This document shows, in pieces, positions 1 to 34,388 of a stretch of 34,388 nt of DNA. A program made the position numbers and the translations under genes. Source of the DNA: a virus; IMG/VR virus record IMGVR_UViG_3300022074_000178, positions 1 through 34,388 of that record, one strand, 5' to 3'. Numbering within the stretch: position 1 is the stretch's first letter; each line of letters opens with the position of its first letter. The notes under the pieces were generated by a model that worked only from the letters and a program-made list of their open reading frames with translations, ran no database searches and had not been told where the DNA came from.

Positions 1-1
1 C

Positions 2-1333
2 ATGCAAGTTTTTAACGATAATAGTTTTGGCACAATAGAAACGTCTAACGATCCAATAAAGATTGCCTCTCAAGATTACACTGCTTTTTTTGTTAGTGGC
101 GGTGAAAAGGCAAGGCTTACATCAGACGGCCGATTAGGAATTGGCGTTGCGGCGCCTGCAAGAAAGCTCGAAATTTCTAGTGGACACGTAAGACTTTCTG
201 ATGATTACAAACTTGAGTGGGGCGGTGGCATTAACTATATTCAAGGCTCAAATGCAAACAACCGCTTAATTTTTGCAACTAATAACTCAGAAGCCTTGCG
301 TATCGAGTCAGACGGCAATCTGCGGGTCTATGATTCAATCGACAACCTTGCTGGAACATTAACGCTAAACGGACGCAACACTGGTCAAATTCGTTTTGAA
401 TCTGGCGGTAGTTTGAAGATGCTAATGGATAGCTCTGGGCATTTAGGTATAGGAGTCTCGTCGGTATCTGCGCCGCTCCATGTTTCTAAAAGCATAAACA
501 ACTATGTCGCTAGGTTTGAAAACTCAGATGCATCAAACCCATACACTGTTTGGATACGTGAGCCTTCTTCTGCGTCGGCGGGATATCCTTTATTAAACAT
601 TTCAAACAATGCTGGAACTGATACTTACCTCAGGGTAGATAGCAACAATGGCAACCTTTATCTTCATACTACTAGCAATGTTGTAAGCACAACAAGCGGA
701 ACGGGTCTTAGTTACGCAAGCGGCTATTTAGCTGTAAGCAGAGACACGTCTAGTGCGTCGGATGCAGTCCAATACTTAAACCGTACAGGAGGCGATGGTC
801 AGCATTTGCAGTTCCGCAAGGACGGCAGTAACGTTGGCTTCATTGGCAATACTGGCGGTGATATGTTCATAGGCACTGGCATCTGTGGCATTACTTTTAA
901 TGATGCAAATAATGCTATTTTGCCGTGGCGTAATACTGCGGTAGATGATGGCAACATTGACATAGGTCTTGGGTCGTATCGCTTTAAAAACATCTACGCC
1001 ACTAACGGCACCATCCAAACTTCTGACCGCAACGAAAAGCAAGACATAGAAGAGCTATCAGAAGCAGAGCAACGTGTGGCTGTAGCGTGCAAGGGGCTGT
1101 TGCGTAAGTTCCGATGGAAGTCTTCAGTAGCAGAGAAAGGCGACGATGCTCGTATCCACTTCGGCATCATTGCTCAAGATCTACAAGCCGCATTTGAGGC
1201 AGAAGGCTTGGACGCTGGACGTTACGGTATGTTTATTAACTCGACATGGACTGACGAAGAGACTGGTGAAGAGCGTTCACGTATGGGCGTGCGTTACTCT
1301 GAGCTACTCGCATTTATCATTTCGGCTATTTAA
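2..1333 (+). CDS. Tail fibre protein, C-terminal part with S74 intramolecular chaperone (5' partial)
   Basis: This reading frame is open at the left edge, so the ATG at position 2 is probably an internal Met rather than a start. The first ~330 residues are low-complexity fibre sequence rich in Gly, Asn, Ser and Asp, with short motifs such as DGRLGIG typical of beta-structured phage fibres. From residue 341 the motif SDRNEK begins an S74 domain, including FGIIAQDLQAAFE. In this family the domain trimerises, folds the fibre and cleaves itself off just before the Ser of the SD motif, using a Ser/Lys pair. The piece probably belongs to the same fibre as the open frame at 32016-34388, which would give about 1230 residues. 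That link is inference, because the edges join out of frame. Confidence 0.85.
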   Translation: MQVFNDNSFGTIETSNDPIKIASQDYTAFFVSGGEKARLTSDGRLGIGVAAPARKLEISSGHVRLSDDYKLEWGGGINYIQGSNANNRLIFATNNSEALRIESDGNLRVYDSIDNLAGTLTLNGRNTGQIRFESGGSLKMLMDSSGHLGIGVSSVSAPLHVSKSINNYVARFENSDASNPYTVWIREPSSASAGYPLLNISNNAGTDTYLRVDSNNGNLYLHTTSNVVSTTSGTGLSYASGYLAVSRDTSSASDAVQYLNRTGGDGQHLQFRKDGSNVGFIGNTGGDMFIGTGICGITFNDANNAILPWRNTAVDDGNIDIGLGSYRFKNIYATNGTIQTSDRNEKQDIEELSEAEQRVAVACKGLLRKFRWKSSVAEKGDDARIHFGIIAQDLQAAFEAEGLDAGRYGMFINSTWTDEETGEERSRMGVRYSELLAFIISAI

Positions 1334-1344
1334 GGAGCTAACTA

Positions 1345-1668
1345 ATGGCTAACTGGAGCATATCTACACTAGAAAGCAATACGGCGGACGGGGGCGTTAT
1401 TGTTGCTCACTGGCGTGGAACTGAAGAAGAGAATGTCGGTGACGACACTTATTATGCCTCTGCATACGGCACTTGCTCATTCACACCTGACGCATCTGCT
1501 AACGACTTCGTACCCTACGCAGACCTAACTGAGTCTGTTGTACTTGGCTGGTGTTGGGCTGACGGCGTGGATAAGGACGCTGTTGAGGCTTCACTGACTT
1601 CTAACATCGAAGAGCAAAAAAACCCAACAACTGAAGACGGTGTACCGTGGATATCACCGTCTAATTGA
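1345..1668 (+). CDS. Small virion-associated protein, DUF7936-like
   Basis: A 107-residue protein whose start follows AAGGAGCTAACTA, a good ribosome-binding site 11 bases after the fibre stop. The sequence pattern (SASAYGTCSFTPDASA in the middle, DLTE then a Trp-containing segment, NIEEQKNPTT and VPW near the end) matches a small family found beside tail-fibre genes of many phages; I recall it as DUF7936, but that name is from memory. No signal peptide or membrane segment is visible. The function is unknown. Its place between two fibre genes suggests a structural or fibre-assembly role. Confidence 0.6.
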   Translation: MANWSISTLESNTADGGVIVAHWRGTEEENVGDDTYYASAYGTCSFTPDASANDFVPYADLTESVVLGWCWADGVDKDAVEASLTSNIEEQKNPTTEDGVPWISPSN

Positions 1669-1718
1669 CATCATGGACAGCATGATAGAACACGTAAAGA
1701 AGTAACTGGAGCACACTG

Positions 1719-4700
1719 ATGGCACTCACTAAAGTTAACAACCGCATGATCGATGGGTCATACCTAAACGTTAAAGACTTTGGCGCTACGGGTGATCCAG
1801 ACAGTACTACGGTCGCGGCAGAGACAAGTGCCATACAGGACGCAATCGACTTTGCCTCTAATAACAAAATCCAAACTATCTTTTTCCCTGATGGTCATTA
1901 CAAGTTTACGACTCTGCGTTTTTATCATGACGCTGATGATGTTAATGAAGAGTTTAGAGACCCAGCTAACGGAATAAGAGATGGCAGATTCCAGCTTGTA
2001 GGCACAGGCCGCATGGCGATTGGGGATCTTAAAAATTATGACGGCACAAGCACTGCTCGTCTATACGGCTCTGTTTTAGAGTCAGTGTCTGGCGGTGACG
2101 GGTTAATCGTAGACCCTAATGCGGAGCTTGGCGCTAAACCAGATGCGCGTAATTTTGTTATGCGCAACCTTACTGTGATCGCAGACAATATGAAGTCTGC
2201 GGTGCAGGCAGAAAGCTGCCCTGGATTAACAATAGATCACTGCTCAATTAAGCAGCTAAATCGATTTGGTAACGGAGTTATCGCTCGGAATTGCTGGTTC
2301 TTTAATATGCACCAGACCTACGTGTTTGGTGAGTCTGAGAAGTCTGAAAGAACAGTAAGTTCTAGCAATAGCAAAACTGTGTTTACTTACACGTTTGATA
2401 GTCCGGCAACTCAGGAAGAGCTTATTGTTGCCAAAAATGGAAAGCTGCTTGAGTTAACAACTGATTACACGGTAAACCTAACAACTAAAACCGTCACCTT
2501 GACTAGTGATGCCGCAGTAGGTGAAACGGTCAGAATTAAAAGAACCAAGAAGATTGAAGAAACAACTACGGTCACGAATGCGAGCACGAGAGCATACAGC
2601 TATACGTTTGATAACCCGGACGACTCGACTGGCATCGCGGTTTACAAAAACGGAATCTTGCTTGAAGAGGGCGCCTCAAAAGACTACACCGTTGTCATGT
2701 CTTCAACTAAGACCGTCACGCTCACTAGCGATCCTGCGGTTAATGACATATTAAAAATTAAACGAAACGATATAGGTGTAGGTCTTAGCGGTCAATTTGT
2801 AGAAGGCACTGCCGGTGAGTTCGGCAACTTTGCTGGTCTTTACACGATAAGTCACTCTGCAGTTGATAATTTTGAAGATGGCATCCGCTGGACCGGCGGG
2901 AAGTGTCTCAATTATGCCGTGCGTGATACTGGTATTCAAAATAACGAAACATACGGCATATGCGGGCAAAGAGGCACGCTTCAGCCCATAGTTCTCGATA
3001 ATGTTTACTTTGAGAACCCTCAGTTCCCCGGTGTTTCATACGTCAAGAGCGAAGGGTCTGTAATGGCCCAGCTGTCGATGGACAGTTGCTTTATGCTCGG
3101 CGGCACGACAGTCGACAATGAAGCACTACCGACAAACCTATCAGGCGTGTGCATAGACTTGTATCAAGTCAGCGCGATGAACATTAACAACACTCACGTT
3201 TTTAGGCCGACTACAGGCTTTTTGTATGTTGAGACAGCGCCTGCTGCACACAAAACGATTGGAACGGTCAGCAATACCGTCTTTACGACCGATGCCACTT
3301 CATTTGATGACGATATTGACTCGGTCATATATCTAATAGCTATTGGCTCTGGAGATCATGCAGTTTTCCCGCTATTGGAAAACAATATACTGAATGCGTC
3401 TCCAGACCTTCACAACGTAAGCCCGCGTTATCAGCTTTACGATCAGTCAAACAACATACCAGAGCTGCACGATTTTAAATCTGGCATCAGATCTATCCCA
3501 CGGCTAAGTATAGGCAAAAAGCTATCCGCAGCAATAAGCACTACTAATCATTTTTGCGATGCTGATGACGAGACTTACAAAGAGGTTACTTGCACGGGAT
3601 CTGGAAGAAAGGTTCTTATTAGAAACTCAGCAAGGCAGCCAGAAGGGCATTTGCGCATAATAAAGAATAGCTCAGATAGCACCAACTCATTTTCTGTTGC
3701 CAATAACACTGCTACTGGATTATCGCTTGCTACGTTAAATGCAGGGGATGTAGGGTTTTTTATCAACACAAAAAACGTGGAGCGTTTTGCCGGCAAAGGT
3801 GAAAGCGACCGCGTTTATACGTATACCTTCGATAGCCCGGCCAATGGTGGTTTAATCCTTGTTTACGTAAACAATACAAAAATTTCCGATAGTAATTACA
3901 CCGTAAATTTAACAAACAAGACGGTAACCTTCGATGCAGGTCAGGGTCCGGCGGTAGGCTCTTTTGTCAATATAGGTCAATACAGCTACCAACTAATGGG
4001 CTTATTCTCAGACTCAGCAGGAGGAGGAGGAACCATAACAGCCGTTACCGCTGGCACTGGATTAACAGGTGGCGGCACCTCTGGCAGCGTAACCCTTAAT
4101 GTAAACACAGGCGCGGTATCCGATGGAGCAGCAACGATTCCTACAGGCGATCACGTTTACGACTTCGTTATTGCGCAAGGCTACACAACAAACACTGGTG
4201 ACATTACCAACGTAACTGCCGGAGACGGCCTAAGCGGAGGTGGAGCAAGTGGCAGCGTATCTTTAGCTGTTGACTCTACAGTGGCAAGGACGACCGGCGA
4301 CACGTTCACTGGCAACATCACGATAGACAACTCAGCGCCAGCCTTGAGGCTAGATGATTCTACTACGAACTCATATAGCGAAATTAAATACGACGGCAAC
4401 GATTTTCTTATTGATGTTGATGCAAATACTAGCGGAAATGGCAGTGAGATCGTTGTAAAGATAGATACCACTGAACAGATGCGGATGGACAGCCTTCAGC
4501 GCATAGCTATTGGTGGTGTGGCTTATAATGGTAACGGCGGCTTGACAATTAACAGCCCGGATTCCACCACCTTTGCTAGTGGCTTGACTAGCCGTCTATC
4601 GTTCAACAGAGCTTCTGCTACATCAACAAGGTCTGAAGTTCTACGTTTCCGTGATAACGGTACTGACAGGGGCGTTATCGATTACAACACTACTTCGACG

Positions 4701-4994
4701 CGTTACATTACATCATCAGATGAGCGCTTAAAGGAAAACATTGTAGACGCGCCCTCTGCGAGCAGTGACATCGACGCTATCCAAGTTCGCTCATTTGACT
4801 GGATAGAATCGCAGCAACACCAGAAGTACGGCATGATTGCTCAAGAGTTAATAAACATCGAACCTGAGGCAGTTAGTGGTGATCCAAACTCAGAGGAGGT
4901 GATGGGTGTAGATTACTCCAAACTAGTGCCTATGATGATTAAAGAAATACAAGAGATGCGTGCCAGGCTTGCTGAGTTAGAGGTGTCCAACTAA
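1719..4994 (+). CDS. Tailspike/tail fibre with pectate-lyase-like N-terminus and S74 chaperone
   Basis: A 1091-residue protein. Residues ~12-60 carry the NVKDFGATGD...AIQDAIDFA...FFPDGHY signature of the pectate-lyase-3-like right-handed beta-helix seen in tailspikes that bind or cut surface polysaccharide. Three copies of an adhesin-like module (YTFD/YSYTFD..., then a DYTV and KTVT strand) lie at about residues 209-290, 290-345 and 700-760. A Gly-rich region with two GTGLTGGG/GDGLSGGG motifs follows. The C-terminus from S1000 (SDERLKEN) is an S74 auto-processing chaperone ending in a short coiled coil. Host-surface binding is inferred from the fold family; enzyme activity cannot be judged from sequence. 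Its own S74 domain marks it as a fibre separate from the one at the window edges. Confidence 0.85.
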   Translation: MALTKVNNRMIDGSYLNVKDFGATGDPDSTTVAAETSAIQDAIDFASNNKIQTIFFPDGHYKFTTLRFYHDADDVNEEFRDPANGIRDGRFQLVGTGRMAIGDLKNYDGTSTARLYGSVLESVSGGDGLIVDPNAELGAKPDARNFVMRNLTVIADNMKSAVQAESCPGLTIDHCSIKQLNRFGNGVIARNCWFFNMHQTYVFGESEKSERTVSSSNSKTVFTYTFDSPATQEELIVAKNGKLLELTTDYTVNLTTKTVTLTSDAAVGETVRIKRTKKIEETTTVTNASTRAYSYTFDNPDDSTGIAVYKNGILLEEGASKDYTVVMSSTKTVTLTSDPAVNDILKIKRNDIGVGLSGQFVEGTAGEFGNFAGLYTISHSAVDNFEDGIRWTGGKCLNYAVRDTGIQNNETYGICGQRGTLQPIVLDNVYFENPQFPGVSYVKSEGSVMAQLSMDSCFMLGGTTVDNEALPTNLSGVCIDLYQVSAMNINNTHVFRPTTGFLYVETAPAAHKTIGTVSNTVFTTDATSFDDDIDSVIYLIAIGSGDHAVFPLLENNILNASPDLHNVSPRYQLYDQSNNIPELHDFKSGIRSIPRLSIGKKLSAAISTTNHFCDADDETYKEVTCTGSGRKVLIRNSARQPEGHLRIIKNSSDSTNSFSVANNTATGLSLATLNAGDVGFFINTKNVERFAGKGESDRVYTYTFDSPANGGLILVYVNNTKISDSNYTVNLTNKTVTFDAGQGPAVGSFVNIGQYSYQLMGLFSDSAGGGGTITAVTAGTGLTGGGTSGSVTLNVNTGAVSDGAATIPTGDHVYDFVIAQGYTTNTGDITNVTAGDGLSGGGASGSVSLAVDSTVARTTGDTFTGNITIDNSAPALRLDDSTTNSYSEIKYDGNDFLIDVDANTSGNGSEIVVKIDTTEQMRMDSLQRIAIGGVAYNGNGGLTINSPDSTTFASGLTSRLSFNRASATSTRSEVLRFRDNGTDRGVIDYNTTSTRYITSSDERLKENIVDAPSASSDIDAIQVRSFDWIESQQHQKYGMIAQELINIEPEAVSGDPNSEEVMGVDYSKLVPMMIKEIQEMRARLAELEVSN

Positions 4995-5320
4995 TGGCGA
5001 CGATTCTCTCCTCAGCAGTAACTATACCGGCTAATTACATAGCGCAGGGTTACGTACTTGACGGTAACTCGTACGCAGAAGAGGGCTACGTAGAGGATCT
5101 GCGACCGCCTACATCAACTATTTTTATCGGTTCAACCTTTATCTCGGTTAAAATATGGGATGACGTTGACGAGCCAACAGATACATGGACAGATATTGTG
5201 CCGCCGGAGCAGGTATGGGCTGCGCAGCAAGGCTCTTCATCGACGTGGAGTGACACTAGCGGCTCATCGCCGTCAGGGGGCTGGACTAAAATTTACACCA
5301 CTGAAAATCCATTTGGGTAA
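4994..5320 (+). CDS. Small tail-region protein, unknown
   Basis: A 108-residue protein whose ATG overlaps the tailspike stop by one base (TAATG), so the two are translationally coupled. It is rich in Trp, Thr and Ser, with WDDVDEPTDTWTDI and repeated W-S/T segments, and has no signal peptide or membrane helix. I do not recognise the family with confidence. Small Trp-rich beta proteins in this position are usually fibre-associated or host-range components. The close packing with fibre genes on both sides supports a virion role, which is inference. Confidence 0.55.
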   Translation: MATILSSAVTIPANYIAQGYVLDGNSYAEEGYVEDLRPPTSTIFIGSTFISVKIWDDVDEPTDTWTDIVPPEQVWAAQQGSSSTWSDTSGSSPSGGWTKIYTTENPFG

Positions 5321-5326
5321 CTAGAC

Positions 5327-5986
5327 ATGGCAGATACTACAACCACAACCTTTTCGCTTACGAAGCCAGAGGTCGGCGCGTCAGAAGACACATGGGGAAC
5401 GAAGATCAATACTAACTTCGACTCTATTGATGACCTGCTAGACGGGACTACGGCAATCCAGCCAAACCTAACCGCAGGCTCATGGCAAGTCGGTGGCGTA
5501 GCTGTAACTTCTACGGCTGCTGAGCTCAACATTTTAGATGGCGTAACAGCAACTGCCGCAGAGTTAAATATATTGGATGGTGTTACCGCCACAGCGACTG
5601 AGCTAAACATCCTAGACGGTGTTACGGCGACTACTGCTGAGCTGAATATCATGGACGGTGTCACGGCTACAGCGGCTGAGATAAACGTCCTAGACGGCTC
5701 TCTAGCGACCACAGGCAATCTTAACAAGCTTAACGCTATCTCAGCATCAGCAGCTGAAGTAAACGTCTTAGATGGCGCCCTGGCAGGCACAGTAGTAAAC
5801 AGCAAAGGCGTGATTTACAGCGCTGCAGGTGATGTAAAGGCAACTACCTTGTCTTTAGGTAACTGGGTAATCAAAACAGACATCGATGAGCTTGTATTTG
5901 TCTATGACGGCACAGAGGTGTTCAAGGTCGGCACAAACGGCGCAGTGACATCAGCTAACGACGTAACCGCATTTGGTACTATCTAA
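5327..5986 (+). CDS. Tail fibre-like protein with 13-residue repeats
   Basis: A 219-residue protein starting MADTTTTTFSLTKPEVGASEDTWGTKINTNF, a common N-terminus of small phage fibre proteins. Residues 63-153 consist of seven 13-residue units of the type TAAELNILDGVTA; the first five are nearly perfect, the sixth is degenerate (NLNKLNAIS) and the seventh reads AEVNVLDG. Such repeats form a regular fibre shaft in marine-phage structural proteins. The C-terminal ~65 residues are non-repetitive and may be a tip domain. It sits between two other tail genes and its stop overlaps the next start (TAATG). Confidence 0.7.
   Translation: MADTTTTTFSLTKPEVGASEDTWGTKINTNFDSIDDLLDGTTAIQPNLTAGSWQVGGVAVTSTAAELNILDGVTATAAELNILDGVTATATELNILDGVTATTAELNIMDGVTATAAEINVLDGSLATTGNLNKLNAISASAAEVNVLDGALAGTVVNSKGVIYSAAGDVKATTLSLGNWVIKTDIDELVFVYDGTEVFKVGTNGAVTSANDVTAFGTI
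5513..5785 (+). repeat. Seven tandem 39-bp coding repeats (13-aa ELNILDG units)
   Basis: Within the fibre gene at 5327, units of 39 bp encode TAAELNILDGVTA and variants. The protein sequence is better conserved than the DNA, since synonymous positions differ between units, so selection acts on the protein and the array is not a recent duplication. Confidence 0.8.
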
Positions 5987-6519
5987 TGGCTTTGCAGAGT
6001 AGTGGTGCAATATCTCTCAGCGAAATCCAAACGGAGTTTGGTGGCTCTAATCCTATTGCTATATCTGAGTATTACTCAGCAGCAACCGGAGTGCCTGCCT
6101 CGGGCGAGATCGCCATTACTGACTTCTATGGCACGTCTGCCGCAGCCGTCGCAATCAATAACGGTTCACTGTCTGATAGTAGAGTTGGCACTACATCGTC
6201 AGCGACATTTAGGCTGAATACCAACGGTACCATCACAGCGACAGGCAACCTGACAAGTTACAGCGATACAAATTGGTTTGAGCCTACAACAAGTAGCATC
6301 GGCTCAGATTATAAAGTTCGGGTTACAGCTACAGGCGATACATCGTCACTGACTGGCACACTTAACCAGTACACGACCATATCATCTGCGCAGTCATGGA
6401 CGCTTACTACAAGCACCATACAGCAGTCTGTGACCCTATCTGTGACGGTGCAAGATGTTGCTACCAGCACAGTGCAAGACACAGCAACAATCACTATTAC
6501 GGTAGACGGTGGTGTGTAA
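5986..6519 (+). CDS. Tail/virion structural protein, SLSEIQTEFGG family
   Basis: A 177-residue protein coupled to both neighbours by one-base TAATG overlaps. The N-terminus (ISLSEIQTEFGGSNPIAISEYY, then GEIAITDFYGT) is a motif pair found in many phage structural proteins, in which a short helix is followed by the phrase 'FYG'. The remaining ~120 residues are a Thr/Ser-rich beta domain with alternating short strands, resembling an immunoglobulin-like or fibre-tip domain. The role in the particle is inferred from position. Confidence 0.6.
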   Translation: MALQSSGAISLSEIQTEFGGSNPIAISEYYSAATGVPASGEIAITDFYGTSAAAVAINNGSLSDSRVGTTSSATFRLNTNGTITATGNLTSYSDTNWFEPTTSSIGSDYKVRVTATGDTSSLTGTLNQYTTISSAQSWTLTTSTIQQSVTLSVTVQDVATSTVQDTATITITVDGGV

Positions 6520-7997
6520 TGGCTATTGAAGCAGTAGATATACAGCCCGGCGTATTCCGCCACGGAACTGACCTAGAGGGCGCCGGCCGTTGGCGTGACG
6601 TAAACCTCGTCCGATGGCGTAGCGGCTCGCTAGGGCCAATAGGCGGCTGGCAGGAGCGTGTTAAGAGCGGTGCAACCTTAGACAAGCCTGTGCGTGGTTC
6701 TCTTGGGTGGGTAGACAACTCATTCGATACAAAAATAGCAGTAGGAACGTACAACAAGCTTTTTCATATCTCGCCATCGGGAGTTGTAACAGATATAACC
6801 CCTGCAGGCTTTACAGCAGGCGCAGAAGACGCAGCCCTTAACATTGGCTTCGGTGGCGGATTTTATGGGACCGACTACTACGGGACGCAGCGCATCTCTA
6901 GTGGTGTTTACCAAGAAGCTACGACGTGGTCTCTCGATACGTGGGGCGAGTACCTGGTCGCTTGCTCAGTAGATGACGGTAAGCTTTACGAGTGGCAGCT
7001 AAACACCAGTGTAGTCGCTGCGCAGATTAGCAATGCTCCGACTTCTAATTTAGGTCTTGTTACAACGGCTGAGAGATTCCTATTTGCTTTAGGGGCAGGC
7101 GGCAATCCGAGGAAGGTCCAGTGGTGCGATAAAGAAGATAACACCGCTTGGACCCCCTCGGCGACGAATGAGGCGGGCGACTTTGAGCTGAGCACAAACG
7201 GTGAGATTCTTAGTGGTCACAGGCTGCGAGGCAAGACCCTTATCCTGACGACCACAGACGCTCATACAGCGACGTATATTGGACCGCAGCTTGTGTTCCA
7301 GTTTGAGCGTGTAGGCACCTCCTGCGGCGCTATATCGCGTCATGCGTGCATCCCTAATGCAGAGGGCGCGTTCTGGATGGGTCAGAAAGGCTTTTTCATG
7401 TATAACGGGTCATCAGTACAGGAAATGCAGTGCGATGTCCTCGATTACGTGTTTAACGACATGAACACAGCACAGCGCTCTAAAGTGTTTGCAATGAATA
7501 ATTCGCAGTTTGGCGAGGCGTGGTGGTTCTACCCCAGCGGCGGATCAAACGAAAACGACCGTTACGTTATTTACAACTACAAAGAGAACTACTGGAACAT
7601 CGGAGAGCTCGCACGTACTAGCGGATTTGATGCTGGCGTTTTCAGACAGCCTATTATGTTCTGTAATGGCGGCAAGCACTTTAATCACGAGATTGGATAC
7701 TCGCACGACGGTGTGGCGCCTCATGCAGAGTCTGGGCCTGTTGTCTTTGGGTCTAGTGTGGTTAAGGTAAATGAGATCATTCCTGACGAGAAGACGCAGG
7801 GTCAAGCCACGCTAACCTTTAAGACTCGATTCTATCCAAACGGCAGTGAGTCTACGCACGGGCCTTTCACCACAAGCAACCCGACAAGCGCTCGCTTCTC
7901 AGGCCGGCAGCTACGCCTTAGAGTAAACGGCACTGAGTTTAATAACTGGCGCTTCGGTATACCACGCTTAAATGTTGTTCCTGGCGGCAATAGATGA
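6519..7997 (+). CDS. Putative tail nozzle/stabilisation-type structural protein
   Basis: A 492-residue protein. The reading frame extends 41 codons upstream into the preceding gene, but the ATG at 6519 overlapping its stop (TAATG) is the better start and gives MAIEAVDIQPGVFRHGTDLEGAGRWRD. Regularly spaced Gly/Trp segments (WGEYLVAC, AERFLFALG, GAFWMGQKGFFMYNG, AWWFYPSGG) suggest a beta-propeller-like fold, as in P22 gp10 and the nozzle proteins of short tails. Length fits P22 gp10 (about 470 residues). The structural role is well supported by position; the specific nozzle assignment is inference. Confidence 0.55.
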   Translation: MAIEAVDIQPGVFRHGTDLEGAGRWRDVNLVRWRSGSLGPIGGWQERVKSGATLDKPVRGSLGWVDNSFDTKIAVGTYNKLFHISPSGVVTDITPAGFTAGAEDAALNIGFGGGFYGTDYYGTQRISSGVYQEATTWSLDTWGEYLVACSVDDGKLYEWQLNTSVVAAQISNAPTSNLGLVTTAERFLFALGAGGNPRKVQWCDKEDNTAWTPSATNEAGDFELSTNGEILSGHRLRGKTLILTTTDAHTATYIGPQLVFQFERVGTSCGAISRHACIPNAEGAFWMGQKGFFMYNGSSVQEMQCDVLDYVFNDMNTAQRSKVFAMNNSQFGEAWWFYPSGGSNENDRYVIYNYKENYWNIGELARTSGFDAGVFRQPIMFCNGGKHFNHEIGYSHDGVAPHAESGPVVFGSSVVKVNEIIPDEKTQGQATLTFKTRFYPNGSESTHGPFTTSNPTSARFSGRQLRLRVNGTEFNNWRFGIPRLNVVPGGNR

Positions 7998-8653
7998 GCC
8001 TAGCGCCTCCACCATTAGGCCCAGAATGGAAGGGCTGGGGCGAGCGGCTTGTAGAGCATCTCAACCGCATACGTTCACGTTTAGCATGGAAGCTCAGCGG
8101 TGACAGCGCCGGCGATGATGGCATATTGCTTTGGGACAACGACAACAGCTACCCCGTCGTAAGTGTAGGCGGTGCATTTAAGCAGGTTGTACTAGCGAAC
8201 GGCCACGGCGACTTTACGGTGTCGAGTGATTTTACTTACACCGCATCTGACACTGAGTATGCAATTACTTACACAGCCGGGTCAGACAACGAAGGTTTTA
8301 CGCAAAGCGGCTCGCGCATAATTTTTCAAGACACTGGCTACTTTTTAATTACCTTTACAGCGCAAATTTACTCTACATCTGCAAGCACTGTAAATTTTGT
8401 GTTTTGGCCTAAGATTAACGGCACAAACGTAGCGAATGGCTCAACTATTAGAGCGGCGTTACATCAAAACGGCGCAACTACAGTTGTGAGTCGTTCAGCC
8501 ATATTCCATTTAAATACAAATGACTATTTAGAGGCGTTTACTGCGACCGATAATCATAGTCATGCGAGCCTAAAATCGTTCGCAGCAAGCAGTATCGCAA
8601 CAGAGTCTGTATGCCCAGCAACGACTTTAACGATTATACGCGTCCATAGGTGA
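7994..8653 (+). CDS. Virion protein with C-terminal jelly-roll (C1q/TNF-like) domain
   Basis: A 219-residue protein whose start overlaps the previous stop by four bases (ATGA). Residues 1-60 (PPPLGPEWKGWGERLVEHLNRIRSRLAWK) look like a particle-binding helix. Residues ~80-219 have the strand pattern of the C1q/TNF-like jelly roll used as a receptor-binding knob in fibres: TGYFLITFTAQIYST, FVFWPKINGTNV, SRSAIFHLNTNDYLEAF, then a final TLTIIRVHR strand. This suggests a trimeric tip or decoration protein. The fold is judged by eye. Confidence 0.55.
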   Translation: MSLAPPPLGPEWKGWGERLVEHLNRIRSRLAWKLSGDSAGDDGILLWDNDNSYPVVSVGGAFKQVVLANGHGDFTVSSDFTYTASDTEYAITYTAGSDNEGFTQSGSRIIFQDTGYFLITFTAQIYSTSASTVNFVFWPKINGTNVANGSTIRAALHQNGATTVVSRSAIFHLNTNDYLEAFTATDNHSHASLKSFAASSIATESVCPATTLTIIRVHR

Positions 8654-8658
8654 TATAA

Positions 8659-9027
8659 TTGACAAATGTTGTAGAAGAATTAATTCGTTGTAAGCCTTGG
8701 CTGGAGGCAGCGTTAGAATTATCAGGTGGCACGCACACATTAGACGACGTCGTGCAGGCCATTATAAAAGGCGAGATGCAGTTCTGGCCGGCGCCGAAAG
8801 GATGCGCAGTAACGGAGATCGTCAACTACCCGCGCAAGAAAGTGCTACACATTTTTCTTGCAGGTGGCGAGATGGAACAAATAATCGACATGGATGATTC
8901 CGCTGTCGAGTTTGCAAAGATGAATGGATGCACAGGAATGAGCATTGCCGGCCGTAAGGGTTGGAAACGAGTTTTAAAAGACAAAGGTTACGAAGAGACC
9001 TTCACAGTTCTAGGAAAGGATATCTGA
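8659..9027 (+). CDS. T7 gp13-like/GNAT-like internal virion-associated protein
   Basis: A 122-residue protein with a TTG start; an in-frame TAA lies directly upstream and AGGTGA sits five bases before it, so TTG is the only early start. The pattern KPWLEAAL...GGTHTLDDV, EMQFWPAP, VTEIVNYPRKKVLHIFLAGG and GCTGMSIAGRKGWKRVL matches a family of phage proteins related to GNAT acetyltransferases that includes proteins annotated as T7 gp13-like. T7 gp13 is needed for assembly of the internal core. It begins the internal virion gene block here. Whether it is enzymatically active is unknown. Confidence 0.6.
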   Translation: MTNVVEELIRCKPWLEAALELSGGTHTLDDVVQAIIKGEMQFWPAPKGCAVTEIVNYPRKKVLHIFLAGGEMEQIIDMDDSAVEFAKMNGCTGMSIAGRKGWKRVLKDKGYEETFTVLGKDI

Positions 9028-9028
9028 T

Positions 9029-9514
9029 ATGTCAGGTGGCGGAAAAGGCGGAAGCCAAACAACAAAGACCGAGATCCCGGAGTTTATTGAAGGACCGGCT
9101 CGTCGAAACTTACAGCGCGCGGAGCAGTTAGCGCAGGTCGGTTACATGCCTTATTATGGGCCTTCTGTAGCCGCCTTCACTCCTATGCAGACACAAGCCA
9201 TGCAGTCCACTGCAGACGCTGCTGCAGCCTTTGGTTTGGCTCCACAGATGGACGTTACCGCAGGCATGCCAGAGGCGCAGGACTTCGGAGGCATCCAGGG
9301 TTACGGAACTGGTCAAATGTTTGAGCAGGCACTATCAGAACTTGCTGCTAACCAGCCGGCACAAGCCGCATCATTCAGTCAATTATTTACTGGACCACAA
9401 GCTGGCGGACTACTTGCGCCGACTGGCCCTATGGGTGGTTACTTACCTTCGCAGTTTGGCAATCCAGTGCTTGGCGGCGGTTCTATGCCGTCTTTTAGAG
9501 GAGGTCGCTCGTAA
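9029..9514 (+). CDS. Virion protein, Gln/Ala/Gly-rich
   Basis: A 161-residue protein starting one base after the previous stop. The N-terminus (MSGGGKGGSQTTKTEIPEF, then PARRNLQRAEQLAQ and GPSVAAFTPMQTQAMQ) is widespread in the internal-protein operons of marine and enteric podoviruses. The C-terminal half is rich in Gly, Pro and Gln and probably disordered. No transmembrane segment is seen. It is likely a component ejected with DNA or part of the internal tail hub; the exact role is unknown. Confidence 0.55.
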   Translation: MSGGGKGGSQTTKTEIPEFIEGPARRNLQRAEQLAQVGYMPYYGPSVAAFTPMQTQAMQSTADAAAAFGLAPQMDVTAGMPEAQDFGGIQGYGTGQMFEQALSELAANQPAQAASFSQLFTGPQAGGLLAPTGPMGGYLPSQFGNPVLGGGSMPSFRGGRS

Positions 9515-10326
9515 TGACACCACTAACACCTACCATGAGCACTACTGGACACCCAGAGATGGGCACCACAGGTAGTGTCGCTCCAGCGCCAGGCGGCAAA
9601 GGAGGCGGTCAAGTAGCTCCTAACGTATTCCAGCAGGCTCAGCAGGGTCAAACCGGAGCCATGCTTGGCACTGCAGTAGGCATGGGTTACCAGCCAGCAC
9701 AAGTGCAAGCCGGACAAATCGGACAAACCGATCTCAACCCATATTTTAATCCGTTTGAGCAAACCGTAGTCCAACAGTCGCTTGGAGACATTGAGCAAGC
9801 GCGTCAAATGCAAGCTAATCAACTGGCCTCGCAAGCGCAGCGTGCAGGTGCATTCGGTGGCTCACGGTCAGCAATACTAGAGTCACAGGCTAATGAGGCT
9901 GCAATGCAGCAAGCAGCACGCACAGCCGCTAATTTACGTCTTGGTGGATTCCAAAATGCTCAACAAATGGCTGGTCAGGACATTGCTAACACAATGCGTG
10001 CAGACCTAGCGAATCAAAGCGCAGGACTTGCCGGCGCCGGCCAAAGACTTGCAGCGGCAGGTCAGCTTGGTGGTTTAGCACAGCAAGCGTTTGGCATGGG
10101 CCGTAACCTACAGCAAGATATGGCGCAACAAGGCGCGTTACAGCAGATGCTTAACCAGCAGATATTCGATCAGGCGCGCGGTCAGTTTGAGGGCTACTCA
10201 TCTTTCCCAGAGCGTTCGCTGGGGTACTTAGCTTCTGCGTTAGGTGCGACTCCTGTGCCGCAGACACAGACAACGTCACGCAACCCGGGCTTGTTCGATT
10301 TCCTCTCACTAGCATTTGGGGGCTGA
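9514..10326 (+). CDS. Internal virion/DNA-transfer protein, Gln/Ala-rich
   Basis: A 270-residue protein overlapping the previous stop by one base (TAATG). Residues ~65-235 are a long Ala/Gln-rich helical region (QARQMQANQLASQAQRAGAF, QQAARTAANLR, QQMAGQDIANTMRADLA) of the kind seen in ejection proteins that cross the cell envelope. The motif NPYFNPFEQTVVQQSL followed by GAFGGSRSAI is common to a family of podovirus virion proteins. It forms one operon with the neighbouring internal-protein genes. Confidence 0.6.
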   Translation: MTPLTPTMSTTGHPEMGTTGSVAPAPGGKGGGQVAPNVFQQAQQGQTGAMLGTAVGMGYQPAQVQAGQIGQTDLNPYFNPFEQTVVQQSLGDIEQARQMQANQLASQAQRAGAFGGSRSAILESQANEAAMQQAARTAANLRLGGFQNAQQMAGQDIANTMRADLANQSAGLAGAGQRLAAAGQLGGLAQQAFGMGRNLQQDMAQQGALQQMLNQQIFDQARGQFEGYSSFPERSLGYLASALGATPVPQTQTTSRNPGLFDFLSLAFGG

Positions 10327-10327
10327 G

Positions 10328-10609
10328 ATGGTCGCAACTGATCAGCAAAAAGATCCAGGTCTACTCGATGAGCTACTAAAGCATCTCGCAGATAAGGATC
10401 GCCTCGGCAATGCGGCTAAGGGCTTGGCTGGTCAGCAAATGAACACTCAGGTTATGCCAGTGCAAATGGGCGGCGGTCTATTACAGCAACTTCCTGTCCC
10501 ACAGATGCAGTACGGCGCAGGCATTATGGGTTACGACTCTAACCAGAGCCGAGAGGATAAGATGTCAAAGATCATGCAAATTATGAAGGCTATGGGGATG
10601 GGCGCATGA
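10328..10609 (+). CDS. Small virion-module protein, unknown
   Basis: A 93-residue Met/Gln-rich protein (MVATDQQKDPGLLDELLKHLADKDRLG..., ending in KIMQIMKAMGMGA). A TTG at 10316 would add four residues but lies within the previous gene; the ATG at 10328, two bases after that gene's stop, is preferred. Its stop overlaps the next start by four bases (ATGA). The family is not recognised. Composition and position match the internal virion proteins around it, so a helper or scaffold-like role is possible. Confidence 0.5.
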   Translation: MVATDQQKDPGLLDELLKHLADKDRLGNAAKGLAGQQMNTQVMPVQMGGGLLQQLPVPQMQYGAGIMGYDSNQSREDKMSKIMQIMKAMGMGA

Positions 10610-11793
10610 CACCAGAAGAGCGAAGAATGATGATGGAGATGGAGCGCCTACAACAGATGCGCTCTCCGAATGCTCTGTTAGCAGCCTCTATGACGCCAGA
10701 GGCTCAGGCAAGCCAAGAAAGTTTCATAGCTGCCAGAGAGCAGGCGATGCAGCCTTTACAGGCTGTGGGTCCAGCACCCGGTAGCCGTCCACCTAATCCG
10801 TTTGTTAGTGGGCTATCTAAGTTAGGTCGTCGCGCTATGGATGCTTTGCAAGATCCAGCGGTGCGCTCACGTTTAGCTGCCGGCCTGCAGTCTATGACGC
10901 TAAACCCCAACCAAGCATTCATTCAAAGCCAAATGCAGCGTGGGCAGAATATACAGGCAAGAAGGGAGGCTGGCCGACAAATTAATCAAACGGCTGGTTT
11001 TTTGCGCGCACAAGGTAGAGATGACCTGGCTACGGTTATAGAGCAGAACCCTTCTGTCGCTCCAATGATATTGAAGTCCATGTTCGATAAGCCAAAGGGT
11101 GTAGTTGTAGGTGAAGGTGATCAAATTGTAGATCCAGCTACTGGCCGCGTAATGTTTGGCGGTCAACGGCCACAAGATGGTTTCACTTCGCGACAAAGAG
11201 AAGAGGCCGGCAAGCTACGCAAGGACTATGAAGGGTCGCAATCAACGAAAGATTTTCAAAAACAATCTGGTGCTTATGGTCGAGTAGTTAGCTCAGCCGA
11301 TAAAGCCAGCGCAGCCGGTGACCTTGCTTTAATCTTTAACTTTATGAAGGTTTTAGATCCAGGCTCAGTAGTTCGAGAAAGCGAGTTTGCAACGGCGGCC
11401 GGCGCAAGAGCAGCTTTAACACGAGCGGAAAAAGATGGTACAGTTATTCCTGCTGTCGTCGCCCAAGCTGTTCAGCGTTTAGAAACGGGACAAATGCTGC
11501 TGCCAGAGCAACGTAACGACTTCCTCACGAGGGCTGGCATGCTGTATCAAGGCGCCATGCAACAACACACGCCATATCGCAATTATTACTTAGAACAATT
11601 AGAAACCGTAGCGCCCGGTTACGGATTGCCACCAATTGGTTATGCCGGCGATATTTTCTTAGGTAACAACGAGGAAGTAGACAGCGCGCCCGAACAGGTT
11701 ATGACAACACCTCCTACAAGTTGGGCTAGCGGTGACGCTGCATGGCTTAGCCTAACTGAAGAAGAAAAGCGCGAATATTTAAAGGACGAATAG
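10606..11793 (+). CDS. Internal virion/ejection protein
   Basis: A 395-residue helical protein. The N-terminal third is Met/Gln-rich; the central part carries a degenerate FDKPKGVVVGEGDQIVDPATGRVMF strand segment followed by a long helix, and then the motif LIFNFMKVLDPGSVVRESEFATA (residues ~245-270). That motif recurs in internal or ejection proteins of many podoviruses and is the basis for the call. The C-terminus (DAAWLSLTEEEKREYL) is acidic. It is coupled by ATGA to the gene before it and lies one base before the next. Confidence 0.6.
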   Translation: MTPEERRMMMEMERLQQMRSPNALLAASMTPEAQASQESFIAAREQAMQPLQAVGPAPGSRPPNPFVSGLSKLGRRAMDALQDPAVRSRLAAGLQSMTLNPNQAFIQSQMQRGQNIQARREAGRQINQTAGFLRAQGRDDLATVIEQNPSVAPMILKSMFDKPKGVVVGEGDQIVDPATGRVMFGGQRPQDGFTSRQREEAGKLRKDYEGSQSTKDFQKQSGAYGRVVSSADKASAAGDLALIFNFMKVLDPGSVVRESEFATAAGARAALTRAEKDGTVIPAVVAQAVQRLETGQMLLPEQRNDFLTRAGMLYQGAMQQHTPYRNYYLEQLETVAPGYGLPPIGYAGDIFLGNNEEVDSAPEQVMTTPPTSWASGDAAWLSLTEEEKREYLKDE

Positions 11794-11794
11794 C

Positions 11795-13192
11795 ATGGCT
11801 AAAACGCAACGGCAGTTAGAGTTAGAAGCCAAAGCTAGAGCGCGATTCGCTGAGCAAAGCCTACCAGAGCGATCAGCAGGTATTGGCAATCGTGAGACGC
11901 AGTATACAGCTGCGGGCGCAATGGCTAACATTCCTGGCAGCGCTTCACAGTACGCACAAGATTTAGCGACCGTATTCACGGACCCTTTACTCGTAGCTGA
12001 GGGCGTTAAAGAGATGTTTACTGGTGACGGTCTGCAGGCTCTCGGTAATTTTTATGCTGATCGTTATGGAAGTGTGCGACAAGCACTACAGACTGCATAC
12101 GATGACCCTGTAGGTTTTATGTCGGACGTGTCTTTAGTTGGCGCTCCGCTTAAGCTCGCTGGAAACATAGCGAAGATTGCCGCCAAAACATCTCCAAAAG
12201 TACAAGCGCCGGCAGAGGCTTTACGTCGCGCTGGTGGTGCTCTGGAGTCTGCAGATCCATTAGGCGCTGCAACAGCATTAGGCTTGGGTGCGGCAACAGC
12301 AGTGCCATTGGTTAGAAGCTTCCCAGAGTCTACATACGAAACAAACCTTAAGATGGGCACAAGCCCGCGCTCTCGCATGGGCCAGCAAGGAACGCGCCAG
12401 CAGGTAATTGGCACTCTGTTAGAGGCAGGCATACCAGTTAGCCCAGAAGGGCTTACAAAGCTAAACAAGATTATCGATACACGCACAAGCGAGCTCGACC
12501 GCTTGATAGAAATGGCGGAAAAGCAAGGCAAAAGCATTTCCTTATATGAGCTAACACGGCCGATTTCAGAGCTACGTGAAGAGCTTGCAGACCCCTTTGT
12601 AAACCCAACAGCAAGAGCTGACACAGCAACGATAACTCAGTATCTGACAGATTGGTCAAAGTCCGTTGGCTCAGGCACTCAAGAATTTACGCCCTCACAA
12701 GTGCGTAAGTTACGACAAGAGCTCGATAAAAAGCTTAACTACGATCGCATAACAACAACAACACCTCCGCTACAAACCAGAATTACCGAGGAAGCAGCAG
12801 CTGGAGCACGGGGCGCATTAAGAGAAACTATAGAGGGCTACGGTCCTACTGGTATGGATATTTCTCGCTTGCTAACAGCACAGGAAGCGCTAGAGCGCGC
12901 TGTCAATAGATTAGGTCAAAACCAAACTATCGGGTTGAAGCAGACTGTGGCGGCGACAGGTGGCTTCGGCGCTATGGGTGGCACAGATATATTCCAGCAG
13001 CTATCTGGCGCATTGTTAGCTGGTGGAGCGCTGTTGATGACCCCACAGAACAAAGAGCGTATTGCTAGATTGATTTATCAATCACGAGATTTATTACCAG
13101 AGCAGCAACGCTCGCTTGTGGCTCAATTAGCTTCGCAAGCTGGACCTACGGCTCAGCGCATCGAAGAAGGACGCGAGGACGAACAGCAATGA
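11795..13192 (+). CDS. Internal virion protein with amphipathic/hydrophobic segments
   Basis: A 465-residue protein. The basic N-terminus (KTQRQLELEAKARARFAEQ) is followed by a YAQDLATVFTDPLLVAEGVKEMF region and a GSVRQALQTAYDDPVGFMSDV segment. Hydrophobic stretches at ~165-180 (ATALGLGAATAVPLV) and ~395-420 (ATGGFGAMGG...LSGALLAGGALLMTP) could insert into membranes, as expected of a protein ejected to form a DNA channel. The portal start overlaps its stop (ATGA). No lysozyme motif is visible. The assignment rests on position, length and composition. Confidence 0.55.
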   Translation: MAKTQRQLELEAKARARFAEQSLPERSAGIGNRETQYTAAGAMANIPGSASQYAQDLATVFTDPLLVAEGVKEMFTGDGLQALGNFYADRYGSVRQALQTAYDDPVGFMSDVSLVGAPLKLAGNIAKIAAKTSPKVQAPAEALRRAGGALESADPLGAATALGLGAATAVPLVRSFPESTYETNLKMGTSPRSRMGQQGTRQQVIGTLLEAGIPVSPEGLTKLNKIIDTRTSELDRLIEMAEKQGKSISLYELTRPISELREELADPFVNPTARADTATITQYLTDWSKSVGSGTQEFTPSQVRKLRQELDKKLNYDRITTTTPPLQTRITEEAAAGARGALRETIEGYGPTGMDISRLLTAQEALERAVNRLGQNQTIGLKQTVAATGGFGAMGGTDIFQQLSGALLAGGALLMTPQNKERIARLIYQSRDLLPEQQRSLVAQLASQAGPTAQRIEEGREDEQQ

Positions 13193-15282
13193 ATTTAAAG
13201 CCAATGACAGACCTAGAGATCGAAGGCATCGCACGCGAGGCTGTGCAGGACGCTGTTGATTTCTGTGAGTCCGAGATTGCTGAAGACCGAATCAAGGCGC
13301 AAAGATACTTCGATGGAGAGGTCGATATCGGTGAGGAAGACGGTCGATCAAAGGTGGTAGCTACGAAAGTTCGAGATACTATCCGTGCTATTAAGCCATC
13401 TTTAATGCGCGTGTTTCTATCTACTGACAAGCCTGTTGAATATGTTCCACGTGGAACAGAAGACGTGCAGGCTGCAGAGCAAGCTACAAAGTACATGCAC
13501 TACCAGTTTAATGAGCTAAACGGATATCGAGTGCTTAACGATGCTTTTCATGACGCCCTGGTTAAGAAGTCTGGAATTGTTAAAGTTTATTGGGACATGT
13601 ATCAAGAACAAGAGGTTTATGACTTCCAAGACCTCAACGACATGGAGTTCACCCTGCTTGTTAACGAGCCAGACGTCGAGGTTATCAAGCACACTGCCCG
13701 TACTTCTATCGAAATCGACGAGTTTGGAATGGAAATGGAGAATCCTATCCATGACCTCAAAATTTCTCGCACGATGGAACGCGGCAAGATGTGCATTGAA
13801 AGCGTGCCCCCAGAAGAGTTTTTCATTGATCGTAACTCGCGCTCTATCGATGACTATTACTGTGTTGCTCATCGTACCGAGATGCGTGTTAGTGACCTGG
13901 TGGCTATGGGCTATGATTATGAGGAAGTATATGATCTGAGTGGCTTGCAGCACTCTGACACCTTCTCAGAAGTTGAAGAGTATGAGCGCCGTGGTTACGA
14001 GTCAGATTACTCTGACGAGGACGTACAAGACCCCTCAATGCGCCTAGTTGCGATTACTGAGGCGTACATGAAGATCGACGTCGAGGGCACTGGCGTTGCG
14101 CAGATGCATAAGGTCGTCCTCGGTGGTAACAAATACAAGCTGTTAGATTACGAGACATGCTCGCACTTACCGTTCGCTGTTTTTGAGGTAGACCCAGAGC
14201 CGCACACATTCTACGGTCGGTCTGTTGCAGACCTAATCATTAATGATCAAGACGCTGCTACAGCTATGCTGCGCGGCGTTCTGGATAACGTGGCACTGAC
14301 TAACAACCCACGTGTTGAGGTAGTAGACGGCGCGGTAAACATCGATGACCTGCTAAATAATGAGATTGGCGGTGTCATCCGTGTGAAGCAGGCCGGTACA
14401 ATACAGCCGCAATCAGTTCCGTTTGTGGCAGGTCAGACTCTCGGCGCTTTGCAGTATTTCGACCAGCAGGTAGAAGACAAGACAGGCGTCACAAAAGCTT
14501 CTACAGGGCTTTCTCCTGACAGCCTACAGTCAACTACTGCTACAGCCGTAAATGCCACTGTGCAGGCTCAGGCGGCTCAGATAGAGGTCATGGCGCGCAA
14601 CCTTGCAGAAGGTGGCATGCGTCAGATGTTTAAGCTGATGCTGCAGTGCATGACGCAGAACGTAGACGAGGAGCAGATGATGCGCTTCCAAGGCAACAGC
14701 TACGTGCCTGTTGATCCCCGGTCGTGGAACAGCACGATGGATGTGTCTATTAATGTCGGCCTCGGTACAGGCAGAGAGGACCAGAAGGTAGCTGTACTCA
14801 ACCAAACGTTACAGACGCAGATTCAGATATTCCAGACGTATGGTCCGGGTAATGGCATGGTCTCTCTAACCAACATTAGAAATACCTTATCTGACATTTT
14901 GGCTATCAATGGCGTCCGAAACTCAGATCGATACTTTGCACCAATGGACCCAATGATCGAGCAGCAAATGATGCAGCAACAGCAGCAGGCACAGCAGGGT
15001 CAGCAGGCAGATCCAAACGCGGCTTACCTGCAGGCGGAGCAGATCAAGGCCCAGGCCAAGATGCAGACTGACCAATTAAAGCTACAGTTAGAGGCGCAGA
15101 AGGCTATTGCCGAAGACGACCGTAAGCGCGATGAGATGGATCAAGACCTATTGCTATCTGCGGCAGAGATTATCGGCAAGTACGGCACTGCGGTGGACGT
15201 AGAGCGCATCAAGCAGCTACAGAACGAGCCACGATATCCAGAAGCGCAGCCAGCACAAGCGGCAGTAGGTAGCACGTTTTGA
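13189..15282 (+). CDS. Portal protein, P22-like
   Basis: A 697-residue protein, close to P22 gp1 in length. The N-terminal core has RYFDGEVDIGEEDGRSKVVATKVRDTIRAIKPSLMRVFLS (residues ~43-85, given here in parts), typical of this portal family, followed by a clip/stem region including ESVPPEEFFIDRNSRS and GRSVADLIINDQD. The C-terminal ~110 residues are Gln-rich coiled coil (QQMMQQQQQAQQGQQ), like the P22 barrel. The portal forms the dodecameric DNA entry channel and docks terminase. It precedes scaffold and capsid genes in the usual order. Confidence 0.9.
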   Translation: MNLKPMTDLEIEGIAREAVQDAVDFCESEIAEDRIKAQRYFDGEVDIGEEDGRSKVVATKVRDTIRAIKPSLMRVFLSTDKPVEYVPRGTEDVQAAEQATKYMHYQFNELNGYRVLNDAFHDALVKKSGIVKVYWDMYQEQEVYDFQDLNDMEFTLLVNEPDVEVIKHTARTSIEIDEFGMEMENPIHDLKISRTMERGKMCIESVPPEEFFIDRNSRSIDDYYCVAHRTEMRVSDLVAMGYDYEEVYDLSGLQHSDTFSEVEEYERRGYESDYSDEDVQDPSMRLVAITEAYMKIDVEGTGVAQMHKVVLGGNKYKLLDYETCSHLPFAVFEVDPEPHTFYGRSVADLIINDQDAATAMLRGVLDNVALTNNPRVEVVDGAVNIDDLLNNEIGGVIRVKQAGTIQPQSVPFVAGQTLGALQYFDQQVEDKTGVTKASTGLSPDSLQSTTATAVNATVQAQAAQIEVMARNLAEGGMRQMFKLMLQCMTQNVDEEQMMRFQGNSYVPVDPRSWNSTMDVSINVGLGTGREDQKVAVLNQTLQTQIQIFQTYGPGNGMVSLTNIRNTLSDILAINGVRNSDRYFAPMDPMIEQQMMQQQQQAQQGQQADPNAAYLQAEQIKAQAKMQTDQLKLQLEAQKAIAEDDRKRDEMDQDLLLSAAEIIGKYGTAVDVERIKQLQNEPRYPEAQPAQAAVGSTF

Positions 15283-15542
15283 ACATAAAAGATCGAGCAG
15301 CGCACGTTAAGCGCCTCCAGCAAGACGAGGCATTTAACACGCTGGTAGACGAAATTAGAGAAGACGCAGCCAACGTCTTTCTAAACCCGCACTCCTCATG
15401 TCAGGACCGGGAAGAAGCGCATCACATAGTGAGAGCGTTAGCGAAGATCGAGGATCGCATGGCAGTCATCCTTACGGATGAGGCGATGTTCGACAAACAG
15501 CAAGAGCGAGGATCAGTACCGTGGATACGACTGACGAAATGA
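15279..15542 (+). CDS. Small conserved protein between portal and scaffold
   Basis: An 87-residue protein. The only early start is TTG at 15279, overlapping the portal TGA by three bases (TTGA), which suggests coupled translation. The sequence is mostly helical (RAAHVKRLQQDEAFNTLVDEIREDAANVFLNP, in part) with a conserved-looking EEAHHIVRALAKIEDRM segment. Small proteins of this pattern are common directly after portal genes in podoviruses, but their function is not known. Confidence 0.65.
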   Translation: MNIKDRAAHVKRLQQDEAFNTLVDEIREDAANVFLNPHSSCQDREEAHHIVRALAKIEDRMAVILTDEAMFDKQQERGSVPWIRLTK

Positions 15543-16483
15543 CATTCGATGGCAGCATCGAATCGGCTATAAGCCAACTGATACAACCCGAGACCGAAGA
15601 GCAACCTGAAGAAGTCGCTGAGGCGCCTGAAGAGGACTATGAGGACGAGGAGCAGGAGGTTGATGAGCCAGAACAGGATGACGAGGTAGAAGAGGACTAC
15701 GACGAGGACGCTGAGGAAGCCGATCCAGAGGAGCCTGAAACCTTTACTGTCAAAGTTGACGGTATAGAGCAGACGGTCACCCTAGAGGATCTCAAGCGAG
15801 GATACAGCGGTCAGCAATATGTCCAGCAGGGAATGCAGCAAGTTGCCGAGATGCGCAAGCAGTTTGAGCAGATTGCAGGTGATTTCCTGAATGAGCGCGA
15901 GCAAGCGAAAGCTATTTTTGCCCAAGTGCAAAACATGCAAATACCGTCAGCCCCTGTGCCACCAAACGTAGAATTAGCCGAGACTGACCCATTCCGGTAC
16001 TCAGCAGAAAAGGCTAAATACGACGTGGCGGCTAATGAATACCAGCAGAGGATCGCTGAGGTTCAGCAGGCACTAGAAGGCAATTCCCAAGCGGAGCTGC
16101 AAGCTAGGAACGCTTATTTACAAAGAGAAATGGAGACGTTGAGGCAGGCTATTCCTGACTTTGCGGACCCGCAGAAGGCCGAAGGTCTTCGCAACAATAT
16201 GTTTAAGGTAAGCCAAGATGTCTACGGGTTTGACCCGCAAGAGATCGCGGCGGTGACTGATTCGCGTGTACTCCGGGTACTGCACGACGCCATCCAATAC
16301 AGGGCGGCACAAGGCGGCAAGGAACAAGCAATCAAGAAAGCTAAGGCAAAGCCAAAGCGTACTGTTAAACCGGGTGCCAAGAAGACAGCGTCAAACCGTG
16401 ACTCTTCAAGACAAGCTAGATCGAAACTAAAACGCTCAGGCAGCATCAAAGATGCGATGAGCTTAATCCTTAATGAGAGGTAA
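15521..16483 (+). CDS. Capsid scaffolding protein
   Basis: A 320-residue protein. GTG at 15521 is chosen because CGAGGA lies eight bases upstream; an ATG at 15539 overlapping the previous stop (ATGA) is an alternative that would remove six residues. Residues ~27-76 are almost all Glu and Asp, the middle is a coiled coil with many Gln residues, and the last 50 residues are strongly basic (KPKRTVKPGAKKTASNRDSS). An acidic N-terminus, helical centre and basic C-terminus are typical of scaffolding proteins, whose basic tail binds the coat. It lies directly before the coat gene. Confidence 0.85.
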   Translation: MDTTDEMTFDGSIESAISQLIQPETEEQPEEVAEAPEEDYEDEEQEVDEPEQDDEVEEDYDEDAEEADPEEPETFTVKVDGIEQTVTLEDLKRGYSGQQYVQQGMQQVAEMRKQFEQIAGDFLNEREQAKAIFAQVQNMQIPSAPVPPNVELAETDPFRYSAEKAKYDVAANEYQQRIAEVQQALEGNSQAELQARNAYLQREMETLRQAIPDFADPQKAEGLRNNMFKVSQDVYGFDPQEIAAVTDSRVLRVLHDAIQYRAAQGGKEQAIKKAKAKPKRTVKPGAKKTASNRDSSRQARSKLKRSGSIKDAMSLILNER

Positions 16484-16489
16484 TTAACC

Positions 16490-17446
16490 ATGGCACAGCC
16501 AACCAACACTTTTGACAGCTATGATGCTGTCGGTATCCGTGAGGACTTGTCCGACGTGATCTACGATGTATCGCCGGAAGAAACGCCCTTCTACTCTAGG
16601 TGTGCAAAAGTCAAAGCGACTGCAACTTTCCACGAGTGGCAAACGGACGCTCTGCGCTCTTCAACTACCAATGCCCATATCGAGGGAGATGCGACTACTG
16701 CTGAAGCTCGCGTAGCGACTACTCGCTTAGGAAATCGAACTCAAATCTTTAAGAACGCGGTTGTCATTCCTGACACTGACGAGGGTTTGAACAAAGCGGG
16801 TCGGTCTGCTGAAATGGCGTACCAGACACTCAAGATTGCAAAAGAGCAGAAGCTCGATATCGAGAAGGCTCTTTTTGCTAACAACGCGGCAGTAACTGGC
16901 AGCGCCAGTGCGGCACGTGAGCTTGCTGGCGCTCCTGCATGGCTTATCACCAACACTAGCTTCGGTGCTAACGAAGGTGCTGACGCCACTGGTGACGGTA
17001 CTGACGCACGTACTGATGAAACCACTGCTCTGACAGCGTTTTCTCAAGCTAAGTTTGACACCGTAATGCAGTCAATCTGGGAGCAAGGTGGAAACCCTGA
17101 CTCTGTTTACCTGTCAGCTTTCCAGATGAATGTAGCTCTTGGCTTTACTGGTAACAACAACCAGCGTTCAACTATCAAAGCCGAAGATGAGCGCGTAATC
17201 AAGCACATGGATGTTTACATTACGCCCTGGGGTAGCGTTGAATTCATTCCATCGAGAGAGAATCGTTCGCGTGACGTCTTCATTATGCAAGACGATATGT
17301 GGGCTGTTGGTGTTCTTCGTCCAACCAAGAACATCGCACTCGCGAAGACTGGTGATGCGACTACACGTCAGGTTACCACTGAGCTTACTCTTGTTTGTAA
17401 GAATGAGAAGGCTTCAGGCATGATTGCTGACAACACAACGTCTTAA
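16490..17446 (+). CDS. Major capsid protein, SU10-type (HK97-fold)
   Basis: A 318-residue protein with a strong GAGAGGTAATTAACC leader. The N-terminal segment REDLSDVIYDVSPEETPFYS and HEWQTDALRS, the middle ANNAAVTG...WLITN region and the C-terminal YITPWGSVEFIPSRENRSRDVFIMQDDMW (in part) match the SU10 major capsid family (Pfam SU10_MCP/DUF5309) of podoviruses and related phages. It assembles the icosahedral head from HK97-fold subunits. A strong terminator follows its stop, which is common for the most abundant virion protein. Confidence 0.92.
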   Translation: MAQPTNTFDSYDAVGIREDLSDVIYDVSPEETPFYSRCAKVKATATFHEWQTDALRSSTTNAHIEGDATTAEARVATTRLGNRTQIFKNAVVIPDTDEGLNKAGRSAEMAYQTLKIAKEQKLDIEKALFANNAAVTGSASAARELAGAPAWLITNTSFGANEGADATGDGTDARTDETTALTAFSQAKFDTVMQSIWEQGGNPDSVYLSAFQMNVALGFTGNNNQRSTIKAEDERVIKHMDVYITPWGSVEFIPSRENRSRDVFIMQDDMWAVGVLRPTKNIALAKTGDATTRQVTTELTLVCKNEKASGMIADNTTS

Positions 17447-17461
17447 TTTAGTTAAGGCTCC

Positions 17462-17484
17462 GGGGGCTTCGGCCCCCTTTTTTT
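17462..17484 (+). terminator. Rho-independent terminator after the capsid gene
   Basis: A 6-bp GGGGGC/GCCCCC stem (17462-17467 with 17472-17477) is closed by a TTCG tetraloop, the very stable C(UUCG)G arrangement, and is followed by seven T residues. It lies 16 bases after the capsid stop and ends right before the next ATG. Confidence 0.95.
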
Positions 17485-17496
17485 ATGGGAAAAGTT

Positions 17497-17667
17497 ATGT
17501 ATAAAGTTACGATTGGCACATTGTTTATCGACGGCGTTAAATATTCACGCGGAGACGTGGTAAAATTGACAGAAGAGCAGGCTGTGCCGTACGGCGTAAA
17601 TTTAGAGTTAGCACCACAGCCAAAGCCTAAGCGAACGCGCAAGAAAAAGGTTTCCGATGAAGGTTAA
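17497..17667 (+). CDS. Small conserved phage protein
   Basis: A 56-residue protein beginning MYKVTIGTLFIDGVKYSRGDVV. An ATG at 17485 is in frame but directly abuts the terminator T-tract and has no ribosome-binding site, so the ATG at 17497 after GGGAAAAG is preferred. The pattern of a short beta strand, 'DGVKYSRGDVVKLTEEQA' and a Lys/Arg-rich tail (KPKRTRKKK) is seen in small proteins encoded near capsid genes. The function is unknown; translation after the terminator needs read-through or partial termination. Confidence 0.6.
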   Translation: MYKVTIGTLFIDGVKYSRGDVVKLTEEQAVPYGVNLELAPQPKPKRTRKKKVSDEG

Positions 17668-17944
17668 AGAGAAGTTCCACAACAACCACGACGGCACCTT
17701 TGTCGTAGAGAAGCAGTTCGATAACACGCCTTACTTAGAGCGCACAGCAAAGCTGCGATCTATGGGTGCCGGCAAGCTGCCTGATTCATGGTGTGTTGGA
17801 TCAATCCCTATGCACCTTTTGGCGCAGTGGATGAAAGAAGAGCGTATTGCTTGGGACGACATTGAGGGTCGCAAGAAGCTAATTATGCGCAAGCTCAATG
17901 ATCCTGATTTTAAGAAGCTGCGCATCGTGGAAGGCACTGTCTAA
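17657..17944 (+). CDS. Small conserved phage protein
   Basis: A 95-residue protein overlapping the previous gene by 11 bases. Its layout (MKVKEKFHNNHDGTFVVE, PYLERTAKLRSMGAG, WCVGSIPMHLLAQWMKE, then LNDPDFKKLRIVEG) matches a small family of phage head-region proteins: N-terminal strand, PYLE helix, an SIP motif helix, and a C-terminal LNDPDF element. I know no experimental function for the family. It sits between the capsid gene and the lysis module. Confidence 0.65.
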   Translation: MKVKEKFHNNHDGTFVVEKQFDNTPYLERTAKLRSMGAGKLPDSWCVGSIPMHLLAQWMKEERIAWDDIEGRKKLIMRKLNDPDFKKLRIVEGTV

Positions 17945-17946
17945 CC

Positions 17947-18279
17947 ATGACTATCGAGCGCTCAGTTGCCAAACTAGAAGCTCAGCAAGAGGCGATGGCG
18001 CAAGACGTTAGCGAGATGAAGTCTGCGCTGACAAGCATTGCACAGACGCTACAAGATTTATCCAGTATGGAGCAAAGGCAGGTTCACTTGACCGAGACGG
18101 TAACAAGGGCACACAAGCGAATCGATGAGATTCAATCAGTCCTAAAGGACGAGGTAAAGAATCACGAGAAGCGCATCCAGGCGATAGAAATTAACATCGC
18201 TAAAAATCAATGGATCGAGCGCATTATTATGGCCGGCGTCATGACCTGCATCGGCCTGTGGATTAAAGGCGGCATGTAA
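17947..18279 (+). CDS. Coiled-coil protein with C-terminal membrane anchor
   Basis: A 110-residue protein. Residues 1-85 are a coiled coil with heptad-like spacing (VAKLEAQQEAMAQDVSEMK, AHKRIDEIQSVL), and residues ~91-107 (IERIIMAGVMTCIGLWI) form one membrane helix at the C-terminus. Tail-anchored coiled coils of this type occur next to holins and are thought to help lysis or its timing, possibly in a spanin-like way. Its stop overlaps the holin start (TAATG), supporting a joint role. Confidence 0.65.
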   Translation: MTIERSVAKLEAQQEAMAQDVSEMKSALTSIAQTLQDLSSMEQRQVHLTETVTRAHKRIDEIQSVLKDEVKNHEKRIQAIEINIAKNQWIERIIMAGVMTCIGLWIKGGM

Positions 18280-18674
18280 TGCTTGACCTACTAATAGGTC
18301 CAATATCGAAGCTTCTCGATAAGGTTATCCCAGACGCTGACGAGCGACGTCGGTTGTCATTTGAGATAGCAACTTTGGCAGAGAAGCAGGCGCATGAAAT
18401 CGCTAAGGCTCAAATCGAAGTTAACAAAGCAGAGGCAAGCAGTCATTCAATGTTTGTCAGCGGGTGGCGCCCGGCTGTCGGCTGGATTACTGCTATTGGC
18501 CTTGCGACTAATTACCTGTTTGTTCCTATTTGCAATTTTATACTTACTATCAATAATCATCCCATCACTGTCCCAGCTCTTGATCTTACTGAGATGATGC
18601 CTGTTCTGCTCGGCATGCTTGGGTTAGGCGGTTTGCGAACCTACGAAAAGACAAAGAACGTAGCCCGGCAATGA
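18279..18674 (+). CDS. Holin, GTA_holin_3TM family
   Basis: A 131-residue protein. The N-terminal charged helix (DADERRRLSFEIATLAEKQAHE, in part) is followed by SMFVSGWRPAVGWITAIGLATNY, a hydrophobic stretch LFVPICNFIL, and LLGMLGLGGLRTYEKTK at the end. This SGWRP...GLRTYEK pattern is diagnostic of the 3-TM holin family first noted in gene transfer agents. It would make inner-membrane holes that release or activate the endolysin. It is coupled to the anchored coiled-coil protein before it and the lipoprotein after it. Confidence 0.88.
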   Translation: MLDLLIGPISKLLDKVIPDADERRRLSFEIATLAEKQAHEIAKAQIEVNKAEASSHSMFVSGWRPAVGWITAIGLATNYLFVPICNFILTINNHPITVPALDLTEMMPVLLGMLGLGGLRTYEKTKNVARQ

Positions 18675-18868
18675 GATGGTTAGCGTGTCTTCTATTTGTA
18701 GCAGGATGCGCCAGCCAAGATGACCGCGAGTGCGTAGATTTCAAGTCGGTAACAATGGAGCGCGAGAAGTGCATTCCGCTATATGGCGCGCTATTATGTA
18801 CTACCGAAATAGTTACCAAGCTCGTATGTGTACGATATGAAGAAGCTGATTCACTTCCAGATAGCTGA
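18671..18868 (+). CDS. Small Cys-rich lipoprotein (possible outer-membrane spanin)
   Basis: A 65-residue protein overlapping the holin stop by four bases (ATGA). The N-terminus MRWLACLLFVAGC is a short signal peptide ending in a lipobox (VAGC, lipidated C13). After it come four more Cys residues (ECVD, EKCIP, LLCT, LVCV), suggesting disulfides in the periplasm. Position within the lysis set suggests an Rz1-like outer-membrane partner, but the sequence is not clearly spanin-like. It overlaps the endolysin gene by 32 bases. Confidence 0.7.
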   Translation: MRWLACLLFVAGCASQDDRECVDFKSVTMEREKCIPLYGALLCTTEIVTKLVCVRYEEADSLPDS

Positions 18869-19199
18869 ATTCCGGTGTCGAGAGACGCAGGAGAACTCAA
18901 TGGATTTAACCTTCGTCGAGCACCTAGACACCCTTAGAGGCATCTGTGGATTCCCTTTCCGCATCACCAGCGGCTACAGGTCTGTTAATCACAGCCTGGA
19001 GGTCAATAAGCCAAATGGCCCTGGCAACCATACCCGTGGAATTGCAGCCGATATCGCAGTATCTGACGGCTTCCAAAGAATGAACATTGTGCATGAGGCT
19101 CTGAAGATGGGCGTGTTCAACGGCATAGGGGTTCACAAGAATTTTATTCACTTGGATATGCGTGAAGGCACGCCTGTCATGTGGACCTACTATAACTAA
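18837..19199 (+). CDS. Endolysin, peptidase M15A-type
   Basis: A 120-residue enzyme (ATG at 18837 preferred over an upstream GTG at 18828). It begins with KLIHFQIAEFRCRET, the usual opening of phage M15A proteins, followed by FRITSGYRSVNHSLEV. Zinc-binding residues are visible: H65 and D72 in GNHTRGIAADI, and H105 in FIHLDMR. The family cuts peptide bonds in the peptidoglycan stem (L-Ala-D-Glu or D,D type). There is no signal peptide, so release through the holin encoded just upstream is expected. Confidence 0.9.
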   Translation: MKKLIHFQIAEFRCRETQENSMDLTFVEHLDTLRGICGFPFRITSGYRSVNHSLEVNKPNGPGNHTRGIAADIAVSDGFQRMNIVHEALKMGVFNGIGVHKNFIHLDMREGTPVMWTYYN

Positions 19200-19212
19200 A
19201 CCCATATAAATA

Positions 19213-19251
19213 ATAACAAGGGTTGTTATATCTAACACATGTTGTTATATT
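19213..19251 (+). promoter_or_regulatory. Early promoter with two operator palindromes
   Basis: A perfect palindrome ATAACAAgggTTGTTAT lies at 19213-19229 and a second, imperfect copy (CTAACACatgTTGTTAT) at 19232-19248. TTGTTA (19223-19228) and TATATT (19246-19251), 17 bases apart, form a sigma70-like promoter. The second palindrome begins nine bases after the -35 start, exactly as at the promoter at 24942. A repressor or activator bound here should control the 19289-24623 genes; this is inference. Confidence 0.7.
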
Positions 19252-19288
19252 CTCTCTTGTGCAATGATGCACTACGGGAGAAAGGCTA

Positions 19289-19627
19289 ATGGCAAGATCA
19301 GTAAAGGTGTTCTACGACCGAGTAGATTTGTATGACCAAGTAGACGGTGACATCGACCGCATCGATGAGTTTGACATGATAGACAAGGGCTGCCTTGTCC
19401 TTGAGGTACAAGAGCAGTATGGGGAGATACTCTCCGAAGCGCTGCTACGTGCTAACAACCCCGCTGAGTTTATTCTAAATTTGTACGCACCAGAGCGTCC
19501 TAGCGACCCGTTTATTGACGGCTTGCGCGAAACACTTTGGAGCTACGCACGTCCCACCATTGAAGAGAATCTGCAGGATGCGTTTGATTACGTGATCAAC
19601 GCACGCGCCTATGGTGAAGACCAATGA
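19289..19627 (+). CDS. First gene of the early operon, unknown
   Basis: A 112-residue acidic protein with repeated Asp-rich N-terminal segments (FYDRVDLYDQVDGDIDRIDEFDMID) and a helical C-terminus. The start follows CTACGGGAGAAAGG, a strong site sharing ACGGGAGA with the gene after the second operator promoter. No domain is recognised. First place behind a regulated early promoter suggests a host-takeover or regulatory role, which is inference. Confidence 0.65.
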   Translation: MARSVKVFYDRVDLYDQVDGDIDRIDEFDMIDKGCLVLEVQEQYGEILSEALLRANNPAEFILNLYAPERPSDPFIDGLRETLWSYARPTIEENLQDAFDYVINARAYGEDQ

Positions 19628-19827
19628 GCTTGCCCAACTACGAGGACGCTATGACCGAAGGCTGGAAGGAGATTATGCCTCTTCTTGCGCGGGAGTATCG
19701 CCAGGGCTTTGAGTGCGGCTATTTCGGCCGCTATATGGAACTTGCACCACGCATGTCTGATGCCTACTCGCAGGGGTATGCGCGTGGTTACGAGTTAGCA
19801 CAAATGGAAGGAGCAAATAATGACTGA
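19624..19827 (+). CDS. Small early protein, unknown
   Basis: A 67-residue protein overlapping the previous stop by four bases (ATGA). It contains WKEIMPLLAREYRQGFECGYF and YSQGYARGYELAQ; the repeated Y-x-x-GY motifs are seen in other small phage proteins of unknown function. No membrane helix or signal peptide. Confidence 0.6.
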   Translation: MSLPNYEDAMTEGWKEIMPLLAREYRQGFECGYFGRYMELAPRMSDAYSQGYARGYELAQMEGANND

Positions 19828-20416
19828 GGGTATAGTCAGCATACACGGCAAGGATTACAAAACTGTCGCGTACCGTGTCAACGAGTTTCGGGAGCAATAC
19901 CCGGACTTCACGATACAGACAGACCTTGTCGAAGCAAACGATGTGCTGGTTATTGTAAAGGCCAGCATATTCAACACTGAGAGCAGATTGCTCGCTACTG
20001 GTTACGCAGAGGAGGTGCGTGCAGCCAGTAAAATCAATCGCACTTCAGCACTCGAAAATGCGGAGACCTCAGCAATCGGTCGCGCATTGAGTGCGCTAGG
20101 GCTTGGCGGTAGTCAGTATGCAAGCGCAGACGAGTTGGTTAATGCTCTGCAACAGCAGAATGACAATGTTGGCCCTCTCATGTCTCACAACGAAGCATTA
20201 CAGCGTAACTATGCGTCTGTGTACTTCATCAAAGAGCATCTTGCTCTACGAGCGTGGGAAACCGTAGCAGAGGCATGGGGCGAGATCAGTAACGACGACA
20301 AGAAGGCATTGTGGGTTGCACCTAGTAAGGGCGGAATCTTCACAACTGCTGAGCGCACTGATCTTAAGTCAAATGAGTTTAACGAAGCTAGAAAGCTTAT
20401 TTTAGGAGAAAGCTAA
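19820..20416 (+). CDS. Putative single-strand annealing recombinase (Rad52/Erf-like)
   Basis: A 198-residue protein with AAGGAG upstream, overlapping the previous gene by eight bases. Its key segment is INRTSALENAETSAIGRALSALGLGG at residues ~72-97 (in part), closely resembling the (S/T)ALENxETSAIGRAL(A) motif of phage proteins related to Rad52/Erf annealases. The preceding ~70 residues have the strand pattern of that core (VIVKASIFN...LLATGYAEEV). Such proteins pair complementary single strands and help recombination-dependent replication and genome circularisation. The SSB-like gene directly downstream supports the assignment. Confidence 0.6.
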   Translation: MTEGIVSIHGKDYKTVAYRVNEFREQYPDFTIQTDLVEANDVLVIVKASIFNTESRLLATGYAEEVRAASKINRTSALENAETSAIGRALSALGLGGSQYASADELVNALQQQNDNVGPLMSHNEALQRNYASVYFIKEHLALRAWETVAEAWGEISNDDKKALWVAPSKGGIFTTAERTDLKSNEFNEARKLILGES

Positions 20417-20676
20417 TGGAGTATGACAACACCAATCGCGGTGTTCTGTTTAAGAACAACGAAAAGTCAAAGGACACTGATCCTGACTACAAGGGCAGCT
20501 ACATGAACGCTGATGGCGCCGATCACTGGCTTAATGCTTGGATAGCCAAGGATAAGAACGGCAACAGCTACATGCGGCTGAGCACTAAGCTTAAAGACGA
20601 GGTTCATGCAAAGGGTATGCAGCAGGCTCGTCAGGTATTTGAACAGGAGGCTGACACTAGTGACATACCCTTCTAA
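20416..20676 (+). CDS. Putative ssDNA-binding (SSB-like) protein with DIPF tail
   Basis: An 86-residue protein coupled to the previous stop (TAATG). It starts MEYDNTNRGVLFKNNEK, has the short strand pattern GSYMNADGADHWLNAWIAKDKN of a compact OB-like domain, and ends EADTSDIPF. The last residues match the acidic SSB C-terminal tip (DDDIPF), which recruits partner proteins in bacterial SSB. The family also appears beside annealase genes in other phages. Size is below that of normal SSB, so it may be a mini-SSB or a partner that mimics the tail; the call rests mainly on the tail and the neighbour. Confidence 0.5.
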   Translation: MEYDNTNRGVLFKNNEKSKDTDPDYKGSYMNADGADHWLNAWIAKDKNGNSYMRLSTKLKDEVHAKGMQQARQVFEQEADTSDIPF

Positions 20677-20881
20677 AACCCCAGGTGCAGCACTTACAGC
20701 GCTTTTAGACTCATGCGGTGACCCTTTGGGCACCGTCATGGCTAAGAAGCTGCAGGTCACACCTATGACTATTTATCGATGGAAAAACAGCGAGGATATG
20801 GCTCTGTCGCGCCTTACGCAGTTAGCTAATTACTTTGGCTACACCATCGACGAGTTCTTAAATTGGGAGGAAGAAAAATGA
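20660..20881 (+). CDS. Small HTH DNA-binding protein (candidate repressor)
   Basis: A 73-residue protein. An 18-codon upstream extension is possible, but GTG at 20660 is chosen because AGGAGG lies nine bases before it; it overlaps the previous gene by 17 bases. Residues ~25-60 (GTVMAKKLQVTPMTIYRWKN, then LSRLTQLANYFGYTIDEFLNW) are a Cro/XRE-type helix-turn-helix with a clear recognition helix. It is a reasonable candidate for the protein that binds the three shared operators; this is inference. Confidence 0.65.
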   Translation: MTYPSKTPGAALTALLDSCGDPLGTVMAKKLQVTPMTIYRWKNSEDMALSRLTQLANYFGYTIDEFLNWEEEK

Positions 20882-21102
20882 GTCATTCGGCGCAGATACT
20901 TAACCACTTGCGGAAGGAGCCAATAACGGCTCTGGATGCTTTGGATAAGTTTGGTTGTTTTCGGTTAGCAGCACGTATCCAAGAGCTTCGTATGCGAGGC
21001 CACAAGATACACACCGAGACAACTGTACGAAACGGCAAGCGTTACGCTACGTATCACTTGCTCAAAACAAAAACCTCTACGGAGGTAAGGGAGAAAAAAT
21101 GA
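20878..21102 (+). CDS. HTH protein, HTH_55-like
   Basis: A 74-residue protein whose ATG at 20878 overlaps the previous stop by four bases (ATGA). The sequence SHSAQILNHLRKEPITALDALDKFGCFRLAARIQELRMRG (given by position 2-41) has the winged-helix pattern of the HTH_55 family: I-x-x-HL, then ITxLDAL, F/YGCFRLAARI, ELR, followed by a KRYATYHL wing. This family is common in phage early regions and is thought to bind DNA. No target is evident from the sequence. Confidence 0.7.
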   Translation: MSHSAQILNHLRKEPITALDALDKFGCFRLAARIQELRMRGHKIHTETTVRNGKRYATYHLLKTKTSTEVREKK

Positions 21103-21377
21103 AATATTTAATTACCGTAGTTATCAGCCTATTGGCTGTACAAGCATTCGCTGACACTAAAGCCTACAAAGGCTTGAAAAATGGCGGCGAGATTGTCCTA
21201 ACGGATGACTCGTGCATTATTGCTGGCGACATGCAGCGAGCCTACTGGTACGACGGCGAGGGTAATACCGAGTCTGGCTGCTGGAAGAAGGACGGCAGGA
21301 CTATTTACTTCAAGTGGAACAATGGCGGTGAAAGTCGTTACCCACGTAAGAAGTTTAAGATCGCTAACCAGTGGTAA
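21099..21377 (+). CDS. Small exported protein of the early region
   Basis: A 92-residue protein; ATG 21099 overlaps the previous stop (ATGA) and follows GGAGGTAAGGGAG. The N-terminus MKYLITVVISLLAVQAFA is a classic Sec signal peptide, with cleavage expected after AFA at residue 18. The mature ~74-residue domain contains two Cys (CIIA, SGCW), probably a disulfide, and a beta-rich ending (GRTIYFKWNNGGESRY). Export of an early phage protein suggests an envelope role such as superinfection exclusion, but there is no homologue I can name. Confidence 0.7.
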   Translation: MKYLITVVISLLAVQAFADTKAYKGLKNGGEIVLTDDSCIIAGDMQRAYWYDGEGNTESGCWKKDGRTIYFKWNNGGESRYPRKKFKIANQW

Positions 21378-21420
21378 TTCTGTTGCCCATACATTGGGTA
21401 TCAGATTTTTCGTGATAAAC

Positions 21421-21452
21421 CGCACGTCCATATAACGGGTGTGCGCTTTTTT
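21421..21452 (+). terminator. Rho-independent terminator (+ strand)
   Basis: Left arm 21421-21429 (CGCACGTCC) pairs with 21437-21445 (GGGTGTGCG) with two G-U wobbles in RNA, loop of seven bases, then C and six T residues. It ends the first early operon, 44 bases after the exported-protein stop. Confidence 0.8.
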
Positions 21453-21459
21453 AAGGTAC

Positions 21460-21485
21460 AAAAAAAGCCCCTCAAAAGAGGGGCT
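21460..21485 (-). terminator. Rho-independent terminator (- strand)
   Basis: An 8-bp perfect stem AGCCCCTC/GAGGGGCT (21466-21473, 21478-21485) with AAAA loop. On the + strand the run of A residues precedes it; on the - strand the hairpin is followed by seven T residues, so it is a terminator for leftward transcription, although no - strand gene is otherwise evident. It could also act weakly in both directions. Confidence 0.75.
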
Positions 21486-21820
21486 ACGGGAGTCCTACTT
21501 GACTAGGGTATGTCTGAGTAGGTAGTCTCGTACTCGGCTAAGAAACAAGACAAGGGTAGTATACACTCAGTGGGACGTCTCTGGACACCCCTGGACACCT
21601 CTAGACTACTCTTGTCTCCTTCCTTAGTCAGAAATTACCGGGCGTTAGGCCGAGGAACCAAAGAACCTCGGAGGCGGAGTTGACCCTCTTCATGATGCGC
21701 CCCCTAGTGCCGAGAGCAGGTAACGGGGACAGACGACAAGATTCGATACGGTAATTACAGCTCGTCATTATTAACTAACGGATTGCTTGTCGCGTAGCGA
21801 CATCAAAAGGGAAAGTGTGG
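21486..21820. other. Structured non-coding region (possible ncRNA or replication origin)
   Basis: The longest gene-free stretch in the window, with no convincing + strand ORF. Visible structures: a 13-bp stem 21548-21560 with 21605-21617 (one G-U pair on the + strand); two direct 10-bp repeats CTGGACACC(C/T) at 21581 and 21591; a 6-bp hairpin CCGAGG/CCTCGG at 21650-21671; and a 6-bp hairpin TGTCGC/GCGACA at 21788-21802 just before the next gene. A leftward terminator bounds it at 21460. This could be a regulatory RNA, an antisense transcript, or an origin with replication signals; the replication-protein-like gene follows immediately. Confidence 0.45.
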
Positions 21821-22210
21821 ATGATTATTTTAAATGACGGTACGTACTTCGAGATAGACGATGAATACTCTATCTACCTACAGAAAAGCTACCCAGACAT
21901 AGACGTGTATCGTGAGCTCTCAGCGATGGCTGCGTGGGCTGATGCCAACCCAAAGAAACGCAAAACTCGTGCTGGATGCAAAAGATTCATAGCTGCTTGG
22001 TGTAATAAAGCAAGCAAGGAGGAGCGCGGTATAAGCCCTTTTGCAGCCCAAATACCTCATAACCAAGTTCGTGATAAAATTGGCCTTAGAGCCTGGACTA
22101 GCATAGATTGCTTAACTCACGACTTTATGAAATCCGAATCGTTTCGACAGCATTGTCTGGCTACATACGGCCAGTACATGAGCTTTGATGGAGATAGGGT
22201 AGAAGTATGA
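21821..22210 (+). CDS. Replication-protein-like small protein (C-terminal domain only)
   Basis: A 129-residue protein; ATG 21821 is preferred to GTG 21815 because AAAAGGGA is better placed. Residues ~25-70 (SYPDIDVYRELSAMAAWADAN, then KKRKTRAGCKRFIAAWCNKA) match the DnaT-like or O-type segment at the C-terminus of many phage replication initiators, which usually reads YPxxDVxxELxxMxAWLxANPxxRKTxxGxxRFIxxWL. Here it stands alone, without the DNA-binding or helicase part. It may cooperate with host DnaB loading at the adjacent non-coding region; that is inference. Confidence 0.55.
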   Translation: MIILNDGTYFEIDDEYSIYLQKSYPDIDVYRELSAMAAWADANPKKRKTRAGCKRFIAAWCNKASKEERGISPFAAQIPHNQVRDKIGLRAWTSIDCLTHDFMKSESFRQHCLATYGQYMSFDGDRVEV

Positions 22211-22590
22211 GTCAGCGCTGGATTGTTAACAATAAGTATCAAGCAGAGCAGTTTTGTCAGTACATCATGGAGCATCGAGATTCTGGCAAGGTGTACGAAA
22301 TTCTCGAGCCAAAACTAACATCACAACAAAACAAGGCAATCCACGCCTATTGCGACGACATAGCCCGGACCCTCGCGGCCTCGGGACATGACATGCAGCA
22401 AGTGGTAACGCTACCTATAGAGCCTACAGGCAAGCTCGTAAAAGAGATTATGTGGCGCCCTGTACAGCAGGCTCTTTTGGGTAAGAAGTCAGTGACGCAG
22501 TTAAAGATGCACGACGTAGACGACGTGTTTCGAGTCATTGCTAAACACCTAGCTGAAACTCATGACGTAGATGTGAGGTTTGGCCGGTGA
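22207..22590 (+). CDS. Conserved phage protein, possibly NinB/Orf-like recombination factor
   Basis: A 127-residue protein overlapping the previous stop by four bases. Residues ~37-60 (LTSQQNKAIHAYCDDIARTLAAS), PTGKLVKEIMWRPVQQALLGKKS and the C-terminal DVDDVFRVIAKHL match a family often encoded near phage replication genes (QNxAIHxY...KxxWRPxQ...). Its (S/T)xxQN start resembles the NinB/Orf family that helps RecA-independent recombination, but I am not sure of that link. The NinG gene downstream makes a recombination role plausible. Confidence 0.5.
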   Translation: MSQRWIVNNKYQAEQFCQYIMEHRDSGKVYEILEPKLTSQQNKAIHAYCDDIARTLAASGHDMQQVVTLPIEPTGKLVKEIMWRPVQQALLGKKSVTQLKMHDVDDVFRVIAKHLAETHDVDVRFGR

Positions 22591-22608
22591 TAGGTTCTGG
22601 GGGGAATT

Positions 22609-23823
22609 ATGAGTTACGGGAATGCTTACACATCAAGCCAAGCGCTTGAGATACTCGACAAAATCGACCTAACTGATAAACAACGAGAGATCGTGCAACT
22701 ATGTTGGGTTGAAGGCTCATCAATAAAAGGTGCGGCGGAGATTTTAAACGTAAATCGGCAGGCCATAAAAGATAGGCTGAGAGCTGTCGTTAAAAAGAGC
22801 GCTTTACAAGGTTATTCTCCTAAGCACGATCAGGTAAACCCGGCGCCCCCAGGTCAAATCATCAGGGGCGAGTCGATCCTTTACGATGCTGAGAATAAGC
22901 CTATTATGACGTGGGTGAAGACGCAGCAGGATGCGCAACAGCAGATAGAGGTCATGCGAGAGATTGTTAAGGGCATGACCGAGGAGATTGAGCCTGCAAA
23001 CCCCGTACAAGCCCCTCAGATTGACGCTGAGAAGCTTTGCAACTGTTTTGTGATAACTGACTACCATATGGGCATGCTGGCCGACAGCGACGAAGTGAAC
23101 GCCTCTGGTCAAACTCAGAACGATAATTGGGACTTGAAGATTGCTGAGGACACATTGGTTAAATGGTTTGCAGAGGCGATTAGGATAAGCCCGGATGCTG
23201 ACACAGCTGTTTATGCTCAACTTGGCGACTTCCAGCATTTTGATCTAGAGCCATTGACTCCGGCTTCTAAACATCTCCTTGATGCCGACTCGCGTGCTTT
23301 TAAGATTGTCAGGGCAACGATTAGAGTTACCCGGCAGGTCATTAAGATGCTGTTAGAAAAGCACAAGCACGTACACGTCAAGTGGTGTGACGCCAACCAC
23401 GATCCCTACTCTGCTATATGGATGCGCGAGCTCTTGATGGCTTTGTATGAGAACGAGCCCAGGGTGTTTATCGATAACTCTGCTGACACTTATTACTGCT
23501 ACGAGTTTGGCAAGACAGCGCTATTCTTCCATCACGGACATAAGCGTAAGGTCGCAAACGTCGATACCGTATTTGCTGCCAAGTACCGCGAGGTCTTTGG
23601 TCGTACAGAGCACGCTTACGCGCATATGGGTCATTATCACTCTATCGATAAAAAAGAGACAAACCTAATGGTTGTAGAGCAACACCGGACACTCGCAAGT
23701 GCTGATGCCTACAGTAGCCGGGGCGGTTGGCTCAGTGGTAGAGAGGCGAATGTCATCACATATCACAAAGACTATGGTCAGGTGGCGTATAATACAATCT
23801 CCTACAAGATGATTGCAGAGTGA
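22609..23823 (+). CDS. HTH domain fused to calcineurin-like metallophosphoesterase
   Basis: A 404-residue protein with a strong GGGGGGA site. Residues ~22-65 (LTDKQREIVQLCWVEGSSIK, GAAEILNVNRQAIKDRLR) form a sigma region 4-like helix-turn-helix. Residues ~145-400 are a metallophosphoesterase, with metal-binding motifs D151-x-H153, G206-D207, N263-H264-D265, H308-H309-G310-H311 and G341-H342-Y343-H344. The set D-x-H/GD/NH(D)/H/GHxH is complete. Mre11-like phosphoesterases cut DNA ends or hairpins; the HTH probably directs it to DNA. Similar fusions occur in marine phages; a role in DNA processing near the NinG gene is likely. Confidence 0.75.
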   Translation: MSYGNAYTSSQALEILDKIDLTDKQREIVQLCWVEGSSIKGAAEILNVNRQAIKDRLRAVVKKSALQGYSPKHDQVNPAPPGQIIRGESILYDAENKPIMTWVKTQQDAQQQIEVMREIVKGMTEEIEPANPVQAPQIDAEKLCNCFVITDYHMGMLADSDEVNASGQTQNDNWDLKIAEDTLVKWFAEAIRISPDADTAVYAQLGDFQHFDLEPLTPASKHLLDADSRAFKIVRATIRVTRQVIKMLLEKHKHVHVKWCDANHDPYSAIWMRELLMALYENEPRVFIDNSADTYYCYEFGKTALFFHHGHKRKVANVDTVFAAKYREVFGRTEHAYAHMGHYHSIDKKETNLMVVEQHRTLASADAYSSRGGWLSGREANVITYHKDYGQVAYNTISYKMIAE

Positions 23824-23829
23824 GCCGCC

Positions 23830-24084
23830 ATGATCGAAATGATGCGCGCACCCTTGGCAAGCGGGGGTTACGTATTTCTGTTGGTGCGCTACATCACTGG
23901 GGCTGCTGCTAATAAACATAACTCAGAATGGACTGACGTATTTATCGATACGGAGTCAGAACCTTTTACAATAGACATGGACGTAGAGACCTTCTCATCG
24001 ATATGGGTGGCTGCTCTGCAGGGGGACATTGACGAGCTTGAAGAACTTAACGACAGCGAGGATTCCGCAACAACGGTGCATTAA
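23830..24084 (+). CDS. Small acidic protein, unknown
   Basis: An 84-residue acidic protein (ETFSSIWVAALQGDIDELEELNDSEDSATT at the end), seven bases after the phosphoesterase stop. No recognised domain. It overlaps the zinc-finger half of NinG by about 50 bases in another frame. Confidence 0.5.
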   Translation: MIEMMRAPLASGGYVFLLVRYITGAAANKHNSEWTDVFIDTESEPFTIDMDVETFSSIWVAALQGDIDELEELNDSEDSATTVH

Positions 24085-24241
24085 GTGCAACGACATCATG
24101 CCGCCACACTTTAGTAAAAGGCGACCGCATTACCTTCGCGGCTGGTTATGTGTAGAGTGCGGTATATTCGAAAAGGCGATACATCGAGAGAGGAAGTTCA
24201 CTAGTGCCCACCAGGAAGCCGAAGACAGTAGCCAAGCTTAA
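24029..24241 (+). CDS. NinG-like zinc-finger half (split NinG)
   Basis: A 70-residue ORF with TTG starts at 24029 or 24038; the exact start is uncertain. It carries two CxxC pairs (C17/C20 and C41/C44: RCIKCND...WLCVECG), followed by a charged helix KAIHRERKF. Lambda NinG has a similar RRCKNDEC...WWCSPECG zinc motif at its N-terminus, joined to the HNH-like domain that here begins in the next frame at 24204. So this ORF looks like the NinG N-terminal domain made as a separate protein. That similarity is recalled, not computed. Confidence 0.55.
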   Translation: MTSLKNLTTARIPQQRCIKCNDIMPPHFSKRRPHYLRGWLCVECGIFEKAIHRERKFTSAHQEAEDSSQA

Positions 24242-24623
24242 ACAGGAAGCTGCCACGCTATTACAGAAGCTTGTTCGCATGAAGTACGCAGACGACTTCG
24301 GTATGTGCCAGTGTGTAACTTGCGGGAAGATAGAGCTTTATAAAAACATGGACGGCGGGCATTTTGTTAGCCGCAGACACAACGCTACGCTTCTTGTAGA
24401 AGAGAATATTCACCCTCAATGCAAAGGCTGCAACAACCATAAGAACGGAAACATTGATAGCTACTCTGTTTTTATGATCGACACTTATGGTTTGGATGCC
24501 ATGAAAGAGCTGGTTGCCTCAAAGCATCAGGTTCGCAAATTTACTGACACTGAGTTGCTGGAACTAATTGCTGAGTACAAGAGAAGAATAAAAGAACAAG
24601 AGCAGCGGTTGGCTGGCGTGTAG
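24204..24623 (+). CDS. ninG: NinG/Rap-type HNH-like Holliday junction nuclease (catalytic half)
   Basis: A 139-residue protein. GTG at 24204 is supported by GAGAGGAAG eight bases upstream and overlaps the zinc-finger ORF by 38 bases. Motifs of the lambda NinG (Rap) family are visible: C37-x-x-C40 (CVTCGK), GGH53FVSRRHNATLL, ENIHPQC73KGC76NNHKNGN. Rap resolves or cuts branched recombination intermediates. Normal NinG is about 200 residues with an N-terminal zinc motif; here only the catalytic part is present. It ends the annealase/SSB/phosphoesterase recombination set. Confidence 0.8.
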   Translation: MPTRKPKTVAKLKQEAATLLQKLVRMKYADDFGMCQCVTCGKIELYKNMDGGHFVSRRHNATLLVEENIHPQCKGCNNHKNGNIDSYSVFMIDTYGLDAMKELVASKHQVRKFTDTELLELIAEYKRRIKEQEQRLAGV

Positions 24624-24641
24624 CCATAACATGATATGTAG

Positions 24642-24647
24642 TATAAT
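24642..24647 (+). promoter_or_regulatory. Possible promoter (-10 TATAAT)
   Basis: A perfect TATAAT in the 48-bp gap before the gene at 24672; a start around 24654 would leave a short leader containing GGAGGT. No clear -35 element is seen at 16-18 bases, so this is moderate evidence only. Confidence 0.35.
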
Positions 24648-24671
24648 AGTCATGCCTATATGGAGGTGACT

Positions 24672-24866
24672 ATGTGTACGAAGGTTAAGCGTGCCATGTT
24701 CTGTACTCGCAACGGCTATAAGCACATCGAGAGCTTAGAAGAGGTTTGTGTTCTCGTTGGGCGACTGAAAGGACTCACCGAGTCCGAGTATCTCGATCTC
24801 TGTGCTATTAACAAGCTGGAGAACGCGCGAGCACTCGAAATGGCAAAGTACTATCCCGTCCGGTAG
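24672..24866 (+). CDS. Small protein, unknown
   Basis: A 64-residue protein. The ATG at 24660 is in frame, but GGAGGT sits between it and the ATG at 24672, which is therefore the likely start. The sequence has paired Cys residues (MCTKVKRAMFCTRNGYKH) and a helical SLEEVCVLVGRLKGLTESEYLDL region. No domain is recognised. It lies just before the second operator promoter. Confidence 0.6.
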   Translation: MCTKVKRAMFCTRNGYKHIESLEEVCVLVGRLKGLTESEYLDLCAINKLENARALEMAKYYPVR

Positions 24867-24897
24867 CTAGACCGGAATCCCGCAGGGTGACACACCC
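24860..24897. other. Two adjacent hairpins after the 24672 gene
   Basis: CCGGT/ACCGG (24860-24864 with 24871-24875) spans the stop codon, and GGGTG/CACCC (24885-24889 with 24893-24897) follows. Neither is followed by a T-tract, so they are not convincing terminators; they may protect the mRNA end or bind a protein. The rest of the gap up to 24941 is A-rich and shows nothing else. Confidence 0.4.
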
Positions 24898-24941
24898 CAG
24901 CTTACTGCCCCCAAAAAAAGTAAAAAACTTTCCTAAAACGC

Positions 24942-24970
24942 TTGCACGTAATAACACATGTTGTTATCTT
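24942..24970 (+). promoter_or_regulatory. Second operator-controlled promoter
   Basis: TTGCAC (24942-24947) and TATCTT (24965-24970), 17 bases apart, with the operator ATAACACatgTTGTTAT at 24951-24967 in between. The operator begins nine bases after the start of the -35, as in the promoter at 19223. The pair points to one regulator controlling both modules. Confidence 0.75.
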
Positions 24971-25014
24971 AACTGTGTCGGGGATGTCCCGGCTTGTCTA
25001 ACGGGAGAGACACA

Positions 25015-25233
25015 ATGTACAACGACATCAACATCCGCATCGAAAACGCTGAAGCTAACTTGATTGAAGCTCTGCGTATTGCTGGCGCTAACAACTACGC
25101 CGAAGAAGTTGCCGCCTACTACATCAATGAGAAAATTGTAAAACTGGATATGAACATCGGTCGCTACAAGTTTACTCATGGCGCATTCTTAGATGCAGAC
25201 GTTATCGAACGCGCAATCGAGCTGGCCGCATAA
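25015..25233 (+). CDS. First gene behind the second operator promoter, unknown
   Basis: A 72-residue helical protein (YNDINIRIENAEANLIEAL... YINEKIVKLDMNIGRYKF). ATG 25015 is preferred to an upstream start at 24994, as it follows ACGGGAGAGACACA, which resembles the leader of the gene at 19289. The gene has its own terminator at its end. No domain recognised; likely highly expressed early, given a regulated promoter and a terminator directly after it. Confidence 0.65.
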   Translation: MYNDINIRIENAEANLIEALRIAGANNYAEEVAAYYINEKIVKLDMNIGRYKFTHGAFLDADVIERAIELAA

Positions 25234-25245
25234 GCGGCCTTTTCT
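25224..25245 (+). terminator. Rho-independent terminator overlapping the stop codon
   Basis: GGCCGC/GCGGCC stem (25224-25229 with 25234-25239), loop ATAA containing the TAA stop of the gene at 25015, then TTTTCT. Genes downstream need read-through or another promoter. Confidence 0.75.
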
Positions 25246-25258
25246 GCTTGGGGATGGC

Positions 25259-25405
25259 ATGACGACAATCGTATTTAACAGCTTAGAGAGTGCTTTACGC
25301 TGGTGTAAACATAGCGATGTCAGCACTAAGTATATCGAGAATGTGCAAGGCTCTTGGTTGATTAAGTATCCTGGCGTCCATGATCCGTATGAGGGAGACC
25401 AATAA
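25259..25405 (+). CDS. Very small protein, unknown
   Basis: A 48-residue protein (MTTIVFNSLESALRWCKHS, ending GVHDPYEGDQ). The reading frame is open further upstream to 25193, but that would overlap the previous gene; ATG 25259 with GGGGAT upstream is chosen. No domain recognised. Confidence 0.5.
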   Translation: MTTIVFNSLESALRWCKHSDVSTKYIENVQGSWLIKYPGVHDPYEGDQ

Positions 25406-25410
25406 CAGAC

Positions 25411-25578
25411 ATGAACGCAGACATCGAGCTTCGCATCTTATCTCTATTGCGCGCGCGTTATTACGATCACGAGATCGCGTCCATCATAGAGCTAGAGTTT
25501 CCAACGCTGAACGAGTTCGATATCGAGGACTTGCCGGCACGCATAAAAAAAGTAAAGAGGGTAATCACATGGAACTAA
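25411..25578 (+). CDS. Very small helical protein, unknown
   Basis: A 55-residue ORF (MNADIELRILSLLRARYYDHE..., ending RIKKVKRVITWN) that begins five bases after the previous stop and overlaps the next start by ten bases. It has a helix-rich, hydrophobic core and a basic tail, with an HEIASIIELEFP segment that may be a small HTH. GAGGGAGA lies 12 bases upstream. No start or stop conflict in the compact gene order supports it. Confidence 0.5.
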   Translation: MNADIELRILSLLRARYYDHEIASIIELEFPTLNEFDIEDLPARIKKVKRVITWN

Positions 25579-25769
25579 CAGATAGAAAGCACCTATTCTT
25601 GGCGCTTGTTGTATTCATCATCGCTTACGGCTTGGTAGGCACTGGCGACTTTGAGGACGCGCTGCAGTCGCAACGTCACTACTGTGATAGCGTTAATCGT
25701 TACGCAGAGAGTCGCGGCGAGTTCGGACATCCACCGTACAACCTGCAGATCAAATGCGATGAACAATAA
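25569..25769 (+). CDS. Small membrane-anchored protein
   Basis: A 66-residue protein; ATG 25569 follows AGAGGG and is preferred to upstream starts of the same frame that lie in the previous gene. Residues ~8-26 (LFLALVVFIIAYGLVGTGD, in part) form one membrane helix. The remainder includes two Cys (HYCDSVNRYAE... QIKCDEQ). The pattern YCxxVxxY...PPYN...C resembles small membrane proteins common in phage early regions, of unknown role. Confidence 0.6.
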   Translation: MELTDRKHLFLALVVFIIAYGLVGTGDFEDALQSQRHYCDSVNRYAESRGEFGHPPYNLQIKCDEQ

Positions 25770-25935
25770 AGCATCAACTGAGATGACGCAGCAAGAGGTT
25801 GCGGACGAGCTGGGTATTAGTAGAGTAAGAGTGCGGCAGTTAGAACAGGCTGCCATCAAGAAATTGCGCAAGAATGAAAAGCTAAAAGCGTGGGCTGATC
25901 AATTGCCAAGGGAGGCAAGATCATGGGAGAAGTAG
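25759..25935 (+). CDS. Sigma70 region 4-like small DNA-binding protein
   Basis: A 58-residue protein overlapping its upstream neighbour by 11 bases. The central part (TQQEVADELGISRVRVRQLE, then QAAIKKLRK) is a very good match to region 4.2 of sigma70 (typically ...ERIRQIEAKALRKLR), the domain that contacts the -35 element and the beta-flap. Regions 2 and 3 are missing. It might compete with host sigma at promoters, act as an activator, or guide RNA polymerase. Start site is moderately certain (an in-frame ATG at 25783 is possible). Confidence 0.7.
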   Translation: MNNKASTEMTQQEVADELGISRVRVRQLEQAAIKKLRKNEKLKAWADQLPREARSWEK

Positions 25936-26183
25936 TAGACGGTAACTTTGAAACACCAGAGACGCGAAACGCGCACTTTGTTAAGGCGATTAACGACTTT
26001 AGGGATGACCTTATCGCGAGTGTAGAGATGTTTCTAGAGCGAGAGCCAGGCTCAGACGAAAAGTTCGCGTGGTTATTTGTATTCACCGGCTCCGTAGAGT
26101 GTCTGAAACAGGCAGGCGCTGACATAGACTACTTACGAGAGCTTTTAGAAAGCTTTGATGAAGAGCCGCCACAAGCCCATTAA
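25923..26183 (+). CDS. Small acidic protein, unknown
   Basis: An 86-residue helical protein (ETRNAHFVKAINDFRDDLIA, FAWLFVFTGSVECLKQAG, then an acidic tail SFDEEPPQ). Its ATG follows GGGAGG and overlaps the preceding sigma-like gene by 13 bases, so the two are probably translated together. No domain recognised; the pairing suggests a possible partner of the sigma-like protein. Confidence 0.55.
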   Translation: MGEVVDGNFETPETRNAHFVKAINDFRDDLIASVEMFLEREPGSDEKFAWLFVFTGSVECLKQAGADIDYLRELLESFDEEPPQAH

Positions 26184-26292
26184 AGAATCCGTATGGCGCT
26201 GGGGTTTTCCTCTGTTGGCCTTACAGCGCTATCGCCAAGCCGGTTGGCAGCATCCCGGTGGATACAATTGCTGCTTTACTCAAGGGGATCAA

Positions 26293-26481
26293 ATGAAAAT
26301 ATCAAAACAAGAAATGCAAGAAGCACGCTCGCTCTATGACAAGGGTGTTGACGTGTGGTCTTTATCCGAAGCCTTCGGTGTTCACTACGACACTATGCGC
26401 AAGTACCTACGCCAGTTCGAACTATATGGTGAGTCTATGTACACACCTAATCCACAATATGTTGAGAAAACAGACGATTAG
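26293..26481 (+). CDS. Small HTH protein (resolvase/transposase-type HTH)
   Basis: A 62-residue protein. ATG 26293 after AAGGGGAT is chosen; the frame is open back to ATG 26155/26158, which would overlap the previous gene by about 28 bases and fill the otherwise empty 26184-26292. Residues ~5-40 (KQEMQEARSLYDKGVDVWSL, SEAFGVHYDTMRKYL) have the shape of an HTH in which a short helix, 'WSLSEAFGVHYDT', leads to a recognition helix. It may be another regulator of the small-gene module. Confidence 0.55.
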   Translation: MKISKQEMQEARSLYDKGVDVWSLSEAFGVHYDTMRKYLRQFELYGESMYTPNPQYVEKTDD

Positions 26482-26489
26482 AGTAAAAT
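26462..26489 (+). promoter_or_regulatory. Possible promoter before the DUF551-like gene
   Basis: TTGAGA (26462-26467) and TAAAAT (26484-26489) with a 16-base spacer, overlapping the end of the previous gene. A short CACTG/CAGTG hairpin lies just after it in the leader. Moderate evidence. Confidence 0.35.
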
Positions 26490-26519
26490 AGCACTGTCAT
26501 TGGCAGTGAGGCGGGGGCT

Positions 26520-26726
26520 ATGCTGCAAGTGGTTAATATTGAGTGGCACGTCATCGAAGCTGGTAACATGCCGCAAGAAGAGAAAACCGTTTTGGTCGCA
26601 TTCGATGATAGCACCGTCGAGTCGTGGCCTCTTACCGTTAATGACATTATGGACGGCGAAGTACGCGCAGGACGCAGCATGGGGCTGTACTGGGCTGAAT
26701 CTATACCGCACCCAGATGAGGACTAA
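26520..26726 (+). CDS. DUF551-like small protein
   Basis: A 68-residue protein with AGGCGGGG upstream. The pattern I/W-H-V...(E/K)TVLVAF...S/D...WPL and a C-terminal W-x-ES-I-PHPD resembles the DUF551 family (W...P...VLV...W.PLPPP), small phage proteins of unknown function. Another ORF on the same strand (26500-26793) overlaps it but lacks a good start. It lies directly before terminase. Confidence 0.55.
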   Translation: MLQVVNIEWHVIEAGNMPQEEKTVLVAFDDSTVESWPLTVNDIMDGEVRAGRSMGLYWAESIPHPDED

Positions 26727-26729
26727 CCG

Positions 26730-27035
26730 GTGGCAACTACAAGACGGCATAAGATACGCGCTGTTAAGGACGAAGAGAACAGACGCGCATTAAGCGTTAG
26801 GGGTAAGGCAGAATATATCTTTGATTTGATTGACGAAATCGGAGAGCTTGACCCGCAAACAGACGATCACTTCCAAGCTAAGGTACAGCAGAAGAAGACA
26901 CAGGCTGAACTACGGCTTAAGATGCTCGCTAAGACGCTACCTGACCTGAAGCAAGTAGACGCTGATCTATCTTCTAGCGATGGTTCCATGACTCCACCTA
27001 CGGTAATTGAACTTGTCGCAAAAGGTCTCGATTGA
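26730..27035 (+). CDS. Putative terminase small subunit
   Basis: A 101-residue protein. GTG 26730 has GAGGA upstream at the right spacing. It has a basic N-terminus (ATTRRHKIRAVKDEENRR), a helical core (KAEYIFDLIDEIGEL, VQQKKTQAELRLKMLAKTLP) and a C-terminal PPTVIELVAKGLD. Small terminases bind the pac site and regulate the large subunit; size, helical content and overlap with the large subunit gene (29 bases) support this, although sequence alone is not decisive. Confidence 0.6.
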   Translation: MATTRRHKIRAVKDEENRRALSVRGKAEYIFDLIDEIGELDPQTDDHFQAKVQQKKTQAELRLKMLAKTLPDLKQVDADLSSSDGSMTPPTVIELVAKGLD

Positions 27036-28293
27036 ACTACCTCCTAAACTAGCTGACCTATTCACTGGGGAGGCTAGATACCGTTGCTCATACGGTGGCC
27101 GAGGTTCTGCTAAGACACGATCCTTTGCTCTGATGACTGCTGTATGGGGTATGCGCTGGGGTGTAGCCGGTAAGCAGGGACAGATACTCTGCGCACGTGA
27201 GCACCTTAACTCTCTGGACGAGTCCTCTATGGAGGAGGTTAAGTCAGCTATACGATCTGTTCCCTGCCTGATGGACTACTACGAGATCGGTGAGCGTTAC
27301 ATACGTTCCCGGGATGGTCGCATTACGTACGTGTTCGCCGGCTTAAGGCGTAACCTGGATAGCATTAAGTCAAAGGCTCGCATCCTGCTGTGCTGGGTAG
27401 ACGAGGCCGAGACTGTTACTGAGACGGCGTGGCAGAAGCTTATACCTACTGTGCGAGAGGACGACTCTGAGATATGGGTCACGTGGAACCCTGAGAACAA
27501 GCATTCTGCTACGCATCACCGATTCCGGGTCAACATGCCAGAGCAGTGCAAGATTGTGGATATGAACTGGCGGGACAACCCGTGGTTCCCTGACGTGTTA
27601 GAGCAAGAGCGACAGGACGATCTTAAGAAGCGCCCGGATGTCTACGATCATATATGGGAAGGTGACTTCAGAATCTTTTCAGAAGGCGCTTACTACACCA
27701 ATGAAATGGCTAATGCATTGCACGAGGGTCGCATTGATCGTGTCCCATACGAGCGCTCAGTGGGCGTGGTGACGGCCTGGGACTTAGGTGTTGGTGATAG
27801 CACGGCGATCTGGTTTGCTCAGTTTGTCGGTCCAGAGGTTAGGCTGATAGATTACTACGAGAATGCCGGTGTTGGCCTCGATCACTACGCACGCATACTG
27901 CAAGAGAAAGGCTACATCTACGAGCAACACATCCTACCTCACGACGTCCGGGTACGAGAGCTCGGCAGCGGCCGGTCACGCTTAGAGGTATTGGATAACT
28001 TACGCGTAACGCCGGTATCGATAGCTCCACAACTGAACGTAGACGATGGCATCCAGGCTGTAAGGTCTCTGCTAGATCTCTGTTACTTTGACAAGGACAA
28101 GTGCGAGAAGGGCATCGACTGTTTGAGACAGTATCGCCGGCAGTATAACGAGACCATGCAGGTATGGAATGAGCGACCATTGCACGACTGGACATCACAC
28201 TGCGCAGACGCATTTAGATACCTAGCGATTGGCAGGAAAGAGTTCTCCGACTGGGGCGCGCCTATACGACGTAACCTCAAGGGCATTGTCTGA
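27007..28293 (+). CDS. terL: Terminase large subunit
   Basis: A 428-residue packaging motor. The Walker A motif GGRGSAKT is at residues 30-37 and Walker B ILLCWVDEA at 126-134, with catalytic E133. The nuclease domain starts near D259 (AWDLGVGDST), continues with DGIQAVRSLLD, and ends HDWTSHCADAFRYLAIG with D401. The order fits the Terminase_3/PBSX-type family, with usual length. The start is probably TTG 27007, which is inside the preceding gene; no ATG occurs before the P-loop. It cuts and pumps DNA through the portal at 13189. Confidence 0.93.
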   Translation: MNLSQKVSIELPPKLADLFTGEARYRCSYGGRGSAKTRSFALMTAVWGMRWGVAGKQGQILCAREHLNSLDESSMEEVKSAIRSVPCLMDYYEIGERYIRSRDGRITYVFAGLRRNLDSIKSKARILLCWVDEAETVTETAWQKLIPTVREDDSEIWVTWNPENKHSATHHRFRVNMPEQCKIVDMNWRDNPWFPDVLEQERQDDLKKRPDVYDHIWEGDFRIFSEGAYYTNEMANALHEGRIDRVPYERSVGVVTAWDLGVGDSTAIWFAQFVGPEVRLIDYYENAGVGLDHYARILQEKGYIYEQHILPHDVRVRELGSGRSRLEVLDNLRVTPVSIAPQLNVDDGIQAVRSLLDLCYFDKDKCEKGIDCLRQYRRQYNETMQVWNERPLHDWTSHCADAFRYLAIGRKEFSDWGAPIRRNLKGIV

Positions 28294-28299
28294 TATAAT
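28291..28299 (+). promoter_or_regulatory. Possible extended -10 promoter for the late operon
   Basis: TGATATAAT, an ideal extended -10 (TGnTATAAT), overlapping the terminase TGA. A start near 28306 would give a short leader containing GGAGG for the gene at 28323. No -35 is seen. The same 11-mer TGATATAATTG occurs at 8651. Confidence 0.4.
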
Positions 28300-28322
28300 T
28301 GGCCCTTCACACTGGAGGCTTC

Positions 28323-30275
28323 ATGGCAATTGGCACACGCTTACGCGGTATTCTTGATGAGTTAATCGCTACCGGGTATCCCGAGCAGGTTGCCGAGCGT
28401 ATTGCTTCTGGCGACCTACCAATGGACACCGCTTCCCGTATGCAGCGTGCCGAGGCTATGGGCTTTGATCCCGCCGACGTGCAGTATCATGGAACGTCAG
28501 ACGACATCAATGCGTTCCGCGAAGGATTGTTAGGCGAGCGCGACCCGGGTTATGTTGGTAAGGGTGTTTACACAACCCCAGAGGCAAGGCTCGCATCATC
28601 ATACGCAAACATGGCGCCGCCACGAGAAAGAAACATCGCAGGCGATTACTCAAATCCTAATGTGATGCCTTTGCTAACTAGGTCTGGCGAATATCAGCAA
28701 TTCGATCTGTCAGACAAATTAACTCTTGCTAACGAAATAAGACAAAACCCAGAAGTAGCAAGCGCTCTCACGCAAGAGTTACAAGATGCGGGAAAGATCG
28801 GCGCAGAAGTTAGAGATGCAACAGGTGCGCTAGTAGAGCGATCCACCTTTGATCCCCAAAATGTCCGCTCACTCTTTGCCGCATTCGATCCTGAGTACAC
28901 AGGTTCTAATATCCTTGGTGACCGGGCTATCCCAGTTGCCGGTGCTGGGCTATTGGCTGCAGCAGCTATGGCGCCAGAGGAGGCAGAGGCTGGCGTTATT
29001 AAGACGTTTGGCCGTGAGTTCGACCCTCGCTTTGATAAGCGTGCTTTAGAGCAAGAGAAGCTACGAGACACCACATATACGATAGAGGAGCGTGGCACGC
29101 AGGACGCACCTCGTATACCTCTGGCTGACTTAGAAGGCCGTCCATTTGTGACGACAATGTCAGATCGCACGCAGGCAGGCGGATTGCTAACAGGCATCAA
29201 TGATGTGGCGCTTGATAGGCCCATTAACCTTCAAGGCGGTCAAGGCTTTATGTTCGAGAACCCCGGTATGACATGGGCATCTGCTCCTGGCGTTGTTACG
29301 CAGATTATGAATAAAGCTGCAGAGGCGGGAGAGAACCCCATCTATATGCCTTTCCGCATGGCTCCTACAGGCGGTGATTTTGCCACTATGACCGGCGAGA
29401 CAATGCTTAGTTATGCGTCTAGCAATATGAGTAAGGCGCAGAAGAAAGAACTAGATAAGGCTGTCAAAGGCTTTGTTAGTAAAGGCGCAATGGTTAAGGG
29501 TAAGCGCGTGGGCGCCGGCCTAAAGATCAAGGACTGGAAAGGCGTCGATGATCCTCGGTCGGTAGATGCATTCCGTAACGCGCCAGACTCACTGCGCAAA
29601 GAACTTATGAACATGATCGACGTCAACTTCCGCAATAAGGGTGGGTTGAGCATTGGTCAGGCAAGGCTTGCAGTCACCGAGCCAGGCCAAGCAAATGCCT
29701 TAGACGCTCGCATACAAAACATTGGTGAGATATTTACCGACAGAGACATTATTACGGAGAGCGGTCATCCCTCATATCCTGCCGGGGTGCCCGGTCAAGG
29801 GCTAGGCCGCACCGATCAAGAGGTGAGCATATTTGAGCTTCTACCAGACGCTCGGTATGGCGAGAAGCAGAAAGCAGTGAAAGACCCGCAGAGACCTACA
29901 GCGAGAGAGATTCGCGCATTAACAATGAAGCCTTACGCAGGTCGTATTACTGAAGACATTTTGCGTGGCCTTGAAGCGCGTGGTGTAAACGTCAATGCCA
30001 ACCCATTAGCTACAGCAGCTGCAGTATCAGCAGGCGCAGAGCTAGAGGGATTGCTGTCTCAATTACCTGGGAAGGACGAAGAGGCGTACAGCTACGGCGA
30101 TATTCTGCCTATCAAGCGCGCGTTAGATCCAGAAGAGCGCGAGGGCGTCCTCGGTGGGTACAGCCCGGCGTACACAGGTATCGTTGAGGATTTAGTAGAG
30201 GGCTTGTTAACCTTCAAGACGCAGGCAGAGCAGGGTCTATACAACCCAACTGCGGCGACTGAATTCCTACTGTAA
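28323..30275 (+). CDS. ADP-ribosyltransferase-domain virion protein (polyvalent type)
   Basis: A 650-residue protein; ATG 28323 after GGAGG is preferred to TTG 28299. Residues ~50-200 look like an ADP-ribosyltransferase: YH56GTSDDINAF, GKGVY83TTPEARLASSYA, and NVRSLFAAFDPEYTGSN (180 onward), the phage polyvalent-type ART pattern (YHGT...GxYxT...RSxxAAFDP). A hydrophobic stretch AIPVAGAGLLAAAAMAPEEA follows, then a ~430-residue region with a conserved-looking FMFENPGMTWASAPGVVTQI and DRDIITESGHPSYP, as in ejected phage proteins. It may modify host proteins on entry; activity is inferred from motifs only. Confidence 0.65.
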   Translation: MAIGTRLRGILDELIATGYPEQVAERIASGDLPMDTASRMQRAEAMGFDPADVQYHGTSDDINAFREGLLGERDPGYVGKGVYTTPEARLASSYANMAPPRERNIAGDYSNPNVMPLLTRSGEYQQFDLSDKLTLANEIRQNPEVASALTQELQDAGKIGAEVRDATGALVERSTFDPQNVRSLFAAFDPEYTGSNILGDRAIPVAGAGLLAAAAMAPEEAEAGVIKTFGREFDPRFDKRALEQEKLRDTTYTIEERGTQDAPRIPLADLEGRPFVTTMSDRTQAGGLLTGINDVALDRPINLQGGQGFMFENPGMTWASAPGVVTQIMNKAAEAGENPIYMPFRMAPTGGDFATMTGETMLSYASSNMSKAQKKELDKAVKGFVSKGAMVKGKRVGAGLKIKDWKGVDDPRSVDAFRNAPDSLRKELMNMIDVNFRNKGGLSIGQARLAVTEPGQANALDARIQNIGEIFTDRDIITESGHPSYPAGVPGQGLGRTDQEVSIFELLPDARYGEKQKAVKDPQRPTAREIRALTMKPYAGRITEDILRGLEARGVNVNANPLATAAAVSAGAELEGLLSQLPGKDEEAYSYGDILPIKRALDPEEREGVLGGYSPAYTGIVEDLVEGLLTFKTQAEQGLYNPTAATEFLL

Positions 30276-30283
30276 GGTATAAT

Positions 30284-30523
30284 ATGGCTACACCACGCAA
30301 AGGAAAGGCACGAGTAAAAACCACGGCATCCGGCAGGAAGGTCTCATACGGCCAGAAGGGCGCCAAGGTTAAGCCGGGGACAAGCAAGGGCGACTCGTAC
30401 TGCGCACGCTCATTGGGAATCAAGAAGCGATTACCTAAGAGTAAGCAGAACGATCCTAACACCCCAAACAACCTGTCTAGAAAGCGCTGGAAGTGCTCAG
30501 GCGCGAAGTCGAGGAGAAAATAA
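30284..30523 (+). CDS. Basic small protein, DUF6321-like
   Basis: A 79-residue, very basic protein. The sequence TPRKGKARVKTTASGRKVSYGQKG, KPGTSKGDSYCARSLGI and LSRKRWKCS matches a small phage family that I recall as DUF6321. No signal peptide. Strong positive charge suggests nucleic-acid or capsid binding. It is the first of four consecutive basic genes. Confidence 0.65.
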   Translation: MATPRKGKARVKTTASGRKVSYGQKGAKVKPGTSKGDSYCARSLGIKKRLPKSKQNDPNTPNNLSRKRWKCSGAKSRRK

Positions 30524-30702
30524 TGGGCATGGGCGTTAAGCATTACTCGAAAGATGGCAAGGAGCATAAAGGCGGATTTCATAAAATGCCTGATGGCTCG
30601 CTACACTCTGGTAAGGCGCACACAAAATCTAGTAAGCCGCTGTTTCATTACGGCGACCTAACCCAAAAAGCAAAGCGCAAAGCGCGGGAGGGCTGGAAGT
30701 AA
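30523..30702 (+). CDS. Basic small protein, HKM/KTHTKSSK family
   Basis: A 59-residue protein; ATG 30523 overlaps the previous stop (TAATG). It reads GVKHYSKDGKEHKGGFHKMP, DGSLHSGKAHTKSSK and KAKRKAREGWK, a pattern conserved in phage proteins often encoded beside DUF6321 genes. Basic and hydrophilic; function unknown. Confidence 0.65.
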   Translation: MGMGVKHYSKDGKEHKGGFHKMPDGSLHSGKAHTKSSKPLFHYGDLTQKAKRKAREGWK

Positions 30703-30791
30703 TGCCAAATTACAAGCACAAGAAGAGAGCTCTGCCAAAGCGCGGGCAGCGCGCAGCGACCAACAAAAAAAAGCGTAAGATGAGGAAGTAG
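30702..30791 (+). CDS. Tiny basic peptide (29 aa)
   Basis: A 29-residue peptide with one-base overlap to the previous stop (TAATG), with 15 Lys/Arg residues (MPNYKHKKRALPKRGQRA and KKKRKMRK). It is too short for most gene finders; overlap coupling and the pattern of its neighbours support translation. Confidence 0.55.
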   Translation: MPNYKHKKRALPKRGQRAATNKKKRKMRK

Positions 30792-30793
30792 TC

Positions 30794-30952
30794 ATGGCAA
30801 AGCGAGGACTTTATGCAAACATTCATGCAAAGCGTAAAAGAATTAAGGCAGGCTCTGGCGAGAAAATGCGCAAGGCTGGCGAGAAAGGCGCGCCTACTGC
30901 TAAAGCGTTTAAGAAAGCGGCTAAGACCGCCAAGAAGCGGAAGACTAAATAA
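30794..30952 (+). CDS. Tiny basic protein, GLYANIHAKRKRIKAGSGE family
   Basis: A 52-residue protein: MAKRGLYANIHAKRKRIKAG, SGEKMRKAGEKGAPT, then AFKKAAKTAKKRK. This family is widespread in marine and other phages next to structural genes. Basic throughout; function unknown. Its stop overlaps the adaptor start (TAATG). Confidence 0.65.
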   Translation: MAKRGLYANIHAKRKRIKAGSGEKMRKAGEKGAPTAKAFKKAAKTAKKRKTK

Positions 30953-31599
30953 TGGCGCTGACCAATTACACTGAGCTGAAGAGCAATATAGCGGACTTCC
31001 TAAACCGAGATGACCTAACTTCGGTTATTCCTACGTTTATCGCGCTCGCAGAGGCTCAGATTAACCGTGACGTGCGGCACTGGAAGATGGAGCAACGCGC
31101 TACTGGTACGCTGAACAGCGAGTATTCCCTGCTGCCTACCGATTGGCTAGAGACGATCCAGGTCCATGTAACGGGTGACGGCACGTATCCGGTGCAGCTT
31201 GCGTCTCGTGATGCTATCGCAGACAAGCGATCAGCTAATAACGACACCTCTGGCCGGCCACGCTTTTACAGCCACGCAGACTCATCGCTAGAGTTGTACC
31301 CTACGCCAGACGCTGACTACGTCATCGAGCTTCTGTATTTCCAGAAAGTACCGGCACTAACCGACAGCGCTACGACTAACTGGCTGCTTTCAGATGCTCC
31401 CGACATTTACCTATATGCGTCACTTATCCACAGTAGCCCATACCTGCAGGAAGACGGCCGTGCAGGGACTTGGGCGCAGCTTTACAGTGCTGCGGTGCAA
31501 AAGCTTAACGAAGCGTCTGAAAAGTCTCGTATGAGTGGCTCTGGGTTGACGATGAAGGTGCGGGGTCTAGGCGGACCCAAAAGATTAGACGTTAGATGA
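30952..31599 (+). CDS. Head-tail adaptor (P22 gp4/T7 gp11-like)
   Basis: A 215-residue protein. MALTNYTELKSNIADFLNRD, IALAEAQINRDVRHWKMEQ and LPTDWLETIQVHV are typical of the phage adaptor family that plugs onto the portal, as does the later LELYPTPDADYVIELLYFQK and WLLSDAPDIYLYASL. These proteins sit between portal and nozzle in short tails. It is coupled to the next gene by ATGA. Its position ahead of the tail genes, across the junction, fits. Confidence 0.75.
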   Translation: MALTNYTELKSNIADFLNRDDLTSVIPTFIALAEAQINRDVRHWKMEQRATGTLNSEYSLLPTDWLETIQVHVTGDGTYPVQLASRDAIADKRSANNDTSGRPRFYSHADSSLELYPTPDADYVIELLYFQKVPALTDSATTNWLLSDAPDIYLYASLIHSSPYLQEDGRAGTWAQLYSAAVQKLNEASEKSRMSGSGLTMKVRGLGGPKRLDVR

Positions 31600-32006
31600 G
31601 CTTTACTAACTACCTAGAAGACAAGGTGCTGAATCACGTCTTCGGTGGTAATGCATATACGCAGCCATCTCTTTACGTTGCCTTGTTTACAAAGGGCCCG
31701 GGCGAGGCAGGCGGCGGCACAGAGGTGTCAGGTTTTAACTACGCAAGGCAATCTACGACTATGTCTGTGGCAGGCTCAGCGCCTACAGAGGCGACAAACG
31801 ACGCAGATATAGCATTCCCTGCTGCTGCAGGACCATTTGGCCGTGTGACGCACGCAGGTGTGTATGACGCACTAACAGGCGGGAACCTGTTGGCTTGGGC
31901 GACACTGACAGACCCTGCTGACTTTAGTACAGAACAGGCAAGTGAGATACAAACCAGCGATATCTTTAAAATTGAAGCCGGCAACTTAAAGATACGACTA
32001 GATTAA
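31596..32006 (+). CDS. Conserved virion/tail-associated protein
   Basis: A 136-residue protein: MSFTNYLEDKVLNHVFGGNAY, LYVALFTKGPG, FNYARQSTTMSV, DIAFPAAAGPFGRVTHAGVY and GGNLLAWATL match a widespread phage family found just before tail-fibre genes (typically NYLExxLLxHVFGGxxY...LYVGL). It is presumed structural or fibre-linked; no biochemical role is known to me. Confidence 0.7.
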   Translation: MSFTNYLEDKVLNHVFGGNAYTQPSLYVALFTKGPGEAGGGTEVSGFNYARQSTTMSVAGSAPTEATNDADIAFPAAAGPFGRVTHAGVYDALTGGNLLAWATLTDPADFSTEQASEIQTSDIFKIEAGNLKIRLD

Positions 32007-32015
32007 GGTAGAGAA

Positions 32016-34388
32016 ATGGCTGATATCACGACACGCACAGGTAAAGGCGCAGCGCTAACGCATAGCGAACTCGACGATAACTTCACCAATTTAAATACCG
32101 ACAAGGCCGAGCTTTCTGGTGCGGACTTTACCGGCAATGTAGGCGTAGATGGGAATATCAGCGTTACCGGCACCGTAGACGGCCGAGACGTAGCCACAGA
32201 TGGCACTAAACTAGACGGTATTGAAGCGAGCGCAGATGTAACGGACACAACTAACGTTGTTGCGTCCTTGACTGCCGGCACAAACATCACAATCGCCTCA
32301 GATGGCACGATCAGCGCAACTGACACTAATACGCAGCTAACGAACGAAGAGGTACAAGACATCGTTGGTGCAATGTTGTCCGGCAACACTGAGACAGGCA
32401 TCACCGTTACGTACCAAGATGCGGATGGCACGATCGACTTCGTTGTCGATACTCAGACCGATGAGAACTTTACAACAGCACTCAAGAACAAGCTTGATGC
32501 TATCGAGGCCGGCGCGACAGCAGACCAAACAGCGGCAGAAATTAGGGCGCTCGTAGAGGCTGCGACAGACTCTAATGTTTTTACGGACGCTGACCATGCA
32601 AAGCTTAACGGCATCGAAGCTAGTGCAGATGTAACCGATACAGATAACGTGGTTGCCTCGCTAACTGCTGGATCAAATATTACCATTTCTGCAGGCGGCG
32701 TAATTGCTAGTACAGCTTCTGGTGACGTTGTAGATGACACAACACCACAGCTAGGTGGCGATTTAGACCTAAATAGCAATGACATCACCGGCACTGGCGA
32801 TATCAATACGACCGGCGATATTACGGTTAGTGGCACAGCCCAAGCTAACGCCTTAAATGTAGGCAGCTCGCAGCAGTTTACCGTTACGAACATTGGCAAG
32901 GTCACTACTTCAAGCTACGTCGATGCGATTTCATATCGAGTGGGCGCGACCACTGTCATTGATAGCAGTAGGAATCTGGAGAACGTAGGCAACATCACGC
33001 TAAGCGGTACGGTAGATGGCCGGGACGTTGCTTCTGACGGCACCAAGCTAGATGGAATCGAAGCAAGCGCAGACGTGACAGACACAACTAACGTCACTGC
33101 TGCTGGCGCTGTAATGGACTCAGAGCTTACAAGCGAGGCAAGTGTAAAGGCGCTTAACCAGGGCGTAGCAACCACTGACAGTCCATCTTTCGCCGGTCTT
33201 ACAGTAGATACAAATACGTTAAAGGTAGATTCTAGTAACAACCGCGTAGGAATACTCAACGCATCGCCTGATGTAACGTTAGATGTTGGCTCTGCAACTG
33301 ACGCGGTGCATGTACCTGTTGGGACTACCGCTCAAAGGCCGTCATCGCCTGCTGCTGGCTATTTACGATACAACTCGACCATAGGTGAGTTCGAGGGCTA
33401 CACAACAGCATGGGCTGCTTTAGGCTCTGATGCTAGCGCGTCCAACATCTCACACCAAGACGAAGTTGGGAATGGAACGCAGACAAGTTTTACGCTGGAA
33501 AACAGCGCAGCCGCAAAAAACAACACGCAAATCTATATTGACGGCGTTTATCAGAATAAAACTAGCTACTCGCTAACAAATGGCGCAATTGTTTTTAGCG
33601 AGGCACCGCCAAGCCTTGCAGAGATCGACATCATTACTATCGATCCAACCACAATTAATGAGCCTGCAGACGGCTCTGTAACGTCGGCAAAGCTTAGTGG
33701 TGATCTAACTACGCCAGGTGACTTAACTGTCAACGGTAACGTAGAGTTTGACGGTTTGTCTGGCACAGGCTCAGTTACAGTTACAGACATCCTTGACCAA
33801 GATGATATGTCAGGCGACAGTGCTACAGCCCTCGCAACTCAACAGAGCATTAAAGCCTATGTAGATTCTCAAGTTGCTACGGCTGACACGCTGGCCGAGG
33901 TTCTTGCTAATGGCAACACCACTAGCGGAACTAACATCGAGCTTACCACAACAGATAAAGTGCAGTTCCGTGATAGCGCGATTTACTTAAACTCAAGCGC
34001 AGACGGACAGCTTGATATTATTGCGGACACCGAGGTGCAAATTGCCGCGACAACCATTGATATCAATGGCAATGTCGATATTTCTGGCACGGCTGGTATT
34101 GGTGGTGTTCTTACCGCCAACGCTGGCGTAGTTGTAGATAATTTTACGATTGACGGTGCAGAAATCGACTGTAGTGCAGATATGACCCTCGACGTTGCAG
34201 GTGATTTAACCCTAGATGTTTCGGGTGGCGATGTCCGCATTAAGGCTGACGGCACTCAAGAGATGCAGTTTAAGATCACTGACGGTGCGAATGTAGACAT
34301 TATATCGACAGTCGCTGATGACGATATAAGACTTAGAGGCAACGATGGCGGTGCAACGATTACAGCCCTTACCCTTGATATGTCAGCG
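32016..34388 (+). CDS. Tail fibre protein, N-terminal 791 residues (3' partial)
   Basis: An open frame from ATG 32016 (GGTAGAGAA leader) to the window end, 791 codons with no stop. The N-terminus MADITTRTGKGAALTHSELD is the standard particle-binding start of many podovirus fibres. The segment DGRDV(A/S)DGTKLDGIEASADVTDTTN (in parts) occurs at residues ~50-80 and ~330-360, and a shorter KLNGIEASADVTDT copy lies near 195. A NTQIYIDGVYQNKTSYSLTNG module lies near 505-525. The S74-ended fragment at the left edge is the likely C-terminus. Confidence 0.85.
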   Translation, partial: MADITTRTGKGAALTHSELDDNFTNLNTDKAELSGADFTGNVGVDGNISVTGTVDGRDVATDGTKLDGIEASADVTDTTNVVASLTAGTNITIASDGTISATDTNTQLTNEEVQDIVGAMLSGNTETGITVTYQDADGTIDFVVDTQTDENFTTALKNKLDAIEAGATADQTAAEIRALVEAATDSNVFTDADHAKLNGIEASADVTDTDNVVASLTAGSNITISAGGVIASTASGDVVDDTTPQLGGDLDLNSNDITGTGDINTTGDITVSGTAQANALNVGSSQQFTVTNIGKVTTSSYVDAISYRVGATTVIDSSRNLENVGNITLSGTVDGRDVASDGTKLDGIEASADVTDTTNVTAAGAVMDSELTSEASVKALNQGVATTDSPSFAGLTVDTNTLKVDSSNNRVGILNASPDVTLDVGSATDAVHVPVGTTAQRPSSPAAGYLRYNSTIGEFEGYTTAWAALGSDASASNISHQDEVGNGTQTSFTLENSAAAKNNTQIYIDGVYQNKTSYSLTNGAIVFSEAPPSLAEIDIITIDPTTINEPADGSVTSAKLSGDLTTPGDLTVNGNVEFDGLSGTGSVTVTDILDQDDMSGDSATALATQQSIKAYVDSQVATADTLAEVLANGNTTSGTNIELTTTDKVQFRDSAIYLNSSADGQLDIIADTEVQIAATTIDINGNVDISGTAGIGGVLTANAGVVVDNFTIDGAEIDCSADMTLDVAGDLTLDVSGGDVRIKADGTQEMQFKITDGANVDIISTVADDDIRLRGNDGGATITALTLDMSA

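Follow-up and report, generated by a model that had tools for sequence, protein, structure and literature searches.

Phage lambda encodes OOP, a short leftward RNA located downstream of an HTH regulator gene, and the CII-dependent promoters of the same phage carry 10-bp-phased TTGC-N6 repeats at the -35 position of a leftward promoter that has no -35 element. The lambda promoter pO faces pR, and its activity lowers pR transcription and affects replication (PMC3985674). The alphaproteobacterial ar14/cuckoo sRNAs are composed of three hairpins with unpaired anti-Shine-Dalgarno motifs and with stems that are very different in sequence (PMC10746234). The put antiterminator RNA of phage HK022 is about 70 nt long, consists of two stem-loops and occurs in two copies per genome (PMC9378689); an antiterminator of this type needs no dedicated protein to suppress termination. 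These four systems are the points of reference for the locus described below.

The window analysed here, a stretch of 34,388 nucleotides, comes from a linear IMG/VR virus record (IMGVR_UViG_3300022074_000178) with podovirus-like gene content, including a portal (13189-15282), a gene with head-tail-adaptor similarity, a major capsid protein (16490-17446) and a terminase (27007-28293). The capsid protein shares 75.5% identity with its counterpart in Octadecabacter Antarctic DB virus 2, which suggests a Rhodobacterales host. A gap of 437 nt (21378-21814) separates an ORF (20955-21377) from the GTG at 21815. The original prediction had described it as a structured non-coding stretch, and the gap is indeed real, non-coding and under strong selection; coding through the element was rejected by single-base indels and by stop codons that interrupt each of the three + frames in 80 of 87 relatives. 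Terminator-like sites are enriched in the region, with eight found by the scan against 2.6 +/- 1.6 in shuffles. On balance, the gap is considered to be a two-RNA control region, and we infer that it holds a + strand leader and a minus-strand small RNA.

Relatives were searched for with the 131-aa gene downstream of the gap as the query, which yielded 16 viral contigs; the same non-coding region was present in every one of them with sufficient upstream sequence, even with a different first gene. Further relatives were obtained using two conserved patterns and one gapped pattern. The element is carried by at least 128 loci on distinct IMG/VR contigs, the relatives being all metagenomic, and 87 distinct sequences were aligned for the + strand RNA; these are related and partly recombinant, so that the counts given here refer to sequences and not to independent events. 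Searches by blastn of cultured phages (INPHARED) and plasmids (PLSDB) returned merely terminator-like or chance matches, and a pattern search of the GTDB genome contigs gave no element but two chance matches, L133 and L134, in which the core is absent and the covariance model finds nothing. The element is likewise absent, also by the covariance model, from Octadecabacter Antarctic DB virus 2, the closest cultured phage as judged by the capsid. Neither the + nor the minus strand RNA matched an Rfam 15 family at the gathering cut-off, with sub-threshold matches only, and no known RNA family, tRNA or tmRNA was found. As far as the Rfam and open-literature searches reach, the + strand RNA is undescribed; its structure is well supported, Rfam has no entry for it, and it occurs commonly in uncultured marine phages.

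The features of the gap are given below, P1 to P5 and the pseudoknot being taken from the alignment-derived structure.

21421-21451, + strand: rightward intrinsic terminator of the upstream operon, an optional part
21459-21551, minus strand: predicted small RNA of about 93 nt with three hairpins (window fold z -5.3; relatives)
21466-21485, minus strand: H3, the terminator stem of the minus RNA
21488-21492, minus strand: unpaired CUCCC of the anti-Shine-Dalgarno type, between H2 and H3
21494-21522, minus strand: hairpin H2, from the fold and the relatives
21499-21528, + strand: predicted promoter, TTGACT-18-TAGTCT, with similar ones in relatives
21525-21551, minus strand: hairpin H1, its 3' arm complementary to the -10 of the + promoter
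21548-21560/21605-21617, + strand: helix P0
21558-21563, minus strand: -10 of the minus promoter, TATACT on that strand, with matching hexamers in relatives
21573-21606, no strand assigned: GGAC/AGAC repeats of 10-bp period in the -35 region of the minus promoter, possible activator sites
21627-21767, + strand: conserved structured RNA core (alignment of 87, covariation, covariance model)
21633-21640/21749-21756, + strand: helix P1
21641-21644/21698-21701, + strand: helix P2
21650-21655/21666-21671, + strand: helix P3
21676-21679/21688-21691, + strand: helix P4
21702-21711/21719-21728, + strand: helix P5
21714-21717/21760-21763, + strand: pseudoknot
21788-21802, + strand: hairpin P6, upstream of the ribosome-binding site, with covariation
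21805-21811, + strand: AAAAGGG, conserved in relatives, after P6; in the window it is the ribosome-binding site of the first gene
21815-22210, + strand: first gene, encoding a 131-aa replisome-organizer-like protein (weak tblastn similarity)

The individual parts described originally were recovered. The opposed terminators are both present (rightward 21421-21445, leftward 21485-21466), and the 13-bp stem is exact, including one G-U, and recurs in relatives with a different sequence as P0, the arms of which pair better in their native combination (-12.9 kcal/mol) than when swapped (-8.1 kcal/mol). The CCGAGG/CCTCGG stem corresponds to P3 and the TGTCGC/GCGACA stem (21788-21793/21797-21802) to P6 (the GTCGC hairpin), and both covary. 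The twin CTGGACACC repeats lie at 21581 and 21591 with a period of 10 and are clade-specific. The covariation check that had been proposed was strongly positive, but mainly for a second RNA, on the + strand, that had not been described as a unit.

This + strand leader is about 285 nt long and contains a core of 139 nt (21627-21767) with five helices and a pseudoknot. Two-sided changes were observed at 21 of the 34 core pairs in the 87-sequence alignment. The core cells are paired in 98.6% of cases as compared to 88.4% in shuffles; on four of the five measures none of 500 shuffles came up to the alignment, on the fifth (pair types) one did, and pairing falls to 32-44% when the partners are slid. 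As the structure was derived from the same sequences, these counts lean towards it; the two-sided changes are independent of this derivation. P1 occurs as ATTACYG/CRGTAAT, TATATCG/CGGTATA, TATGCTG/CAGCATA, ACTAACG/CGTTAGT and others, while P2 is invariant and hence offers no covariation evidence. In the pseudoknot, the P5 loop (GAGAGC) pairs with a downstream GCUC, with exchanges from A-U to U-G in eight sequences and from C-G to U-A in one. The arm pairs of P6 differ widely (GTCGC/GCGAC, CGGAG/CTCCG, TGTCC/GGACA, GTTAC/GTAAC and more). The conserved GUCAAG strand was also weighed as a partner for the P4 loop, but this pairing showed no covariation and was dropped.

Wobble pairs are G-U on the + strand, in 87 of 87 sequences at columns 95/107 and in 14-33 sequences at other columns, and would be A-C on the other strand, which identifies the + strand RNA as the structured molecule. 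By comparison of the relatives, the predicted product is a + strand-specific RNA with the helices P0-P6 and the pseudoknot, which ends at the ribosome-binding site that serves the first gene of the replication operon. The evidence for the leader is comparative, its whole-length single-sequence fold being unexceptional (z = -1.3). The covariance model, for which E-values are rough, finds one copy per searched locus and one in the window. The core shows about 85% nucleotide identity, against 34-56% mean amino-acid identity for the neighbouring proteins on the same contigs; with the RNA far more conserved than the surrounding proteins, the function of the leader is probably central to infection.

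Upstream of the core, comparison of the relatives establishes that promoter-like sequences face each other. Rightward, a -35 with at least four of six matches is found in 58 of the 87 relatives, the others carrying TTGCAC, TTGTAC or TTGCGT at three of six; the -10 of the window (TAGTCT) is weak, and a generic promoter scan of the region did not report the predicted + promoter. Leftward, a -10 (TATACT, TATAAT, TAAACT or TACACT) is found at the corresponding position everywhere except in the eight-member L020-type clade, in which neither promoter was recognised, and several clades have a TTG-type -35 at 16-17 bp, such as TTGTAG-17-TATACT in L125. The clade of L038, L020, L050 and L145 has a different region upstream of the core, with a possible short ORF (M..ERGV-like).

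In the clade of the window, 10-bp-phased GGAC repeats replace the minus -35; similar phased repeats were read in relatives, though not in all. A predicted minus promoter that lacks a -35 and has 10-bp-phased direct repeats there is reminiscent of the CII-dependent promoters; however, the repeat is GTCC-N6 on the minus strand rather than TTGC-N6, and it is missing from some relatives. In its arrangement, the gap comes closest to lambda pR/pO, with a leftward promoter facing a rightward early promoter just upstream of a replication gene. The locus resembles OOP, at the sequence level only, in that a short predicted leftward RNA faces an early promoter upstream of a replication gene. Unlike OOP, this RNA is not antisense to the 3' end of the upstream regulator gene but ends at the upstream stop codon without overlap, with its terminator stem at or after that codon; it has three hairpins with anti-Shine-Dalgarno motifs, and a large conserved structured leader follows.

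The leftward terminator after the upstream gene is kept in 82 of the 87 relatives and the rightward one in only 12. It had been argued that a leftward terminator makes sense only if transcription passes leftward through it, and comparison gives good support to a minus-strand RNA, the terminator closing an RNA of 72-102 nt among the relatives, with a conserved -10 and three hairpins. The terminator is the 3' end of the predicted small RNA. Comparison demonstrates that the conserved leftward terminator and the minus -10 bound a predicted three-hairpin sequence with an unpaired CUCCC or CCUCC. Exactly three exterior stems were found in 74 of 74 distinct minus sequences (15% of shuffles) and the unpaired motif in 68 (16% of shuffles), with a median folding z of -4.3. 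Since the terminator had served to set the RNA end, the sequences were tested a second time after its removal; two stems were then found in 74 of 74 (38% of shuffles), the motif in 65 of 74 (12%), and the median z was -2.8. The exchanges in H1 (A-U/G-C, U-A/A-U, C-G/G-C/A-U) come with wobbles consistent with the minus strand. Hardly any consensus structure emerged when the minus RNAs were aligned globally, since their lengths vary; the evidence is therefore drawn from individual folds and their controls.

The ar14/cuckoo sRNAs provide the closest precedent for this anatomy, the three hairpins being seen in all 74 sequences. They differ in that an ultraconserved CCUCCUCCC is unpaired in each of their hairpins, whereas CUCCC/CCUCC is usually found at one or two places in the minus RNA, which is phage-encoded and faces a promoter. 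Membership of ar14 was excluded by the exact motif and by the Rfam scores, the ar14 model (RF02344) giving 17.2 bits against a cut-off of 58.8 (L137). The ribosome-binding site of the first gene was also considered as a pairing partner for the minus RNA, matches being seen in some clades and absent in others. The resemblance of the predicted small RNA to host anti-Shine-Dalgarno sRNAs opens to direct tests whether the phage controls translation of host or phage mRNAs.

The genes upstream of the element usually encode a phrog_11717-type protein, an SSB-like protein and HTH regulators, and those downstream are variable genes followed by the 131-aa protein, a NinB-like protein, an exonuclease and NinG. 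The label replication-protein-like given to the next gene is reasonable, with weak tblastn similarity of the 131-aa protein to a replisome organizer and weak similarity also to other phage proteins. In relatives, other genes are inserted between the leader and the 131-aa gene. Exchangeable first genes are joined at the start codon right after the leader, at 21815 in the window and in L003, L004, L014, L015, L091 and others; by eye only, one is nuclease-like and others acetyltransferase- or GIY-YIG-like. The + promoter, leader and ribosome-binding site are a constant unit ahead of exchangeable genes, and the leader marks the site of first-gene exchange.

Rightward transcription from 21499-21528 would generate a + RNA that forms the 5' leader for the replication operon and acts in cis on any gene that follows. 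A cis-acting operon leader, exerting put-like antitermination or translation control, is favoured because interchangeable first genes follow. Among these, the put-like effect is favoured because the leader stands first in the operon whichever gene comes next, to which it is indifferent; most likely, the leader would modify the elongating RNA polymerase and thereby allow read-through of the operon, with control of first-gene translation as a second choice that is nearly as likely. As with put, a nascent structured RNA, here predicted, would come first in a phage early operon, either immediately behind the promoter or a short distance from it. The present core is unlike the short, two-stem-loop put RNA in its 139 nt, its five helices and pseudoknot, and its single copy in the window.

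In favour of this reading, a terminator-like hairpin GGCCGCATAAGCGGCC followed by TTTTC (25224-25239) lies inside the replication operon, overlapping or after a stop codon, and has counterparts in about 12 relatives; the site could, however, simply be where the early operon stops, a late promoter then lying at 26462-26489. Leftward transcription would counter the + promoter by collision and by antisense pairing with about 20 nt of the 5' end of the leader, and would also yield a small RNA blocking ribosome-binding sites of host or phage mRNAs. We infer the transcription of both RNAs, the interference between the facing promoters and the functions from sequence comparison. A tentative extension is that the 139-nt pseudoknotted leader represents a new phage RNA class which, with no phage protein involved, would reprogram RNA polymerase (or ribosomes) and control a plug-in site for accessory genes, while a facing small RNA mimicking the alphaproteobacterial anti-Shine-Dalgarno sRNAs would restrain it.

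A translational switch, in which the P4 loop (ACCCU) would pair with the AAAAGGG after P6 and mask the first gene's ribosome-binding site until it is opened by a ligand, a protein or an antisense RNA, is rather doubtful, though it survives best among the alternatives. All four contigs with a variant P4 segment have AAGGTG in place of AAAGGG, which the remaining cores do not despite differing flanks, and the RNA reaches as far as the start codon; this concerted change counts against the put-like reading and in favour of translation control. It is, however, confined to one variant lineage and is essentially one evolutionary event, and gives a hint of a functional link between P4 and the post-P6 motif. 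The pairing is short (about -6 to -10 kcal/mol) and of unclear specificity, and the L020-type clade keeps AAAAGGG (AAAAAGGG) although its gene has its own ribosome-binding site further on.

A role of the + RNA as a riboswitch that senses a ligand, or as a trans-acting RNA released by processing, appears unlikely; the aptamer-like size, the pseudoknot and the many invariant unpaired bases would suit a riboswitch, but the variable first gene indicates no metabolic target, and neither an expression-platform terminator nor any terminator between the RNA and the gene is found. Least likely is a phage replication origin, named originally as the main alternative, with the inverted repeats acting as DNA, which draws on the position of the gap between recombination/SSB-like genes and a replisome-organizer-like gene, on the 10-bp-phased repeats and on the facing promoters near the lambda origin, which regulate initiation (PMC3985674), but which is not supported for the structured core, given the strand bias of the G-U wobbles (A-C on the minus strand), and is weakened by repeats that are not conserved and by genes intervening between the element and the replication gene; an origin may lie nearby in the DNA.

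Some further observations were made in the window in addition to the control region. A strong terminator (17462-17477) follows the major capsid gene and is kept in several relatives. The product of 22609-23823, an exonuclease/phosphoesterase (phrog_704), carries an N-terminal sigma-70 region 4-like HTH (PF04545, 28.8 bits, cut-off 24.1), and 28299-30275 encodes a 658-aa protein with no PHROG match and a sub-threshold Pfam match to ART-PolyVal (21.9 bits, cut-off 31.2). A strong positive AT skew (0.32) is seen in the coding stretches 15001-16000 and 30001-31000.
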